The position numbers and the translations under genes were made by a program. A stretch of 64,000 nt of DNA from NCBI RefSeq assembly GCF_002214565.1, contig NZ_CP015106.1:1-64000 (forward strand), given 5' to 3'. Shown here one piece after another: positions 1 to 64,000 of this stretch. Position 1 is the first letter of the stretch; every line of letters begins with the position of its first letter. The notes under the pieces are model-generated. The model worked only from the letters and a program-made list of their open reading frames with translations, did not search any database and was not told the DNA's origin. This stretch comes from Thermococcus radiotolerans (lineage in GTDB: Archaea; Methanobacteriota_B; Thermococci; Thermococcales; Thermococcaceae).

Positions 1-749
<749 letters not shown>

Positions 750-788
750 GCTTTTAAGTTTCCCCTCGCTCTCTTTTCAGGTGGTACG

Positions 789-1421
789 ATGGTCAAGCTC
801 ATAGCCTTCGATCTCGAGGGGACGCTGGTCAAGTCGGTCTCCAGCTGGGTGGAGCTTCACAAGAGGTTTGGAACCTGGGAGAAGGGAAAGGAATACGCCG
901 AGCTCTTCTTTGCGGGAAAGATAGACTACGTGGAGTGGGCCGATCTCGATGCCTCCCTGTGGAAGGGCCACACCAGGGATGAGATTATGGAATGGGCGAA
1001 CTCGGTCGAGTACATGGATGGAGCAAAGGAGCTCATCGAGTTTCTGAGGAGGAACGGCTTCAAGATAGCGATACTCAGCAGCGGCCTCATGTGCCTCGCC
1101 GGAAGGATAGCGAAGGAGCTCGAGGTTGACTACGTCTTCGCAAACGAGCTGGTCTTTGAAAACGGCGTCGTTACCGGGAAGGTCAACCCCCTCGTTGACT
1201 TCAAGAGCAAGGGAACCATACTCCGGGAGCTGAAGGAGGAGCTGGAGCCGGAGCTTACTGTGGCCGTCGGCGACGGCTTCAACGACCTGAGCATGTTCAA
1301 GGAAGCCGACGTCAGCATAGCGATAAATCCCCACGAGGGCGTGGAGGGCGACCACAACGTTGAGAGCCTCTACGAGGTCATGGAGATCGTCAAGGGACTC
1401 ATAGAAGAGCGGGGTCAGTGA
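789..1421 (+). CDS. HAD-family phosphatase, phosphoserine-phosphatase-like
   Basis: A 210-residue cytoplasmic HAD hydrolase that most resembles archaeal phosphoserine phosphatases, so the substrate is probably a small phosphomonoester. Motif I is DLEGT at residues 8-12, with nucleophile Asp8 and Glu at the +2 position instead of the usual Asp. Motif II is SSG at 97-99, motif III lysine is around 139-141, and motif IV is GDGFND at 161-166. The cap lies between motifs I and II, as in the SerB group. ATG 789 is preceded by GGTGG with good spacing. It probably shares transcription with pcm. The Asp-to-Glu change occurs in some SerB-like enzymes, so activity is likely but the substrate is not certain. 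Confidence 0.85.
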   Translation: MVKLIAFDLEGTLVKSVSSWVELHKRFGTWEKGKEYAELFFAGKIDYVEWADLDASLWKGHTRDEIMEWANSVEYMDGAKELIEFLRRNGFKIAILSSGLMCLAGRIAKELEVDYVFANELVFENGVVTGKVNPLVDFKSKGTILRELKEELEPELTVAVGDGFNDLSMFKEADVSIAINPHEGVEGDHNVESLYEVMEIVKGLIEERGQ

Positions 1422-1470
1422 AGGGCGTGTTCATCACCGCTCGGCAAAGCAAAAGCTCGTCATCCCCCTG
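1422..1470 (+). repeat. intergenic repeat-like element, copy A
   Basis: This stretch just after the HAD stop codon resembles 5074-5127, which also directly follows the stop of a HAD gene. Shared pieces in the same order are GGGC, TTCATC, GCTCG, AGCRAAA and CTCGTCATYCCCC. Both copies sit between a rightward gene and a convergent leftward gene. It may be a dispersed repeat or a conserved 3' untranslated element; two copies cannot decide. Confidence 0.45.
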
Positions 1471-1472
1471 TT

Positions 1473-1526
1473 GGCCCGACCGGAATCCCCACCTCACTCC
1501 TCCGTGGGGTGGGCGGACGCCGGGCC
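1473..1526 (+). other. nested stem-loop structure between convergent genes
   Basis: GGCCCG at 1473-1478 pairs perfectly with CGGGCC at 1521-1526. Inside it, CCCCAC at 1487-1492 pairs with GTGGGG at 1504-1509 around an 11-nt loop. This two-level GC-rich fold lies between the converging genes ending at 1421 and 1562. It could be a bidirectional terminator or part of a small RNA. A TTTTAAA at 1547-1553 lies just beyond it with no gene to drive. Confidence 0.5.
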
Positions 1527-1561
1527 GGATAAAGGTTCGACGACGGTTTTAAATCCTTTTC

Positions 1562-2782
1562 TCACAGTCCGGCTATCTTGAGCTGAATCCACCAGAATAT
1601 GTCGCCCCAGAAGTAGCTTATCAGGAAGCCGAGGAAGAGAGCCGGAGCGAAGGGCATCGACTTCTTTCTCAGAAAGCTGTTTTCAAGCCTTCCCTCCTCA
1701 ACGAGCCGCTTGAGTTCCTCGATCTGCTCCCTGCTCAGGCCCTCCGCACTGGAGGAGGCTATAACCTTGCCGTAATCAGGATGGAGTGCACCCAAGTCGG
1801 CACTGAGGAGGGCGTTCTTTATCCTCGTGAAGGTGTCCGTTCTGTCCCTGAGTATTTCTCCGTCCTTCTCAAATACAGTCTCGCCCAGGATGTCCCACTC
1901 CCTGAGCTTCTCCACCGCCACCTCTTCCATCAGAACCTCGGTGCGCATGAACTTCACAAGGGATAGGAACACCTTAAACAGGTACAGCACGGCGAGGAGC
2001 TTTAGAAACGCCCCCACGGCGGTTGATGGTTCCTGATAAATCAGGTAGGCCAGGACGCCGATTCCTATAGCATCTCCAACCTTCCTGAACTTTCCGAGGA
2101 CGTATATCACGCCGATTGTGAATACCCACGACCACAGCCCGACGATTGAGACCCCCGTGGTCTCGTAGATTATCAGCCTGAGGCCGAGGGCGGCCATTAT
2201 CCAGAGGGATAGCTCAAGGGTAAGCTTTGCCCTCTCGGTGAATATGGCCCTCAGCTCGGCGAACTTCCTTCTGGCGATGAGCACCCCGAAGGCGTAGACG
2301 AAGATGAAGGGGAATATCGCTATGATGCTGTTTAGAAGTATCGTCAGGGGGTAGAGGGGGTACTCAACGGTGTAGGGGGCGACGATAGAGGCTGTTGCCG
2401 GTGCGTAGGGCAGGAGCGCCGAGAAGCCGGCGAGTATCACCGCGTCACCGCTCGCCCAGGCCCCGAGATAGTAGAGGAGCAAACCGAGGACGAAGCCCAA
2501 CACAAGCCCAACGAAGCCCGATGCGGCTAGGAGCGCATCTCCCTGACTGATTCCAAGGTAGAGGTAGTAGATTATCCCGACCTCGACGGCAGGTATTATC
2601 AGCCTGGGAATCCACCCTGGAAGACTTTCTTCCCCTTCCTCCCCCTCCTCCCATCCGAGGAGCTTTCCTATCAGGGTGAGCGTCGGAAAAATGTGGTTGT
2701 CAAAAATGAATCCCGTCTTTGCATCGGTGTACGAAGTAACGACTCCCATAACCAGCCCCAGAATCAGGGGAACGTAATCCAT
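1562..2782 (-). CDS. A24-family prepilin/preflagellin-type peptidase with C-terminal extension
   Basis: A polytopic membrane aspartyl protease of the A24 (type IV prepilin peptidase, FlaK/EppA) family, 406 residues. It cleaves class III signal peptides of pilin-like precursors at the cytoplasmic face of the membrane. The catalytic pair is visible as Asp20 in a TDAKTG context and Asp113 in SGD; a second GD occurs at 81-82. Hydrophobic helices fill residues 1-270. A soluble region of about 100 residues (roughly 275-385) and a last membrane helix follow, longer than minimal FlaK. The gene starts 9 nt after a small pilin-like gene, whose stop overlaps the ribosome binding site GAGGTGG, so the enzyme and a likely substrate are co-expressed. 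Confidence 0.85.
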   Translation of the reverse strand: MDYVPLILGLVMGVVTSYTDAKTGFIFDNHIFPTLTLIGKLLGWEEGEEGEESLPGWIPRLIIPAVEVGIIYYLYLGISQGDALLAASGFVGLVLGFVLGLLLYYLGAWASGDAVILAGFSALLPYAPATASIVAPYTVEYPLYPLTILLNSIIAIFPFIFVYAFGVLIARRKFAELRAIFTERAKLTLELSLWIMAALGLRLIIYETTGVSIVGLWSWVFTIGVIYVLGKFRKVGDAIGIGVLAYLIYQEPSTAVGAFLKLLAVLYLFKVFLSLVKFMRTEVLMEEVAVEKLREWDILGETVFEKDGEILRDRTDTFTRIKNALLSADLGALHPDYGKVIASSSAEGLSREQIEELKRLVEEGRLENSFLRKKSMPFAPALFLGFLISYFWGDIFWWIQLKIAGL

Positions 2783-2791
2783 GATTCCACC

Positions 2792-2956
2792 TCATAGATC
2801 TTCGAGAATCTGCTTCCTTACCTGGGTTGTGTAGTTTGATATTGCCTCGTTGAGGTTCCTCGTGCCGTTGAGAACCACTCTGGCAGCTATGGTCACCAGA
2901 ACCAGAACCGCCGCCAGCATGAACAGGTACTCAAGGGCTCCCTGGGCTCGTCTCAT
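2792..2956 (-). CDS. small class III signal peptide (pilin-like) protein
   Basis: A 54-residue protein. It opens MRRAQGALEYLFML, a textbook archaeal class III signal peptide: positive charges, then QGALEY, then a hydrophobic helix to about residue 28. Cleavage would be after the Ala-Gln/Gly region, leaving a very short mature pilin of about 48 residues with two NxT/NxS-type sites. ATG 2956 lies about 35 nt after a TTTAAA box at 2991-2996. The processing peptidase gene follows immediately. It is probably a minor pilin or a membrane-assembled small subunit; the assembly ATPase is not in this window. Confidence 0.85.
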   Translation of the reverse strand: MRRAQGALEYLFMLAAVLVLVTIAARVVLNGTRNLNEAISNYTTQVRKQILEDL

Positions 2957-3040
2957 CTCTCACACCTAAACCTTCTTCGGCGCTAAAGGATTTAAAAGTT
3001 TCCATCGGCTAAGCTTTTAAGGGAAAAGTTAAGGCGGAAT

Positions 3041-3388
3041 GTGGTGAAAATGAGGGTCTATCACCTGAGGGTTCGAGAGGAGTACCTGGACTACATAAAG
3101 TCCGGGGAGAAGCGGATAGAGGTTAGGGTTGCCTATCCGGGGCTGAGGGGAATACAACCCGGGGACAAGCTCATATTCAACGATTCGATTCCTGCTGTAG
3201 TCACCGGAGTCAAGCGCTACGAGACCTTCCGGCAGGTTCTGAGGGAGGAGCCGATAAAGAAAATCTTTCCAGACGAGCCGAGCTTCGAGAGGGCGGTGAA
3301 GAGGTTCCACGGCATGTATCCGAAGTGGAAGGAGAACCGCTACGGGGTCATCGCCATAAGGTTCAAGCTCCTCGGTGAGGGGAGATGA
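3041..3388 (+). CDS. ASCH-domain protein 1
   Basis: A 115-residue single-domain protein with the ASCH fold, a PUA-like beta-barrel thought to bind RNA or modified nucleotides. Visible hallmarks are the [11 protein letters not shown] strand-turn, the PGD-K-I-F segment after it, and a late helix plus YGVIAIRF strand. Two GTG codons (3041, 3044) and ATG 3050 compete as start; the TATA-like cttttaag is at 3014-3021. The stop overlaps the start of a second ASCH gene by 4 nt, so both are translationally coupled. The molecular target is unknown. Confidence 0.8.
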
Positions 3389-3954
3389 GGCACTTAGAGT
3401 TCGATGGGCGCTACGCAGAGGCCATACTGAGCGGAAGGAAGAGGGCGACGGTGAGGCTTGGAAGAAAGCCGAATCTCAAACCCTGCGACGAGGTTCTCAT
3501 TCATTCGGGCGGCTACGCGATAGGGAAGGCGGTTATCGAGAGAGTCGAGAGCAAAACCGTTGGCGAGCTCACCGACGAGGACGCTTTTCTGGACGGTTTT
3601 TCGAGCAGGGAGGAGCTGATAAGGGCCCTCAAAAGCCACTACAAGTACGTTAACGACGATTCCACCGCCCACGTTATAGTCTTCCGTCTCGTGGAGCGCT
3701 TCGAGAAGCCGGTCATGAGCTCGGACTACGCCTACGAGGGCAATTTGCCGGTGGAGATAGCCGAGAAGGCCCTTGAGCACCTCGACCTCTCCGAGGAGGA
3801 CAGAAAGCTCCTCGAACTTTTCCTCCGGGCGGGAAGTCTGAGAAAGGCCGCCCACAGGCTTGGGGGCATGGACAAGAGGTACCTGATTAGGGACGCCCTC
3901 AGGAGGGCCTACGAGGAGCTGAAAAAGAGGGGCATCATGGGGCCGAAGGTTTGA
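3385..3954 (+). CDS. ASCH-domain protein 2 with C-terminal helical domain
   Basis: 189 residues. Residues 1-105 form an ASCH domain ([13 protein letters not shown], then the VLIHSGG and AHVIVFRLV strands). Residues 120-189 are predicted all-helical and contain a helix-turn-helix-like piece ([19 protein letters not shown]), suggesting nucleic-acid binding. It overlaps ASCH protein 1 by ATGA and runs 20 nt into the convergent gene ending at 3935. The two neighbours probably work together on one RNA-related task; no enzyme activity can be read from the sequence. Confidence 0.8.
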
Positions 3955-4204
3955 GCCCCTCGAGGACGTTCGTTTCTCCGCCGTTCTTAACGGCCGAAAT
4001 CACAACCGGAATGAGCTTGAAGGTTCCGCCGTGGATTACACGCTTGAGGTCTCTCATGAACGTCTCCATCTCGAACTCGTCCCGGAATTCCAGCTTGGCT
4101 ATGAAGTCGTACTCCCCGTAGAGCCAGTACCCTTCGACGGGGAGTTTTTCCAGAACCTCGTCCCGGACGCCCCAGACGAGGAGTATCGCCTCGATTTCCA
4201 TCAC
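3935..4204 (-). CDS. stand-alone Lrp/AsnC-type ligand-binding (RAM) domain protein
   Basis: About 89 residues with the beta-alpha-beta-beta-alpha-beta pattern of the Lrp/AsnC effector domain (AILLVWG, LYGEYDFIAKLEF, FMRDLKRVIHG, IPVVISAVKNG) but no DNA-binding domain. Such lone RAM proteins form oligomers that bind amino acids and may join full-length Lrp proteins. GTG 4204 and ATG 4201 are adjacent possible starts. A TATA-like ataaaag on the plus strand at 4228-4234 (minus-strand CTTTTAT) lies about 28 nt upstream, implying a nearly leaderless mRNA. It overlaps the end of ASCH protein 2 tail to tail. Confidence 0.8.
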   Translation of the reverse strand: MMEIEAILLVWGVRDEVLEKLPVEGYWLYGEYDFIAKLEFRDEFEMETFMRDLKRVIHGGTFKLIPVVISAVKNGGETNVLEGLKPSAP

Positions 4205-4350
4205 CTCTGCTTCGTCCCCGGGAGCGGATAAAAGTCTTTCTAACGTTTTTCCGTCATAGGTGCAACTTTCTGAAAGATTTTAGGGCCCGACTTGTCGTTC
4301 TGCCGGGCAAGGGTTTTAACGTCCGCACCCAACCCTCTCAGGTGATCCTG

Positions 4351-5058
4351 ATGAAAGCAGTCTTCTTCGATTTCGTGGGCACGCTCATAACGAAGGAAGG
4401 CGAAAACGTTACCCATCAGAACATCGTGAGGGAGGTTCTCAGAAAGGCCGGGAGGGAAGATCTCGACTACGTGATGCTCTGGGAGGAATACGAGACCGAA
4501 AGCTCTGCGATGTTCAAGGAACTGGCCGGCAAGCCCTACGTCAAAATCCGGGACGTCGACACAGAGGCCATGCGGAAGGTGGCCGAGCGCTACGGTTTTA
4601 CAGTTCCCGATGACTTCTGGGAGATAAGCATCACTATGCACGAGCGTTACGGCCAGCTCTTCCCGGATGCCGTTGAGACAATTAAGGCCCTCAAAGACCT
4701 CGGCCTCCACGTCGGAATCATAACCGACTCGGACAACGACTACATCGAGGCCCACCTCAAGGCCCTCGGAATCTACGACCTGTTTGACTCCATAACGACC
4801 AGCGAGGATGCCGGCTTCTACAAGCCCCACGAGGGGCCCTTCAGGCTCGCCCTCGAAAGGGCCGGCGTTGAAGCGGGCGAAGCCCTCTACGTCGGCGACA
4901 ACCCGGCCAAAGACTGCGTTGGGGCCAAGAAAGCCGGCATGATGAGCGTCCTCCTTGACCCGAATGGTACGAAGAGGGAACTGTGGGGGAACTGCGACTT
5001 CGTGGTTTCAAAACTGGGCGAGGTCGTTGAAATCGTGAAGGGTCTGATGGAAAAATGA
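4351..5058 (+). CDS. HAD superfamily IA hydrolase-like protein with altered motif I
   Basis: 235 residues, subfamily IA with an alpha-helical cap. Motif I reads DFVGT (Asp7 to Thr11): the nucleophile Asp is present, but the +2 acid/base Asp is replaced by Val. Motif II is IITDSDND, motif III is the Lys of GFYKPHEGPF, and motif IV is YVGDNPAKD, all intact. It resembles the HAD group common in Pyrococcus and Thermococcus. ATG 4351 is chosen because AGGTGA at 4340-4345 is 5 nt upstream and a gttttaac box lies at 4312-4319; the frame is open from GTG 4342. The +2 change may slow phosphate release or shift the reaction. Confidence 0.82.
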   Translation: MKAVFFDFVGTLITKEGENVTHQNIVREVLRKAGREDLDYVMLWEEYETESSAMFKELAGKPYVKIRDVDTEAMRKVAERYGFTVPDDFWEISITMHERYGQLFPDAVETIKALKDLGLHVGIITDSDNDYIEAHLKALGIYDLFDSITTSEDAGFYKPHEGPFRLALERAGVEAGEALYVGDNPAKDCVGAKKAGMMSVLLDPNGTKRELWGNCDFVVSKLGEVVEIVKGLMEK

Positions 5059-5073
5059 GGGGTCGGCAACGGC

Positions 5074-5127
5074 AGGGCTCTTCATCGCCCCAGGGGCTCG
5101 CCTAGCGAAATTCTCGTCATTCCCCCT
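5074..5127 (+). repeat. intergenic repeat-like element, copy B
   Basis: Second copy of the element at 1422-1470, again just after a HAD-hydrolase stop and before a convergent gene. The best-kept part is GCTCG..AGCGAAA followed by CTCGTCATTCCCCC. It differs from copy A by several small insertions. Confidence 0.45.
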
Positions 5128-5132
5128 CTTCT

Positions 5133-5705
5133 TCACTCCTTGAGCCTCTGGTAAGCCGCGTAAAGCCTCTGGAGAACGGTTATCCAGGCCAGAACCGCAA
5201 CCGCATAGACACCGTACTCAACGTAGCCGAAGAGCGCGGTGATGATTATTATCAGCAGCCTCTCGGCCCTCTCGGCTATCCCAACGGCCAGCCTTCCGGA
5301 ACCGGCCAGTTCAGCCCTGCACCGCTCGTAGCTCACCAGGTAACTCCCCATGAAAGCTATGAACGCAACGCGCCAGTCCACGAGGTTTCCGAGGGCTATC
5401 CCGAAAAGAACCGCTCCGTCGCTTATCCTGTCGAAGGTGGAGTCGAGGAAGGCCCCAAAGCGGCTCGTCTTTCCGGTGAGCCTCGCGAGCGTTCCGTCGA
5501 GGGCATCTATAAGCGAGCCGAAGAGCAGAACGAGGGCTGCTATGGCCTGCTCGCCGCGGTAGAAGAAGTAAGCGCCGGCGAGGCTTATCAGCAGACCGAG
5601 GACCGTTATCTGGTTCGGTGTAACGCCGGCCTTCGCGAGTGGTCTGACGATGGCCTCGAGGTAGCCCTTCACGTTCTCGCGGTACCTGTTGAGCAACGCC
5701 CTCAC
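5133..5705 (-). CDS. CDP-alcohol phosphatidyltransferase (archaetidylinositol-phosphate synthase-like)
   Basis: A 190-residue integral membrane enzyme that joins a CDP-activated archaeal lipid to an alcohol headgroup, releasing CMP. The complete family motif is present: Asp67, Asp70-Gly71, Ala74-Arg75, Gly84, Asp88 and Asp92, the residues that bind two metal ions and catalyse transfer. Five to six hydrophobic segments follow the amphipathic N-terminus. Length and the RFGAFLDSTFDR context fit archaetidylinositol-phosphate synthase, but the headgroup cannot be proved from motifs. It is the last gene of a leftward operon, starting directly after the tRNA methyltransferase stop. Confidence 0.85.
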   Translation of the reverse strand: MRALLNRYRENVKGYLEAIVRPLAKAGVTPNQITVLGLLISLAGAYFFYRGEQAIAALVLLFGSLIDALDGTLARLTGKTSRFGAFLDSTFDRISDGAVLFGIALGNLVDWRVAFIAFMGSYLVSYERCRAELAGSGRLAVGIAERAERLLIIIITALFGYVEYGVYAVAVLAWITVLQRLYAAYQRLKE

Positions 5706-5706
5706 C

Positions 5707-6246
5707 TCATTCCAGCTCGATTACCCTCTTGCCCCTCTCCTGCGGGATTATCTTGAGCTTTGCGTTCTCAAAGCTTTTCCTCAGGCCTTCCCCCTTCAGG
5801 AGCCTGTCCAGGAAGACTGCCAAGGCGGCGACCTCGCTGTGGGGCTGGTTCCCAACTCCGACGTTGTAGTCGGCCATCTCGTAGACCTCCCTGGGCACCT
5901 TCTCGGCGCCGACGACGACGAGAACGTCCCGGCCTTCCTCCAGCTCTTTTCGGATCCGGGGCATCGCGTCGTCTATGTGAATTCCGTACATCGTGAGGTG
6001 GACTATCGCTCCCCCGCGTTCCTTCCACTCGCGCATGAACTTCCTCCAGCCCGGGTCGAAGGATATCTCGAAGGGCCCTCCCCATCTCCGGACAACGTCC
6101 TCGACGCTCTCCCTCACGTGCTCGTCTTCTTCAGCCGCGATGATTATTTTATCCGCCCCGAAGGCCCTCGCCGTCAAAGCGACGTGGGTCGTTATCCTCT
6201 TGTCCCTCTCGGGTCTGTGTCCGAGCCTTAGAACTACTATCATCAT
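5707..6246 (-). CDS. trm56: tRNA (cytidine(56)-2'-O)-methyltransferase
   Basis: Methylates the 2'-hydroxyl of C56 in the T-loop of archaeal tRNAs using SAM. The 179-residue product shows the SPOUT-class family N-terminus ([19 protein letters not shown]) and the C-terminal trefoil-knot region ([26 protein letters not shown]). Two ATGs stand in tandem at 6246 and 6243. The first overlaps the stop of the upstream lipoprotein gene as ATGA, so translation is coupled. This enzyme is used by archaea that lack a C/D guide RNA for position 56. Confidence 0.93.
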
Positions 6247-7847
6247 ACCTCCCCCGCGAATATCTTCCAGTATCTGGTGAAGTCGTCCCTCCAGGTCATG
6301 TTCTTGTAGAACTCGTACATGGTTTTTACGTCTTGCTCTATTTTGCCCGTGCCGTACTCGCTCAGCACCCTGTTCAGGTCCTCCTCGTTGGGCGCCGAGG
6401 CGAAGAGGAACAGGGCGTACAGCCTCTCGTTCTCGTCGAGGTTGTTCATGACGAGCATGAGCTTTGACCTCAGCTCCGGCTTCAGTCTCTCGGTTACCTT
6501 CTTCAGGAGCCTGTCCTCAAGGTTCGCGAGGAAATCGCCTGTGACGTCAACGTGCTCGTGCCCCTGAAGGGTCGCCGGTGCCTGGGCGACTATCCTGAAG
6601 CCGTCGCGCGTTACGAGCTGGTACACCTTGGGGAAGTACGGGCTGGCGAGGTAGTCGTCAACGGAACCAACGAAGCCGTGCTTTACGTCCACGATGTACC
6701 ACCCGTCGGCGGTGTAGAACTCGGTCATGGGTCTCATCGTGCAGTCCGTGCCGTTGGAGAGTGTTATGATTCTGGCGGGGATATCAACCGAACGCAGCAT
6801 CGCCGTGATGAGTATCTGGGCCTCCGCGTAGCTTACCCTGTCCTGGGGAAGTATCCTGTCTGGCTCAAGGGTCGAGGTGGTGTCTCCCAGGGAGTATGTC
6901 CTCATCATCCAGCTGTATATTGCCTCCACGGCCTGCGGCTCCGACTCGGCGCTCCGGATTATTCTGAGCGTCGTGTTCCTGAACTCTGTTCTGTTGAACT
7001 CCGACGTCGAGTTGTAGCGCTCCATCCAGTAGCCGTCGACTATGTACTCATCGGTTACCCAGTGGTACTTCAGGCCGTAGGCCTCCTTTAGAACCTCGGT
7101 GCTCTGGTTCCACGGCTCCCACACCACCTTCAGCGGGAAGCTCTTGACTGTGCTGCCCTCGGCGCCGCTTATCGCGTACTTGAGGATGGCCGATATGTAG
7201 CCCTCGCGGTACGCGTACGGTGCCCTCACGGTGTACCTGACCCTCACCTCATCCTTTCCATCGACGGACGCTGGAAGCGTCCCCGCGCTCACAACCTTCA
7301 TGCCGTTGAAGAGGTTGAAGCTGAGGTCGCGGAGTTCTATCGGGACGTCCAGCTGGTTCTTAATTACCACGGTTATATCTGCGGTTTCCCCGCCCTCGAT
7401 AACCTCCGGTGCCTCGACGTTCACCTCGACCTCGTCTGAAGGACCGGCCTCGCTTGACACCGTTATCCTGAACTGCCCGTAGAAGCCCGTCCACGAGCGC
7501 TTGAGCTCGTCGGTAAGCTCGAGGGACAGCTTCAGGTTGTAGACACCCGGTTTTAGGGGCGCCCTTAGAATCCAGACCAGCTGCACCGCATCGCCGACCG
7601 GAAGTATCTCCGGAAACTTCGGCTCCTGGAGTATCTGGAAGCTGTCGTCTCCGAGAACGAGCGTCGCACCGGTGAGTCCGACCTTCCCGGTGTTGTTGAC
7701 GAGTATCATGACGTGAATCGTCCCGCCCGGTCGAACGAGGGTCTTGTCAATCGAGAAGTTAACCTCTGCCGGAGGCTTGAAGAGGCAGCCTGAAACCACC
7801 ACGATGAGAATCAGCAGCAGGACGGGGATTAACTTCCTCATGACCAT
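6243..7847 (-). CDS. membrane lipoprotein with transglutaminase-like fold lacking obvious catalytic Cys
   Basis: 534 residues. The N-terminus is a signal peptide ending in a lipobox (VVSGC, Cys21), so it is anchored on the outer face of the membrane. Residues 25-245 hold two Ig-like beta-sandwich modules of the CARDB/NEW3 kind ([27 protein letters not shown]). Residues 290-420 align with a transglutaminase core ([20 protein letters not shown] and [10 protein letters not shown]). Where active enzymes have a Cys before the first helix the sequence reads VSYAEA, and the His position is also not evident, so it is probably a binding rather than catalytic domain. It heads the operon with trm56 and the phosphatidyltransferase. 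Confidence 0.8.
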
Positions 7848-7888
7848 CTTCCAAACCCTTTAAAGCCCCAACCGTTAATAAGCTTTAG

Positions 7889-8702
<814 letters not shown>

Positions 8703-8708
8703 AGAGTT

Positions 8709-9254
8709 ATGACCATGCTCAGCAAACTCTTCACGACTGAAAGAAGGGTGAGAATTCTCAGCAGTTTACTGGAGAAGGACACGTTTGGAGTCGAAGAGGT
8801 AGCTAGGGAATTAAAGGTGAGTAAGGGTACAGTTTCCTCATACCTCAAAGAGCTCATTGAGGGGGGATTAGTGAGGAAAGAAGGGCGAAGGTTCAGATGG
8901 GTAGATGAAAACGCACGGAGAGAACTTAAACGTGAGGTGAACTACTGGAGACTTCGTGAAAAGCTCATTCCTTTGAAGAGTGACTGGATAAAAGCTCTTG
9001 GAGTCTACGGGAGTTTTGCAAGGGGTGATAATAAAAGGGACAGTGACGTTGATGTCTGGATTTTGGTTGAAGAAGAAGATCCTCTCAAAGTTGCTGAACT
9101 TCATGAAAACCTTGAACTATTAACCGGAAGGAAGGTTGACCTAATGGTTCTTACCAAGGAACGGCTCAATCGCCTTAAAGTTGAAAATCCCTATCTTTAC
9201 TGGAACCTTAAGTTGGTGTCTTTAACAATATGGGGGACTCTGAATGAAGTTTGA
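8709..9254 (+). CDS. MNT-type nucleotidyltransferase with N-terminal winged HTH (antitoxin)
   Basis: 181 residues. Residues 8-65 are a winged helix-turn-helix (VEEVARELKVSKGTVSSYLKEL); residues 93-160 are a minimal nucleotidyltransferase with G101-S102 and the metal-binding D113-x-D115 ten residues later. In MNT/HEPN (type VII) systems the MNT protein inactivates the HEPN toxin by transferring AMP from ATP to it. Here the HTH may also bind the inverted repeats just upstream. ATG 8709 and 8715 are both possible starts. It overlaps the HEPN gene by 11 nt. Base composition is visibly AT-richer than the flanking housekeeping genes, suggesting acquisition. Confidence 0.85.
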   Translation: MTMLSKLFTTERRVRILSSLLEKDTFGVEEVARELKVSKGTVSSYLKELIEGGLVRKEGRRFRWVDENARRELKREVNYWRLREKLIPLKSDWIKALGVYGSFARGDNKRDSDVDVWILVEEEDPLKVAELHENLELLTGRKVDLMVLTKERLNRLKVENPYLYWNLKLVSLTIWGTLNEV

Positions 9255-9675
9255 GGTGTGCATAGAGAGAGGTTACCTCGAGCAAATTGAGCCCTCTATG
9301 GAACTAGCCAAGTTAAGCATTAAAAGAGCCAAAGAAACTCTTCTCTCGGCAGCTAAGAACGTTGAGATTGGCGTCTACGACGGTGCGCTTTTACTGGCCT
9401 ATTTGGCGATGTTCCATGCCGCAAGGGCAATTCTGTACCGTGATGGTTGGCGAGAAAAGAGCCACGCCTGTGTCTCAGCGTACTTGCGCGAATTCTATGC
9501 CGAACGGGGGAGGTTGGATCTTAAATGGGTTAGATACCTTGATTACGTTCGTAATCTCCGTCATCAGAGCCAGTATGATGTTGGGTTTTCTCCCGAGTCT
9601 ACTCTCGTTGTGGAAATCATGAAAATTGCAAAGAGTTTTGTGGAGGAGATGTCAAAATTGGTTGGGGGTGATTGA
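9244..9675 (+). CDS. HEPN-domain protein (probable toxin of MNT/HEPN pair)
   Basis: 143 residues, mostly helical, with the HEPN fold. The conserved C-terminal helix carries RNLRHQSQY (Arg103, His107, Tyr111), resembling the R-x(4-6)-H ribonuclease signature and the Tyr modified by partner MNT proteins. HEPN toxins cut RNA; the upstream MNT protein overlaps it by 11 nt and should neutralise it. nadM starts directly after its stop. The exact R-to-H spacing is shorter than in the classical HepT motif, so catalytic identity is inferred. Confidence 0.82.
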   Translation: MKFEVCIERGYLEQIEPSMELAKLSIKRAKETLLSAAKNVEIGVYDGALLLAYLAMFHAARAILYRDGWREKSHACVSAYLREFYAERGRLDLKWVRYLDYVRNLRHQSQYDVGFSPESTLVVEIMKIAKSFVEEMSKLVGGD

Positions 9676-10242
9676 ATGGTCAAGCGCGGTCTATTCGTCG
9701 GCCGGTTTCAGCCGGTCCACAACGGCCATATAAAGGCGCTCGAATTCGTTTTTTCACAGGTTGATGAGGTAATCATAGGAATCGGAAGCGCCCAAGCTAG
9801 CCATACGCTGAAGAACCCCTTCACGACGAGCGAGAGGATGGAGATGCTCATCAGGGCGTTGAACGAGGCAGATCTCAACGACAAGCGCTACTACTTGATC
9901 CCGCTCCCGGACATAAACTTCAACGCCATCTGGGCGACCTACGTCGTCAGCATGGTTCCGCGCTTCGACGTCGTCTTCACAGGAAACTCGCTCGTCGCCC
10001 AGCTCTTCCGCGAGAAGGGCTACGAGGTCATCGTCCAGCCGATGTTCAGGAAGGACATCCTCTCGGCGACCGAGATAAGGAAGCGCATGGTCGAAGGACA
10101 GCCCTGGGAGGAGCTCGTGCCCAAGAGCGTGGCCGAGTTCATCAGGGAGATAAAGGGCTGCGAAAGGATAAAGATGCTCGCGACGAACCTTGAGAAGAAT
10201 GAGAAGGAGCTCCAGGCGCCGATAAGGATTCCGGAGTTCTGA
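9676..10242 (+). CDS. nadM: nicotinamide-nucleotide adenylyltransferase
   Basis: Makes NAD from NMN and ATP in the cytoplasm. The 188-residue protein has the archaeal NMNAT nucleotidyl-transferase signatures GRFQPVHNGH at 9-18 and LSATEIRKR at 129-137. Length is usual for the family apart from a C-terminal tail of about 20 residues. It starts immediately after the HEPN stop with GGGGGTGA as ribosome binding site. Its GC-rich composition contrasts with the AT-richer genes on both sides, which suggests those were inserted around it. Confidence 0.95.
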   Translation: MVKRGLFVGRFQPVHNGHIKALEFVFSQVDEVIIGIGSAQASHTLKNPFTTSERMEMLIRALNEADLNDKRYYLIPLPDINFNAIWATYVVSMVPRFDVVFTGNSLVAQLFREKGYEVIVQPMFRKDILSATEIRKRMVEGQPWEELVPKSVAEFIREIKGCERIKMLATNLEKNEKELQAPIRIPEF

Positions 10243-10245
10243 CTA

Positions 10246-10971
10246 TTGGGACAACGGCAGGGGATACCCGGGCTATACACGCGGGAACGTGCCCTTGCTC
10301 ACAGGAGTAGGTCTAAACGAATCATGTTGATTGCGTTGGGGTTATTTCTTGCTGGGCTTGTTTTTCCTCCACTGCTATTGGGAGCGTTTGTAGCGTTCTT
10401 GATAGGCCTTAGGGAATACAACGCTTACAAAACGTGGCAAAAAGGGTTCATGGGAGAATTCCGTGTTATTGATGAACTGTATATCCCCAGTAGCGTCCTT
10501 CTCTCTGACATTCATTTGCCTGGCAGGAAGGGCAACGTTGACCATGTTCTGGTTAGTCCCAAGGGCATTTTTGTTCTCGAGACCAAAAACTATTCTGGGG
10601 AATACTGGGTCAACGGGGAGGTTTGGAAGACTAGGGGATACATGGGCAGAAGACGAGTGAAAGTCAAAATACGGAGCCCTGCAGTGGAGGTTCAAAAAGA
10701 AGTCAAGGCAGTATCGTCATTTCTCAAAAGGAAGGTTGGAAAGGACTACCAACTCTACCCTCTCATTGTCCTTACGGGAGATGCCAATGTTCATGGAATC
10801 AAGACCTCTGAAATTCCGATACTTCATTTAGAGGACGTACCCAAGTATATCGACAATTTTCCCACCGTACTGACTCAGGAGGATGTCTCTGAAGTGTCTC
10901 AGGCCTTAGGCGGATACGCGGCCCACGTAAAAGACATGCGTGGGGACTCTGAAGTGGGCAACTTTAACTAG
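10246..10971 (+). CDS. membrane-anchored NERD-domain protein (nuclease-related)
   Basis: About 241 residues from TTG 10246; ATG 10324 is an alternative start that would keep the membrane part. Two hydrophobic helices lie at about 27-55. A NERD domain follows (roughly 65-185) with the PD-(D/E)xK-like residues Asp99 (GNVDH), Glu112 and Lys114 (LETKNYSG). NERD domains are predicted nucleases linked to DNA processing or mobile elements. It follows nadM by 3 nt but is AT-richer, and it may belong with the neighbouring toxin-antitoxin acquisition. Substrate unknown. Confidence 0.78.
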   Translation: MGQRQGIPGLYTRERALAHRSRSKRIMLIALGLFLAGLVFPPLLLGAFVAFLIGLREYNAYKTWQKGFMGEFRVIDELYIPSSVLLSDIHLPGRKGNVDHVLVSPKGIFVLETKNYSGEYWVNGEVWKTRGYMGRRRVKVKIRSPAVEVQKEVKAVSSFLKRKVGKDYQLYPLIVLTGDANVHGIKTSEIPILHLEDVPKYIDNFPTVLTQEDVSEVSQALGGYAAHVKDMRGDSEVGNFN

Positions 10972-10975
10972 CTTC

Positions 10976-12148
10976 TTACTCTTGAATAAATCCCCTCTTC
11001 GCCAGCCTCCAAAACATCGCTCCAGCCATCAAAAATAGTCCCAAGCTAGCCGCGTACGGCAGCGTCGCGTGGACGCTCGCCAAAGCGCCGGCTATGAAGG
11101 GAGTACCTAGACCGATAAGCCTGTTGTAACTCGATATCGCTGCGTGGAACTCACTCGCGCGCTCCTTCGGAATAAGCGAGAACTGCCAGGAGCGGTAGAA
11201 TGGGAACCAGAGGGTGTTCCCAAAGTCGCCGAGGGCGTACACCGCCAGCGCCAGCCAGAAGGGCGGCGAGAGGGCCATGACCAGAGCATAGAAGGCGTTG
11301 ATGAACATCCCGAGGCCGATGACTTGGAAGCCCCTTCCCTTCGGAACCCTCTCGCTGGCGTAGGTTCCTATTATCGAAGCGAGGCTGCTCGCACAGGCTA
11401 TCAGCGTTACCTCGAAGACCGTTTTGTGGAGCACGAATACCACGTAGTTTATGAGTACCAGCTCAGGGGCTAGAGCCCAAGCGAGCGTTAGTAATGCCTC
11501 AAAGGCTAGGAGAACCTTAAACTCACCGACCTTAAAAGTGAAGCCCTCCGGCGTTATTCTCTCCTCTCTGCCCACCGAAGGGAGGAATCGCCAGATGTAT
11601 GCCACCGTGACGGCCGAGAAGAGGCCGAAAAATATGAACGCCCAGCGGTAGCTCTCCGCTCCGGGATAGAGGTAGCCGAAGATGTAGCCGAGGATCGGGA
11701 AGGTTATCAGCCTCGCTATCTCCGGCAGGCGGAGATGCCAGGCGAATATCTCCTCGTACTTGTCTTCGGGGTAAATTATCTGCTCGTATGCGCGGTAGAG
11801 GGGATAGAGAATCGTCGAGAGCTTCTCCACGGTCCTTCCGACGAAGAGCACGAGCGGGGCCATGGCGCCTCTGGCAAGACCATAGAGGACGTAGGCGATG
11901 CCGTCGAGTATGTCTATCGCGATGAGCCCCTTCTTGATGTCCCAGCGGTTGAAAAGCCGGCCGAAGAGATACGTTAGGGGAATCGCAACGATGTTGACGG
12001 CTGTGAAGAACGCCCCGACCTCGAGGACGGAGTAGCCGACCTTCATCATGTAGAGCGGGAAGAGTATCCAGACTATCAACCCGGGAGCGATGAGCGTGTG
12101 GTAGAGCATGTATGCCCTGGCTTCCCTCGGAATCTCACTCCAGCGCAT
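10976..12148 (-). CDS. MFS-family transporter 1
   Basis: 390 residues with about 12 membrane helices in two halves separated by a hydrophilic loop near residues 190-205, the major facilitator layout. The loop between helices 2 and 3 (YLFGRLFNRWDIKKGL) matches the MFS motif A position, and GRTVEKLSTILYPLYRA resembles that of multidrug-type members. Substrate unknown. The promoter TTTTTAAAC at about 12178-12186 is framed by an inverted repeat (see 12172-12195). It converges with the NERD gene, leaving only 4 nt between stops. Confidence 0.8.
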   Translation of the reverse strand: MRWSEIPREARAYMLYHTLIAPGLIVWILFPLYMMKVGYSVLEVGAFFTAVNIVAIPLTYLFGRLFNRWDIKKGLIAIDILDGIAYVLYGLARGAMAPLVLFVGRTVEKLSTILYPLYRAYEQIIYPEDKYEEIFAWHLRLPEIARLITFPILGYIFGYLYPGAESYRWAFIFFGLFSAVTVAYIWRFLPSVGREERITPEGFTFKVGEFKVLLAFEALLTLAWALAPELVLINYVVFVLHKTVFEVTLIACASSLASIIGTYASERVPKGRGFQVIGLGMFINAFYALVMALSPPFWLALAVYALGDFGNTLWFPFYRSWQFSLIPKERASEFHAAISSYNRLIGLGTPFIAGALASVHATLPYAASLGLFLMAGAMFWRLAKRGFIQE

Positions 12149-12171
12149 CTGAAGCCCCGTTCATATTACAA

Positions 12172-12195
12172 CTGAGATTTTTAAACGTTTCTCAG
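12172..12195. promoter_or_regulatory. inverted repeat framing the TATA box of MFS transporter 1
   Basis: CTGAGA at 12172-12177 and TCTCAG at 12190-12195 are perfect complements separated by 12 nt that contain the TATA box of the leftward gene starting at 12148. A dimeric regulator bound here would block TBP/TFB. A candidate operator by position only. Confidence 0.45.
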
Positions 12196-12310
12196 ACACT
12201 TGGCGTAAACCAGCACCGGCTCACCCTACTCATGAAGACTGCGGGCTTGCTAAACGCACTCACCGGCTTAATTTTTCAAGAAGCTTTAAATGGAGTTCCC
12301 CCAAGTTCGG

Positions 12311-13429
12311 ATGGCGGTCAGCGTGCTGAGGAGATTGATTCCACTCACGGCGTTTTTCATCGTCCTTCTGGTTATCCTCGGGCTGCTGTTCGTCAACCAA
12401 ACCCCTAACCTTCCGCCCTGCGAGGGCAACACCACCTACACCCCCGCTCCCGGGGTCAACGGCTCCCTCGGCGTCCTGATAGTCTACATGGATCCGGGCA
12501 TAAGCCACGAGAGGGCGGAGGCCGTTTTTGACGCGGCTAAGAAGGCGGGTGCGAAGTGGGTGAGGATAGGCCTCATCTGGGCGCTGGCCGAGCCCTCACC
12601 AGGGGAATACAACTTCACCGAGTTTGACTGGATAATCAACGCCGCACTCCAGAGAAACCTCTCCGTGCTTCCCGTCGTGATGTTCACGCCTAAATGGGCC
12701 TCAGGAAAACCGGACGCGAAGGACTACTACCTCTATCCGCCGGCGAAGGGCGAATACCTCCGCGATTTCGGGAGGGCTCTTGCCATACACTACCGGGGGA
12801 AAATAACCCACTGGGAGCTCTGGAACGAGCCCGATATGAGGGGATTCCTCAAAGATCCAGATGGAGACGGCTCGACCGCCGATGATTACGCGGAGATGCT
12901 GGCCCACTTCTACGGCGGCATAAGGGCCGGAGACCCGGATGCAAAGGTCGTCCTCGGCGGGCTTGCCAATTCGAAGGTCGAGCCCTCCTGCGAGAAGGGC
13001 TACCTCCGGAAGCTCCTGAGCGACCCTGACTTTCCAGCCGGGAGGAACTTCGATGTGGCGAACATCCACACGAACTTCCGGAGTCCTGAGGATATAATTC
13101 AGGAAATCCGGGAGACCCGGGAGATCCTACGTGAATTCGGCCTCGAAAAGCCCCTCTGGATAACGGAAACAAGCTACACCCCCGTCAAAAGGTTCCAGAT
13201 TCTGCCGTGCTATCGGGGAGAGGTCGGTTTTGAGCGTTATATTCACGACGCGCTCGTGGTCGAGCTGAACGAAGGCGCCGAGGTGGTCTTCTGGGCGGCC
13301 CTCCACGACTACGGGAACGACCGGCCGGAGAGCGACCCCTACAAGTACTCCGGGCTCTACACCTACGATCTGAAGCCCAAAAAGGCGGTGGAAGTGTTTA
13401 GAGAGTTGAGCGAGGAGCTGGGCGGTTAG
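12311..13429 (+). CDS. membrane-anchored clan GH-A glycoside hydrolase-like protein
   Basis: 372 residues. A single N-terminal hydrophobic helix (about 9-28) acts as signal anchor, placing the enzyme outside the cell. The rest is a TIM-barrel with both clan GH-A acids: acid/base Glu173 in HWELWNEPD at the end of strand 4 and nucleophile Glu286 in LWITETSY at strand 7. It is nearest to GH39/GH5-like enzymes, but the sugar cannot be named. ATG 12311 is about 24 nt after ctttaaat at 12284-12291, implying a leaderless mRNA; the frame is open further upstream without start signals. No transporter or other glycosidase is adjacent. Confidence 0.8.
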   Translation: MAVSVLRRLIPLTAFFIVLLVILGLLFVNQTPNLPPCEGNTTYTPAPGVNGSLGVLIVYMDPGISHERAEAVFDAAKKAGAKWVRIGLIWALAEPSPGEYNFTEFDWIINAALQRNLSVLPVVMFTPKWASGKPDAKDYYLYPPAKGEYLRDFGRALAIHYRGKITHWELWNEPDMRGFLKDPDGDGSTADDYAEMLAHFYGGIRAGDPDAKVVLGGLANSKVEPSCEKGYLRKLLSDPDFPAGRNFDVANIHTNFRSPEDIIQEIRETREILREFGLEKPLWITETSYTPVKRFQILPCYRGEVGFERYIHDALVVELNEGAEVVFWAALHDYGNDRPESDPYKYSGLYTYDLKPKKAVEVFRELSEELGG

Positions 13430-13456
13430 GGCGCTTCAAATCGCCCTTGCCTAACC
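13424..13456. terminator. stem-loop between convergent genes
   Basis: GGTTAGG at 13424-13430 pairs with CCTAACC at 13450-13456, and GGGCG at 13429-13433 with CGCCC at 13442-13446, giving a bulged hairpin that covers the stop of the glycosidase gene and precedes the end of the acetyltransferase gene. Probable two-way terminator. Confidence 0.5.
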
Positions 13457-13461
13457 ACCCC

Positions 13462-14271
13462 TCAGATCAACTTCTTCCGGAACACCAGCACGTTAGGCTC
13501 CTCAGTCTCCTCCCAGAGGAAGAGACCGAGCCTCTTCAGTCCCGGCAGGAGGGGCTTAACACCGCTCGGGAGCATTACCTCGAACTCCTCCCATCCCCTC
13601 TCGCGAGCAACCCAAGCCATTCCCGGGAGCGTGGCCTTAAGCGTTGCCAGCCCAACGTCGAGGGGCGTGAACGTTGCCTCCCCCTTCGGAACGAGGAAGC
13701 GGAAGCCGTTGATGTCGTAGAGCTCGGCCTTCGCCTTCAGCCATTCGAGGCTCTCATGACTCCTGCGGAGAAACTTCAATCCGGCGGGAATTACGCCGAG
13801 GGTCAGGTCTTCCAGGCTGGGCTCTATCATCGCTGGCTCCTCGGGCTCGAAGGCGGAAACTTTCGCCCCCAGGTTGAAGAACTTCGCGGTTATCGAGAAG
13901 CCGTCTCTCTTTGCCATGGCTATGCTCTCGCGGCTGAGGAAGTAGGTCGCGAACTCAAGGGCCTCAATCCTTCCCTCGCGGGCGAGTCTCTCGCCCAGTC
14001 CGAGCATGAAGTTGTGGAGCTTCCTCCCGTAGCCCCTGCCCCTGTAGTCCGGGTGAACCCTCAGCCCCTCAAGCCAGCCAACCTTTCCCGGCAAAAGCGT
14101 CATCTTAGCCGTGCCGATGACCTTTCCGTCCAGCTCAAGCACGTAGAAGTTATCGCCGAGCCACTCGTCGAAGACCCTCGCTAAGTAATCCTCGCCGCCC
14201 CACGTCAGCCTCGCTATTTCCTCGATGAAGGGTTTATCTTCCGGCCTTGCCTCGCGGATGAGCGGTTCCAT
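13462..14271 (-). CDS. GNAT-family N-acetyltransferase
   Basis: 269 residues. Residues 1-140 are a GNAT domain with the acetyl-CoA loop in VHPDYRGRGYGRKL (R-x2-G-x-G/A type). The C-terminal half (about 150-269) is a second, degenerate GNAT-like or accessory domain without that loop. Acceptor unknown. A 31-codon relic with nearly the same N-terminus lies at 18271-18366, so this gene has been duplicated locally. Confidence 0.82.
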   Translation of the reverse strand: MEPLIREARPEDKPFIEEIARLTWGGEDYLARVFDEWLGDNFYVLELDGKVIGTAKMTLLPGKVGWLEGLRVHPDYRGRGYGRKLHNFMLGLGERLAREGRIEALEFATYFLSRESIAMAKRDGFSITAKFFNLGAKVSAFEPEEPAMIEPSLEDLTLGVIPAGLKFLRRSHESLEWLKAKAELYDINGFRFLVPKGEATFTPLDVGLATLKATLPGMAWVARERGWEEFEVMLPSGVKPLLPGLKRLGLFLWEETEEPNVLVFRKKLI

Positions 14272-14336
14272 GGTATCACCAGGAAGAGTTGGGGAAACCT
14301 TTTAAGGTTCTTTCGTTATTACGATTGGTGATGTTA

Positions 14337-14837
14337 ATGAATCGTCTCCTCGCGATTGCCGTCGTATTGCTCATCATTTCGGCTTCCCTTGGATACGCCT
14401 ACCACGAGAAGGAGGCGGAGGTTGAGGATGCCAAGGCCGGCCTGTTCGCGGTTTCAAACACCGCGCTATACTGCATGACGGACATGTATGCGCTCAAAAC
14501 AATGCTCGAAAACAACGCGAGCGAGGAACTCATAAGGGAGCGGACTGGAAGGTACGCCCACTGCGCGCAGATGCTCGCGGAGGCCACAGTATCGCTCTAC
14601 GATATCAATGGGGAGGAGAAGTACTGGAACCTCCACGTCGCGGCTGCAACTCTCGCGGTCTACTTCAGTCACGCTACAGGCAGCGAGGATCCGCGAGAAG
14701 TCGCGGCCGAGAATTTGGACGTCCTCCTGAGTATTGAGGACGAGATTTCGAGAATATATCGGGCGTGGGGCATGGGCAACGTCACTGAAGACATGACATC
14801 CAATCTCTTCAATTTGACCCAAGAGCTCTCGTGGTGA
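14337..14837 (+). CDS. secreted or membrane-anchored protein of unknown function
   Basis: 166 residues from ATG 14337, chosen because GGTGAT at 14327-14332 is about 5 nt upstream and a tttttaag box lies at 14300-14306. An N-terminal hydrophobic helix (3-20) looks like a signal sequence or anchor. The remainder is predicted helical, with Cys residues near 47 and 77 and two NxT/NxS sites. No family recognised. Similar single-pass proteins of unknown role flank it. Confidence 0.65.
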   Translation: MNRLLAIAVVLLIISASLGYAYHEKEAEVEDAKAGLFAVSNTALYCMTDMYALKTMLENNASEELIRERTGRYAHCAQMLAEATVSLYDINGEEKYWNLHVAAATLAVYFSHATGSEDPREVAAENLDVLLSIEDEISRIYRAWGMGNVTEDMTSNLFNLTQELSW

Positions 14838-14890
14838 GGGCAAAGAGTTTGATGCGATAAAGTTTTCCAAACTTACTGGTTTCATTCAGG

Positions 14891-15751
14891 CTACGGGCTC
14901 GGGAACGTCAGGTTGAACATCAGCCCACCGGTCATGTTGAGGATGCTCTGTTTTATTTCCTGGGCCGTGGCATTGAACGGGGCCACCTTTTCGATGATGT
15001 CAAGCGTTCTCAGCTCGTCCTCTTCTTCACAGCCCCCCTTGAATGGCTTTGTAACTTCAAGCCGCTTTAGCATTCCAGTTTTCTCATCAACCTCGCCGAT
15101 GATGAACCAGCACAGGGAGATGTTTTCAGACGAGGCGCACTCGATCTCAAAGTCAAACCAGCTCCCGTTTTCAGGCAGAATAGCCACATAATTACCACAA
15201 GCTCTGGGGGTGTTGTTTGAGGGTATCCCCAGGAGGGCCGTTAAATTTCGGTATAGCCGATAGTAAGCCCTCATGACGGTCATCTGCGCAGTCTCAGAAG
15301 AGACACCAATTACTTCTCCAGTGGTATGATTGACCCGGTACCGTATCCACGGAAAGTCCCTAACGCGGGTGCTGTTAGGATAGTACGCAGTGATCTGAAC
15401 ATAGACGATATCACGCTCGGCCCATCCGTGGATGTCACGCCACACCCAGAAAACGCCTTCCCTGGGATCGTAGCTCGCCTCAAAGCTCCAAGTAGAGATG
15501 CTCTCCACAGTTAGGGAGGCGTTTCCAAGCTCTTTCATTATGTCGGGCCGAGTTTTTTGGAGGTATCCAATTGCCGCTCCAATGTCCCGCCCGTACTCGC
15601 TCCAGATGATGAGGCTGCATTGCTCCTGCTGTTTCTTGAGTCTCTCGACGTCTTTTTTTAGCCCATCGATTTCGAGGTTTAAGTGAACTAGCTGGACGAT
15701 CAAGATGAGGATTATGATGACTGGAATGACTGTTTTTAGCTCGTCATTCAT
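14891..15751 (-). CDS. membrane-anchored protein with short coiled coil, unknown function
   Basis: 286 residues: a signal-anchor helix at about 8-25, a short coiled coil at 26-44 (LEIDGLKKDVERLKKQQEQ), then an extracellular beta-rich domain with several N-glycosylation sites and four to five Cys. No catalytic motif recognised. A TATA-like ttataaa lies just upstream of ATG 15751 at about 15783-15789. It converges with the preceding gene and has no clear functional partner. Confidence 0.65.
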   Translation of the reverse strand: MNDELKTVIPVIIILILIVQLVHLNLEIDGLKKDVERLKKQQEQCSLIIWSEYGRDIGAAIGYLQKTRPDIMKELGNASLTVESISTWSFEASYDPREGVFWVWRDIHGWAERDIVYVQITAYYPNSTRVRDFPWIRYRVNHTTGEVIGVSSETAQMTVMRAYYRLYRNLTALLGIPSNNTPRACGNYVAILPENGSWFDFEIECASSENISLCWFIIGEVDEKTGMLKRLEVTKPFKGGCEEEDELRTLDIIEKVAPFNATAQEIKQSILNMTGGLMFNLTFPSP

Positions 15752-15808
15752 GCGGCATCCAGTACTAATAACGTTTCAAGGTTTATAAATTTACCTTTGA
15801 ATGTAGTG

Positions 15809-16978
15809 TCATGCCCGGGCTTCCGGAGAATTAAACAGCGTAAACGCGAGTAGCATCGATGATAGAAATGCAATAAATGCCGCGAAAAGTGAAGCATTCA
15901 AAACGTTCGAACCCTTCTCAATCAGCCACGCGAAGGTCAGCTGCGAAAGCGGGATCACCAGCGTCACGAGGGCGTCAAAAACGCCTCTGACAGTTCCAAG
16001 GCTCCGCAGAGGGATGAACTTCTGCATCAGACTGTCGAATGAAACGTTGAGGAGCTCCCCGCCGAAGCCAAGGAGGAAAACCGCCGGGAACAGCGCTACC
16101 ACCGCCGGAACGCCGACGATGAGGAGCGCGATGCTCTGGAGGAGCATTCCGGCAATGAGGGGGCGTCTTAAACCCGCCAGCCTCTTCCGGGCTAAGTATG
16201 TCAGCCCCGCAACGGCGACGAGGCTTCCAACCGTCGTGAGACCCTGAAGGAGACCGTAGAGGACCTTACCTTTTGCGAGTTCCCTCAGGGAGGCGAAGAC
16301 GAATATCCTGAAGGAACCGAGAGCGAAGTTGAAGAGCAGCACCGAGGCGAGTACTCCAACCACGAGCCGACGGCTGATTTGTAGCCGTTTCTCTTCCCTT
16401 GCCTTCTCTGTCCCTTCGCGCTTCACCTCGACGTTCAGGTAGGGAAGGAGCGTGAGTGCCCCGAGGAGAAGGAGAACCGCGTCGAGGAGCATTGTCCTTA
16501 TTCCGAAGCGATACGCCAAGAACCCCGCCAGCGGAAACGCCACGAGTGAGACATCGTTCCCTACAGTTGCCAGTGCCGCGTTCAGCCCCTGAAGCTCAGA
16601 CTCGTCGAGGGTCATTGAGGCTACCAACGAGAAGCCATAGTAGCGGTGGAGTATGTCCAAGGCGGAGATGCCCGAGACTATGAGGTAGAAGGCCGGGACG
16701 TTCGAGGAGAGCGGTACTATGAGAACCGCCAGCAGGGCCTGGAGGATGAGCGCCAGAAAGGCCAGCCTCACCTTTTTGACCGTTCTATCGAGAGTTCTCC
16801 CGAGGATTGGGGGGAGGATGACCCACGGTAGGTGTGTGAAGAGCGCAAAACCGCCGATGCTCAGTAGCGAGCCGGTTGTGTCTAGCAGACTCCAGGGTAG
16901 GGCGACGCTCTCGATGGCATCTCCGACGATTCTGAGGGATGACGTGAGCATGTGAAGGCGGTAGAGGGTTCGCTTCAT
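15809..16978 (-). CDS. MFS-family transporter 2
   Basis: 389 residues, about 11-12 membrane helices with a central basic loop (VKREGTEKAREEKRLQ). The short LGRTLDRTVKK after helix 2 corresponds to the MFS motif A region, and the general pattern is that of drug/efflux members. ATG 16978 has GAGGTG 7 nt upstream. It is divergent from an HTH-protein gene at 17081 with about 100 bp between, containing ccttaagc (17001-17008) and the palindromic AGTTTAAACT (17021-17030) as TATA candidates, so the HTH protein may regulate both directions. Confidence 0.8.
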   Translation of the reverse strand: MKRTLYRLHMLTSSLRIVGDAIESVALPWSLLDTTGSLLSIGGFALFTHLPWVILPPILGRTLDRTVKKVRLAFLALILQALLAVLIVPLSSNVPAFYLIVSGISALDILHRYYGFSLVASMTLDESELQGLNAALATVGNDVSLVAFPLAGFLAYRFGIRTMLLDAVLLLLGALTLLPYLNVEVKREGTEKAREEKRLQISRRLVVGVLASVLLFNFALGSFRIFVFASLRELAKGKVLYGLLQGLTTVGSLVAVAGLTYLARKRLAGLRRPLIAGMLLQSIALLIVGVPAVVALFPAVFLLGFGGELLNVSFDSLMQKFIPLRSLGTVRGVFDALVTLVIPLSQLTFAWLIEKGSNVLNASLFAAFIAFLSSMLLAFTLFNSPEARA

Positions 16979-17080
16979 AAATGCACCTCGACGGTTTCTG
17001 CCTTAAGCTTTATCCAGCGGAGTTTAAACTGCTCACCCCTGACCGGAAAGGCTAAAGGAGTGACCACCCTATGCACAACC

Positions 17081-17521
17081 ATGGCCGACGAGGAGCTTGT
17101 CAGGGAAGTTCAGGAGCTCAGGAAGGCACTTGAAGAGCTCAGGGAGAGCTTTGCAGTTGTCTCCCAGATGGCGCAGGCTTACCTCCGGCTCATCAACATC
17201 TACGCCCAGTACGGCGGGCTCAGTGTGGACCTCGTCGTTCCTGAGGTCAGAAGCGACCCGATAGCGCGTGAAATCGTCCGGATTCTCTTCGACCTGAAGA
17301 GGGCAAATGTGAGTCAGATAGCGCGGGAGCTGAAGGGGAGGCGGGGAAAGGCCTCACGGAACACCGTTAGGGCTAAGCTGGCCGAGCTGAAGGAGATGGG
17401 AATCGTTGTCGAGGCCCACGGCGAGAGGGGAAAGGTTTACGCCCTCTCCCCCGAAGTGGTCAAAAAGTGGCTCGAAATGATCGGAATGCCGATTAGGCTT
17501 GACCAGACTAATGATTATTGA
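17081..17521 (+). CDS. coiled-coil winged-helix transcriptional regulator
   Basis: 146 residues from ATG 17081; GTG 17060 is an in-frame alternative. Residues 3-25 form an acidic coiled coil (a dimerisation candidate). Residues 70-135 hold a winged helix-turn-helix (SQIARELKGRRGKASRNTVRAKLAELK, then the wing EAHGERGKVYAL) of the archaeal ArsR/TrmB-like type. It is first in a cassette with two small helical-protein genes and divergent from MFS transporter 2. Its ligand is unknown. Confidence 0.75.
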   Translation: MADEELVREVQELRKALEELRESFAVVSQMAQAYLRLINIYAQYGGLSVDLVVPEVRSDPIAREIVRILFDLKRANVSQIARELKGRRGKASRNTVRAKLAELKEMGIVVEAHGERGKVYALSPEVVKKWLEMIGMPIRLDQTNDY

Positions 17522-17531
17522 GGTGGTTGAT

Positions 17532-18011
17532 ATGGTGGATGAAAAGGTAGGAGTCCCGAAGAAGCTCGAGGAGCTCCTCGACGAGCTGGTCGAGGGGATA
17601 AGGAACGCCCAGAGCATGGAGGAGGTCGAACTCCTCAAGAAGAAGGCCGAGATTGTAGAAGACCTCATCCAGACCTACGAGGGCGACAAAGACCTCGAAA
17701 AGATACCGGCCATCATGGATAAGGTCGGTGACATGATGGAGGACATCCTCAAGCCGCTCAAGGAGCTCCTCAACGAGCTGTACAGCCCGGAAAGGGTCCA
17801 GGCGATGGGGAGAAGCGTGGCCGAGTTCTACAAGAACCTGGCCGAGGCTGGGATGGACAAAGATGCCGCCCTTGAGCTGACGAAGGAGTACATGGACGCG
17901 ATAAACCCCGGAAAGAAGCTCATGGAGATGCTCAGTGGGATGATAAGGGGCGGAGGACACAGTCAGTGGATTCCCAAGATTTCCAAGGAATCCGGCGATG
18001 GGGAGGAGTGA
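17532..18011 (+). CDS. helical protein of unknown function, cassette gene 2
   Basis: 159 residues from ATG 17532 with GGTG 6 nt upstream. Almost entirely helical and acidic, without membrane segments. A C-terminal block (EAGMDKDAALELTKEY, then NPGKKLMEML) resembles one in the next, smaller gene (ESGLPEEVVDVLVEEF, then DPGKPLRKLF). The two genes overlap as GTGA, so they are probably made together and may interact. Family not recognised. Confidence 0.65.
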   Translation: MVDEKVGVPKKLEELLDELVEGIRNAQSMEEVELLKKKAEIVEDLIQTYEGDKDLEKIPAIMDKVGDMMEDILKPLKELLNELYSPERVQAMGRSVAEFYKNLAEAGMDKDAALELTKEYMDAINPGKKLMEMLSGMIRGGGHSQWIPKISKESGDGEE

Positions 18012-18226
18012 ATTTGAGATCCCTCTTCCACTTTTTTCTTCGACTGCCCGTGATAGCGTTCAGGATGGCTGGCATAGTTAGAGTAGCAAATCGGGCGAAG
18101 CGGCGGTTCCGGAGGGAGCTTGTAGAGAGCGGCCTTCCCGAGGAAGTTGTTGATGTTCTTGTCGAAGAGTTCGACCCCGGGAAACCCCTGAGAAAACTTT
18201 TCCAGAAGTCCGCCTATCGTCCTTGA
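18008..18226 (+). CDS. small basic, partly hydrophobic protein, cassette gene 3
   Basis: 72 residues from GTG 18008 (overlapping the upstream stop as GTGA) or 70 from TTG 18014 with GGGAGGAG at ribosome-binding distance. The N-terminus is amphipathic to hydrophobic (LRSLFHFFLRLPVIAFRMAG), followed by a very basic helix (NRAKRRFRREL), then the shared ESGLPEE...DPGKPL block. It suggests a peripheral membrane partner of the preceding acidic protein. Function unknown. Confidence 0.6.
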   Translation: MNLRSLFHFFLRLPVIAFRMAGIVRVANRAKRRFRRELVESGLPEEVVDVLVEEFDPGKPLRKLFQKSAYRP

Positions 18227-18243
18227 TGGTGTCCCTCTTTTGA

Positions 18244-18261
18244 CAGAGGTTATAACCTCTG
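18244..18261. promoter_or_regulatory. 18-bp perfect palindrome after the cassette
   Basis: CAGAGGTTATAACCTCTG reads the same on both strands without a mismatch. It lies 18 nt after the stop of the small basic protein gene and just before the acetyltransferase relic. It could be a regulator binding site or a hairpin terminator; the core GGTTATAACC also includes a TATA-like TTATAA. Confidence 0.5.
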
Positions 18262-18270
18262 ATGAGCACC

Positions 18271-18366
18271 TTACAGCATGCTCCTTACATCCTTCACCTT
18301 GGGCCGGGCTATTTCCTCAATGAAAGGCCTGTCTTCGGGTTTGGTCTCCCGGATAAGTGGTTCCAT
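18271..18366 (-). pseudogene. N-terminal remnant of a GNAT acetyltransferase
   Basis: ATG 18366 opens a 31-codon frame beginning MEPLIRETKPEDRPFIEEIA. It differs at only a few positions from the first 20 residues of the acetyltransferase at 13462-14271 (MEPLIREARPEDKPFIEEIA). After Ala-Arg the similarity stops, and an unrelated PKVKDVRSML tail ends in TAA. It is best read as a duplicated gene whose 3' part was deleted. Confidence 0.8.
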
Positions 18367-18421
18367 TCCCCTCACTAACTTTTTTATGTCCAGGGTTTAT
18401 TGAACCGTTGAGGTGCCGAGT

Positions 18422-18895
18422 ATGATACCTCAAACCTACCTTAAAGTTCTCCGCAGGCTGTATGAGCGCTTGGAAGATGCCGGCGTCAACTGGGTCGTCA
18501 CTGGAAGCCTCGGCTTTGCGCTCCAGGGGATTCCGGTCGAGCCTCATGATATCGATATTCAAACGGACAGGGATGGTGCCTACGAAATTGAGAGCCTGTT
18601 CTCGGAATTCGTGGTGAAGCCTGTGGAATTCCGCGAGAGCGAGGCGATTCGCTCGCACTTCGGTGTGCTGATGATAGACGGCGTTAGAGTTGAGATAATG
18701 GGGAACATCCAGAAAAAAGTGGGCGGTGAATGGGAGCCACCGGTAGATATACTCAGGTACAAGCGCTTTGTGGAGATCGAGGGCATGAAAATCCCGGTGC
18801 TCGACCTTGAGTACGAGTATGGTGCATATCTCAAGCTTGGCCGTGTTGAGAAGGCGGAAATGCTGAGGAAATTTTTGGAAGGGAGCGGGAGATAG
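18422..18895 (+). CDS. nucleotidyltransferase-fold protein
   Basis: 157 residues from ATG 18422, with GAGGTG 6 nt upstream. The N-terminal VTGSLGFALQGIP followed by DIDIQTD has the G-S...D-x-D pattern of nucleotidyltransferases, and VRVEIMG supplies the third acidic position. It resembles the AbiEii/MNT-like group used in toxin-antitoxin systems. No HEPN partner is adjacent, so it may be a solitary enzyme or the survivor of a system. TATA-like tttttatg at 18381-18388. Confidence 0.7.
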   Translation: MIPQTYLKVLRRLYERLEDAGVNWVVTGSLGFALQGIPVEPHDIDIQTDRDGAYEIESLFSEFVVKPVEFRESEAIRSHFGVLMIDGVRVEIMGNIQKKVGGEWEPPVDILRYKRFVEIEGMKIPVLDLEYEYGAYLKLGRVEKAEMLRKFLEGSGR

Positions 18896-18904
18896 CGGTG
18901 CCAG

Positions 18905-19825
18905 CTACCTGTTCTCCCTCCCCAAGGAAATCACAAAGTTTCCGTTTATCCTGAACGAGGCGACGATCGTCCTGAACGAGAGGTAGTCGAGGGGGGCATC
19001 AAAGCTCTCCGTCGGTTGAAAACCTACCCTTACCCTTCTCTCTTGGCCCCTTGGAACCCGGAGAACCTGGCTCTCGACGGAGGCTTCCAGGCCTTTCTGG
19101 GCTATGGGTGTGATTCTGAAGGTTGAATCTTTTCCCCGGTTGAGGATTCCGATCTCGGACGAACCCTCATAGGCGACCGCGTCGAAGGCATCTTCCCCGC
19201 TCTCAAAGGATATCCCCGCTATCCGGGGCATGGTCGCGCCCTGTCCGGGCTGTCCTCTAAAGTAGACCCTCAGATAACCGTCGCCCTGGATGTCGGTGAA
19301 GGCAACGCCGTAGAGCCTCTCACCGTGGAAGTCGACCCTCCTCCTGAAAACTCTGAACTCTGAGAGGGAGTGTTCGCTTAGGAACTCTTCTACGAAAGTG
19401 CCCTTTCCGAACCTGAACAGCCAGAGCTGCTTCCTCTTGGAAGGTATCACCGGGTAAAAACCGAGCTTCCGGTAGAGGTTGAGTGCCGGGAGGTTGTCAT
19501 GCTCCGTCATTAAAAACTGGACGTTGTGTCCTATACTTTCGGATATCCTGATACATTCCTCCACCAGCGCCCGCCCGATTCCCCTTCCTTGATATCTCGG
19601 ATGCACGACAAGGTTAACTATCTCCGCGTAGGGAGGAAAGACGGTATCCAGAGTAACTTTTCCGACGACTCTGCCATCTAGTAGCGCCACCAGAACCCGA
19701 GAGTAGTTCTTCATGCTCCCCCATATTCCCACGAGCCTTGGGCTGAACTTCCAGCCGAGATGCTCGTAGAGTTCGGCGACACCGTCGGCGAATTCTTCTC
19801 TGAACTCGATAACCCTGAGGTTCAT
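18905..19825 (-). CDS. GNAT acetyltransferase with C-terminal beta domain
   Basis: 306 residues from ATG 19825; GTG 19852 is in frame, but a TATA box near 19872 places transcription start about there, so the shorter form is preferred. Residues 1-150 are a GNAT domain with the acetyl-CoA loop VHPRYQGRGIGRAL and the LNLYRKLGFY motif. Residues 160-306 are beta-rich and unlike GNAT, possibly substrate-binding. Acceptor unknown. It converges with the nucleotidyltransferase gene with only 9 nt between stops. Confidence 0.78.
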   Translation of the reverse strand: MNLRVIEFREEFADGVAELYEHLGWKFSPRLVGIWGSMKNYSRVLVALLDGRVVGKVTLDTVFPPYAEIVNLVVHPRYQGRGIGRALVEECIRISESIGHNVQFLMTEHDNLPALNLYRKLGFYPVIPSKRKQLWLFRFGKGTFVEEFLSEHSLSEFRVFRRRVDFHGERLYGVAFTDIQGDGYLRVYFRGQPGQGATMPRIAGISFESGEDAFDAVAYEGSSEIGILNRGKDSTFRITPIAQKGLEASVESQVLRVPRGQERRVRVGFQPTESFDAPLDYLSFRTIVASFRINGNFVISLGRENR

Positions 19826-19894
19826 AGGAATTATCCCCGGATTTCTTTTCACAACTCTCTGAATATTCCCTTAAAGAGGTTCTGTTCTGCGGTT

Positions 19895-20422
19895 TCAGCT
19901 CCTGAACCTCTCGTAAATCAGCTCGTCGAGGTATCTCCCGTCGCTCCAGACATGCTCTCTGAACCGTCCACTCAAAGAGAACCCATTCTTTTCAAGGACG
20001 CGTATGGAGGGTAGATTGTCCTCATGAACCTTCGCCCAGACCTTGTGCAGGTTGAGGTGTCTGAACGCGTACTCGCAGAGGAGCTTCACCGTCTCCGTTC
20101 CGTAGCCCTTTCCCCGCTCCTCCGGCGAGAGGTAGTACAATATCTCACCCCATCTCGCGCTCCAGTTAATCCCGTTGAAGCCCGCTACACCCACGAGCGT
20201 TCCCTCTTTGTTCTCAACGACCGCAAAGATAGGCGCTTTGTCTTTGTTCTTCTTCAGCTCCTCATAAAACTCCTCCTCTTCCTCCGGAAGGGTGAAGTGA
20301 GCGGAGTTGAAGAGGTGTCTGACGGTGCTCCTGTTGTTGAACCACTCCCAGCTCTTTTGGAGGTCTTCCCTGAGGAGAATCGCCAGAGAGACCTTTTTGC
20401 CCTTCAAAATTATCGGTCTCAT
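19895..20422 (-). CDS. RimJ/RimL-type GNAT acetyltransferase
   Basis: 175 residues, a single GNAT domain of the RimJ/RimL group (protein N-terminal or small amine acetylation). Visible are LSPEERGKGYGTETVKLL (acetyl-CoA loop), HKVWAKVHEDNLPSIRVLEKNGF and the closing GRFREHVWSDGRYLDELIY. It lies upstream of another acetyltransferase on the same strand and is divergent from a CPBP protease gene, whose TATA box is near 20451-20458. Natural substrate unknown. Confidence 0.85.
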   Translation of the reverse strand: MRPIILKGKKVSLAILLREDLQKSWEWFNNRSTVRHLFNSAHFTLPEEEEEFYEELKKNKDKAPIFAVVENKEGTLVGVAGFNGINWSARWGEILYYLSPEERGKGYGTETVKLLCEYAFRHLNLHKVWAKVHEDNLPSIRVLEKNGFSLSGRFREHVWSDGRYLDELIYERFRS

Positions 20423-20492
20423 CTTCCTCCCCCATATTACAACACGAAAGCGTTTTAAAGGTTTTACTGTGAAGTTGTCTCAAGTGGTACCG

Positions 20493-21170
20493 ATGGAACG
20501 GTGGGTGAGGGGTACCGTACTGACGGCCGCGCTAACTGGGATGATTCTCTCCAATCTCTTCATTGACCTTGGATACGCACAGAGATGGCTCGATCTCGCC
20601 GAGTTAATTTTCCTTGTCGTTGCTGTCGTTAGGTTCTCGGGATACAGCAGAGAAGAACTGGGCCTTGGCGGGGAATTCAGCCTTCTCAAGCACGTTCTGT
20701 TTCCCCTTGCATTCTTCATCCTGCCACTAGTCCCGGTCCTCTTCGTGCCCCACCGGAGTGTTTCTCCTAAGATTTTTGCCCTCTATTTTCTCAACTATCT
20801 CCTCATCGCTGGTCTGCCCGAGGAGCTTCTCTTCAGGGCACTTCTCTTTGCCTCCTTTGAGGAGCGCTTCAGCGGGATAACTGCCCTAGTTGGGAACTCT
20901 GTAATTCACTGGCTCATTCACTTTGGGGTTGGTTTGAACATGTCCCAGCTGATGGCGGCGTTGGTACTTTCCTCCTACCGTCTGACGTTCCGACGGATTG
21001 AACCCCTGATTATTGCCCACGCCCTTTGGGATGCCGTTTTTATCGCGCTGAAGCCCAGTTTTGTTGGTTCATGGAGCCTCGTTATCATGGCACCTTTCGC
21101 TGGAGCGTTTCTCTCGATTTTAATTTACCTTGCTGGCCGTAGCCAGCAAATAGAACTTAGTGTAGGGTGA
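20493..21170 (+). CDS. CPBP-family intramembrane metalloprotease 1
   Basis: 225 residues from ATG 20493, placed by a gttttaaag box at 20452-20460. About seven membrane helices. The CPBP (Abi, Rce1-like) motifs are complete: E110-E111-x3-R115 (LPEELLFR), His139/His143 in the next helix (VIHWLIHF), and HALWD with His176 and Asp180. Members process prenylated proteins or bacteriocin-type peptides, or act as partners without protease activity. Its stop overlaps the ribosome binding site of a second CPBP gene, giving a two-gene operon. Confidence 0.85.
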   Translation: MERWVRGTVLTAALTGMILSNLFIDLGYAQRWLDLAELIFLVVAVVRFSGYSREELGLGGEFSLLKHVLFPLAFFILPLVPVLFVPHRSVSPKIFALYFLNYLLIAGLPEELLFRALLFASFEERFSGITALVGNSVIHWLIHFGVGLNMSQLMAALVLSSYRLTFRRIEPLIIAHALWDAVFIALKPSFVGSWSLVIMAPFAGAFLSILIYLAGRSQQIELSVG

Positions 21171-21175
21171 GTTCC

Positions 21176-22018
21176 ATGAACCCGGTCATAGTCTTTGTCG
21201 TTTCATTCCTCCTGTGGGCCTCTAAGGGAATCTACATTGGTACGTTAGTGGAGCGTTTCAAGGGCAGATTCAACGAGATAACCGCTTACTGGCTGATCAC
21301 ATCTTTGTTCAACGTTCTTTTGGCAGTCCTTGTAACCCTCCTCTGTCCCGACGTTTACTTTGTCAGCTGGAGCTTTCCGGTTAGAGAGTTCCTTATCTTC
21401 TTCGCCCTTTCGGTCCTCGCCGTCATCCCTGGCTTAAAGGAACTCTGGCGCTTCATCGAGCCGAAAACTGGGGAAGAACAGAAAGCCGCAGAGCCTTTCA
21501 GGAATTTGGGCCTTATCGAGGCTTCGGTTCTCCGGATCATAAGCTCCGCTCTCCCAGAGGAACTCGTCTTTCGTTACATCTTCCTGGGCCTTCTCTCGCT
21601 CTGGGACCCATTTGCGGGTCTAATCGCTGTGTCCATGTTCTTTGGCCTCGGCCACAGGTTCTCCCACAGGGAGCGTGGATTGGGTCTTCTCATCTCCAAC
21701 GTTCTGTCAGGTATAGTCTTCGGCCTGGCCTACCTCTATACCGGGAGCCTTTTGGTGGTCATGGTCATCCACTGGCTCGGTAATATGATCCCTTGGGCCA
21801 TGATGAAGTACCCTGGGGTGAGAAATGTTATCGCCGCAGCAACGGCCTTCCCCCTGGCATCACTTTTCGTTTTCCGGAGCGAAGTGCGGAGAATCCTCGA
21901 ATACTTTGCGGGAATTTACACAGTCTCGGGACTGTTCTGGGGGCTGATAATTGGACTCGCGATGCTCGGGGTAATTTACGCTGGCATTAAAATTTTGAGT
22001 GCTAAAAACGGTGAATAA
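21176..22018 (+). CDS. CPBP-family intramembrane metalloprotease 2
   Basis: 280 residues from ATG 21176, with GGTGA 5 nt upstream (GTG 21167 is in frame but lacks a site). CPBP motifs: E128-E129-x3-R133 (LPEELVFR), GHRFSHRE with His160/His164, and VIHWLGN with His199 and Asn203. It is a distant paralogue of the gene before it and longer by an N-terminal pair of helices. Its last 53 codons overlap the convergent ORF at 21860-22927. An extra A in the run at 22004-22008 would end it as KKR instead of KNGE (see findings). Confidence 0.82.
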   Translation: MNPVIVFVVSFLLWASKGIYIGTLVERFKGRFNEITAYWLITSLFNVLLAVLVTLLCPDVYFVSWSFPVREFLIFFALSVLAVIPGLKELWRFIEPKTGEEQKAAEPFRNLGLIEASVLRIISSALPEELVFRYIFLGLLSLWDPFAGLIAVSMFFGLGHRFSHRERGLGLLISNVLSGIVFGLAYLYTGSLLVVMVIHWLGNMIPWAMMKYPGVRNVIAAATAFPLASLFVFRSEVRRILEYFAGIYTVSGLFWGLIIGLAMLGVIYAGIKILSAKNGE

Positions 22019-22927
22019 CGGTTTCCATAGTTTTCCCTCCACCTTCACACCGAGCGCAACGTTCTCCTTCAGCACCTCGACCCAGCCGTTCTCCCAGAGC
22101 TCCCTTACCTTCGGCTCCCCTTCCCCGGGAATCTCGACCACAACGGCCTTTTCATCGAGCTCGCCCCCAACGAGGAGTCTATCACCGGCGGGCAACAGCG
22201 AGGTGGCGCTTCCCTCGCCAAGCTCGATTCTCCGCTCACCGGCCTGGATCCAGAAGTTTTTCCCCTGGTAGCCCGCCAGCACGAGCTTTCCGTTCCAGTG
22301 GCAGGCGGTTAAAGCGATTCCCTCTGCGAGGATTTCCTCATGGGAGGGCTCACCCTCTTTACCGAACTCGAAGGCCCTGACCGTCCAGCTTCCCTCTTTG
22401 ACGCTCCCGATGAGCTTTAGACCGTTCTTGGATTGGATCAGGGCGGTGAAAACCCCATCCTCCCAGCTCCCGAAGTCCCTCAGCCAAAGGAGCTCCCCCT
22501 CGGGGGAAACCTTTCCGATGAGGAATCCCTTGTCGCCTGGCCTTCCAGTTTCTCCTGCAATGAAGAACCCATCCCCTGCGGGGAGGATTGAATAGACCGC
22601 CCCGTTGTTTCTAACGTTGAGCTTCAGCTCCCAGAGGACGTTTAGCCCCTCGTCAAGCCTCGCTAAATAGGCCTTCCAGCCCTCGCCGCCATCGGGCGTT
22701 GCAACCCCTTCAACCGCTCCGCCGATGATGTAGCCATCGTCGAGTTCCGCTATACTGTGGCCTTCCCAGTCGTTCTTTCCCGCCAGGAAGTGAATCTCAA
22801 CGATGTCCTCCCCATCAATCCTCGCAAGCATGATCCTGTAGTTCTTTCCATCGTGGGCGCTTCCAACAACCAGGTCCCTAGTTATGGCAACTGGAACAGT
22901 CTCAACGCCGAAGGAGTGGGTTCTCAT
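21860..22927 (-). CDS. beta-propeller-like (PQQ/WD-type repeat) protein with doubtful C-terminus
   Basis: 355 residues as read, from ATG 22927 with GGTGG 6 nt upstream. Residues 5-300 show repeated four-strand blades with AG-x-D/E-x(n)-GG...W phrases (DDGYIIGGAVEG, GDGFFIAGETG, WNGKLVLAGYQG, GDRLLVGGELD), typical of cytoplasmic propellers. The last 50 or so residues have unlike composition (Asn, Gln, Pro, Ser rich) and lie antisense to the CPBP gene, so they are probably not native. One extra base in a five-T run would end the protein at LFTVF, near 22002. Ligand unknown. Confidence 0.7.
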   Translation of the reverse strand: MRTHSFGVETVPVAITRDLVVGSAHDGKNYRIMLARIDGEDIVEIHFLAGKNDWEGHSIAELDDGYIIGGAVEGVATPDGGEGWKAYLARLDEGLNVLWELKLNVRNNGAVYSILPAGDGFFIAGETGRPGDKGFLIGKVSPEGELLWLRDFGSWEDGVFTALIQSKNGLKLIGSVKEGSWTVRAFEFGKEGEPSHEEILAEGIALTACHWNGKLVLAGYQGKNFWIQAGERRIELGEGSATSLLPAGDRLLVGGELDEKAVVVEIPGEGEPKVRELWENGWVEVLKENVALGVKVEGKLWKPLFTVFSTQNFNASVNYPEHRESNYQPPEQSRDCVNSRKVFEDSPHFAPENEK

Positions 22928-23043
22928 TGGTGCCACCCTAAACTCTTATGTTCTCCATTCTTTGGTTGACACCTTCTTTTAAAGAGTTGGTTTCGGAGGA
23001 CACGCTTCCAAAACCTTATAATTCCGTGGGGGAATCCACCTTC

Positions 23044-23760
23044 ATGAACAATCGCCTGAAGGCCGCCTTCCTGCTTGTACTCCTTGCCAACGTCCTGAAG
23101 AAATCGCCGGTTTACCTCCTACTGTACTTCTTGGCGTTTGCCCTCTTCTCGCGGAGGGAATGGAAGAGCCTGCCCGTGCTCGTGGGGCTTGCTATCTCCC
23201 TCGGATTTCTCGCTGAACTCATTGGAACGCGGCTCTGCCTTCCCTTCGGCTGCTACGAGTACGTAAACCTCCAGCCCCAGCTCTTCGGTGTCGCCCTCTT
23301 CGTGCCCCTAGCCTGGGCGATTTTTGGCTCCGTCGCCTATCTGGCGGCGAGTTTCTTATTTCCTGGTAAGGTCAGCCGGCTTCTATTCGCCTCCCTACTC
23401 ATGATGGTCTTTGACCTCGCCATAGACCCGTTGATGACGTCTTGGAACGCCTGGGTGTGGAAGACCTCAACGTCCATAAACTGGTTCGGAATTCCCTGGA
23501 CGAACTACCTCGGCTGGTTTCTCGTCTCGCTCCTCATATTCTACCTCTACGAGCGGCTTTCAAGCCCTTCAATATGCTCGTGCCTCAAGAGGTTCGGGCC
23601 AGCTATATACCTCCTCGAAACTTTCACCTTTGCCCTGTACGCTCCGGCGAGCGTGAAAACGCCCACGCTAATTGCGCTGGCACTGTCGTTCCTTTTGCTC
23701 GTTCCACTGACGGTAGGGAGGCTGAGGAATGAGGGTCGCTTTGGTTCCAATGGGGGTTGA
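23044..23760 (+). CDS. carotenoid biosynthesis family (CruF/DUF422-like) membrane protein
   Basis: 238 residues from ATG 23044, after a ccttataa box near 23013-23020. Six to seven membrane helices. Conserved family pieces are FGCYEY in the second loop, GVALFVPLAWA, MVFDLAIDPLM and WFGIPWTNYLGWF, as in CruF-type hydratases of C50/bacterioruberin synthesis. Thermococcales are not known for such carotenoids, so it may act on another isoprenoid. It overlaps the nitrilase gene by 32 nt. Confidence 0.75.
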   Translation: MNNRLKAAFLLVLLANVLKKSPVYLLLYFLAFALFSRREWKSLPVLVGLAISLGFLAELIGTRLCLPFGCYEYVNLQPQLFGVALFVPLAWAIFGSVAYLAASFLFPGKVSRLLFASLLMMVFDLAIDPLMTSWNAWVWKTSTSINWFGIPWTNYLGWFLVSLLIFYLYERLSSPSICSCLKRFGPAIYLLETFTFALYAPASVKTPTLIALALSFLLLVPLTVGRLRNEGRFGSNGG

Positions 23761-24394
23761 GGTGGGGAACTTCGAGGCCAACTGGAGGGAATTCGAGCGG
23801 AGGTTCAGTGAGGCCATGGATCATGGCCCGGACTTCGTTGCCTTCCCGGAATACTGCCTGACGGGTTTCGCCGAATGGGACTTCAGCGGAGCGGAGCTTT
23901 ACGGCGAAATTGTGGAGAGGGTGAGCGGGCTTGCTAGGAAGGCGGGCGTTTACATCGTATTCGGCCTTTTGGAGCCCTACAAGAACTGTGTCTACAACTC
24001 CGCCCTGCTGATCGGTCGGAACGGTGAGGTTCTGCTGAAGCACCGCAAGTTCCAAGAGCCGATGAGGTTCTGCACCGGCAACACCGTGAAGACGGCAAGA
24101 ACCGAGTTCGGGAAGGTTGCGATAATCATATGCGGCGACCTGTACAACAAGAGGATAGCGAAGTGGATTCGGAGGAAAAGACCGGACTTCATCTTCGTAC
24201 CAATGGAGTACTCCCCGGATTACGGAGAGCCCAGCGAAGAAGACATCGCGGCGATGGCAGAGCGAGTACGGCTCCTCGGCGCTAAAACCTTCGTCGTAAA
24301 CAGCCACCCGCCCGGCGGAGCGTGGTTCTTCGACTCCGATGGGAAGCTTCTGGCGTCATCGGAGGGGAAGGAGATTCTGGTTGTAGAGGTCTGA
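23729..24394 (+). CDS. carbon-nitrogen hydrolase (nitrilase superfamily)
   Basis: 221 residues. The catalytic triad is Glu41 (FPEYCLTG), Lys107 (KHRKF) and Cys135 (IICGDLYN). It hydrolyses a non-peptide C-N bond, probably an amide; substrate unknown. The protein is shorter than the usual 260-280 residues, lacking part of the last strands. ATG 23729 lies inside the upstream gene by 32 nt, implying coupled translation with the CruF-like gene. Confidence 0.85.
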   Translation: MRVALVPMGVEVGNFEANWREFERRFSEAMDHGPDFVAFPEYCLTGFAEWDFSGAELYGEIVERVSGLARKAGVYIVFGLLEPYKNCVYNSALLIGRNGEVLLKHRKFQEPMRFCTGNTVKTARTEFGKVAIIICGDLYNKRIAKWIRRKRPDFIFVPMEYSPDYGEPSEEDIAAMAERVRLLGAKTFVVNSHPPGGAWFFDSDGKLLASSEGKEILVVEV

Positions 24395-24443
24395 GCTCCG
24401 AAACCCTTAAGCCCAGCCCTACCAAAGATTATCCGGTGGTTCC

Positions 24444-24773
24444 ATGGAGCTCTACGATGTTTCCGAATTCTGGAAGTTTGACCTCCGCGTCGGCCTCGTG
24501 AGAAAGGCCGGGAAGCTTAGGCGCACTAAAAAGCTGATAAAGCTCGACGTTGACTTTGGAACCGAGCGGAGGACGATAATAACGGGCATAGCCGACCAGT
24601 ACAGTCCGGAAGAGCTCGAAGGGAGAAAGTTCATCTTCGTCCTCAACCTGAAGCCGAAGGAGTTCTCCGGTGTGAAGAGCGAGGGCATGCTTATAGTGGC
24701 GGAAATCGAGGACGGGAGGGTTTACCTCCTGCCCGTTCCGGAGGAGGTTCCAGCGGGGACGAAGGTGTGGTAG
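24444..24773 (+). CDS. stand-alone tRNA-binding (EMAP/CsaA-like OB-fold) protein
   Basis: 109 residues forming one tRNA-binding OB-fold domain like the C-terminal part of methionyl-tRNA synthetase: FDLRVGLVRKAG, LIKLDVDFG, RTIITGIADQYSPEEL, FVLNLKPKEFSGVKSEGML. It probably binds the tRNA elbow and delivers it to an aminoacyl-tRNA synthetase. ATG 24444 follows GGTGG; the stop is 1 nt before the next gene's ATG, so it is in an operon with the phosphatase. Confidence 0.88.
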   Translation: MELYDVSEFWKFDLRVGLVRKAGKLRRTKKLIKLDVDFGTERRTIITGIADQYSPEELEGRKFIFVLNLKPKEFSGVKSEGMLIVAEIEDGRVYLLPVPEEVPAGTKVW

Positions 24774-24774
24774 C

Positions 24775-25227
24775 ATGTGGCGCTCGGCCAAGTTCATAGA
24801 CGATAACGTTGCCTTCTCGAGGATGCCGGCGAGGAGTGAAATAGACGAAGCTGCCGAAACGTTCGATGCGGTGGTTGTGCTCGTTGAGGAGTTTGAGCTT
24901 CCCTACAGCCTAAGCGAATGGCAGAAACGGGGCGTTGAGGTCCTTCACAGTCCCATTCGGGATTTTTCGGCCCCTGCTCTTGATCAGCTCCTCAAAATCC
25001 TCCGCTGGATTGAGGCGAGGGTTGCAGAGGGCAAGAAGGTTCTGATTCACTGCATGGGCGGCCTCGGGAGGAGCGGAACGGTTGCCGTTGCCTGGGTGAT
25101 GTACTCCAAGGGTCTTCCTCTCAGGGAAGCCCTGAGAAGGGTTCGCAGGGTACGGCCCGGTGCGGTTGAGGTGGAGGAGCAGATGGGTGTTCTGAAGGAG
25201 CTGGAAAGACTCCTCAGAAGCCGTTGA
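24775..25227 (+). CDS. dual-specificity protein phosphatase
   Basis: 150 residues matching the characterised Thermococcus phosphatase. The P-loop is HCMGGLGRSG with nucleophile Cys93 and Arg99; Asp63 (IRDFSA) is the general acid. It removes phosphate from Tyr and possibly Ser residues of cytoplasmic proteins. It starts 1 nt after the tRNA-binding protein gene and its 3' end overlaps the convergent nitroreductase gene by 14 nt. Confidence 0.9.
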   Translation: MWRSAKFIDDNVAFSRMPARSEIDEAAETFDAVVVLVEEFELPYSLSEWQKRGVEVLHSPIRDFSAPALDQLLKILRWIEARVAEGKKVLIHCMGGLGRSGTVAVAWVMYSKGLPLREALRRVRRVRPGAVEVEEQMGVLKELERLLRSR

Positions 25228-25777
25228 AGCTCACCACCTCTTCGAGCCTTCTCCTCTCGTACTTCGGTTTGGGGTCTGCTGGATAACCGACGGGCAGAAT
25301 CGTCTGGAGCTTGTAGTCCTTTGGTGCGTTTAACAGCTCCTCGATCGGTTTCGGATTCGGAGGGGTGTAGGTTACCGTTCCGAGGCCGAGCTCCTCAAGT
25401 GCAAGGAGAAGGTAGCCGACCGCTATCCACGTTGATTGGAGCCAGTACGGGGCCTTTGTGTGTCCAAACACGAGGATCAGATACGGGGCCTCGCTGAGGA
25501 AGGGCTTCTCGGGCTTAAAGCCCCTGGCGTTCAGCCACGCCATCAGGTCACCCTTGGTTCTGGAGTAGAACTTCTCCTCTTCGCCCTCGCAGAGCTCCCT
25601 TATCTTCCCCTTCAGCCAGTCGTCGTCGATGATTACGAACTTCCAGGGCTGGGCGTTCATACCGCTCGGCGCTTCCTTTGCTGCCTTGATGGCCTTCATT
25701 AAATCTTCCTTTGGCGGTCTCTCCGGGAGAAACCCCCTCACGGTCTTTCTCCGCTTCGCCAGCTCAAGAACGCGCAT
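25214..25777 (-). CDS. nitroreductase-family flavoprotein
   Basis: 187 residues from ATG 25777, preceded by GGTGATGCC; the open frame continues upstream without start signals. FMN-dependent NAD(P)H oxidoreductase fold: RRKTVRGF at the N-terminus, the APSGMNAQPWKFVIID flavin-binding segment, and GLGTVTYTP late. The electron acceptor is unknown; the family reduces quinones, nitro compounds or flavins. It is followed on the same strand by nothing; upstream lies an MBL gene 41 nt away. Confidence 0.85.
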   Translation of the reverse strand: MRVLELAKRRKTVRGFLPERPPKEDLMKAIKAAKEAPSGMNAQPWKFVIIDDDWLKGKIRELCEGEEEKFYSRTKGDLMAWLNARGFKPEKPFLSEAPYLILVFGHTKAPYWLQSTWIAVGYLLLALEELGLGTVTYTPPNPKPIEELLNAPKDYKLQTILPVGYPADPKPKYERRRLEEVVSFNGF

Positions 25778-25818
25778 GGCATCACCGGTTCCCTTTGGGC
25801 GGAAACGGATAAAAACGT

Positions 25819-26568
25819 TTAGACGTAGAACACCATGCCGTCGTAGGCTACCAGGACTTTGTTTCTCCACCGTCTCCTCACGTACTCCGTCAGCTTTAGG
25901 AAGGGCAGGTTCTTATGGGAGATGTGGCTGAGGACGGTCCTCTCAGCGAGCTCGAGTCCAATCTCCGCAGCCTCATCGACGTTGTTGTGATAGGGGTCGT
26001 CCGTCCCCGGTGGATATGTCGCGTCAACTATCGCCAGCCTGAGGGGTGAGTTCCTCCTCAGGAAGTCCTCCGTTGATTCCGGCAGGCCCTTGGTGTCGTA
26101 GATGAGTGCCACTCTCTTTCCGTCCTCCTCGATGAGATATCCGAGGGTCTCGACCTGGTGGTTTAGCCGGAAGGCGGTGATTTTAAGGGTGTCGAGTTCA
26201 ACGGTGTCCCCGGGTTTTATCGTTCTCGGCTGAAGGTTCTTGGGCTCGCGGAGAATTAGAGCATCGGCGTGTCCCTCCGGCGCGTAGAGCGGCGTTTCTA
26301 AGGCCATCCATCTGAGCTTGTAGAGGCCGTAGATGTGGTCGTGGTGCCAGTGGGTGAGGAAAATTGCCTCCAGCGGAACGTTCAGGAAGTCCCTTATGTC
26401 GGTTCCAACGTCGAAGAGAACGGCTTTTCCAGTTTCGGTTATGATGGCCAGCGTTGAAGGCCTCCTCTGGGCGAAGCCGAACTTCCTCGCCTCGCTGCAT
26501 GTCGGGCAGGTGCAGAGGTGCGCCGGAATTCCCTCGCTCCCACCGGTGCCGATGAAGTAGACTATCAA
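25819..26568 (-). CDS. MBL-fold phosphodiesterase (PhnP-like)
   Basis: 249 residues. Metallo-beta-lactamase fold with the dinuclear metal motif THWHHDH at about 72-78 and further ligands in YDTKG and SHISHKN. An N-terminal GTGGSEGIPAHLCTCPTC loop with structural Cys is typical of PhnP-type 1,2-cyclic phosphodiesterases, so a cyclic phosphate ester is the likely substrate. TTG 26568 is proposed as start, because AGGTGG lies 5 nt before it; two GTGs at 26577 and 26574 are alternatives. Divergent from the Mut7-C gene. Confidence 0.82.
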   Translation of the reverse strand: MIVYFIGTGGSEGIPAHLCTCPTCSEARKFGFAQRRPSTLAIITETGKAVLFDVGTDIRDFLNVPLEAIFLTHWHHDHIYGLYKLRWMALETPLYAPEGHADALILREPKNLQPRTIKPGDTVELDTLKITAFRLNHQVETLGYLIEEDGKRVALIYDTKGLPESTEDFLRRNSPLRLAIVDATYPPGTDDPYHNNVDEAAEIGLELAERTVLSHISHKNLPFLKLTEYVRRRWRNKVLVAYDGMVFYV

Positions 26569-26632
26569 ACCCACCACCTATTTCATGGCTGTGAAATAGT
26601 TCCCTTATAAGGATTGCCACCAACTCCTGAAC

Positions 26633-27097
26633 ATGAAGTTCATAGCGGACATGATGCTCGGCCGACTCGCGAGGTGGCTCCGGCTGTACGGCTACGACAC
26701 GCTCTACGGCATTGAAGATGACGATGAGATACTCCGGGTTGCCCTGGCTGAGAACCGGGTTCTCCTGACCAGGGACTCGGGCCTTGCGAAGAGGGCGGAG
26801 AAGTTCGGGGTTGAATCAATCCTGCTGAACTCGAACTCCCTTGAGGGGCAGGTCGAGGAACTCAGGCGTTTTGGTGTGGAATTCAGGGAGCTTTTTCCGG
26901 CGAACGCCCGCTGTCCCAAGTGCAACGGCCCAATAAGGCGTGCCTCAAAAGAGGAAGTCAGGGGGAAGGTTCCCGAGAGCGTCTATAAAAAATACGATGA
27001 GTTCTACGTCTGCGAGAACTGCGGTCAAATCTACTGGCCGGGAAGGCAGTGGAGGGAGATGCTGAAAATAGACCGGAAATTAAGAAAAGAAGGCTAG
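26633..27097 (+). CDS. Mut7-C RNase (PIN-like) domain protein with zinc ribbon
   Basis: 154 residues. Residues 1-85 are a PIN-like Mut7-C domain: acidic residues in FIADMMLGRLARWLR (Asp6), GIEDDDE and LLTRDSGL form a metal site for RNA cleavage. Residues 90-140 hold a zinc ribbon (CPKC...CENC). Length and layout are usual for the family. RNA target unknown. Its 3' end overlaps the convergent peptide-transporter ATPase gene by 4 nt. Confidence 0.88.
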   Translation: MKFIADMMLGRLARWLRLYGYDTLYGIEDDDEILRVALAENRVLLTRDSGLAKRAEKFGVESILLNSNSLEGQVEELRRFGVEFRELFPANARCPKCNGPIRRASKEEVRGKVPESVYKKYDEFYVCENCGQIYWPGRQWREMLKIDRKLRKEG

Positions 27098-28083
27098 TGA
27101 AGCGGATGGTGGCAGGCAACGAAGTGGTTGTGGCCTATCTCCACCAGCTCCGGCTCGTGGGCTATGCAGACCTCGCTCGAGAACGGACATCTTGGATGGA
27201 AGCGGCATCCCTTCGGCGGGTTGGCGGCGTTGGGTACTTCTCCGGTTATCTTGAGCTTCTTCTCCTTCTTCCTACGCGCTATCGATGGAACCGCCTGGAT
27301 GAGGGCCATCGTGTACGGGTGGGCGGGGTTCTTCAGGACCTCCTCGGTCGGGCCGATCTCGACTATCTTGCCGAGGTACATCACCGCTATCCTGTCCGCT
27401 ATGAGCTTGCCGACCGCTATGTCATGGGTTATGAAGAGCTGGCTGAGGTTGTACTCCTCCCTGAAGGACTCGAGAAGTTCGAGGATCGAGGCGCGCATGG
27501 AGACGTCTATCATCGAGACCGCTTCGTCCGCCACCACGAACTCCGGCTTCAGGACCATCGCCCTGGCTATCACGACGCGCTGCCTCTGACCGCCGCTCAG
27601 ATGGTGGGGATAGCGGTCGTAGAACTCATCTTCCGGGGTCAGGCCGACGCGCTTCAGCATTCTGAGGGCTATCTCCTTCGCCTCCTCCTTCTCGGCTATT
27701 CCGTGGACGAGGAGCGGATGGGCTATCGCATCGCCGATCTTCATCCTGGGGCTTAGGCTGGCGTAGGGGTCCTGGAAGATTATCTGCATCCTCCGCCTGA
27801 AGGGCCTCATCTCCTCGCGGGAGAGCTCCGTTATATCCGTCCCGTCGAAGATTATCTTGCCGTCCGTGGGCTCTATGAGCCTCAAAACGGTCCTTCCGGC
27901 GGTCGTTTTACCGCAGCCGCTCTCGCCGATGAGCGCCAGAACCTCCCCCCTGTCTATCTCGAAACTGATGCCGTCGACGGCCTTGACGTAGCGCGGCGGC
28001 TCCTTCCTGAGAACCTCCAGGATGTTTCGCCTGACCGGGAAGTACTTCTTCAGGTTCTCAACGCGAAGCAGTGGTTCGCTCAT
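27094..28083 (-). CDS. peptide ABC transporter ATP-binding protein (OppF/DppF-like)
   Basis: 329 residues. Walker A GESGCGKT at 53-60, Q-loop, signature LSGGQRQRV, then Walker B region FVVADEAVSMID; here Ala-Val replaces the usual Pro-Thr after Asp-Glu. The C-terminal CRFHPRCPF...C cluster is the oligopeptide-ATPase Fe-S/regulatory extension. It powers uptake together with the neighbour OppD-like ATPase. Last gene of the opp operon; its ATG overlaps the upstream stop as ATGA. Confidence 0.92.
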   Translation of the reverse strand: MSEPLLRVENLKKYFPVRRNILEVLRKEPPRYVKAVDGISFEIDRGEVLALIGESGCGKTTAGRTVLRLIEPTDGKIIFDGTDITELSREEMRPFRRRMQIIFQDPYASLSPRMKIGDAIAHPLLVHGIAEKEEAKEIALRMLKRVGLTPEDEFYDRYPHHLSGGQRQRVVIARAMVLKPEFVVADEAVSMIDVSMRASILELLESFREEYNLSQLFITHDIAVGKLIADRIAVMYLGKIVEIGPTEEVLKNPAHPYTMALIQAVPSIARRKKEKKLKITGEVPNAANPPKGCRFHPRCPFSSEVCIAHEPELVEIGHNHFVACHHPLH

Positions 28084-29051
28084 TTCCCTGCACCCCCGTA
28101 GAGATGGCAGGCCACGAAGTGACCCTTCTCGTACTCTATCATCTCGGGCTCGACCGCGTCGCAGAGGTCCTTAAGCGTCGAGCGCTCCTTGAAAACCGGG
28201 CACCTCGGGTGGAACCGGCAGCCCGGAGGCGGGCTCCTCAGGTCGGGTGGGTATCCAGGAATCGCCCTGACCTCGCTCTCCTTCCAGAGGTCCGGAACCG
28301 CCTCGATGAGCGCCTTCGTGTACGGATGGAGCGGGTTCTCGACTATCTGCTCAACGGTTCCGAACTCGACGAGCTTCCCCGCGTACATGACGGCTATCTT
28401 GTCGCTCCTCTCGGCTGCAAGTGAGATGTCGTGGGTAACAAAGTAGATGCTCGTTCCCTCGGCCTTGAGGGCGTCTATGAGGTCCATTATGGAGTCCTGT
28501 ACGATAACGTCCAGAGCGGTCGTCGGTTCGTCCGCTATGAGGAGCTTCGGGTTGAAGGCCATCGCCATCGCTATGCTTATCCTCTGCCTCTGGCCGCCGC
28601 TGAGCTGGTGGGGGTAGTAGTCGAGCCTGTCGGGCGGGAGGTTGACCTTCTCGAGGAGCTCCTTCGCCCTCTCCCTTGCCTCATCCTCCGGGACGCCGTG
28701 GACGGTCATGACCTCGACCATCTGGTCGCCGACTTTCCTGAGGGGGTCGAGGCTGGTCATTGGGTCCTGGAATATCATGCTGATGTCCTTTCCGCGGATC
28801 TTCCTAAGTTCCTCCTTGCCTATCTTCAGCAGATCCTTTCCCTCGAAGATGACCTCGCCCGAGACTATCTTCCCCGGCGACGGGACGATGTTCATTATCG
28901 CGTGAGCGACCGTGGATTTTCCGCTTCCGCTCTCCCCAACGAAGGTGACCCACTCTCCCCTGTCAATGTTGAACGTCACGTTCTCGGCCCCTTTGACGAC
29001 CCCAGCGAGGGTGTAGTAGTAGATGCTAAGGTTTTTGACTTCCAGCAGCAT
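28080..29051 (-). CDS. peptide ABC transporter ATP-binding protein (OppD/DppD-like)
   Basis: 323 residues with Walker A GESGSGKS, signature LSGGQRQRIS, Walker B LLIADEPTTALD, and the same C-terminal CRFHPRCPVF cysteine motif as its partner. The pair forms the cytoplasmic ATPase dimer under the two permeases. ATG 29051 has GGTGA upstream in the short gap after the permease stop. A canonical DEPT here versus DEAV in the partner hints at unequal ATP sites. Confidence 0.92.
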   Translation of the reverse strand: MLLEVKNLSIYYYTLAGVVKGAENVTFNIDRGEWVTFVGESGSGKSTVAHAIMNIVPSPGKIVSGEVIFEGKDLLKIGKEELRKIRGKDISMIFQDPMTSLDPLRKVGDQMVEVMTVHGVPEDEARERAKELLEKVNLPPDRLDYYPHQLSGGQRQRISIAMAMAFNPKLLIADEPTTALDVIVQDSIMDLIDALKAEGTSIYFVTHDISLAAERSDKIAVMYAGKLVEFGTVEQIVENPLHPYTKALIEAVPDLWKESEVRAIPGYPPDLRSPPPGCRFHPRCPVFKERSTLKDLCDAVEPEMIEYEKGHFVACHLYGGAGK

Positions 29052-29056
29052 TCACA

Positions 29057-29905
29057 TCACCTCGTTCCAAGGGAGAGCCTCTCGCTGAGGGCCTCTCCTA
29101 TCAGCGCGAAGGCCATGGCCAGGAGCATTATCATTATTCCCGGGAAGAAGACCAGCCACCAGTAGCCGTCGAGCAGGAACGGCTGGCCGACGCGCAGGTC
29201 GTATCCCCAGTCGGGCGTCGGCGGCGTTACAGACAGTCCCAGGAAGCTCAGGCCGGCCTCCGTTAGTATGGCATCCGCGACGCTGAGGGTGAAGACTACC
29301 AGTATGGTTGGTGCGAGGTTGGGCAGGATGTACTTGAACATGACCTCCTTGTCCCTCGCGCCTATCGCGTGGGCCGCCTCAACGAAGAGCTGGCCGGTGA
29401 AGCTGAGGGTCTGCCCGCGAACCATCCTGAAGTAGGTCGGCACGTAGACGAAGCTTATCGCTATGGCCGTGTTTATCGGACTCGGGCCCAGAACCACCGC
29501 GATGACCATCGCGAGGATCAGAGCGGGGAACGCGTAGATGCTGTCCATTATCACGCTCAGCGTTCTGTCGATTTTTCCACCGTGGTAGCCGGAGAGCAGT
29601 CCGAGGGGAATTCCTATCGCCATCGAGAGCAGCGTCGCTATGAATACGACGTAGAGGACGACCCTTGAGCCCCAGACTATCCTCGAGAACATGTCCTGGC
29701 CGAGCCTGTTGGTCCCCATGAGGTGGTCCGGGCTCGGTGGGGCGAAGACGTCGTCGCTACTCTGAGTCGGGTCGTAGGGCGCTATCCAGGGGGCGAAGAT
29801 CGCCATTATGACCACGATGAGGACGATGATTATGCCGAAGATGAGCATGCCCCTACCGGGCTTCTTCCCGAAGACGAACTCGGTAAGTTTTCCTGCTATC
29901 TCCAT
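29057..29905 (-). CDS. peptide ABC transporter permease (OppC/DppC-like)
   Basis: 282 residues from ATG 29905; GAGGTGG, which contains the upstream stop codon, is 5 nt before it. Six membrane helices, the N-terminal OppC segment (YDPTQSSDDVFAPPSPDHLMGTN, with the GTNRLGQDMFSR phrase) and the EAA loop EAAHAIGARDKEV that docks on the ATPases. Forms the translocation pore with the OppB-like permease. Confidence 0.92.
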   Translation of the reverse strand: MEIAGKLTEFVFGKKPGRGMLIFGIIIVLIVVIMAIFAPWIAPYDPTQSSDDVFAPPSPDHLMGTNRLGQDMFSRIVWGSRVVLYVVFIATLLSMAIGIPLGLLSGYHGGKIDRTLSVIMDSIYAFPALILAMVIAVVLGPSPINTAIAISFVYVPTYFRMVRGQTLSFTGQLFVEAAHAIGARDKEVMFKYILPNLAPTILVVFTLSVADAILTEAGLSFLGLSVTPPTPDWGYDLRVGQPFLLDGYWWLVFFPGIMIMLLAMAFALIGEALSERLSLGTR

Positions 29906-29915
29906 CTTGACCACC

Positions 29916-30935
29916 TCAGTACTTCACCCTCGGGTCGAGCAGTGCGTAGACTATGTCCACTATGAGGCTGATGATGCCGACGAAGAAGGCGAAGAATATC
30001 ACCGCACCCTGGATGGCGTTGTAGTCGCGGTAGTCTATCCTGTCCACAAGGAACGTTCCCATTCCCGGCCAGCTGAAGGTCGTCTCGGTAAGAACCGCAC
30101 CGCCGAGGAGTATGGCGAACTGGAGTCCCATGAGGGTAACGACGGGTATGAAGGCGTTCTTCAGCGCGTACCACATAACCTTTCTGTTGGCAACACCCCT
30201 GGCGTAGTAGGCCCTTATGAAGTCCTGGCTGAGGACGTCAACCATGTTGTTCCTCACCAGCCTCGTGTACGCCCCGCTGAGGACGATTCCGAGGGTGAGC
30301 GCCGGCAGAATCAGATGCCTCACCGAGCTCACCAGCGCGTCCCAGTTTCCGGTGATGATGCTGTCCAGGACGTAGAGGCCGGTTACCGTGTGGAGGTTGA
30401 CCCCCGGGTCGAGCCTGCCCGAGGTGGGCAGCCAGTGGAGGTGGATGCCGAAGAGGTACTGGAGCATCATGCCGAACCAGGGTATGAAGAGCGTGTAGGC
30501 GATTATGCTGTAGACCCTCATGGCAGTGTCGGTCTTCGTCCCCTTCCTGGTGGCCCCTATCACCCCGGTAAGGAGGCCCAAGAGCACGCTGACGGTAAAG
30601 GCCCAGAGGGCGAGCTCAAGCGTCGCCGGGAAGCGCTGGGCTATGTAGTCCCACACGGGCTTCCCCATTGGAAAAGCCAGCGTAACCCCGAAATCACCGT
30701 GGAGGACGCCCTTGAGGTAGTCGAAGTACTGGACGTAGAGGGGCTTGTCGAGCCCGGCCATCTGCATGAGGTGCTCCAGCTGCTCCGGGGGAATGTTCTT
30801 CGTCCCCACGACTGCCATAACGGGGTTTCCGGGGAGGATTCTCAGGAAGAAGAACACGAGGGTGTAGAGAATGAGAATCGTCGGAATTATCATGAGCGCC
30901 CTGATTATTATGTACTGACCGAGTCCCCTGGCCAC
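29916..30935 (-). CDS. peptide ABC transporter permease (OppB/DppB-like)
   Basis: 339 residues with six membrane helices. Family hallmarks are the first helix followed by RILPGNPV, the extracellular loop, the RLVRNNMVDVLSQDFIRAYYARGVANRKV EAA region (given here in part: DVLSQDFIRAYYARG) and the closing PGMGTFLVDRIDYRDY. Partner of the OppC-like protein. It follows the binding-protein gene by 48 nt. Confidence 0.92.
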   Translation of the reverse strand: MARGLGQYIIIRALMIIPTILILYTLVFFFLRILPGNPVMAVVGTKNIPPEQLEHLMQMAGLDKPLYVQYFDYLKGVLHGDFGVTLAFPMGKPVWDYIAQRFPATLELALWAFTVSVLLGLLTGVIGATRKGTKTDTAMRVYSIIAYTLFIPWFGMMLQYLFGIHLHWLPTSGRLDPGVNLHTVTGLYVLDSIITGNWDALVSSVRHLILPALTLGIVLSGAYTRLVRNNMVDVLSQDFIRAYYARGVANRKVMWYALKNAFIPVVTLMGLQFAILLGGAVLTETTFSWPGMGTFLVDRIDYRDYNAIQGAVIFFAFFVGIISLIVDIVYALLDPRVKY

Positions 30936-30983
30936 GTTATCACCCCTTCGTTAATTGAGACAAAAAGGAGTAAAAGAAGGAAA

Positions 30984-32537
30984 TCACTCCTTGTAGAGGG
31001 TCGAGTAGCGGAATATCATGTCCGGCCCTATGGTTACTCCCTTGACGTTCTTCTGGGTCACCACGAAGAGCTTGCCCTGTATCAGCGGGATGTAGGGAAC
31101 GTCCTGGGCGAGTATGTCCTGGACCTGCTCGTAGAGCTTCGTCCTCTCGTTCTGGTCGCTGAGCCTCTGGGCCTGGCTCAGGAGGTCGTCCATCGTCGGG
31201 TTGGAGTAGCCGGTTCCGGCCCAGCTGTTGGCGGTGCTCTTGAGGAACGGGGTGGTGTAGTCGTCCGGGTCAAGGTAGTCCGGGTACCAGCCGAGCAGGT
31301 AGACCTGCATCTGGCCGTTCCTGGCGTAGTCGGTGTAGGTTCCCCATTCGGCGCTCTTGATGGTGACCTTTATCATTCCGGTCTTCTCCCACTGCTCCTT
31401 GAGTATCTGGGCAAGGTCAGCCTCGGTGTCGCCGTAGTGGGTCGGCGTGTACCAGAGCTGTATCTCCAGCGGGTTGCTCTCGGAGTAACCGGCCTCGCTG
31501 AGGAGGGCCTTGGCCTTCTCTATGTTGCCGTCGCCGTAGGCGGTCTTGAAGACGTCCTTGTGGCTCCACATTCCGTTCGGAACCAGGCTGTAGAGGGGCT
31601 CTACCGTCCCCATGAAGACCTTCTGGGCTATCTCCGGCCTGTCAACGGCCGCCGCGAGCGCCTGCCTGACCTTGACGTTGCTCGTCGGGTCGTTCTTGGT
31701 GTTGAGGCAGATGTAGCGGATGAATCCGCCCGGAACCTCTATGACGTTGAAGTTTCCGTCCTTCTTCAGGCTGTCTATGTCGCTGGGCCTGAGCGTCCTC
31801 CAGGCGATGTCTATCTCGCCGTTCTGGAGGGCGAGGCGCATTGTCGAGGCGTCGCGGTAGAACTTGATGATTATCTTCTCGGTCTTGGGCTTCTCGCCGT
31901 AGTAGTTCGGGTTGGCCTCGAGGACGAGCTCCTCATCCCGCACCCACTTGGTTATCTTGTATGGGCCCGCACCGCCGGCGGTCTGGTCGCTCTGTATCTG
32001 GTCTGGGGCGTAGTCGGGGTGGACCGGGAAGTACGGCGGGGTCGTGAGGAGGGCCAGGAAGTATGCGGTTGGCTGCTTGAGGTAGAAGACAACCGTGTAG
32101 TCGTCCTTCGCTTCAACCTTGTCCACGAAGTCAGTGACGAGCCAGGACGGGTCGCCCTGGATAGTCATTACCCTCTCGATGCTCCTGACGACGTCCTTCG
32201 CGGTTAAGGGAGTTCCGTCCGCGAATTTAAGGTCCTTCCTGAGGTAGAAGGTCCAAACGGTCGAATCCTCGTTGACCTCCCAGTTCTCGGCTAAAGCTGG
32301 CTCGATTTCCAGCGTTCCCGGCTTGTACTTCACCAGACCCTCCATGACGTTGTTGAGAACCTCCCAGGTGTAGAAGTCGTAGGCGTTCGCCGGGTCGAGG
32401 TCCGTTACCTTGTCAGTGACTCCAATAACTATCGTCGTTGGTTTTTCTTCGCCGCCACCGCCGCTTATACAGCCGCTGGCCACGACCGAAAAAACAACCA
32501 AAAACACCAGAGCCAATGTCGCGTACTGCCGTCGCAT
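30984..32537 (-). CDS. peptide ABC transporter substrate-binding lipoprotein (OppA/DppA-like)
   Basis: 517 residues. Signal peptide with lipobox VVASGC (Cys23) and a Gly-rich linker, so it is tethered outside the membrane. The rest is an extracellular SBP family 5 domain with ITDLDPANAYDFY-like start, AENWEVNEDSTVWTFYLRKDLKF, and ASTMRLALQNGEIDIA. It captures oligopeptides, the main carbon source of these heterotrophs. First gene of the opp operon: ATG 32537 has GGTGA upstream and a TTTAAA box at about 32570-32575. Confidence 0.93.
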   Translation of the reverse strand: MRRQYATLALVFLVVFSVVASGCISGGGGEEKPTTIVIGVTDKVTDLDPANAYDFYTWEVLNNVMEGLVKYKPGTLEIEPALAENWEVNEDSTVWTFYLRKDLKFADGTPLTAKDVVRSIERVMTIQGDPSWLVTDFVDKVEAKDDYTVVFYLKQPTAYFLALLTTPPYFPVHPDYAPDQIQSDQTAGGAGPYKITKWVRDEELVLEANPNYYGEKPKTEKIIIKFYRDASTMRLALQNGEIDIAWRTLRPSDIDSLKKDGNFNVIEVPGGFIRYICLNTKNDPTSNVKVRQALAAAVDRPEIAQKVFMGTVEPLYSLVPNGMWSHKDVFKTAYGDGNIEKAKALLSEAGYSESNPLEIQLWYTPTHYGDTEADLAQILKEQWEKTGMIKVTIKSAEWGTYTDYARNGQMQVYLLGWYPDYLDPDDYTTPFLKSTANSWAGTGYSNPTMDDLLSQAQRLSDQNERTKLYEQVQDILAQDVPYIPLIQGKLFVVTQKNVKGVTIGPDMIFRYSTLYKE

Positions 32538-32666
32538 AAGGTGTCACCGATGGATATTTACGGGCATCTATGGATTTAAACCTTTCGTAGTGCTCATTAT
32601 CGAACCGACGGAGTTCGAACTTGATGGGAGGCAAAAGTTGATATATGCCCTACCCGATCTTCCTCC

Positions 32667-33368
32667 ATGGACTGGGAAGAATGGAAGCCCTTCTATCTCC
32701 GCATCGTTCGGGACATGGGGTACTCGATTGAGGCTGATAGAAGGGCCGCTAGAATCCTCAGGGCGCTCCTCCTCGAGGGGGACGAGTACATCCTGCGGGA
32801 CGAGCTGGCGACCGTCGTCGGGAGAAAGGCATACGTCTTCGGCTGCGGGCCCAGCCTGGAGGATGCCCTCCGGAAGTTTGATTTCTCAGATGGGACGTTG
32901 ATAGCCGCCGATGGGGCAACCTCCGCACTCCTGGAACACGATATGGTGCCGGACATCATCGTCTCCGACCTTGACGGTAGGATTCCCGACCTGAAGCTGG
33001 CGAACGACCGGGGAGCGTTTATGGCAGTTCACGCCCATGGGGACAACGTGGATAAACTGACCGCCTACGTGCCTCTCTTCTCGAGGGTCCTGGGGACGAC
33101 CCAGACGGAACCGCTGGACATCGTCTACAACTTCGGCGGCTTTACCGACGGCGACAGGGCCGCTTTTCTGGCCGAGGAACTGGGCGCGAGGGAGATAGTT
33201 CTGGTCGGCTTCGACTTCGGTGAGACCGTGGGGAGGTGGAGCAAGCCTGGCTTAAGGGAGCACGCCCCGATATGGGAGAGCAAGAGGAAGAAGTTCGAGT
33301 TCGCGAAGGAACTGCTGGAATGGCTGGAGAAGAATGGAGAGGCGAGGATTGATTATCTGACCCTTTGA
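32667..33368 (+). CDS. mptE: 6-hydroxymethylpterin diphosphokinase MptE-like
   Basis: 233 residues of the archaeal DUF115 family, which transfers pyrophosphate from ATP to 6-hydroxymethyl-7,8-dihydropterin in pterin-cofactor synthesis. Conserved blocks are VFGCGPSLED, IAADGATSALL, IIVSDLDGR and AVHAHGDN. ATG 32667 is about 23 nt after a gatatatg TATA-like box (32641-32648), suggesting a leaderless mRNA. Divergent from the opp operon; converges with the AAA ATPase gene. Confidence 0.9.
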   Translation: MDWEEWKPFYLRIVRDMGYSIEADRRAARILRALLLEGDEYILRDELATVVGRKAYVFGCGPSLEDALRKFDFSDGTLIAADGATSALLEHDMVPDIIVSDLDGRIPDLKLANDRGAFMAVHAHGDNVDKLTAYVPLFSRVLGTTQTEPLDIVYNFGGFTDGDRAAFLAEELGAREIVLVGFDFGETVGRWSKPGLREHAPIWESKRKKFEFAKELLEWLEKNGEARIDYLTL

Positions 33369-33383
33369 AACGGCAACTATCGG

Positions 33384-34691
33384 TCAGAACCCTGCCACAA
33401 AGACCTTCCAGGGGTAAAACGCCACCCTTTCGCTTATCTCGTATCTCTCACCCAGCACGATTCCCCTCTCTGCCCCCAGGCGTTCCATGCTTCTCTCCAC
33501 CTGGTCCTTCCGAAGCTTGCCGAGACCGACCTCGACGACAACCCTTTCCCCGTTCAGCTCAAGGACGAAGTCCGCTCCGCCCCTGCCGGGCTCGTAGCAC
33601 AGCCTGCCGTTTCCCGATTTTGAGAGGAGGAACAGGTAGAATGCCACGACGTCTTCGAGCAGAGAAGCGAAGACCTCCTTTCTGTTGAGGTTGAAGCCCG
33701 AGCTGAAGAGCAGGGCCGACTTGATCGGAACCGCGAGGAACTTGATTTTGGGGCTTTTCCGGATGGCCTTCGCGGGAGAACCGCAGGGTGGAATCCTCTG
33801 CACGAGGCCGGCCTTCTCCAAAGCATCGACCAGCTTCATAACGGTCCCCTTGGCCAGCCCGAGGGTTTTTGACAGCCTCTCGTAGCTGAAGCGCTCACCC
33901 TTCGGGGTCGCGAGAAGGTGGAGCAGGTCGAAGGCTCGGTCGAGCGTTTCGGCGTCGAACTCGTGAACCTCCCGCAGGTCGCGGTAGACAACGCGGTCGA
34001 GCATCGCCGTCAATCGTTCGTAAACCTCCCATTCTTCCATTTCGAGGGCGAGCGGCATCGCGCCGGTCCTGACGTAGGTCTCGACGTCCGCCATCACAGG
34101 GGGCATCGGGATTTCTTCCCCTCTCATGATTCTCCCCATGAGTTCCGGCAGTTCCCGGCCCGTTTTGAGGTGGTGGTACTCCTGGAAGGTCATCGGAAAG
34201 AGCTCCCTGTGAAGGGCCCTCCTCGCGAGATCCGGGCTTTCCCTGAGCTTTATCGCTGAAGAGCCTGTTGCTATTATGAAGAACCTACGTTCGTCGTGGA
34301 GGAGCTTGATCTTCAAATCCCAATCCTTCTCGTACTGAACCTCGTCGAGGAGGAGCACCGCCTTCTCGGGCCTTACCAGTCGCTTGTACGCCTCAACCAC
34401 CTCCAGCAGCTCTAGGCCGAGGGCCCTCAGCCGGTCGAGGGAGAGGTAGAGAACCCCGTTGGGGTCGACCTTTTTCAAGGCTTCAAAGTACAGCTGGGCG
34501 AGCAGGGTCGTTTTTCCAACTCCCCTGATTCCGAGCAGGAGGATTGTGTCGGGGTTTCCACCCTTCAGGTACCTCCCAACCTTCGAGGACAGCCAGCCAT
34601 AGAGGTGTCTCTTATGGGGCTTGTTGTATGGAGTGAGAAGGGAGGGAGTGTTCGTTAGGTGCTCCACGATTAGGTCATCTGGTTGAACCAT
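33384..34691 (-). CDS. AAA ATPase with DUF4143-type C-terminal domain
   Basis: 435 residues. Walker A GIRGVGKTT at 54-62, Walker B VLLLDEVQ near 115, sensor ATGSSA. A winged-helix (about 250-300, LSKTLGLAKGTVMKLVDALEKAG) and a C-terminal restriction-endonuclease-like DUF4143 region (GGADFVLELNGERVVVEVG, Asp/Glu-x-Glu pattern) follow. This group is widespread in archaea and linked to mobile or defence contexts; true function unknown. TATA box near 34724-34732 and GGTGGTG before ATG 34691. Confidence 0.85.
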   Translation of the reverse strand: MVQPDDLIVEHLTNTPSLLTPYNKPHKRHLYGWLSSKVGRYLKGGNPDTILLLGIRGVGKTTLLAQLYFEALKKVDPNGVLYLSLDRLRALGLELLEVVEAYKRLVRPEKAVLLLDEVQYEKDWDLKIKLLHDERRFFIIATGSSAIKLRESPDLARRALHRELFPMTFQEYHHLKTGRELPELMGRIMRGEEIPMPPVMADVETYVRTGAMPLALEMEEWEVYERLTAMLDRVVYRDLREVHEFDAETLDRAFDLLHLLATPKGERFSYERLSKTLGLAKGTVMKLVDALEKAGLVQRIPPCGSPAKAIRKSPKIKFLAVPIKSALLFSSGFNLNRKEVFASLLEDVVAFYLFLLSKSGNGRLCYEPGRGGADFVLELNGERVVVEVGLGKLRKDQVERSMERLGAERGIVLGERYEISERVAFYPWKVFVAGF

Positions 34692-34797
34692 AACACCACC
34701 ACTTTAGTCATTATATTGAACCAACTTATAAACGTTTGTTCCCACAGGTGGGCGATTATCGAGAATTCAAAAGTAGAACATAGAAAGCGGAAGTTTA

Positions 34798-35625
34798 TTA
34801 GACTAGGTCCTTGAGCTTCTTGACCTTTCCGGCTTTTATCTCGACGTAGCCGGCCCTCTTGAGGAAGCGGAGGACCTCCTCGACGGCCTTTGGAGAGTAG
34901 TTGATGACCAGGGTTCCCTTCTCGGTGGGTATTGAGATGGGTGAGGCCCTCACGAATCCCTTGACCAGCTCCTCCTCCGGAACCTTCTCGTTGCCGAGGG
35001 ACTTGAGTATCTCCCCTGAGAGAATCGAGCGGCCTATCAGTGCGAAGTAGACCTTGAGGAGGTAGTCCTCGGGGAAGTAGCGCGATGCGATTTTTCCGAG
35101 GGTGTTTATCTTGGCTATGTCCAGCTCGAGTATCTCGAACTCGTACTCCATGGTGAGGTCTGCGAAGGCGAACTGCTTGGCTATTCTCTCGGCGCTCTCG
35201 GGGCTGTGGACGAGGTTGAAGGGGAACTTGAACTCGAAGCGGAGCTTCGTGACGTCAACGCCTTCCCTCAGCTTGATGACGCCGTCGCTGTAGTCTATGG
35301 CGCCGTTCCTCGTGAGCTGGTCGAGGAGTTCAGCCACCCATGGGCCCTCCTGGAGGAGGGTCTCGAACCTCTCGCCGACCTTGATGTGCTCCAGTATGTG
35401 GTTGAGGCTCTCCTTGAACGAAACGAAGCCCTCCCTGAGGGCCTCCCTGTCGGCCCCCTCTATGACGTCTATCTGCGCGCTTATCTCCTCAAGGGTTCCC
35501 TCGAGCAGGTACCCAACGAACGCCTCGTATCCGAGTCTCTCATGAAGCTCGAACTTGATGCCTTCCCTTCTCAGGTCTTCGAAAAACGATTTCTTTACGG
35601 ATTCACTCTTCGTGACGAACCTCAT
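34798..35625 (-). CDS. conserved protein of unknown function
   Basis: 275 residues, no signal peptide or membrane helix. Mixed alpha/beta, with an acidic helical N-terminal half and a final winged-helix-like segment (VEEVLRFLKRAGYVEIKAGKVKKLKD). ATG 35625 has GGTGATAGA upstream and a ggttaaaagcc box (minus strand) at about 35646-35655. Divergent from the Sm-like gene with 62 bp between. No family recognised; probably cytoplasmic. Confidence 0.7.
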   Translation of the reverse strand: MRFVTKSESVKKSFFEDLRREGIKFELHERLGYEAFVGYLLEGTLEEISAQIDVIEGADREALREGFVSFKESLNHILEHIKVGERFETLLQEGPWVAELLDQLTRNGAIDYSDGVIKLREGVDVTKLRFEFKFPFNLVHSPESAERIAKQFAFADLTMEYEFEILELDIAKINTLGKIASRYFPEDYLLKVYFALIGRSILSGEILKSLGNEKVPEEELVKGFVRASPISIPTEKGTLVINYSPKAVEEVLRFLKRAGYVEIKAGKVKKLKDLV

Positions 35626-35687
35626 TCTATCACCGAACCGGAAACGGTTAAAAGCCTTATAGGTTTTTGGTTTCTGGAGGTGAGCGC

Positions 35688-35903
35688 ATGGGCGAGAAGC
35701 AGTACCTGCTCGACAAGACCCTTGAGACCTGGAAGGGGAAGAGGGTTGCGATAGCGGTTAGCAACGAGCACTCCTTCACCGGAATCCTGGAGGATTTCGA
35801 TGAGGAGGTCATACTCCTGAGGGACGTTGTGGACATAGCCGGGAACAAGGCCAAGGCCCTAGTGGTGAAGATAGACGACCTCAACTGGATAATGCTCCTG
35901 TGA
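35688..35903 (+). CDS. Sm-like (LSm-type) small protein
   Basis: 71 residues from ATG 35688, with an excellent GGAGGTGA site. The sequence follows the Sm fold: helix (LDKTLETWKGK), then strands KRVAIAVSN, FTGILEDFDEEVILLRDV and a last strand ALVVKIDDLNWIML, with the Sm1-type G-x-L-x-x-F/Y-D turn. LSm proteins form rings that bind U-rich RNA. It is 9 nt ahead of the MobB-like gene, an unexpected partner. Confidence 0.8.
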   Translation: MGEKQYLLDKTLETWKGKRVAIAVSNEHSFTGILEDFDEEVILLRDVVDIAGNKAKALVVKIDDLNWIMLL

Positions 35904-35912
35904 GGGATCGGA

Positions 35913-36647
35913 ATGAGGGGCATCGCCTTCGTTGGCTTCAAGAAGAGCGGGAAAACGACGACTGTTGAGGCCGTCGCGAGGGTCCTCAAGGAGAGAGGCT
36001 ACCGCGTTGCGGTGGCCAAGAGCATGCACGCCGACTTCGACAGGGAAGGGAGCGATACGTGGCGCTTCTCAAAGGTCGCCGATGCCGTCCTGGTAAGGGC
36101 GAACGATACAGATGCCCTCCTCTTCAACGCCAAGGACATCAACGCGCTGTTCTCGATGGTTTCCGCCGATTTCCTCCTGCTCGAGGGATTCAAATCGATT
36201 CAGCACGTTCCCAAGGTAATATGCGCGAGGAACGAGGAGGACGTGAGGGAGCTCAACGACGGCCTTGCCATAGCGGTGAGCGGCGTTATAGCCTCTGCCG
36301 GCGGGGATGAGGTTGAGGGCCTTCCCGTCATAGACGCCACCAAGGAGCCGGAGAGGCTCGCGGATTTGGTGGAGAAGAGGGCATTCATGCTCCCCAACAT
36401 AGACTGCGGCCTCTGCGGCTTTGAGTGCGCCGAGATGGCGAGGATGATAGTGAGGGGCGAGAAGACGACCAAGGACTGTGTGGTTCTCAGTCAGAAGCCG
36501 AAGGTGGCCGTTAGAATAGACGGCCAGGTTCTTCCTATGAAGGACTGGGTGCAGGAGCTGGTTGAGAAGACGATAAAGGGAATGCTCTCGGCGATGAAGG
36601 GCTACCGCGAGGGGAGAAGGATAGAGATCGTGATTAGGGACGATTGA
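35913..36647 (+). CDS. MobB-like GTPase with C-terminal iron-sulfur motif
   Basis: 244 residues. Residues 1-160 are the MobB P-loop NTPase (Walker A GFKKSGKTT, LLLEGFKSI Walker B region), which helps attach nucleotides to molybdopterin. Residues 160-195 add C-x2-C-x3-C-x16-C (CGLCGFEC...DC), like the 4Fe-4S domain of ferredoxin-type electron carriers. The remaining 50 residues are alpha/beta. In tungsten-dependent Thermococcales it probably serves the tungsten or molybdenum pterin pathway, as does moeA at 62732. Operon with the Sm-like gene. Confidence 0.85.
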   Translation: MRGIAFVGFKKSGKTTTVEAVARVLKERGYRVAVAKSMHADFDREGSDTWRFSKVADAVLVRANDTDALLFNAKDINALFSMVSADFLLLEGFKSIQHVPKVICARNEEDVRELNDGLAIAVSGVIASAGGDEVEGLPVIDATKEPERLADLVEKRAFMLPNIDCGLCGFECAEMARMIVRGEKTTKDCVVLSQKPKVAVRIDGQVLPMKDWVQELVEKTIKGMLSAMKGYREGRRIEIVIRDD

Positions 36648-36649
36648 AG

Positions 36650-37048
36650 TCAGACGACCTCAACCCCTACCTCCCGAATTTTGTCCTTTTCCAGCACAAA
36701 GGCCCCGTAGTTTCCCTTCTCGTCGACTACCAGCCAGACGACCGGCCAGAGCCTCATGCCCTTCAAGTCCCCGCCGCTCGGCCTCGGCGGGCACTTCAGG
36801 TGGGAATGGAAGATGCCGACAACCTCAAGGCCCCGTTCCTCGGCTAGGTCTATGGCCTCCACCATCTCGACCGGCTCCATCTCGAAGGCGGTGGCTGAGT
36901 TCAGCCTGTTGGGGACGAAGCGGACTTCCTCGACTTCAATCCGCTCCCCGTTCCTGCGGCCGAAGAGCATGCTGCATATTTCAATCCGCGAATTTTCCGC
37001 CGCTTTGATAATCCGCTTTAAATCTTCCCGGCGAATAACCATCATCAT
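36650..37048 (-). CDS. JAMM/MPN+ metalloprotease-like protein
   Basis: About 132 residues from the ATG triplet at 37048/37045/37042. Complete JAMM zinc site: Glu in EICSMLFG, then HSHLKCPPRPSGGD (H-x-H-x(7-10)-S-x2-D). Archaeal relatives cleave isopeptide-linked small modifier proteins (SAMPs) or their precursors. The frame is open upstream, but a TATA box at 37069-37076 fixes the start near 37045. It converges with the MobB-like gene and is divergent from a 49-residue protein gene. Confidence 0.85.
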   Translation of the reverse strand: MMMVIRREDLKRIIKAAENSRIEICSMLFGRRNGERIEVEEVRFVPNRLNSATAFEMEPVEMVEAIDLAEERGLEVVGIFHSHLKCPPRPSGGDLKGMRLWPVVWLVVDEKGNYGAFVLEKDKIREVGVEVV

Positions 37049-37068
37049 GTCAAGAAATTTCCCGTTAA

Positions 37069-37076
37069 CCTTATAA
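37069..37076. promoter_or_regulatory. palindromic TATA box between divergent genes
   Basis: CTTATAAG is its own reverse complement. It lies 21-27 nt before the JAMM start on the minus strand and 37 nt before ATG 37113 on the plus strand, so one TBP site could serve both genes. Confidence 0.6.
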
Positions 37077-37112
37077 GTTTTGGAGCGCCGAGAGGTCTTT
37101 GCCGGTGATACA

Positions 37113-37262
37113 ATGAAATGGGCCCTTACACTCCACGGTGGGGAAAACCACGGCGAAACCATGATCCTTCACGCCGACAGCGCTGATGAAGCTAGGAGGA
37201 TGGCGATAAGGGAAATGAAGCGGAAGGACGCAAGGGTCTTCGAGCTGGAGAAGATCGAGTGA
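37113..37262 (+). CDS. 49-residue microprotein 1
   Basis: 49 residues from ATG 37113 with GGTGA upstream. Pattern beta-beta-alpha-beta: MKWALTLHGG, GETMILHADS, ADEARRMAIREMKRKD, ARVFELEKIE. The next gene but one (37457-37606) encodes another 49-residue protein with the same layout, so they are probably paralogues. No known domain. Alkaline-acidic mix, soluble. Function unknown. Confidence 0.7.
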   Translation: MKWALTLHGGENHGETMILHADSADEARRMAIREMKRKDARVFELEKIE

Positions 37263-37424
37263 TTCTTCTTCCCCAAATTATTCTTTCCGGCACTCCCTGC
37301 GGCGGAGCGACACTTGTGGCTATCGCGACGATGATGCACACCAACGTATATTTTAGTCTGGACTGCTATGTGCGTTAATGTCGAAATCTGTGCAACAATG
37401 TTTTTAAATCCTTCCAATTTTTTC

Positions 37425-37441
37425 TATCACTCGCAGTGATA
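37425..37441. promoter_or_regulatory. Thermococcales glycolytic motif (TrmBL1/Tgr site)
   Basis: TATCACTCGCAGTGATA is an exact match to the motif TATCAC-N5-GTGATA bound by TrmBL1 (Tgr), the sugar-responsive regulator of Thermococcales. It lies about 16 nt downstream of ttttaaat (37402-37409), at the expected transcription start of the gene at 37457. Motifs downstream of the TATA box repress, with sugar relieving repression. Confidence 0.85.
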
Positions 37442-37456
37442 TACTGGGGTGATGGC

Positions 37457-37606
37457 ATGCTCGTGAGAATCGTCTACTACATGAACAACACCCTCCCCAG
37501 GGAGAGGATAGTCGTCACCAACGACATAAAGAAGGCTGAGAGGATAGCGCGGGAAGAAATGGAAAAGCTCCGCGCGAGGGGCTACGAGCTCGAGTGGGTG
37601 GCCTGA
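37457..37606 (+). CDS. 49-residue microprotein 2, under a glycolytic motif
   Basis: 49 residues from ATG 37457 with GGGTGA 4 nt upstream. Pattern beta-beta-alpha-beta: LVRIVYYMNN, RERIVVTNDI, KKAERIAREEMEKLRARG, YELEWVA. Same length and layout as microprotein 1. The promoter has a TATA box at 37402-37409 and an exact TrmBL1/Tgr site at 37425-37441, so it should be induced on sugars such as maltodextrin. It is the only gene in the window with this site. Function unknown. Confidence 0.75.
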   Translation: MLVRIVYYMNNTLPRERIVVTNDIKKAERIAREEMEKLRARGYELEWVA

Positions 37607-37607
37607 G

Positions 37608-38105
37608 CTACGCCCTCCCAATATTGGGCGGACCGACCGTCTGCTCAAGCCCGTAGATTATCAGGATGAGACCCATCCACGTCGCCGCGAAGTACGCGGT
37701 TATCGTGGCGAAGTGGAGCGGTATGGCGACCAGGAGCATGAGCCCGCCCGTCTTCAGCATCTCCGCCCCGGTGTTGTCGGACATCCGTGAGAGGGCGCGA
37801 TAGAGGAAGTAGAGGCTCAAGAACTGCAGGACAAGAAAGACCACGTGGACGGTGTTCAGCACCGCGGGGCTCGCTTCCACTGGGGTTATTCCAAGGGTTT
37901 TGCTCCATCCGGAGATTCCAAGGGGCACCTTCGCCCCGTAGAGGAGGAGTGACGCGATGAAAACGATGAGCGACCTTTTGATGGCCTCCCTGTACTCCGG
38001 GAGCTCCCCCATGAGGAGCCAGAGGCCTACGACAGCCAGCGGATAGATGTACATCATCAGAATCAGCGTGAGTGCGAAAAGAACCTCAAGCCTTCTAACG
38101 TTCAT
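37608..38105 (-). CDS. small polytopic membrane protein
   Basis: 165 residues with four to five membrane helices (about 8-31, 45-62, 80-105, 120-150). The last half (MSDNTGAEMLKTGGLMLLVAIP) resembles small membrane families such as DUF996. No catalytic motif. It converges with microprotein 2, only 1 nt between stops. Function unknown. Confidence 0.6.
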   Translation of the reverse strand: MNVRRLEVLFALTLILMMYIYPLAVVGLWLLMGELPEYREAIKRSLIVFIASLLLYGAKVPLGISGWSKTLGITPVEASPAVLNTVHVVFLVLQFLSLYFLYRALSRMSDNTGAEMLKTGGLMLLVAIPLHFATITAYFAATWMGLILIIYGLEQTVGPPNIGRA

Positions 38106-38191
38106 GGGACCACCGTAGAAGAGTCGGCTTCAAAGTTAAAAGATTGGGGGAAGTTCATCCCCTCGCCCCGCGCGAACATTCGTTCGCTGGA

Positions 38192-40582
38192 TCATGCTCC
38201 GCGGGACTGCTTGAACTGCTCCTGAATCTTCCTGTAGTACTCCATGGTCTCCTCGCCCACGCTCGGGCCTATCTTCTTCATGGCCTCCTCGAAGTCCTTC
38301 ATCGTTACCTTGACCTTCTGCCTTATCTCGTCGGCCTTCATGCCGGGCCTGATGATGCCCTCCTGCAGTCCCCTGCGCATGGCCAGCATCGCGGCCTCCC
38401 TGACCACCGCCTCGATGTCCGCTCCGGTGTATCCTTCCGTCTTCTTCGCCAGCTCTTCGAGCTCGACGTCCTCCGCGAGCGGCACGTTCCTGGTGTGCAC
38501 CTTGAATATCTCCAGTCTGGCCTTCTCGTCCGGCGCCGGAACTAGTATGAGTCTGTCGAACCTGCCCGGTCTAAGCAGGGCCGGGTCTATGATGTCCGGC
38601 CTGTTCGTTGCGGCAATGACGACCACTCCGCTGTTCTCCTGGATTCCGTCCATCTCCGTGAGCAGCTGGTTGATGAGTCTGTCGGTTACGCGGTTGACGT
38701 CGGTTCCCCTGCGCGGGGCGATTGCATCAATCTCGTCTATGAATATCACCGTCGGAGCCGCCTGCCTAGCCTTCCTGAATATCTCCCTGATGTTCTTCTC
38801 GCTCTCGCCGACCCACTTGCTGAGTACCTCGGGTCCCTTGATGGCTATGAAGTTCGCCTCGCTCTCGTTCGCCACGGCCTTGGCCAGGAGAGTCTTACCC
38901 GTTCCGGGCGGACCGTAGAGGAGTATTCCCTTCGGCGGGGTAATTCCGAGTCCCATGAAGGCCTCCGGGTACTTGAGCGGCCACTCGACGGCCTCGCGGA
39001 GTTCCTCCTTCACGTTCTCAAGGCCACCTATGTCCTCCCAGTGGACGTTCGGAACCTCCAGGAGCACCTCTCTGAGGGCTGACGGCTCGACCATCTTGAG
39101 GGCCTCGTAGAAGTCCTTCCTGGTGACCTTGAGCTCCTCAAGGACTTCCTTGGGTATGTGCTCTGCCTCGAAGTCTATCTTGCCCTCCTTGATGAGCCTC
39201 CTCAGGGCGGCCATGGCTGCCTCTCTCGCGAGTGCGGCTAAGTCGGCACCGACGAATCCGTGGGTGACCTCGGCCAGCTCCTCGAGGAGTCCATCGATAA
39301 GCCTGGCCTTGACCTCGTCGTAGAGCTTCTCGTCTATGCTCCTGAGTATCTCCGGAATCTCCTCATCATTCGCGTTCTTAACCTTCATCAGGGCCCTCTC
39401 GGCGCTCTCGCGGTAGGCGTCGTTCCTCTCCAGCTCCTCGAGTATCTCGATGACCCTGCCCCTCCTGAACTCGGGCTCGATGGGCATTCCCCTGGTGTGT
39501 ATCTGAAGTATCTCCTTCCTGCCCTTCTTGTCGGGAACGCCGACCTCGAGCTCGCGGTCGAACCTTCCTGGCCTCCTGAGGGCCGGGTCTATGGCGTCCG
39601 GTCTGTTGGTTGCGCCTATGACTATGACCTTTCCGCGGCTCTTGAGGCCGTCCATCAGCGTGAGCAGCTGGCTGACTACGCGCTTCTCGACCTCGCCGTG
39701 GGTCTCCTCCCTCTTCGGGGCGATGGCGTCGATCTCGTCGATGAAGATTATCGCCGGCGCGTTCTCTTCAGCTTCTTTGAAGACCTCCCTGAGACGCTCC
39801 TCGCTCTCGCCGTAGTACTTGCTCATTATCTCGGGGCCGTTTATCGCAATGAAGTGAGCGTTCGCCTCGTTCGCTACTGCCTTTGCGAGGAGTGTCTTAC
39901 CCGTTCCGGGCGGACCGTAGAGCAGGACACCCTTAGGCGGCTCGATGCCGAGCTTCTCGAATATCTCCGGGTGCTTGAGCGGGAGCTCAATCATCTCCCT
40001 GACCTTCTGGATGACATCCTTGAGGCCGCCGATGTCCTCATAGGTCACTCCTAGCGCGGCAGTCTTGGAGACCTCCTTGACTGGCTTCTCGCTGACCATG
40101 AACTCGGTGAACTCGGTTATCTGGACTATTCCAGCCGGGGTCGTCGCGGTGACCACAAAGGTGAGCTCCTGGCCGAGGATGCCGACCTTGATGTAGTCTC
40201 CCCTGACGACGGGCCTTCCGACGAGCCTGCTGTGGAACCACTCAACGAAGTCGTGGCCGAAGCGTATGGGTTCGGTCGGGGCCACTATGACCTTCTTCGC
40301 CTCCTTGACCTCGGCCTTTCTCACCGTAACCTCGTCACCGAGGCCGACACCGGAGTTTTTCCTTATGGTTCCGTCCATTCTGATGATGCCCAGCCCTTCG
40401 TCCTCCGGATAAGCCGGCCAGACAACGGCAGCGGTGTTCTTGGTTCCGATTATCTCGATGATATCACCGCTCTGGACTCCAATATCGCGCATTGACTTGC
40501 GGTCTATTCTTACTATTCCCCTCCCAACGTCCCTCTGGTAGGCAGAGGCGACCTTGAGCTTAACTTCCCTCTTTTCGGTCAT
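38192..40582 (-). CDS. CDC48/VAT-type AAA ATPase 1
   Basis: 796 residues: N-terminal double-psi-barrel domain (about 1-185), two AAA modules (about 190-480 and 520-760), each with Walker A GPPGTGKT, Walker B IFIDEIDA and pore loops KYYG and KWVG. It extracts and unfolds proteins for the proteasome. A charged insertion of about 50 residues lies in the small domain of the first module. The C-terminus (QFKQSRGA) lacks a Hb-Tyr-X proteasome tail. SD GGAGGTGA at ATG 40582. It sits next to hsp20, as in Pyrococcus. Confidence 0.94.
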
Positions 40583-40684
40583 CTTTCATCACCTCCAAAC
40601 TTTTCATGACCGATGATCGTGAGATTCAATGTTTTTATTTTACCTGGGGTAGGAGGGCGGAGCAAAATGGGAAACAACGAAAGG

Positions 40685-41170
40685 TCACTCAATCTTGACT
40701 TCGAAGCCCTCTCCCTCCTCCTTCCTGGGGGCCTTCTTGGGTATCTCTATCTCGAGGACGCCGTTGTTGTAGCGGGCCTTGGTCTTCTCCGGGATGACCT
40801 CCTCGGGGAGCCTGATGACCCTCCTGTAACCGCTGTAGTAGCGCTCGATCTTTATCGCTCCCTCGGTCTCAAGCTCCTTCTCGCGCTTCACCTGGGCCTC
40901 GAGGTAGACGGTGTCCTCGGTAACGCGGAGCTTGATGTCCTCCTTGCGTACTCCAGGCAGTTCAACCGTTATGACGAACCTGTCACCGCGGTCGAAGATG
41001 TCCACGAAGGGCTCGCGCCAGGTCTCACCCACGAACTCGTAGCGCTCTGGCTCTCTGGTGCTCCAAAGCCTCGGTCCGCGCATGATGTCCCTGAAGATGG
41101 CGTCGATCTCCTCCTGAATCTCCCTCATCAGGTCGAAGGGGTCCCAGTAGCGGTCCCTCCTCCAGACCAT
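40685..41170 (-). CDS. hsp20: small heat shock protein (Hsp20/alpha-crystallin)
   Basis: 161 residues. Alpha-crystallin domain at about 50-145 (FVITVELPGVRKEDIKLRV, GVLEIEIPK), with an I-x-I-like tail in FEVKIE. ATP-independent holdase that forms oligomers and protects unfolding proteins. Promoter: CTTTATAAAC box at 41221-41230 and an exact Phr operator at 41190-41212 across the transcription start, so it is heat-induced through loss of Phr. Next to the CDC48 gene in the same orientation. Confidence 0.94.
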   Translation of the reverse strand: MVWRRDRYWDPFDLMREIQEEIDAIFRDIMRGPRLWSTREPERYEFVGETWREPFVDIFDRGDRFVITVELPGVRKEDIKLRVTEDTVYLEAQVKREKELETEGAIKIERYYSGYRRVIRLPEEVIPEKTKARYNNGVLEIEIPKKAPRKEEGEGFEVKIE

Positions 41171-41189
41171 GCTCTCACCCCCTCAACCT

Positions 41190-41212
41190 TTTGGTTACCA
41201 CTAGTAACTAAA
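41190..41212. promoter_or_regulatory. Phr heat-shock operator of hsp20
   Basis: The sequence fits every fixed position of the Phr consensus TTTnnTnAC-N5-GTnAnnAAA on both strands. It overlaps the predicted start of hsp20 transcription, just after the TATA box at 41221-41230. Phr blocks RNA polymerase recruitment and is released at heat-shock temperature. Confidence 0.88.
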
Positions 41213-41281
41213 AGCTCAAGGTTTATAAAGTTTTTCGTCTTTTAATGTGCATCGGTGACTAAAATCGGAGAATGGGAAAGA

Positions 41282-41566
41282 TCAAAGGTTGCTCAGCATG
41301 CGGACGAGCGGGTAGTAAACATCATCAAAGCTCTCGTTTCCCCGGAGGGGGTACACGAACGTCACTTCCTTTCCTTCAACCCTGATCTCCACTTCCCTGG
41401 ACTCGTTCACCAAGACTAGCTCCGTAACCTCGAGCATATCGCTGACTATCCGACCCCTCCCGAGAAGAGAACCCCTGCTGATTCCGTTATTCAAAACCTC
41501 CTCAAGCCGGGGTCTCAGTCCGGCTACCCATTTCGGACGAAACCTTCGTCTGGTTAAAGTCTCCAT
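41282..41566 (-). CDS. hypothetical small protein near hsp20
   Basis: 94 residues from ATG 41566, with GGGGGTGAG as a strong ribosome binding site. Basic N-terminal part (TRRRFRPKW), then an alternating beta region (ELVLVNESREVEIRVEGKEVTFVYPL). No family recognised. The clear Shine-Dalgarno supports a real gene; no TATA box was identified upstream. Confidence 0.6.
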   Translation of the reverse strand: METLTRRRFRPKWVAGLRPRLEEVLNNGISRGSLLGRGRIVSDMLEVTELVLVNESREVEIRVEGKEVTFVYPLRGNESFDDVYYPLVRMLSNL

Positions 41567-41815
41567 CCGCTCACCCCCGGAGGTGAAAGAAGGGGAAAGG
41601 GCGCTTGGCTACCACCCCCTCTGGCTTGTTGGCACATCCGACCTGTTTTTCGGGGCGGGATTCGGGCACTGCCGCGTGATGCTATCGTTGGATAACGGGT
41701 TCCACCATGGCTATGGGACTTTGAAAAATATTAGTTTTTCGCCCGAATTTTTGGAAGATTCGTTCAGTTTTCATGTTTCTACACGAAAAAGTTTGAGTTT
41801 TTGCTCCCGTCGGAA
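41567..41815. other. AT-rich intergenic gap with no supported gene
   Basis: About 250 bp between the hypothetical gene and the MBL gene. The right half is rich in T and A runs (for example around 41725-41800). An open frame from GTG 41583 was judged not to be a gene. No tRNA, stem-loop or recognised operator was found; it may hold an unrecognised small RNA or promoter. Confidence 0.4.
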
Positions 41816-42694
41816 TCAGGTTTTTGTCATCATGCCCGCCGGCTCCAGGACGGAATTCTGAGATACTGCCCGAGCATCGTAGCCGAGTCCCCGGAGAATC
41901 CTTGCGAACTCCTCGGCGAAGCCGTAAACCGTGAAAACCCTCTCCGGCTTTATCCTCTCCACGATCCTCATCAGCTCCCAGAAGTCGGCGTGGTTGCTGA
42001 GTTTAAGCCTTCCAAAACCGGAAACCGTCAGCTCCCAGGGCGAGAGGGAGTTCTCAGCCCGGGGCGAGCGGTAGGAACGCAGGACGACCTCGCCATCGGT
42101 CGAGATGTTGCCGAAGGAGAGGCCGAACTTCGAATAAACGCGCGCCACCTTGACCATCTTCCTCGATGCTTTGACGGTGTAGCCGTGAAGGTCGAGTATC
42201 TTCATGACCTCCTGGGCTTTCCCCATCTGGTTGACGTAGAGAACAGGCCTCTTGCCCCTCTCCAGCGCCTCCTCGACGAAGGCGATTAGCTTTTTCTCGG
42301 CCTCCCTCGGTGTGGGAAACGTGAAGTGCGGAACGCCGAAGGTGGCCTCGATGACCAGGAAGTCCGCCCTCGGGAAGCGGCTCTTCTCGGCTGTTCTGAG
42401 CTTGAACCACTTGGTGTCGCCGGTGTAGAACAGCGTCCCGTTTTCGAGCCACAGCTTTATCCCTGCCGAGCCGAGCATGTGGCCGGCCGGGTAGAGCTTC
42501 GCCTTGAAATCGCCGAGGTAGAAGGTCTTTCCGAACTCGATTTCCCTGTAGAAGCCGCCCTTTCGGAGGTGGCTGAGGAACTTGGTTGCCCTGGTGGAGT
42601 GGATAACCTCGCCGCTGACGAAGTGGTCGGTGTGGGCGTGGCTCTGGAAGGCGAAGCGAGCCGAGCTGTCGAGGCCGACGTTATCTATTATCAT
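41816..42694 (-). CDS. MBL-fold RNA/DNA-processing exonuclease-like protein
   Basis: 292 residues of the metallo-beta-lactamase fold with the beta-CASP-like group features: HAHTDH near the N-terminus, AGHMLGSAG, FYTGDTKW, and the late HADFWEL and VYGFAEEFARIL segments. Related archaeal proteins are called exonucleases or mRNA 3'-end processing factors. The substrate is unproven. It is divergent from the ABC exporter; a taaataag/cttattta box at about 42717-42724 is placed to serve both directions. Confidence 0.82.
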   Translation of the reverse strand: MIIDNVGLDSSARFAFQSHAHTDHFVSGEVIHSTRATKFLSHLRKGGFYREIEFGKTFYLGDFKAKLYPAGHMLGSAGIKLWLENGTLFYTGDTKWFKLRTAEKSRFPRADFLVIEATFGVPHFTFPTPREAEKKLIAFVEEALERGKRPVLYVNQMGKAQEVMKILDLHGYTVKASRKMVKVARVYSKFGLSFGNISTDGEVVLRSYRSPRAENSLSPWELTVSGFGRLKLSNHADFWELMRIVERIKPERVFTVYGFAEEFARILRGLGYDARAVSQNSVLEPAGMMTKT

Positions 42695-42758
42695 TACTTG
42701 AATATAAGCCCCCGAAACCCTTATTTAGCTTCGTTTCGATATTCCTCTGGGTGTTGAG

Positions 42759-43697
42759 ATGTCCACTTACATCATCGAGACCGAGAAGCTCACCAAGTTC
42801 TTCGGCAGGATGAACGTTGTGTATCATCTCAACCTTAAGGTTCCCAAAGGGGCAGTCTACGGTTTTCTCGGCCCCAACGGCGCCGGGAAGACCACCACGA
42901 TAAAGATGCTTACAGGGGCTCTGAAGCCGACCTACGGCGAGATAAGGATTTTTGGCCTCGATATGCCTGGTGAAAGGGTTGAAATAATGCGGAAGGTCGG
43001 CTACATGCCTGAAAAGCCCCTTGCCTATGAGGACATGACTATCTTCGAGTTCCTGACCTATATGGGCCGCCTCATGGGCCTTCCCAAGGAAGAGGCAATA
43101 AAGCAGGCGAGGGAGCTGATGGCCTACACAGGAGTTGGAAAGCTGGCCTTCAACAGGATAAGGGAGCTCTCAAGCGGCCAGAGGCAGAGAGTTACCTTTG
43201 CCATGGCCCTCCTCGGAAACCCCGAGCTTCTGATCCTCGACGAGCCTACGAGCAACCTCGACCCCCTCGGGAGAATGGAGTTCATCGGCAAGGTTCTGGA
43301 GCTGGCCAGGGCCGGAAAGACCATCTTCATAAGCTCGCACATAGTCAGCGAGATAGAGAGGATGTGCAACCACGTTGGTCTGATCAAGGACGGCCAGCTC
43401 ATCGAACAGGGGCGCGTTAGGGATCTGGTGAACGTGGAAGGAACGGATTACGACATCCTTGTCTCAGACAACGCAAAGCTCCTGGAGTTTCTGAAGGATA
43501 AGGTCTACGTCAGGGAAGCCTGGGAAGAGGAGGGAATCCTCAGGGTGAAGCTCGACGAGAGGTTCGCGGAGCGGTTCTTCGTTGAGCTGCCCGCCTTTCT
43601 GGCCGAGGAGGGACTTGCCCTCAAGCTCTTCAAGTCCCATACGAGCCCGCTGGAGAGAATCCTGATGAAGCGCTTCAACGTGGGGTGGAAGGAATGA
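42759..43697 (+). CDS. ABC transporter ATP-binding protein (exporter type)
   Basis: 312 residues. Walker A GPNGAGKT, signature LSSGQRQRV, Walker B LLILDEPTSNLD, H-loop SSHIVSE. The C-terminal 85 residues are the regulatory tail common to ABC-2 exporters. Paired with the permease that follows, overlapping as ATGA. Likely exports a lipid, drug or peptide; substrate unknown. Confidence 0.92.
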   Translation: MSTYIIETEKLTKFFGRMNVVYHLNLKVPKGAVYGFLGPNGAGKTTTIKMLTGALKPTYGEIRIFGLDMPGERVEIMRKVGYMPEKPLAYEDMTIFEFLTYMGRLMGLPKEEAIKQARELMAYTGVGKLAFNRIRELSSGQRQRVTFAMALLGNPELLILDEPTSNLDPLGRMEFIGKVLELARAGKTIFISSHIVSEIERMCNHVGLIKDGQLIEQGRVRDLVNVEGTDYDILVSDNAKLLEFLKDKVYVREAWEEEGILRVKLDERFAERFFVELPAFLAEEGLALKLFKSHTSPLERILMKRFNVGWKE

Positions 43698-44509
43698 GCG
43701 ATGAAGGCGTGAAGCCCTTCCAGAGCGCACTCTGGGTGGTCTTTGAGAGCGAGTTCCGGAGGTTGGTTCGCTCAAGGAAGCTCAAGGTTCTCTTCCTCGT
43801 CACGTTCTTTCCCGCGTTCATCTACCTCCTCAGCCCGAATGCCTCAGGAACCGGTGTTGATGCCATGCTCAAGGCGTTTCAGGCTCTCATGCTCGACCTG
43901 GTCCCCAACTACTGGCTCGGCATAATCGGCCAGCTCATCGCGATAATCCTCATGAGCGACCTCCTCGCGGGCGAGATAGACAAGGGAACTATAAGGGTGC
44001 TGCTTGCGAGGCCGGTGAGACTCAGCGTGGTTGTCGCAGCCAAGTTCCTCGCGGGACTCGGTGCCCTCGCGGTTCTCTTTGGGGTTCCCTACACCGTCAT
44101 CTGGCTCTACAACCCGGTCGTTTACGGCACCGGCGCGGACGGTCTCTGGAAGGGCCTGCCCGACTTTCTCCTTGCACTGGGGGCAACGCTCCTAGTTCTG
44201 GCCGCCCTCGGGGCACTGGCCATGGTGATTTCAGTCATCATAACGCGCCCGCTCTACGCCTCGCTGGCTACCTTCGGGATAGTCTTTCTCCTCCAGTTCC
44301 TCCTGCCCCAGATTCCCTATGTTAAAAACCCGGAGCGCTACACCCTCGGCTATCAGACGGTGGTTCTGCTGAAGGCCGGGTTCGATAAGGTTGACCTGAG
44401 TGCCTTCGTCGGGAACTCCGCCTACACCGCCGTCTTCTTCGGCGTCGTTGGGGCTCTCTTCCTGGCCGCTGCCTGGGCGGTTCTAGTAAGCCGCGACTTC
44501 CCCGATTGA
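43694..44509 (+). CDS. ABC-2 type transporter permease
   Basis: 271 residues from ATG 43694 (overlapping the ATPase stop; GTG 43685 is in frame upstream). About six membrane helices, with the characteristic LLAGEIDKGTIRVLLARPV segment after the second helix that contacts the ATPase. Partner of the preceding protein. Confidence 0.88.
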   Translation: MSDEGVKPFQSALWVVFESEFRRLVRSRKLKVLFLVTFFPAFIYLLSPNASGTGVDAMLKAFQALMLDLVPNYWLGIIGQLIAIILMSDLLAGEIDKGTIRVLLARPVRLSVVVAAKFLAGLGALAVLFGVPYTVIWLYNPVVYGTGADGLWKGLPDFLLALGATLLVLAALGALAMVISVIITRPLYASLATFGIVFLLQFLLPQIPYVKNPERYTLGYQTVVLLKAGFDKVDLSAFVGNSAYTAVFFGVVGALFLAAAWAVLVSRDFPD

Positions 44510-44596
44510 TGGATAATTTATCCAACGTCAAGCTCTACCTTTAGGTATGTAAAAGCTTTTTATAGGCCGACGCCCAAATAGGGGCAGGTGGTAGGC

Positions 44597-46285
44597 ATGA
44601 CTTTCGATAAGGAGAAGCTCGCGAAGATTAGGGAGGAGGAAAAGCGCTGGGACGAAACGACCGTTAAAAAGTTCATCGAGAAGAGGCCCGAGAGAAAGGA
44701 AAAGTTCATGACCGATGACGGTTTTGAGATAAAGCGCGTTTACACCCCCGCCGACCTAGGCGAGGAATGGGATTACCTCGAAAAGCTCGGCTTCCCCGGT
44801 GAGTACCCGTTCACCCGCGGCGTCTACGCCACCATGTACCGCGGCCGCTTCTGGACCATGAGGCAGTACGCCGGTTTCGGAACCGCTGAAGAATCCAACA
44901 GGCGCTACAAGTACCTCCTCGAGCAGGGACAGACCGGTCTGAGCGTCGCCTTCGACCTGCCGACCCAGATAGGCTACGACTCCGACCACCCGATGAGCGA
45001 GGGTGAAGTTGGAAAGGTCGGTGTCGCCATCGACTCCCTCTGGGACATGCGCGTCCTCTTCGACGGAATCCCGCTCGACAAGGTTTCGACGAGCATGACC
45101 ATCAACTCGACCGCCGCTAATCTCCTCGCCATGTATATCCTCGTTGCCGAGGAGCAGGGCGTTGCCCAGAACCAGCTCCGCGGAACGGTTCAGAACGACA
45201 TTCTGAAGGAGTACATAGCCAGGGGAACCTACATCTTCCCGCCGCAGCCGAGCATGAGGCTCACGACCGACATCATCATGTACTGTGCCGAGAACGTCCC
45301 CAAGTGGAACCCGATCTCGATAAGCGGCTATCACATCCGCGAGGCCGGAGCCAACGCGGTCCAGGAGGTCGCGTTCACCCTCGCCGACGGTATAGAGTAC
45401 GTCAAGGCTGTCATAGACAGGGGCATGGACGTTGACAAGTTCGCTGGAAGGCTGAGCTTCTTCTTCAACGCCCACAACAACTTCCTTGAGGAGATAGCCA
45501 AGTTCAGGGCCGCCAGAAGGCTCTGGGCCTACATAATGAAGGAGTGGTTCAACGCCAAGAACCCGCGCTCGATGCTCCTGCGCTTCCACACTCAGACCGC
45601 TGGCTCAACGCTCACTGCCCAGCAGCCTGAGAACAACATAGTCCGCGTTGCAATTCAGGCCCTCGCGGCCGTCCTCGGTGGAACCCAGAGCCTGCACACC
45701 AACTCCTACGATGAGGCTCTGAGCCTTCCGACGGAGAAGAGCGTCAGAATTGCCCTCAGGACCCAGCAGATAATCGCCTACGAGAGCGGCGTCGTTGACA
45801 CGATAGACCCGCTTGGAGGCAGCTACTACATCGAATGGCTCACCGACCACATCTACGAGGAGGCCCTCAAGTACATCGAGAAGATTCAGAAGATGGGCGG
45901 CATGATGAGGGCCATCGAGAGGGGCTACATCCAGAAGGAGATAGCGGAGTCAGCCTATAAGTACCAGAGGGAAGTCGAGGAGAAGAAGCGCATCATCGTC
46001 GGCGTCAACGAGTTCGTGGTTGATGAGCCGCTCGACGTCGAGATACTCAAGGTCGACCCGAGCATCCGGGAGAAGCAGATTGAGAGGCTCAAGAAGCTCC
46101 GCTCTGAGAGGGACAGCAAGAAGGTCGAGGAGGCCCTCGATAAGCTCAGGAAGGCGGCAGAAACCGAGGACGAGAACCTCATGCCCTACATCATCGAGGC
46201 CCACAGACACCTCGCGACCCTCGGAGAGGTCACCGACGTTCTCCGCGAGGTCTGGGGCGAGTACAGGGCCCCCCTGATATTCTGA
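44597..46285 (+). CDS. methylmalonyl-CoA mutase large (alpha) subunit
   Basis: 562 residues, the TIM-barrel CoA-binding domain only; the B12-binding domain is a separate gene elsewhere, as in other archaea. Interconverts methylmalonyl-CoA and succinyl-CoA. Conserved [45 protein letters not shown] and [16 protein letters not shown] are intact. ATG 44597 with AGGTGG upstream and a tttttatag box at about 44555-44563. Links branched-chain and odd-chain carbon from peptides to succinyl-CoA. Confidence 0.95.
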
Positions 46286-46355
46286 CGCATCGTTTCATTT
46301 CCTCTCTATTTCCAAAACGTTTTTAATTCCATGCCGTAGTTAAACCGGTGGTGGC

Positions 46356-48296
46356 ATGAGAATCCCTCGTTTCCTTGTCATTCTGCTCCTCATCGGTGCC
46401 GTTCTCACCCAGCATGTTATTGCCGAACCTGCACCGGAATATCGGTTTCCGGGCCATCCGGTCATGATGCGCCTCAGCGTCGCCAGCAACGGAAGTTTTG
46501 CCCTCATTGGAGTCACGGTGTCGGAGTACGGAAAACTGCCTGGCCATATGTGTCCAATAGACTCCCCCGACACTTACATCGGCTGCCGCGAGCTCTCCGG
46601 AAGGGAATACTTCCTCTTCGAAGTCCGTGACGGAGTGAGGTACGTTAACCTCACGGACTCGCTGGCAGGGTTCAACTTCACCGCCCTTTCAGTTGCTCCC
46701 ATCTGGAGGAAGTGGTTCCTCATCGGTACCCGCCACATTTCTCCCTGCGAGTTCGACGTCTGCACCAACGTAAGCTACACCGTCATGGAGTACCTCCCGG
46801 ATGAGGAACGGATTGGGAGGCCCGTTCGTCTTTCTCAAATTAACTCGGACGTTCTCTTCAACCTGCCCGGTGCCATGGCTGTGGGCGGAACAATCTCCAA
46901 TGGCTCATTGGTCTTCTCCTTCCCCTACGCCAACGAAACTTACTCCGTTCCGGTTGAGGCATTTGAGAAGTACCTCCGCCTTCTGAACTTCAGCGACTCC
47001 AGCGGCCTGAATGCGGAGAGCCTGCTGAAGCTCTTCCGGGCGGTTCCATTTCGCGGGGGAATCATCCTCTACCTTCCAAGCTACGGGCTTGAGGCATACA
47101 CTCCTGAGCTATACTTCCTCAGGGAATACTTTCTTATCGGGAATGAATCCAGCGTTTACTTCCCCCACATGTGGGTTGGGCACTCCGGTTTCGTCTGTTC
47201 CCCCAATAACGCCAGTGCGACGCCCTTGACGGGACAGCTCTTCCCGCCTTTGCTGTACTACCACAACGGAAAGCTCAGCCCCCTTCTGAACCTCTCGGCT
47301 GAGACCTATGTCCGGACCTCCGACGGTTCAGGTGGGGCGTTTACCTGTGCCCAGCCAGTTCTGAAGCTTCCAAACGGAACCCTCGCCCGGGTTGGGGGAA
47401 ACTCTTCCGTTCCCGAGCTGGAACTTTCCCCCGGTGAAGGCAGGGTCTATATCTCCATCGTCCGCACCGTACCCCATTACTCCCCCGGGAACTTCACTTT
47501 CGTGAACCTCTGCGTTAACAGAGAGGAAATCCTTCATGCCAGGCTTGGCGAGTCATCGGTGTCCTTCCTCCAGACACCGTTCCCGGGGCTGTTCCTCAAC
47601 GTCAACGGCTCGTGGGTGTACGGGAGGCTGAGCGATAGAGGATTTAGAAACTTCTGCGTCTATTACTGGGGACCAGCTTTCAACGAAACCTTCGTCTATG
47701 ACCCCGTTGGGAGAATGCTCCATCCCGTTGAAGTGAGCACGTTGGGGCGTGATTCCTCCAATGAGTTCCATGCGTGGAAGGCCAACCGGAGCGCCGTTAG
47801 TTTCATAACGCCCTCCCTCGACATCTTCAGTATCCCTCTGGAAAACCTCTCCCGGTGTGTTCCCTCTTCAAAAACTGCGTCAATGCTCCACGGGGTTAAA
47901 GTGGGGGAGGGGATACTCTTTTATTACCCATTCTACGTTACGGGAATCGCGCTTGAAGGGCACGGCTGGGCAACCGTCTGGGGCGACTACTCCTCAAACG
48001 CCCCCACCACACTCGACGGTACCTGCCTGGCATTCTACTACTCAGACGGCAGAATAACCTCCGCTCTGAAGGCTGAAACTGCCGTTGTAACGGTGCCAGT
48101 CGGGAACTGGAGCGTTAAACTCGTCGTTCCGTATATTGATACGGGCAACGCCCTCAACGTCTCCATGGAGCCCCCGGAGGAAAGCACGCCCGCTCAGACC
48201 ACGCCGGGGGGAGAGGGTTCGGGCGTTTGCGGTCCGGCCGCGATAATCGGGTTCTCGGTAATCCCCCTCATCCTGAGGAGAAAACGCCGGGGATAG
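46356..48296 (+). CDS. CGP-CTERM sorting-domain surface protein
   Basis: 646 residues. N-terminal signal peptide (to about residue 24). A long extracellular beta-rich region with more than 15 N-glycosylation sites and scattered Cys. The end is a Thr/Glu/Pro-rich stalk, then C-G-P, a membrane helix and the basic RRKRRG tail: the CGP-CTERM sorting signal of Thermococcales. Presumably cut and lipid-linked at the Cys. No enzymatic domain recognised. SD GGTGG at ATG 46356. Confidence 0.88.
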   Translation: MRIPRFLVILLLIGAVLTQHVIAEPAPEYRFPGHPVMMRLSVASNGSFALIGVTVSEYGKLPGHMCPIDSPDTYIGCRELSGREYFLFEVRDGVRYVNLTDSLAGFNFTALSVAPIWRKWFLIGTRHISPCEFDVCTNVSYTVMEYLPDEERIGRPVRLSQINSDVLFNLPGAMAVGGTISNGSLVFSFPYANETYSVPVEAFEKYLRLLNFSDSSGLNAESLLKLFRAVPFRGGIILYLPSYGLEAYTPELYFLREYFLIGNESSVYFPHMWVGHSGFVCSPNNASATPLTGQLFPPLLYYHNGKLSPLLNLSAETYVRTSDGSGGAFTCAQPVLKLPNGTLARVGGNSSVPELELSPGEGRVYISIVRTVPHYSPGNFTFVNLCVNREEILHARLGESSVSFLQTPFPGLFLNVNGSWVYGRLSDRGFRNFCVYYWGPAFNETFVYDPVGRMLHPVEVSTLGRDSSNEFHAWKANRSAVSFITPSLDIFSIPLENLSRCVPSSKTASMLHGVKVGEGILFYYPFYVTGIALEGHGWATVWGDYSSNAPTTLDGTCLAFYYSDGRITSALKAETAVVTVPVGNWSVKLVVPYIDTGNALNVSMEPPEESTPAQTTPGGEGSGVCGPAAIIGFSVIPLILRRKRRG

Positions 48297-48390
48297 CTCC
48301 GGGTGGAAAACCTTAAAACCCCACGAAAAAGCTTAAAAAAGGATAGCCAAAGCATCAACAGGCATCATGATAATCCCGGGAGGTGTAGTT

Positions 48391-48546
48391 ATGGCGAGAA
48401 ACAAGCCGCTTGCGAAGAAGCTCAGACTTGCCAAGGCCGCCAAGCAGAACAGGCGCATTCCGGTCTGGGTCATAGTCAAGACCAACAGGGAGGTCATGAC
48501 CCACCCGAAGAGAAGGATGTGGAGAAGGACCAAGCTCAAGGAGTGA
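48391..48546 (+). CDS. rpl39e: 50S ribosomal protein L39e
   Basis: 51 residues ([20 protein letters not shown], then [11 protein letters not shown] and [11 protein letters not shown]), the usual full length. Lines the exit tunnel of the large subunit. GGAGGTG precedes ATG 48391, and an agcttaaaa box lies near 48330. It opens the L39e-L31e-aIF6-L18a operon conserved in archaea. Confidence 0.95.
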
Positions 48547-48556
48547 GGTGATTTAG

Positions 48557-48826
48557 ATGATTAAGCCCGGAGAGGAAGTCATATTCGTCGTTCCCATCAA
48601 GAAGATAAAGAAGCGCGTTCCGCGCTGGAAGAGGGCCCCCAGAGCGGCTCGCTTCGTCCGCGAGTGGATAGCTAGGCACGCCAAGGCCGACGAGGTAGTC
48701 ATCGGCACCGACGTCAACGAGAAGCTCTGGGAGAGGGGCGCCGAGAAGCCGCCCAACAAGCTCCGCGTTAAGGTCGTTGTCGAAGAGGAAGAGGGCAAGA
48801 GGATTGCCAAGGTCTCCCTCGCCTGA
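48557..48826 (+). CDS. rpl31e: 50S ribosomal protein L31e
   Basis: 89 residues; typical core [20 protein letters not shown] and [15 protein letters not shown]. Sits near the tunnel exit beside L39e. Starts 10 nt after the L39e stop. Confidence 0.95.
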
Positions 48827-48853
48827 TTACTTTTAATTTAACGAGGTGACGAG

Positions 48854-49540
48854 ATGCACATAGAAAGGCTCGATTTTGAGAACTCTCCATACCTGGGCGT
48901 TTACGGCACCGCCACCGACAGGTTAGCCCTTATCAGGGAGGGCCTCGGCGAGAAGAAGCTCGAGGTTCTCAGGGAGGTTCTCAAGGTTCCGCTCATTGAA
49001 ACGAGCATAATGAAGTCGCGCATAGTGGGTATATTCGCGGCCGGGAACTCCAACGCGATAGTCGTCCCCTGGTACGTCTGGGACGCCGAGCTGGAGAGGA
49101 TAAACGGTCAGCTGGAGGAGCACGGGATTGACACCGAGATAGTCCCGTTCCAGAGCACCCTCACGGCCTTCGGCAACCTCATCCTCGCCAACGACAGGGC
49201 GGCGCTGATAAGCGCCAAGTTCACCCGCGAGGAGGCCAAGAGGCTCGAGGAGATACTCGGCGTCGAGGTCGAGAGGGGCATGATAGGTGACTTCCACGCG
49301 GTTGGAAGCGTTGGAGTGGTCACCAACAGGGGCGGACTCGTCCACCCCGAGGCAACCGACGAGGAGCTCGAGTGGCTCCGCGACCTGTTCAAGGTTGATA
49401 TCTACGTCGGAACCGCCAACATGGGCGTTCCCTTCGTTGGTTCCTGCATGCTGGCGAACTCTCACGGTGTCGTCGTTGGGCACCTGACCACCGGACCCGA
49501 GATAGTGAAGATTGAAGAAGCCTTGGGCTTCCTTGACTGA
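48854..49540 (+). CDS. eif6: translation initiation factor 6 (aIF6)
   Basis: 228 residues with five quasi-identical beta-alpha repeats (pentein fold), e.g. NSNAIVVPWYV, SVGVVTNRGGLVHP and GTANMGVPFVGSCMLANSHG. Binds L14e/L24e on the 50S subunit and blocks premature joining with 30S. Third gene of the ribosomal operon, 28 nt after L31e. Confidence 0.95.
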   Translation: MHIERLDFENSPYLGVYGTATDRLALIREGLGEKKLEVLREVLKVPLIETSIMKSRIVGIFAAGNSNAIVVPWYVWDAELERINGQLEEHGIDTEIVPFQSTLTAFGNLILANDRAALISAKFTREEAKRLEEILGVEVERGMIGDFHAVGSVGVVTNRGGLVHPEATDEELEWLRDLFKVDIYVGTANMGVPFVGSCMLANSHGVVVGHLTTGPEIVKIEEALGFLD

Positions 49541-49557
49541 TGATGGAGGTGTGAGCT

Positions 49558-49788
49558 ATGGAGGTTAAGGTCTTCCGCGTTAAGGGCGTTTTCGAGAGGA
49601 ACGGAAAGAGGGAGAGGTTCACCAGGGAATACCGCGGCCTCAAGGCCGAGGACGTCGTTGAGATACTCTACTCCGAGGTCGGCAGCAAGCACCGCGTTCC
49701 GAGGAACAAGATATGGATCGAGAGCGTCGAGGAGATAAAGCCCGAAGAGGCCGAGAACCCGATAGTCAGAAAGCTCAGCGGGCTCTGA
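49558..49788 (+). CDS. rpl18a: 50S ribosomal protein L18a (L20a/LX)
   Basis: 76 residues ([31 protein letters not shown]), the standard length of the archaeal protein. Last gene of the operon. In many Pyrococcus genomes a prefoldin gene follows; here the next gene is on the opposite strand. Confidence 0.93.
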
Positions 49789-49797
49789 TTTCCTTTT

Positions 49798-50565
49798 CTA
49801 TTCTACCCCCAGCCCGACGGAGAACTCCATTTCTTCCCTCGCCTTTCCAACGCTGAGTCTGAGCGTGAATTTTCCGTGTCCGCTCACCGTGGAGAGGCCG
49901 TTCATGGCCTTCTGGAGCTTCGGTGGGTCAAGGATTTTCTCATGGGACACCATGAGAATCGGCTCGCTTAAGAACTCGTAGGTGAACCTCCCAGGTTCGT
50001 CGCCGAAGAAGACGATGTCCTCGACCATCTTACCCAAGAGGGCGAGGTCAACGTAATCGGCCTTCTGGAGGTTCATGCTGACCTCACCTTCGAAGCCATT
50101 CTCGGACGGTTTGAGCGATACCTGGGCGTAGTCCTCCAGGTCTCCTGCCGTCATGACGTCGCTGGGGAACGTAAACCTGTAGCTCGGCGTGATGTAGAGA
50201 AGCAGAACCCCGTTTTTGAGCCTGTATCCGGGCAGCTCAATCCTTCCGGAGCCGGGGACGTCGAGCTCGAGCCTGTATTCGGCCGGGGTTAATGGGAGCT
50301 CGCTGGAGAGGACGCTCTTCTCTGGCACGAACTTTCTCGATGTATCAAAGAGCCAGCCCGATGTGTAGTACTTGGAACCCCTCCCTCCTATTCTGGGGCC
50401 TATCAGAACGGAACTTGCCGCGTTGAACCTTCCGTATTCGGCCTCGACGCTCTCAGGGAACAGGATTGCATTCTCAAGAACCTCGATCCTCCCGGAGATT
50501 TCCTCCACCAGTCTTCGGGATTTGCCTGAAATGAACCTGCCACCTGAAACAGTGAGGATTTTCAT
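49798..50565 (-). CDS. hypothetical protein
   Basis: 255 residues without signal peptide or membrane helix. Beta-rich with evenly spread charged residues (RIELPGYRLKNGVLLLYITP). ATG 50565 overlies a promoter region with a ccttttcc/TTTAAA-like box near 50598-50606. It converges with the ribosomal operon by 9 nt. No family recognised. Confidence 0.65.
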   Translation of the reverse strand: MKILTVSGGRFISGKSRRLVEEISGRIEVLENAILFPESVEAEYGRFNAASSVLIGPRIGGRGSKYYTSGWLFDTSRKFVPEKSVLSSELPLTPAEYRLELDVPGSGRIELPGYRLKNGVLLLYITPSYRFTFPSDVMTAGDLEDYAQVSLKPSENGFEGEVSMNLQKADYVDLALLGKMVEDIVFFGDEPGRFTYEFLSEPILMVSHEKILDPPKLQKAMNGLSTVSGHGKFTLRLSVGKAREEMEFSVGLGVE

Positions 50566-50597
50566 CCGAGGTCCCCGAGATGAGTGGGAAGGAAAAT

Positions 50598-51203
50598 TTA
50601 AATCCCTTTCTCCCTCCAGCCGAGAACCCTCGACTGGTAGTGCCTCTTCGGGAAGATACTGAGCGGGTCAACTCCCCTCTCGCGGAGTAGGTGCCTCAGC
50701 TCGACCTCGTAGTCCGCCTTCTGGAGCTCCTCACTCTCCTTGATTTCAACGACGAAGAGCTTCTCCGTCAGCTCGCGTATCGTCTTGTAGCCGAGGCCGA
50801 GTAGGGGTCGTATGTAAGCGACGTTGAAGCGGTCCTCCAGGGAGCGGGCCTTCGGCAGGTCTAGGAAAGGCACCCTGTCGTCCCTTCTCGTTCCGTCGCT
50901 CACGCGCTCGACTTCGGGCATTGAGGCCACAGCCTCGAGGGCCATCTCGTGGATGAACTGAATGGCGTTGTTAGGGTGGCCGTCGCTGAGTGCCATATCC
51001 GCAGCCTTCTCCAGGATTTCCCTCGGCAGATAGACGACTTGGTGCTCGAAGCCCAGCCTTTCGGCGGTCTCTCTGGCGAAGCTCCAGTTGTCGAGGAGGC
51101 CGAAGCTGACGGTTACCAATCTCACCTCGTAGCCGACCCTGGTTAGAATCCACGCGGCTAAACTTGAGTCCTTGCCGCCGGAGTAGAGATGATGGACGAG
51201 CAT
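50598..51203 (-). CDS. PP-loop ATPase, COG2117-like
   Basis: 201 residues from ATG 51203, with GGGGTGAG upstream. The PP-loop SGGKDSSLAAW (about 8-18) binds ATP and adenylates a substrate; relatives are linked to tRNA thiolation or asparagine synthetase chemistry. The Gly-Leu-Gly-Tyr-Lys and E-V-E-L-R-H-L helix are like the archaeal COG2117 group. Substrate unknown. It is divergent from the CRM gene. Confidence 0.78.
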   Translation of the reverse strand: MLVHHLYSGGKDSSLAAWILTRVGYEVRLVTVSFGLLDNWSFARETAERLGFEHQVVYLPREILEKAADMALSDGHPNNAIQFIHEMALEAVASMPEVERVSDGTRRDDRVPFLDLPKARSLEDRFNVAYIRPLLGLGYKTIRELTEKLFVVEIKESEELQKADYEVELRHLLRERGVDPLSIFPKRHYQSRVLGWREKGI

Positions 51204-51297
51204 AGCCTCACCCCGTTTCATCGATGATTGTTGCCAACACCTTTAAAAGGCCAACCTTTTTAAAGTGCTTGACCGCGAGAGCTAAGAGGTGAGAGAG

Positions 51298-51714
51298 ATG
51301 GAGAAACGCTTACCCGGAAAGGTGAGACGCGCCATAAGGGCGAGATACTACGACATCCCTCCGAGAGCCTGGATAGGTAAGAGAGGGCTGGATGAGGGTG
51401 TCATAGAGGAGATAAACACCCAGCTTGAGAAGGACGGGATACTGAAGGTTGAGATAAGGAAGGGGGCGCTCATAAGCACCGAGCTTGACAGGCGCCAGCT
51501 TGCCGAGAAGGTAGCGGAAATGACGGACAGCGAACTCATCGATGTTCGCGGCAAAAGGTTTATATTGTTCAAACCGAGGGAAGGTTGGGAAAAGTATTTA
51601 AGGAAGCTCCAGAGAAAGGAGCTTTCGAAGGAAAAGCGGGAGGAGAAGCCCGTTAAGAAAGTCAGGCTCGATATCGCTCAATTCAGGAGGAAATTCAAGA
51701 AGGGGAGGGATTGA
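51298..51714 (+). CDS. YhbY/CRM-domain RNA-binding protein
   Basis: 138 residues from ATG 51298 (GAGGTGAGA upstream). A CRM/YhbY domain at 20-100 with the GxxG loop WIGKRGL and [18 protein letters not shown]. The basic C-terminal tail ([19 protein letters not shown]) would help bind rRNA. Probably acts in large-subunit assembly. It overlaps S19e closely (3 nt), so translated together. Confidence 0.88.
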
Positions 51715-51716
51715 AA

Positions 51717-52169
51717 GTGGCGACAGTTTATGACGTTCCCGGTGATTTGCTCGTTGAGAGGACTGCGCAGAAGCTCAAGGAGATCGAGGCCATAAAGCCG
51801 CCCGAGTGGGCCCCGTTCGTCAAGACCGGAAGACACAAGGAGCGCATCCCCGAGCAGGATGACTGGTGGTACTACCGCGTTGCCAGCATCTTCAGGAAGA
51901 TATACATCGATGGCCCGGTCGGCATCGAGAGGCTCCGCACCTGGTACGGTGGCAGGAAGAACCGCGGGCACGCTCCGGAGCACTTCTACAAGGCCGGAGG
52001 GAGCATCATAAGGAAGGCCCTCCAGCAGCTTGAGGCTGCCGGCTTCGTCCAGAAGGTTCCGGGCGAGGGCAGGATCGTCACCCCGCAGGGACAGAGCTTC
52101 CTCGACAAGATCGCCACCGAGCTCAAGAAGGAGCTTGAGGAGCAGATTCCGGAGCTCAAGAAGTACTGA
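51717..52169 (+). CDS. rps19e: 30S ribosomal protein S19e
   Basis: 150 residues starting with GTG 51717 ([10 protein letters not shown]), the family N-terminus, with GGGAGGGA upstream. Archaeal/eukaryotic S19 marks: [34 protein letters not shown] and [18 protein letters not shown]. Needed for 18S-type end maturation of the small subunit rRNA. Confidence 0.95.
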
Positions 52170-52185
52170 GGGCCTTGGCCCTTTT
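52170..52185 (+). terminator. hairpin and T-tract after rps19e
   Basis: GGGCC-TT-GGCCC (52170-52181) followed by TTTT: a compact intrinsic-like terminator. Confidence 0.6.
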
Positions 52186-52276
52186 CCCCTTGTTAGTTTC
52201 TGGCGATACCTTTCCCAGGTTATTAAACCCAATACCTTTTTAACCGGAGGTCCAACCCTATGGTGGGGGTGAGAGG

Positions 52277-52615
52277 ATGGCCGAGGACATAGAGGAGATC
52301 AGAAAGCGCAAGCTCATGGAACTGCAGAAGAAGTACCTCGAGCAGCAGAAGGCCCAGGAAGAGGCTTTGAGGCAGGAGATGGAGCTTGAGGCCCAGCTTG
52401 ATGCCATAATGAGGAGAATTCTCACGCAGGATGCCAGGGAGAGGCTCGGTAGGGTGAAGCTGGTTCGCCCCGAACTGGCGAGACAGGTTGAGCTGGTTCT
52501 CGTTCAGCTTTACCAGGCCGGACAGATAAGGGAGCCGATAGACGACGCCAAGCTGAAGAAGATACTCGCGCAGATAGACGCCAGAACGAGGCGGGACTTC
52601 AAGATCAAGTGGTAG
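52277..52615 (+). CDS. PDCD5-family DNA-binding protein
   Basis: 112 residues with an N-terminal coiled coil (about 5-45, KYLEQQKAQEEALRQEMELE) and a helical core ILTQDARERLGRVKLVRPELARQVE. Homologue of human PDCD5; role in archaea possibly chaperone or DNA-binding. GGTGAGAGG before ATG 52277. Heads a run with a DUF protein and TFB. Confidence 0.9.
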   Translation: MAEDIEEIRKRKLMELQKKYLEQQKAQEEALRQEMELEAQLDAIMRRILTQDARERLGRVKLVRPELARQVELVLVQLYQAGQIREPIDDAKLKKILAQIDARTRRDFKIKW

Positions 52616-52630
52616 CCAGAAGGTGCTCCC

Positions 52631-52909
52631 ATGGACGCCAGGGAGATAATAAAAATACTCGACGAAAAGGGAGAGGTCAGTCTCGAAACCTGGAAGGCCG
52701 TCTCGGTTAAGAAGAACAAGGATGGAACCGTTGACGTTCTCTACAAGAACCTCCACGTTGGGACGGACGAGGACCCTGTCTTCCTCTGGATCTACGCCAA
52801 CATAGTTGAGGACGACTGGGACGTCCGCGTTCTGGAGCGGATAACCTTCAAGCGCGAGGACCTCGCCTGGTTACTCCGCTACGTTGTGAAAAAAGGAGAA
52901 GGTTTATAA
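52631..52909 (+). CDS. conserved small protein (DUF5748-like)
   Basis: 92 residues; soluble alpha/beta (EIIKILDEKGEVSLETWKAV; VFLWIYANIVEDDWDVRVLERIT). Known only from Thermococcales-type genomes as far as I recall. Lies 15 nt after the PDCD5 gene and about 40 nt before TFB. Function unknown. Confidence 0.7.
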   Translation: MDAREIIKILDEKGEVSLETWKAVSVKKNKDGTVDVLYKNLHVGTDEDPVFLWIYANIVEDDWDVRVLERITFKREDLAWLLRYVVKKGEGL

Positions 52910-52947
52910 GGGCTTTATAAAATAGCCGGCCGGTTGGGGGTGTTTGA

Positions 52948-53847
52948 GTGAGCAAGCGTAGGGTCTGCCCGGTTTGTGGCTCAACGGAGTTCATCTACGA
53001 CCCGGGTAGGGGAGAGGTCGTCTGTAAGGTTTGCGGTTACGTTATCGAGGAGAACGTCATAGATATGGGTCCCGAGTGGCGCGCCTTTGACGCGAGCCAG
53101 AGGGAGAAGAGGGCGAGGGTTGGTGCCCCCGAGAGCATTCTCCTTCACGATAAGGGTCTCTCAACGGATATTGGAATCGACAGGAACCTTTCCGGTTTGA
53201 TGCGTGAGAAGATGTACCGCCTGAGGAAGTGGCAGAGCCGCCTCCGCGTGAGCGATGCCGCCGAGCGTAACCTGGCCTTTGCCCTGAGCGAGCTGGACAG
53301 GATTGCTTCCCAGCTCAAGCTTCCCAGGCACGTCGAGGAGGAAGCTGCCCGTCTGTACCGTGAGGCCGTGAGGAAGGGCCTCATAAGGGGACGCTCGATC
53401 GAGAGCGTTATAGCAGCGTGCGTCTACGCCGCCTGCAGGCTCCTCAAGGTTCCGAGGACCCTCGACGAGATAGCAGACATATCCCGCGTTGACAAGAAGG
53501 AGATAGGCAGGAGCTTCCGCTTCATAGCGAGAAACCTCAACCTCACACCGAAGAAGCTCTTCGTCAAGCCAACCGACTACGTCAACAAGTTCGCCGACGA
53601 GCTCGGACTCAGCGAGAAGGTCAGGAGAAGGGCCGTGGCGATTCTCGACGAGGCCTACGAAAAGGGCCTCACGAGCGGGAAGAGCCCCGCAGGCTTGGTC
53701 GCGGCCGCGCTCTACATAGCCGGCCTTCTCGAGGACGAGAAGAGAACCCAGAGGGAAGTCGCAGAGGTCGCGCGCGTCACCGAGGTCACCGTGAGGAACA
53801 GGTACAAGGAACTCGTCGAGAAGCTCAACCTGAAGATTCCGGTTTGA
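52948..53847 (+). CDS. tfb: transcription initiation factor IIB (TFB)
   Basis: 299 residues from GTG 52948. Zinc ribbon Cys7, Cys10, Cys26, Cys29; B-reader/linker; two cyclin repeats (about 100-190 and 200-295) that bind TBP-DNA. The TATA boxes seen in this window, with purines before them, are its targets (BRE). The promoter has gtttataagg at 52902-52911. Thermococcales carry two TFBs; this could be either. Confidence 0.95.
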   Translation: MSKRRVCPVCGSTEFIYDPGRGEVVCKVCGYVIEENVIDMGPEWRAFDASQREKRARVGAPESILLHDKGLSTDIGIDRNLSGLMREKMYRLRKWQSRLRVSDAAERNLAFALSELDRIASQLKLPRHVEEEAARLYREAVRKGLIRGRSIESVIAACVYAACRLLKVPRTLDEIADISRVDKKEIGRSFRFIARNLNLTPKKLFVKPTDYVNKFADELGLSEKVRRRAVAILDEAYEKGLTSGKSPAGLVAAALYIAGLLEDEKRTQREVAEVARVTEVTVRNRYKELVEKLNLKIPV

Positions 53848-53861
53848 GGAAAAGAAAAGGG

Positions 53862-54887
53862 TCAGCGCTTCCCAAACCAGCTTTCCAGCGTGGCCTGCTT
53901 TCCTGCTTTCACGGCTTTTTTCAGCCTCTCAAGGCCGTTCTTCACCCTCTCCTCGCTGAAGTCGTGCTCGTCGCAGAGGAACTTTAGAATTCCCTCCTCG
54001 TCCGGCTCGCGCCACTTGAGCTCGTATTCGTCGGTGACTGGGGGATTCAGGAAGAACTCCTTTATCGCGTAGAGGTCAACTTCGCTGTCCTTGTTGTACT
54101 TCTTCAGCGGGTCTTTGCTGCGCTTGACGATGGTGAGGGCCTTCTTCGGTCCGATTCCCTTTATTCCGCCGGGGTTGTAGTCCGTGCCGACCAGTATGGC
54201 CATCTCTATGAGCTTCTCCCTGTCTATGCCGAGTTCCTTAAGAACTTCCTCCAGAACTATCAGCTCCGGCCTGACCTCAACGTAGACGTTTTTTCCCGGG
54301 AGCTTTCTCCTGCCGGTTATCGTGACGTTCCTCACAAGCTTGGGCGCGCCAAAGAGGAGCGAATCGTAGTCCTGGCTGGCGGAGGCGTAGACCTTCTTTC
54401 TGGCGGCCATGTATGCCGCCTGGGCCTCACCCTCGCTCGGGGCCTGAATCACGGGGATTCCCATCAGCTCAAGGAGCCTCTTGGCATCGTTTATCAGCTG
54501 CTCATTTACCTTGGTCGCACGCATCGCGTACTTCTTGGCCTCCTCGAGGTCGCCGCGCTCCAAAGCCTCGTACCACTTCTCCTCGGCCTCTTCCCTCGCC
54601 TCGCGGCGCTTCTCTATCTCCTTCTTCTTGAACTCCGGGGGCTTCCCGTCGAAAACGTACGCTGGCTTTATTCCGGCCTCCATGAGGTTGATGTTCCTGT
54701 AGAAGAGGCCGCTGAGGTGGGAGGTTATCCTCCCGCGGGAGTCCATGAGCGGCGTCCCGTCGCGCTGTCTTATGGTCGAGAGGAACTGGTATATCGCATT
54801 GAACGCGTCGATTGCAACCTTTCTCCCGTAGAGGTTCTCCAGCTCTATCTCCTTCCTTGGAACGAGCTCGCCTATCTGTACTCCCAT
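53862..54887 (-). CDS. fen: flap endonuclease 1
   Basis: 341 residues from ATG 54887, with AGGTGGTGA upstream. Cuts 5' flaps in Okazaki fragment maturation and repair. Acidic metal-binding residues in [23 protein letters not shown] and VGTDYNPGG. The C-terminal PIP box Q-x2-L-x2-W-F ([10 protein letters not shown]) recruits PCNA. Converges with TFB. Confidence 0.95.
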
Positions 54888-54946
54888 ACTCACCACCTGA
54901 AGAAAAGGTTGGATAATGAAATATTTAGCCTTTGCCTTGGGTCTTC

Positions 54947-55414
54947 TCAGTCCTCCACGCTCTCCTCTCCCGTTTTAATTCCATGCTCTATGAGGAAGTG
55001 CTCGTGGGCATCTTCGCGCCGCCTCTCCCTCGTGTAGACCCAGCCCATCGCGGCTATCAGAACGGCGATGGCCATGAGCATCTGCCATCCGAGTTCGGTC
55101 AGGTCTAAAGTCACGAGGAGCTCCTTCACGAGCGCCAGCACGCCTATCTCCACGACGTTCTTCATCGGAACATGGTGGTATACTATGTACATTGAGATTA
55201 TCTCGAAGATCTCCAGGAATATGAGGACCAGCACTATGCTGTGCAGGGCATCCTCGGGGGTAAGACCGTTTCTGATGGACTCGATGCCAAAACTCCACAG
55301 CATCTTTATGACATAGAGCATGGTCAGCGCACCGAGGATTATGACGACGAGATCGAAAAGGGTGCTCAGCCACCTCAGAATTTTTCGCTCAATCTTAGTC
55401 GGGTTTTCCCTCAT
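54947..55414 (-). CDS. PsiE-family membrane protein
   Basis: 155 residues, four membrane helices (about 20-42, 60-85, 88-105, 110-128). The Val-Tyr-His-His motif [15 protein letters not shown] matches PsiE/YkkB-like proteins, linked to phosphate starvation in bacteria. Role in archaea unknown. 60 nt upstream of fen on the same strand; a CTTTTAG box at about 55450-55456. Confidence 0.75.
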
Positions 55415-55513
55415 CCCACCACCTGGCTAAGAACTTGGGTCTAGGAGACTAAAAGGGTTTCGACGTTTCAATGTTCGTTCTAAATCAACGGTGTCCAACC
55501 TTCGGTTCTTTTA

Positions 55514-55577
55514 ACGTCCGTCGAGTTTTTCATCGTCAAAACGAGAAGGGAAAAGTTATAACTCGTTTTACGGACGT
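55514..55577. promoter_or_regulatory. spaced inverted repeats around acdA promoter
   Basis: ACGTCCGT at 55514-55521 and ACGGACGT at 55570-55577 are perfect complements. Between them lies the ttataac box (55556-55562) of the acyl-CoA synthetase gene. Both arms have a CGAGTT nearby. The 48-bp gap would allow looping or two half-sites. Confidence 0.35.
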
Positions 55578-55613
55578 GAAATTGTGACTTTCATTACGGA
55601 TGAGGTGATTGAG

Positions 55614-57008
55614 ATGGATGGAAACCTGGAGGCTCTCTTCAGACCCAAGAGCATCGCCGTCATCGGCGCTTCTGAGAAACCGGGCAAGATAGGATACGCT
55701 GTTATGAGAAACCTCGTTGAGTACGGCTACGATGGCAAAATCTACCCAGTCAACGTCAAGGGTGTTGAGATCGAGATAAACGGAAGGAAGTTCCAGTCAT
55801 ACAAGAGCATCCTCGACGTTCCGGACGAGGTTGACATGGCCGTTATCGTCGTTCCGGCCAAGTTCGTTCCGCAGGTTATAGAGGAGTGCGGGCAGAAGGG
55901 TGTTAAGGTCCTCCCGATCATAACCTCGGGCTTCGGCGAGCTCGGCGAGGAGGGCAAGAAGGTCGAGAGGCAGATAGTCGAGACCGCCCACAAGTACGGC
56001 ATGAGAATCCTCGGCCCGAACATCTTCGGTGTCGTCTACACACCCGCCAAGATGAACGCCACCTTCGGCCCGACCGACGTCATGCCGGGCAACCTGGCCC
56101 TCATCAGCCAGAGCGGCGCGCTGGGAATAGCCCTCATGGGCTGGACGATCCTCGAGAAGGTCGGTCTCTCAGCCGTCGTTAGCATCGGAAACAAGAGCGA
56201 CATCGACGACGCCGACCTGCTCGAGTTCTTCAAGACCGACGACAACACCAAGGCAATCCTCATATACATGGAGGGCGTCAAGGACGGAAGGCGCTTCATG
56301 GACGTCGCGAGGGAGGTCAGCAGGGAGAAGCCGATTATCATCATCAAGGCGGGAAGGAGCGAGCGCGGTGCCAAGGCTGCGGCTTCGCATACCGGTTCCC
56401 TCGCCGGCGCCGACAAGATATACGAGGCCGCCTTCAAGCAGAGCGGTGTTCTCCGCGCCCTCACCATAGGCGAGGCCTTCGACTGGGCCAGGACCCTGAG
56501 CAACCTTCCGGAGCCCGAGGGAGAGAACGTCGTCATACTCACCAACGGTGGTGGAATCGGAGTTATGGCCACCGATGCGGCCGAAGAGGAGGGACTGCAC
56601 CTCTACGACAACCTCGAGGACCTCAAGGTCTTCGCCAACCACATGCCGCCCTTCGGTTCCTACAAGAACCCGGTTGACCTCACCGGTATGGCGGGCGCCG
56701 AGGCCTACGAGGGTGCCGTTCGCGACGCACTCGCCAACCCGAACATGCACGCCATAGCGGTGCTCTACTGCCAGACCGCTGTGCTCGACCCGCGCGACCT
56801 GGCCAAGATAGTCATCCGCGAGTACAACGAGAGCGGCAGGAAGAAGCCCCTCGTCGTTGCCATCGTCGGCGGCATAGAGGCCAAGGAAGCCATCGACATG
56901 CTCAATGAGGAAGGAATCCCGGCCTATCCGGAGCCGGAGAGGGCCATAAAGGCTCTGGCAGCGCTCTACCGCTGGAGCAACTGGAAGGCCAGGCAGAAGA
57001 AGGAGTGA
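55614..57008 (+). CDS. acdA: acetate/acyl-CoA synthetase (ADP-forming) alpha subunit
   Basis: 464 residues from ATG 55614 (GAGGTGATT upstream). Converts acyl-CoA, ADP and Pi to acid, CoA and ATP, the main energy-conserving step of peptide and sugar fermentation. CoA-binding Rossmann domain (SIAVIGASEKPGKIG), succinyl-CoA-like domains and the phospho-His259 loop ASHTGSLAG are visible. The beta subunit is not in the window. Could be one of several isoenzymes, so the acyl specificity is not certain. Confidence 0.93.
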   Translation: MDGNLEALFRPKSIAVIGASEKPGKIGYAVMRNLVEYGYDGKIYPVNVKGVEIEINGRKFQSYKSILDVPDEVDMAVIVVPAKFVPQVIEECGQKGVKVLPIITSGFGELGEEGKKVERQIVETAHKYGMRILGPNIFGVVYTPAKMNATFGPTDVMPGNLALISQSGALGIALMGWTILEKVGLSAVVSIGNKSDIDDADLLEFFKTDDNTKAILIYMEGVKDGRRFMDVAREVSREKPIIIIKAGRSERGAKAAASHTGSLAGADKIYEAAFKQSGVLRALTIGEAFDWARTLSNLPEPEGENVVILTNGGGIGVMATDAAEEEGLHLYDNLEDLKVFANHMPPFGSYKNPVDLTGMAGAEAYEGAVRDALANPNMHAIAVLYCQTAVLDPRDLAKIVIREYNESGRKKPLVVAIVGGIEAKEAIDMLNEEGIPAYPEPERAIKALAALYRWSNWKARQKKE

Positions 57009-57085
57009 TTTCCTTTCTCTCTTTGTTCAGTCTTTACGACAAAAAGTTTTTAGAAAGTTTGCCCAATTCTGTGACGGTGGGTCTT

Positions 57086-57952
57086 GTGAAGCGCCCCATC
57101 TTAATACTGGGCGTCATCTTTGTGCTCATTGGGAGTCTCCTGACTGTGTGGGACTACAACTCACGCCCGGCGTGCACCTGTGCCTCAACCCTCTCCAATG
57201 AATCCGTGCATGAGCTGAGGATATTCAACATAACAAACGGGGGCATTGTGAACGGAACCGTCCTTGCGGTAAGGGTTCCCCTCATGGGACAAAACCTGAC
57301 GGTCAGGGATCCCGAAAGGGACGTTTATGTAGTCTTCAATCGGCGGGGGGAGCTGTATCTCCCGAAAACTCCGATATTTTTCAGAAGGATTCAGGTTGAT
57401 GGGCTCGGGAACGAAAAAGTAGAAGTCTATGCCAATTTGGCCGGTGGTTACGTATTTGATGTTAAACCCGGGATGTTTGTTGTCCCGGAATCTGTTGACG
57501 CCATCCAGTTTCCCCTCACCAGGTACGGTGCGGAGCTTGGATTCCTGAATCCTCGGGGGCGCATCGTGATAGTCGATCAGAACAGGACGGAAATAATCCT
57601 GGGAGATTCCATCAAGATTCCGCGGCTGAATATAACCCTCCATGGGAAACCACGGGTTCTGAAGGCCGTTTATAGCCCCACAACCCCAAAAAAGGTCTGG
57701 ATAGACGGTTACGTCGATCTTGGAAATGGGAGGATTACGTACTACACCTACGGGATTGATATTAATCCCATTGATGAGACCCTTCCAGCTTTGGTGAGCG
57801 TTGAGAGGGGCTCATCGTTCACAGCCTTCAACTATTCACATTTTCGTCTCATCGAAGGGGAATGTCCGGTTGAGAAAATTGGTCCCGAAGGTCCGCTCTC
57901 CCTTTCCCTTGGCCTGCTGATGATTTTTGCCGGTCTTCTCTGGAGGACCTAA
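57086..57952 (+). CDS. membrane-anchored extracellular protein of unknown function
   Basis: 288 residues from GTG 57086, with GGTGG 5 nt upstream; the open frame starts earlier (57005) without signals. An N-terminal anchor helix (3-22), a beta-rich extracellular body with a CxC near residue 31-33, and a second helix at the end. AT-richer than neighbours. No family recognised. Confidence 0.65.
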   Translation: MKRPILILGVIFVLIGSLLTVWDYNSRPACTCASTLSNESVHELRIFNITNGGIVNGTVLAVRVPLMGQNLTVRDPERDVYVVFNRRGELYLPKTPIFFRRIQVDGLGNEKVEVYANLAGGYVFDVKPGMFVVPESVDAIQFPLTRYGAELGFLNPRGRIVIVDQNRTEIILGDSIKIPRLNITLHGKPRVLKAVYSPTTPKKVWIDGYVDLGNGRITYYTYGIDINPIDETLPALVSVERGSSFTAFNYSHFRLIEGECPVEKIGPEGPLSLSLGLLMIFAGLLWRT

Positions 57953-57993
57953 CCTTTTTCTATTTCCTCACCGTCTATTCATCAGGTGATTCC

Positions 57994-58701
57994 ATGCTCA
58001 TCGCCCTCATCTCCGACATCCACTCGAACCTTGAAGCTTTAAAGGCGGTCTGGCGGGAGGTAAAGAGCGCCGACGCCGTTCTCTGTATGGGAGACCTGGT
58101 CGGCTACGGGGCGAGCCCAAACGAGGTCGTTGACTTCGTCCGGAAGCAGATGGAGAAAAGAACCTTCCTCTGCGTCCGCGGCAACCACGACAACGCGATA
58201 GCCTTTGGGGCGGAGTGGGGCTTCAATCCGTACGCGAGGCAGGCGGTGAGGTGGCACCAGCGGGTGATGACGATCGAGAACCTTGAGTTCCTCAGGAGGC
58301 TTCCGATAAGGCAGCTCTTCACCGACGATGCCGGCAGGAGCTATCTCCTCATCCACGGCTCGCCGAGAGCCCCCATAGACGAGTACCTCTTTCCCTGGTT
58401 TTCTGACGAGGAGTTCAGGGCGGTTCTGAGCTATGTCAGGCAGGACGACCTCCTCGTCGGCCACACCCACGTGCCCATGCTGAGGGTGATAGACGGCAGG
58501 AGGATCATCAACCCCGGCGGCGTGGGCCAGCCCAGGGACGGAGACTGGAGGGCAGCCTACGCGCTTATCGACACCGAAAAAGAGCCCCCAGACAACGTTG
58601 AGTTTTACAGGGTGGAGTACGATGTCGATTCTGCCGCGGAGAAGATAATAGAAGCGGGACTTCCGAGGTTCCTGGCCATGAGACTCTACGAGGGGTATTA
58701 A
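57994..58701 (+). CDS. metallophosphoesterase (MJ0936-like phosphodiesterase)
   Basis: 235 residues with all five metallophosphoesterase motifs: SDIHSN, GDLVGYG, GNHDN, HGSP and GHTH. Dinuclear metal (Mn/Ni) enzyme hydrolysing phosphodiesters, as MJ0936. GGTGA before ATG 57994. Cytoplasmic; substrate unknown. Confidence 0.9.
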   Translation: MLIALISDIHSNLEALKAVWREVKSADAVLCMGDLVGYGASPNEVVDFVRKQMEKRTFLCVRGNHDNAIAFGAEWGFNPYARQAVRWHQRVMTIENLEFLRRLPIRQLFTDDAGRSYLLIHGSPRAPIDEYLFPWFSDEEFRAVLSYVRQDDLLVGHTHVPMLRVIDGRRIINPGGVGQPRDGDWRAAYALIDTEKEPPDNVEFYRVEYDVDSAAEKIIEAGLPRFLAMRLYEGY

Positions 58702-58710
58702 AATAGGGGA

Positions 58711-59037
58711 TCACTCCCCAAGGGTTCTCGACTCTTCCTCCGTGAGTTTCCTCTTTATCGTGCCGACCCTTCTGAGCTTGGACTTGACCGCGAGCTTGCC
58801 CGAGTCTATTATGATTACCTCTCCGATGCTCTTAACTGCGCTCACAGGGATGAGGAGAAGACCCTCGTGATCGGTGACAAACTCGCTCGTATCGAGGTCC
58901 TCATCGGGCTCGGCAACTATCACAAGAATATCGCCGGTTTCCTCATCGAAGCTGAGGTCGTAGACCCAGCCGAGCCTTATACCCGTGTCGGTTATCAGCT
59001 CCACGTCCCTAAGCTTGGAGGCTATTATCTTGACCAT
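58711..59037 (-). CDS. PRC-barrel domain protein
   Basis: 108 residues from ATG 59037 with GGGGTGG upstream and a TATA (ttttatac) at about 59082-59089. A PRC-barrel (RDVELITDTGIRLGWVYDLSF; LLIPVSAVKSIGEVIIID). Such proteins in archaea have been linked to cell division and RNA metabolism. Converges with the phosphoesterase gene. Confidence 0.87.
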   Translation of the reverse strand: MVKIIASKLRDVELITDTGIRLGWVYDLSFDEETGDILVIVAEPDEDLDTSEFVTDHEGLLLIPVSAVKSIGEVIIIDSGKLAVKSKLRRVGTIKRKLTEEESRTLGE

Positions 59038-59112
59038 TTTCGCCACCCCTCGGTTTAATCGTGTAAGTTCTTGGGCACCAACGTATAAAACTTTTTCCAA
59101 AGGGAAAAGAAA

Positions 59113-61626
59113 TCAGAAGGTGTAGTAGTCGGGCCCTCCCCTCTTCTCGACCCTCGACTTTCTGCTCTCCTCGAAGTTCCTGTAGTACTCGACCATGTAG
59201 GGCGTTATGCTCGGCTTGACCTTCTTGAGGGCCTCCTCGAAGTCCCTCCTTGAAACCCTGAGTTTCTCAAGGAACTCCTCGCTCTCCTCCTCGACCAGCT
59301 CCGCCGGGAGTTCGGCCATTATCCTGCGCATCGCCAGCAGCGCTGCCTCCCTCACGAGGGCCTCTATGTCTGCTCCGGAGTAGCCTTCCGTCTTCTTCGC
59401 TAGCTCGCGGAGGTTCACATCGCTCGCCAGTGGGACGCGCTTCGTGTGAACCCTGAGTATCTCCAGTCTGGCCTTCTCGTCCGGTGCCGGAACTAGTATG
59501 AGCCTGTCAAAGCGTCCGGGCCTCAGCAGAGCTGGATCAAGGATGTCCGGCCTGTTTGTTGCGGCTATGACGACCACACCGCTGTTGCGCTCTATGCCGT
59601 CCATCTCAGTCAACAGTTGGTTGATGAGCCTGTCGGTGACCCTGCTCATGTCGCTTCCCCTGGCGGGGGCTATCGCGTCAATCTCGTCGATGAATATCAC
59701 CGTCGGAGCCGCCTGGCGGGCCTTGCGGAATATCTCCCTCACGCGTTTCTCGCTCTCGCCCACCCACTTGCTGAGCACCTCCGGCCCGCGGATGCCGATG
59801 AAGTTCGCCTCGCTCTCGGTTGCGACCGCCTTAGCGAGGAGGGTCTTGCCCGTTCCGGGCGGACCGTAGAGGAGAACTCCCCTCGGCGGCTCTATTCCGA
59901 GCCTCTGGAAGGCCTTCGGGTACTTGAGGGGCCACTCAACGGCTTCCTTGAGTTCCTGCTTCACCTCCTCGAGCCCGCCGACGTCCTCCCAGCGGACGTT
60001 GGGCATCTCGATGAGGACTTCCCTCAAAGCGGAAGGCTCGACCATCTTGAGGGCCTCGTAGAAGTCCGCCTTCCTAACGCGAAGCTCCTGGAGAACCTCC
60101 GGAGGAATCCTCTCCTGCTCGGGGCTTATCTTGCCCTCGTTGATGAGCCTCCTGAGGACCACCATGGCGGCCTCCCTGGCTAGTGCGGCCAGGTCGGCTC
60201 CAACGAAGCCGTGCGTCTTCTCGGCTATCTCCTCTAGCATTCTGTCTATCAGCCTGCTCCTGACCTCGGGATAGACCTCGCTCTCGCTCTTGAGGGCCTC
60301 CTTAACCTCCTCGTCACTCTTTGCGGCCTCGACCCTCTCGATGAGCCTCTCCAGCTTGGCCCTCTCGAAGGTCTCCCTCTTCAGGAGCTCTTTGAGAACC
60401 TTGAGGACGGTGGCCTTGTCGTAGTCCGGCTCAAGGGGCATTCCCCTGGTGTGTATCTGGAGTATCTCCTTCCTGCCCTTCTTGTCGGGAACCCCTACCT
60501 CGATCTCCCTGTCGAACCTGCCCGGTCTTCTCAATGCCGGGTCAAGGGCGTCTGGTCTGTTGGTGGCGGCGATGACTATGACCTTGCCCCTGCCCTTCAG
60601 GCCGTCCATCAGCGTGAGCAGCTGGCTGACAACGCGCTTCTCAACCTCCCCGACGACCTCCTCCCTCTTCGGAGCGATGGCGTCAATTTCATCGATGAAT
60701 ATGATGCTCGGTGCGTTCTCCTCGGCGTCCTTGAATATCTCCCTGAGACGCTCCTCGCTCTCACCGTAGAACTTGCTCATTATCTCCGGCCCGTTGATGG
60801 CGATGAAGTGCGCGTTGGCCTCGTTTGCAACAGCCTTTGCGAGGAGCGTTTTGCCCGTTCCAGGGGGGCCGTATAGGAGAACTCCCTTCGGCGGTTCAAT
60901 GCCGAGCCTCTCGAAGAGCTCCGGGTGCTTGAGCGGCAGCTCGACCATCTCGCGTATCTTCTGAATCGCATCGCTCAGACCGCCGATGTCCTCGTAGGTG
61001 ACCTCCGGGATGGCTTCCTCGCGTATCTCCACCGCCTGCGGAAGAACCTCGACCTCGGTGTTGTAGGTTATCTGAACTATGCCCCTCGGGACGGTGTTCA
61101 CGACGACGAACTTGAGCTCTCCAAAGCCGATGGGCATGGTCTCGAAGAGACCCCTGAGCAGCTCGTCGAAGGGTGAGCCGCCGTAGTAGCCGCCTTCACT
61201 TCTGCTGCTTGCCACGATGAGGTCTCCCTTCAGAACGGGCCTCCCCAGGAGGTTCTGCTTGACCATATCGCCGGGTATCTGGATGAAAACTCCCTTCTGG
61301 GCCGGCGCCAGCACGACCTTCTTCGCCTCCTGCACCTCGGCCTTGGCGACGGTGACGTAATCGCCGATGCTCACCCCGGCGTTCCTCCTGATGTAGCCGT
61401 CCATCCTGGCGATGTCCAGTCCACGGTCGTCGGGATGGGGATTCGCGACTATCGCGGCGGTAGTCCTCTCTCCAATCAGCTCGACAATGTCGCCGGGCTC
61501 GACGCCGAGCTGCTTCTGATACTTCCGGTCGAAGCGGACTATTCCCCTTCCAACGTCTCTCTTCAAAGCCTCCGCAACGCGGAGCTTTATCTTCTCGTAC
61601 CTCTCCTCGTCTTTACCAAAAATCAT
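59113..61626 (-). CDS. CDC48/VAT-type AAA ATPase 2
   Basis: 837 residues, about 60-70% like the paralogue at 38192 by eye in AAA cores. Features: N-domain (1-205) with an extra Gly-rich loop ([19 protein letters not shown]), two AAA modules with [19 protein letters not shown] and pore loops KFYG and KWVG. The C-terminus ends DYYTF, close to but not a strict Hb-Tyr-X motif. It overlaps the RNase H-fold gene upstream by ATGA, suggesting a joint role. Confidence 0.94.
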
Positions 61627-62384
61627 CTTGACCGCCTCCTCTGCTTTTCGATAGCCTCCTCAAGCGTCAGATTGCCCAGGGCCACCTCACGGGCGAGCTT
61701 TGAGGATATCGTGATGTTACCGCTCAGCTCGCGGCTGCGTCTCTTTATGTCATCGATCTCACGCTTGGTGGGCTCCTTGGCCTCTACGAGCTCTCCGATG
61801 GGGACCTCCCTCCCCTCGCGCAGGCCTATGTTTATGGCCGCCACGATGTCCTGAACCTGGGAGACGTCTATCCCCCCAACCTTGGGGGTCGTTCTCGACT
61901 CGTTGACGACGGTGATTGGATAATCGTATCCCAGCAGGTCGGCGAGGGCTTTCAGCATGAGAACCCTCTGCCTCTTGGCCCCGTGTCCTATCTTGATTTT
62001 AGCACCGGGATACTTCTCCAGCAGGTCGAGGATTATTTCAACGTCGCGCGGGCTCTTCAGGTGGTGAACCTCAAGCACGCGGTTATCGGCGACGACGCTC
62101 AGGCCGGGCCTCTCACCGGGGTCAATGGCTATGTATACCCTTTTAAACCTCTCCCTCCCTTCGAGCTTGGCGAGCAGTTCGTCTATGAAGTTCTCGTTCC
62201 TCACGACCACCTTGACCGGGAAATCTACTCTGTCGTAGTCCGCCTCGCTCGTCAGGACGACCTCGACGTCGAAGGGTATTTTATCCCCTACCCTAAGGCT
62301 ATGGAATGGTATGCGGTACTCCTTCAGCACCTTTGTCGCCAGGTAGTAAACCCTGGCGTCACTTGTTACGATGGCTACCCTCAT
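61623..62384 (-). CDS. RNase H-fold protein (DUF460-like) coupled to CDC48
   Basis: 253 residues from ATG 62384; TTTTTAATT box at about 62405-62413. An RNase H/RuvC-like core in the middle ([43 protein letters not shown]), and C-terminal helices with charged K/R. DUF460 proteins are archaeal predicted nucleases or RNA-binding. The catalytic Asp is the first acidic one in [12 protein letters not shown] overlap with the CDC48 gene indicates coupling. Confidence 0.75.
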
Positions 62385-62514
62385 GGTTTCTGATACGTCT
62401 CCACAATTAAAAACCTTTCTAACCGTTCTAATCAAAAATTTTGGCCACGAAAGGCTTCGATTCTGTGGAAAAAAGTTTATAAGCCATTATTGGCAAGTAG
62501 AAAGGGGGATACGG

Positions 62515-62667
62515 ATGCAGCCTCCTAAGAAAAAGAAGAAGGTCGAGGAGTTTGAGGAGGAGCTCTTCGAGGAAGAGGAGGAGTGGGAACTCGAAGAGGA
62601 CTGGGAGGATGAGGATTGGGAAGAGGAGTGGGAGGAGGAAGACTGGGAAGAGGAGGAAGAGTGGTGA
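62515..62667 (+). CDS. 50-residue acid/tryptophan-rich microprotein
   Basis: ATG 62515 follows AAAGGGGGAT and an aagtttataag box at 62474-62484. Residues: MQPPKKKKKVEEF, then almost only Glu, Asp and Trp. 30 of 50 residues are acidic, five Lys come at 5-9, six Trp at 24, 30, 35, 39, 44, 50 with spacing 6, 5, 4, 5, 6. No homologous domain recognised. It may mimic nucleic acid, or bind a basic protein such as a histone; placement next to moeA and CDC48 does not reveal function. Confidence 0.7.
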   Translation: MQPPKKKKKVEEFEEELFEEEEEWELEEDWEDEDWEEEWEEEDWEEEEEW

Positions 62668-62731
62668 GTTAAACGTTTTCTTTTACGCAACCCATTTATA
62701 GAACGGAGTTCTCTTTTCTCCCGGTGATAGA

Positions 62732-63934
62732 ATGGCGTTCCTGAAGGTCGTTTCCCTGGAGAAAGCTCTCCAAGTCATAAACTCATTTCCCTTGGAGCCA
62801 GAAATCGAAAGCGTTCCTCTGAGCGAGGCCCTGGGCAGGGTTTTAGCCGAGGACGTGACATCACCGATAAACGTCCCGCCCTTCGACCGCGCCACGGTCG
62901 ACGGCTACGCCGTAAGGGCTGAAGACACCTTCATGGCGAGCGAGAGTGAGCCGATTAGACTGAAGGTCGTTGGGGAGATAAACGCTGGGGACACTCCAGC
63001 GATAGAGCTCAAGCCCGGCGAGAGCGTTTACATCTCCACGGGCGCGCCCCTGCCCAGGAATGCCGATGCGGTTATACAATTCGAGGACGTGAACAGGGAT
63101 GGAGAGGAGGTCGTCATCTACAAGCCGGCCTACCCGGGTCTCGGCGTCATGAAGGCCGGAACTGACATCCCGAGGGGGAAGACCATTCTCAAACGCGGAA
63201 CGAGGCTGACCTTCAAGGACACCGCGCTTCTCTCGGCGGTCGGTTTCTCGGAAGTCAAAGTCTTCAGGAAGCCCAAGGTTGCCGTGATAAGCACCGGAAA
63301 CGAAGTGGTTCTTCCCGGGACTGAGCTGAGGTACGGGCAGATATACGACATAAACGGCCGCGCCATAGTGGACGCGGTCAGGGAGCTCGGTGGCGAGGCT
63401 CTCTTCCTCGGCATAGCCAGGGACGACCGTGAGAGCCTCAAGGCGCTCATCGAGAAGGGAATCGAGTGCTGCGACATGGTAATCCTCAGCGGTGGTGCGA
63501 GCGGTGGAATAAGGGACCTGACCAGCTCAATAATCGAGGAGCTCGGCGAGATAAAGATTCACGGCATAGCGATTCAGCCGGGTAAGCCGACGATAATCGG
63601 CCTGATCAACGGAAAGCCGGTCTTTGGTCTGCCTGGATATCCAACCAGCTGTCTGACCAACTTCACCCTGCTCGTTGCGCCGCTCCTAAGAAAGCTTCTC
63701 GGAAGGGAGAGCGAGATCAGAAAGGTCAGGAAGAAGCTCGCCCACAAGGTCTTCTCCGTCAAGGGCAGGCGTCAGTTCCTGCCGGTCAGGATAGAGGGCG
63801 AAAAAGCCCTACCCATACTCAAGGGCAGCGGCGCGGTCACGAGCTTCGTGGATGCCGACGGTTTCATCGAGGTTCCAGAGAACGTTGAAATACTTCCGGC
63901 GGGGGAGGAAGTAGAAGTTACGTTCTTTGGATGA
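62732..63934 (+). CDS. moeA: molybdopterin molybdotransferase
   Basis: 400 residues. Inserts molybdenum or, in these organisms, tungsten into adenylated molybdopterin. Domains: N-terminal (ALGRVLAEDVTSP, FDRATVDGYAVRA), MogA-like fold (STGNEVVLPG; ILSGGASGGIRDLT, which has the GGxSxG core), and C-terminal beta barrel (GRRQFLPVRI). SD GGTGATAG before ATG 62732. The cofactor serves tungsten ferredoxin oxidoreductases of peptide and sugar metabolism. Confidence 0.94.
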   Translation: MAFLKVVSLEKALQVINSFPLEPEIESVPLSEALGRVLAEDVTSPINVPPFDRATVDGYAVRAEDTFMASESEPIRLKVVGEINAGDTPAIELKPGESVYISTGAPLPRNADAVIQFEDVNRDGEEVVIYKPAYPGLGVMKAGTDIPRGKTILKRGTRLTFKDTALLSAVGFSEVKVFRKPKVAVISTGNEVVLPGTELRYGQIYDINGRAIVDAVRELGGEALFLGIARDDRESLKALIEKGIECCDMVILSGGASGGIRDLTSSIIEELGEIKIHGIAIQPGKPTIIGLINGKPVFGLPGYPTSCLTNFTLLVAPLLRKLLGRESEIRKVRKKLAHKVFSVKGRRQFLPVRIEGEKALPILKGSGAVTSFVDADGFIEVPENVEILPAGEEVEVTFFG

Positions 63935-63951
63935 GTTGGCAGCGCGCCAAC
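63935..63951 (+). terminator. hairpin after moeA
   Basis: GTTGGC-AGCGC-GCCAAC, a perfect 6-bp stem with 5-nt loop immediately after the moeA stop. Possible terminator; no long T-tract directly follows. Confidence 0.5.
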
Positions 63952-63964
63952 CGACGCATCAAAA

Positions 63965-64000
63965 CCTTTTTTAAACTCCTTCACCTTCTTTCCCCAGGTG
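63965..64000 (+). promoter_or_regulatory. promoter for a gene beyond the window
   Basis: A ccttttttaaac TATA-like box (about 63966-63976) and an AGGTG at the last five bases look like TATA and Shine-Dalgarno of a rightward gene starting just past the window. Confidence 0.6.

Follow-up and report, generated by a model that had tools for sequence, protein, structure and literature searches.

Among archaeal regulons, that of TrmBL1/Tgr is one of the most thoroughly studied; the targets known so far are for the most part enzymes, transporters and regulators. In Pyrococcus furiosus, ChIP-seq, footprints and in vitro transcription show that TrmBL1 sits on Thermococcales glycolytic motifs (TGM, TATCAC-N5-GTGATA) only when sugar is absent, 28 promoter sites being occupied in gluconeogenic conditions, as against none on starch (PMC4706686). 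A TGM downstream of the TATA box leads to repression that is relieved by sugar (PMC4706686, PMC4158304), and TrmBL1 repressed nine out of nine tested templates with this layout (PMC4706686). The site of TrmB (TACT-N3-AGTA) is distinct from the TGM of TrmBL1/Tgr (PMC4158304). In T. kodakarensis, the gene for Tgr (TK1769) adjoins that for glycogen synthase (tk1768) and the maltodextrin operon (PMC4158304, PMC12628685).

The window analysed here is a stretch of 64 kb from Thermococcus radiotolerans. It contains the gene of a 49-residue microprotein (P0001) which, judging from sequence comparison, is very probably a real and conserved small-protein gene under direct control of TrmBL1 (Tgr), and which would thus be a predicted addition to the known regulon. 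It shares with this regulon an exact TGM at a TATA spacing like that of GAPOR, enolase and aldolase in the same genome. It differs in that its product is an orphan microprotein, whereas the established targets code for enzymes, transporters or transcription factors, and in its apparent absence from the genus used for ChIP. The TrmBL1 ChIP list of P. furiosus likewise includes small hypothetical singletons, such as PF1085.1n and PF1025, whose promoters are followed by a TGM (PMC4706686). They need not be the same gene as P0001, since searches of the Pyrococcus-like genus (g3) gave no P0001 orthologue.

A predicted TrmBL1 operator in the promoter of P0001

The features of the locus are listed in Table 1. 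The sequence is as the initial annotation had described it, with an exact TGM about 16 nt past a TATA box and before the start codon, and the motif is also the only one of its kind in the window, where the runner-up (position 14317) has two mismatches. The TATA core starts 22 nt before the TGM, and the spacer of the motif (TCGCA) matches the ChIP-derived TrmBL1 consensus [CT][ATC][AG][CA][AG] (PMC4706686). That P0001 forms a single-gene unit, as had also been proposed, is plausible from the sequence because the following gene runs convergently and the preceding one has a promoter of its own.

Table 1 Features of the P0001 locus (positions within the window).
Feature	Position	Strand	Basis or remark
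Prok-JAB/desampylase-like (JAMM-like) gene	36650-37042		flanks the P0001/P0002 pair
P0002, 49-residue paralogue	37113..37262	+	CTTATAA promoter, no TGM; immediately upstream neighbour of P0001
TATA box of the P0001 gene, TTTTTAAAT	37401..37409	+	sequence; about 1 bit per column in the motif-anchored orthologue alignment
Exact TGM (TATCAC-N5-GTGATA), TATCACTCGCAGTGATA	37425..37441	.	0 mismatches; predicted operator for TrmBL1, covering the region where transcription starts
Shine-Dalgarno-like G-rich stretch, GGGGTGAT (GGGGTGA)	37446..37452	+	sequence; conserved G-rich columns 21-25 nt past the motif start
P0001, 49-residue microprotein gene	37457..37606	+	ATG at 37457, stop ends at 37606; orthologues, pN/pS, predicted fold
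CDC48	38192-40582		flanks the P0001/P0002 pair

TGM sites and the TrmBL1 regulator in T. radiotolerans

The genome of T. radiotolerans (1,868,990 bases, one contig) holds three exact TGMs and 15 sites with at most one mismatch, whereas a reversed-pattern control over the whole genome gave three sites at this threshold and no exact one; as the TGM is palindromic, the search registers each site twice. Apart from the P0001 site there are 14 with at most one mismatch, and 13 of them stand before sugar or glycolysis genes, as named by NCBIfam or Pfam. These genes encode glycolytic enzymes (class I FBP aldolase, ADP-glucokinase, glucose-6-phosphate isomerase (PGI), FBP aldolase/phosphatase, GAPOR, enolase and triose-phosphate isomerase), enzymes of polysaccharide metabolism (maltodextrin phosphorylase, branching enzyme, a GH57 amylase/glucanotransferase and two amylase-type enzymes) and a sugar-type solute-binding protein for transport. 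Since these other sites precede sugar genes, the TGM evidently functions as the glycolytic operator in this genome. A phosphofructokinase considered at site 867555 was rejected, its NCBIfam name being ADP-glucokinase. The 14th other site (genome position 1133392, one mismatch) precedes an ABC transporter ATPase gene that has no clear sugar role and is divergent from a lipoprotein-like ORF.

Spacing between TATA and TGM is 22 nt at P0001, 20 nt at the aldolase, GH57 and enolase genes, 21 nt at GAPOR and 22 nt at the phosphorylase, and the motif lies downstream of TATA, the layout associated with repression, at P0001 and most other sites. At the genes of FBP aldolase/phosphatase (1399039) and PGI (868245), the TGM is located upstream of a TATA-like element, in the activation layout; for PGI of P. 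furiosus, the motif is given as downstream (PMC4706686).

TrmBL1 itself is encoded at G000:C1:1720368-1721387 (NCBIfam equivalog NF047390, 664 bits against a cut-off of 650), next to a glycogen-synthase-like ORF, with the TGM-bearing solute-binding gene some 2 kb away, so that glycogen synthase and maltodextrin-type neighbours are shared with the Tgr locus of T. kodakarensis. The regulator is found in 84 of 94 Thermococcaceae genomes, including every P0001-bearing genome that is at least 90% complete. P0001 is absent from all four genomes of at least 90% completeness that lack TrmBL1, but this co-occurrence was set aside as evidence for a link, being confounded by ancestry because three of these four genomes belong to one genus. 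P0001 is also absent from several Thermococcus and all g3 genomes that carry TrmBL1, and since TrmBL1-bearing genomes without P0001 are many, it is dispensable for the TrmBL1 regulon as such. With a conserved motif, the regulator present and the other sites marking sugar genes, sequence evidence favours the membership of P0001 in the glycolytic regulon that had been proposed for it.

Conservation of P0001 and its upstream motif

Sequence searches detected P0001 orthologues in 61 of the 94 Thermococcaceae genomes, distributed over four genera, and orthology across genera is supported by a shared neighbour order (JAMM-like, MobB, LSm-like and CDC48 genes). Conservation of the motif upstream of these orthologues had been set beforehand as a refutation test for the initial annotation, which withstood it. 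Scored at starts from -38 to -27 before the ATG (a 12-position window), the best match stayed within three mismatches in 57 of 61 orthologues, within two in 55 and within one in 43, and was exact in 19. Shuffled upstream regions reached two mismatches in 0.08% of cases and never fewer, which argues against a chance origin given the 43 orthologues with one mismatch or none. In the 57 orthologues the motif starts at -28 to -36, mostly at -32 or -33. It persists at 43-50% protein identity in four genera, although genomes that are related do not count as independent cases.

A motif-anchored alignment of 49 upstream regions, one per distinct protein, places the highest column information in the GTGATA half (1.7-2.0 bits) and in TCAC (1.3-1.9), followed by TATA at about 1 bit and flanks mostly at 0.1-0.4. 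Mismatches are concentrated in the left half, the GTGATA half being fixed. The motif is missing from its usual position in four orthologues (L029, L048, L052 and L053), one of which (L053) has a TGM with one mismatch overlapping the Shine-Dalgarno sequence.

The distance from motif to ATG is about 32 nt in all genera and thus steadier than that from TATA to motif, which is mostly 20-24 nt in genus g1 and mostly 42-43 nt in g2, g4 and g5 (L050, L051 and L054-L065). The g1 spacing puts the TGM over the predicted transcription start. The extra 21 nt in the other three genera correspond to about two helical turns, and because the motif lies that much further from TATA, the geometry of blocking may differ there. 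The Pyrococcus-like genus g3 yielded no P0001 orthologue by sequence or profile search, and weak g3 matches (E 0.003-0.03) were discarded as partial matches to other ORFs. P. furiosus, the host of the TrmBL1 ChIP experiments, appears to belong to this large genus.

The adjacent paralogue P0002

The paralogue P0002 was overlooked in the first reading of the window. It is divergent from the JAMM-like gene and occurs in 53 of the 94 genomes, all in genus g1, as opposed to the four genera of P0001. The two families align without gaps over residues 18-48 (hhalign E 6e-6, probability 85%), and P0002 is the next-best match to the P0001 family profile in many genomes. Both families share the invariant residues A27, A31, E44 and E46, and predicted strand and helix boundaries are identical. 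None of 30 P0002 loci has a TGM upstream, which makes this gene an internal negative control for the motif of P0001.

Coding constraint and predicted fold of P0001

Values of pN/pS between P0001 orthologues range from 0 to 0.29, which argues for a real protein under purifying selection; its length is kept at 47-49 residues, and nine residues are invariant in 40 sequences. R4, E44 and E46 are conserved charged residues. AlphaFold2 predicts a beta-beta-alpha-beta domain with a mean pLDDT of 93.

Searches against Pfam, NCBIfam, PHROGs and PADLOC returned nothing over cut-off or at a meaningful E-value, in agreement with the initial view of P0001 as uncharacterised. Pfam DUF188, the best family match, was rejected at 12.8 bits against a cut-off of 24.3, as were FtsH and other PDB sequence matches to the P0001 profile, all of them short and partial. 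No relatives outside Thermococcaceae were detected among 115 genomes of the phylum, and a scan of named genomes gave P0001 matches only in metagenome-assembled Thermococcus or Thermococcales. P0001 thus appears to represent an orphan family restricted to Thermococcaceae. No report on the gene was found in the literature searched, although the TGM/Tgr papers of 2006 and 2007 may mention it.

A Foldseek search of the PDB with P0001 and P0002 gave no match that reached E 0.001. Ranked by TM-score, the top hit of P0001 was the phage antitoxin Dmd (TM 0.76-0.79, rmsd 1.3-1.5 A) and that of P0002 was T7 Gp2 bound to RNA polymerase (TM 0.77, probability 1.00), neither of which is significant (E above 0.1), with identities of 9-22%. 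Dmd inhibits RnlA and LsoA (PMC5308261), and RNA polymerase epsilon has been described as a structural relative of Gp2 (PMC7722741). What the predicted P0001 fold has in common with Dmd of phages T4 and RB69, T7 Gp2 and epsilon (YkzG) is a size of about 50-60 residues and a beta-beta-alpha-beta arrangement. These known proteins act by binding a larger enzyme, but P0001 differs from them in sequence (no relation), host, target and regulation, and the fold matches are non-significant. The modelled resemblance is therefore at most a weak hint at the mode of action and not a sign of membership.

Proposed regulation and alternative explanations

By analogy with P. furiosus, the location of the TGM downstream of TATA would imply that P0001 is repressed without sugar and induced on maltodextrin, binding by TrmBL1 and the direction of regulation both being drawn from this comparison. 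In the absence of sugar, TrmBL1 would occupy the motif over the predicted start, block recruitment of RNA polymerase and keep P0001 off. Upon entry of maltodextrin, the sugar would free TrmBL1 from the operator and P0001 would be made alongside the enzymes of glycolysis and starch degradation. The protein would then be a compact beta-beta-alpha-beta domain, most likely without a catalytic role, that perhaps binds a larger partner during growth on sugar. Action through a partner protein is a tentative proposal derived from the predicted fold class, though the most economical one. The further suggestion of the initial annotation, that P0001 may be a small modulator of sugar metabolism, is conjectural.

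The operator itself could be read differently. Its steady distance from the ATG, mostly -32 or -33 across genera and more constant than that to TATA, and the capacity of TATCAC to pair with GTGATA would suit an RNA hairpin in the 5' untranslated region. In g1, however, transcription is predicted to start inside the motif, which would cut the stem, the left half drifts while GTGATA is fixed, and the TGM also precedes many unrelated sugar genes. Among 46 distinct sites no pair has changed on both sides, and pairing amounts to 85.9% compared with a shuffled mean of 86.2%. With no compensatory changes and pairing no better than in shuffles, a protein-DNA site is favoured and the hairpin is scarcely credible. 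Equally hard to credit is a spurious ORF, with the TGM regulating a non-coding RNA, or else the divergent JAMM-like gene. Although 49 codons are few and in g4 and g5 the TGM promoter region directly adjoins the divergent JAMM-like gene, the P0002 gene separates the two in g1, and the low pN/pS, stable length and invariant residues all speak for a protein. A TrmB-family regulator other than TrmBL1 might instead recognise the motif. T. radiotolerans encodes further TrmB-like proteins, and for one TGM-like site of T. kodakarensis the repressor proposed to bind is not Tgr but another one (PMC12628685). Yet the exact TGM is the defined TrmBL1/Tgr site, TrmB uses another sequence, and TrmBL1 accompanies P0001 in all sufficiently complete genomes, which leaves such a substitution improbable.

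Alternatively, P0001 could belong to the TrmBL1 regulon yet serve core machinery instead of sugar metabolism. Induced by sugar, it would act as an adaptor or an inhibitor, along the lines of Gp2, epsilon or Dmd, with RNA polymerase, the ribosome or an enzyme of protein turnover as its target. The nearest folds of both paralogues and the conserved neighbours (JAMM desampylase-like, LSm-like and CDC48 genes) point in this direction, but the fold matches fall short of the E-value threshold at low identity, small beta-beta-alpha-beta domains recur widely, and the P0001 neighbourhood is not universal, so that this role seems unlikely. A more specific and very unlikely version is that P0001 and P0002 can replace each other as binding subunits of a single core machine, for example RNA polymerase, which is switched by sugar via P0001. 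If true, the split regulation of the two genes would mean that sugar reprograms a core machine through a microprotein, beyond transcription-factor occupancy alone.

For direct control by TrmBL1, the favoured reading, the operator is the central argument: P0001 holds one of three perfect copies in the genome, and the site is kept as the protein drifts to about 43% identity. This retention suggests that P0001 is a part of the glycolytic switch without an assigned function. Having a TGM-free paralogue alongside, in a genus with tractable genetics, makes the idea directly testable. In two related genomes (G018, L131:3236; G025, L132:4385), a second exact TGM, which has no exact counterpart in the 64-kb window, is located 2-3 kb from P0001 between the LSm-like gene and a gene of 275 residues.
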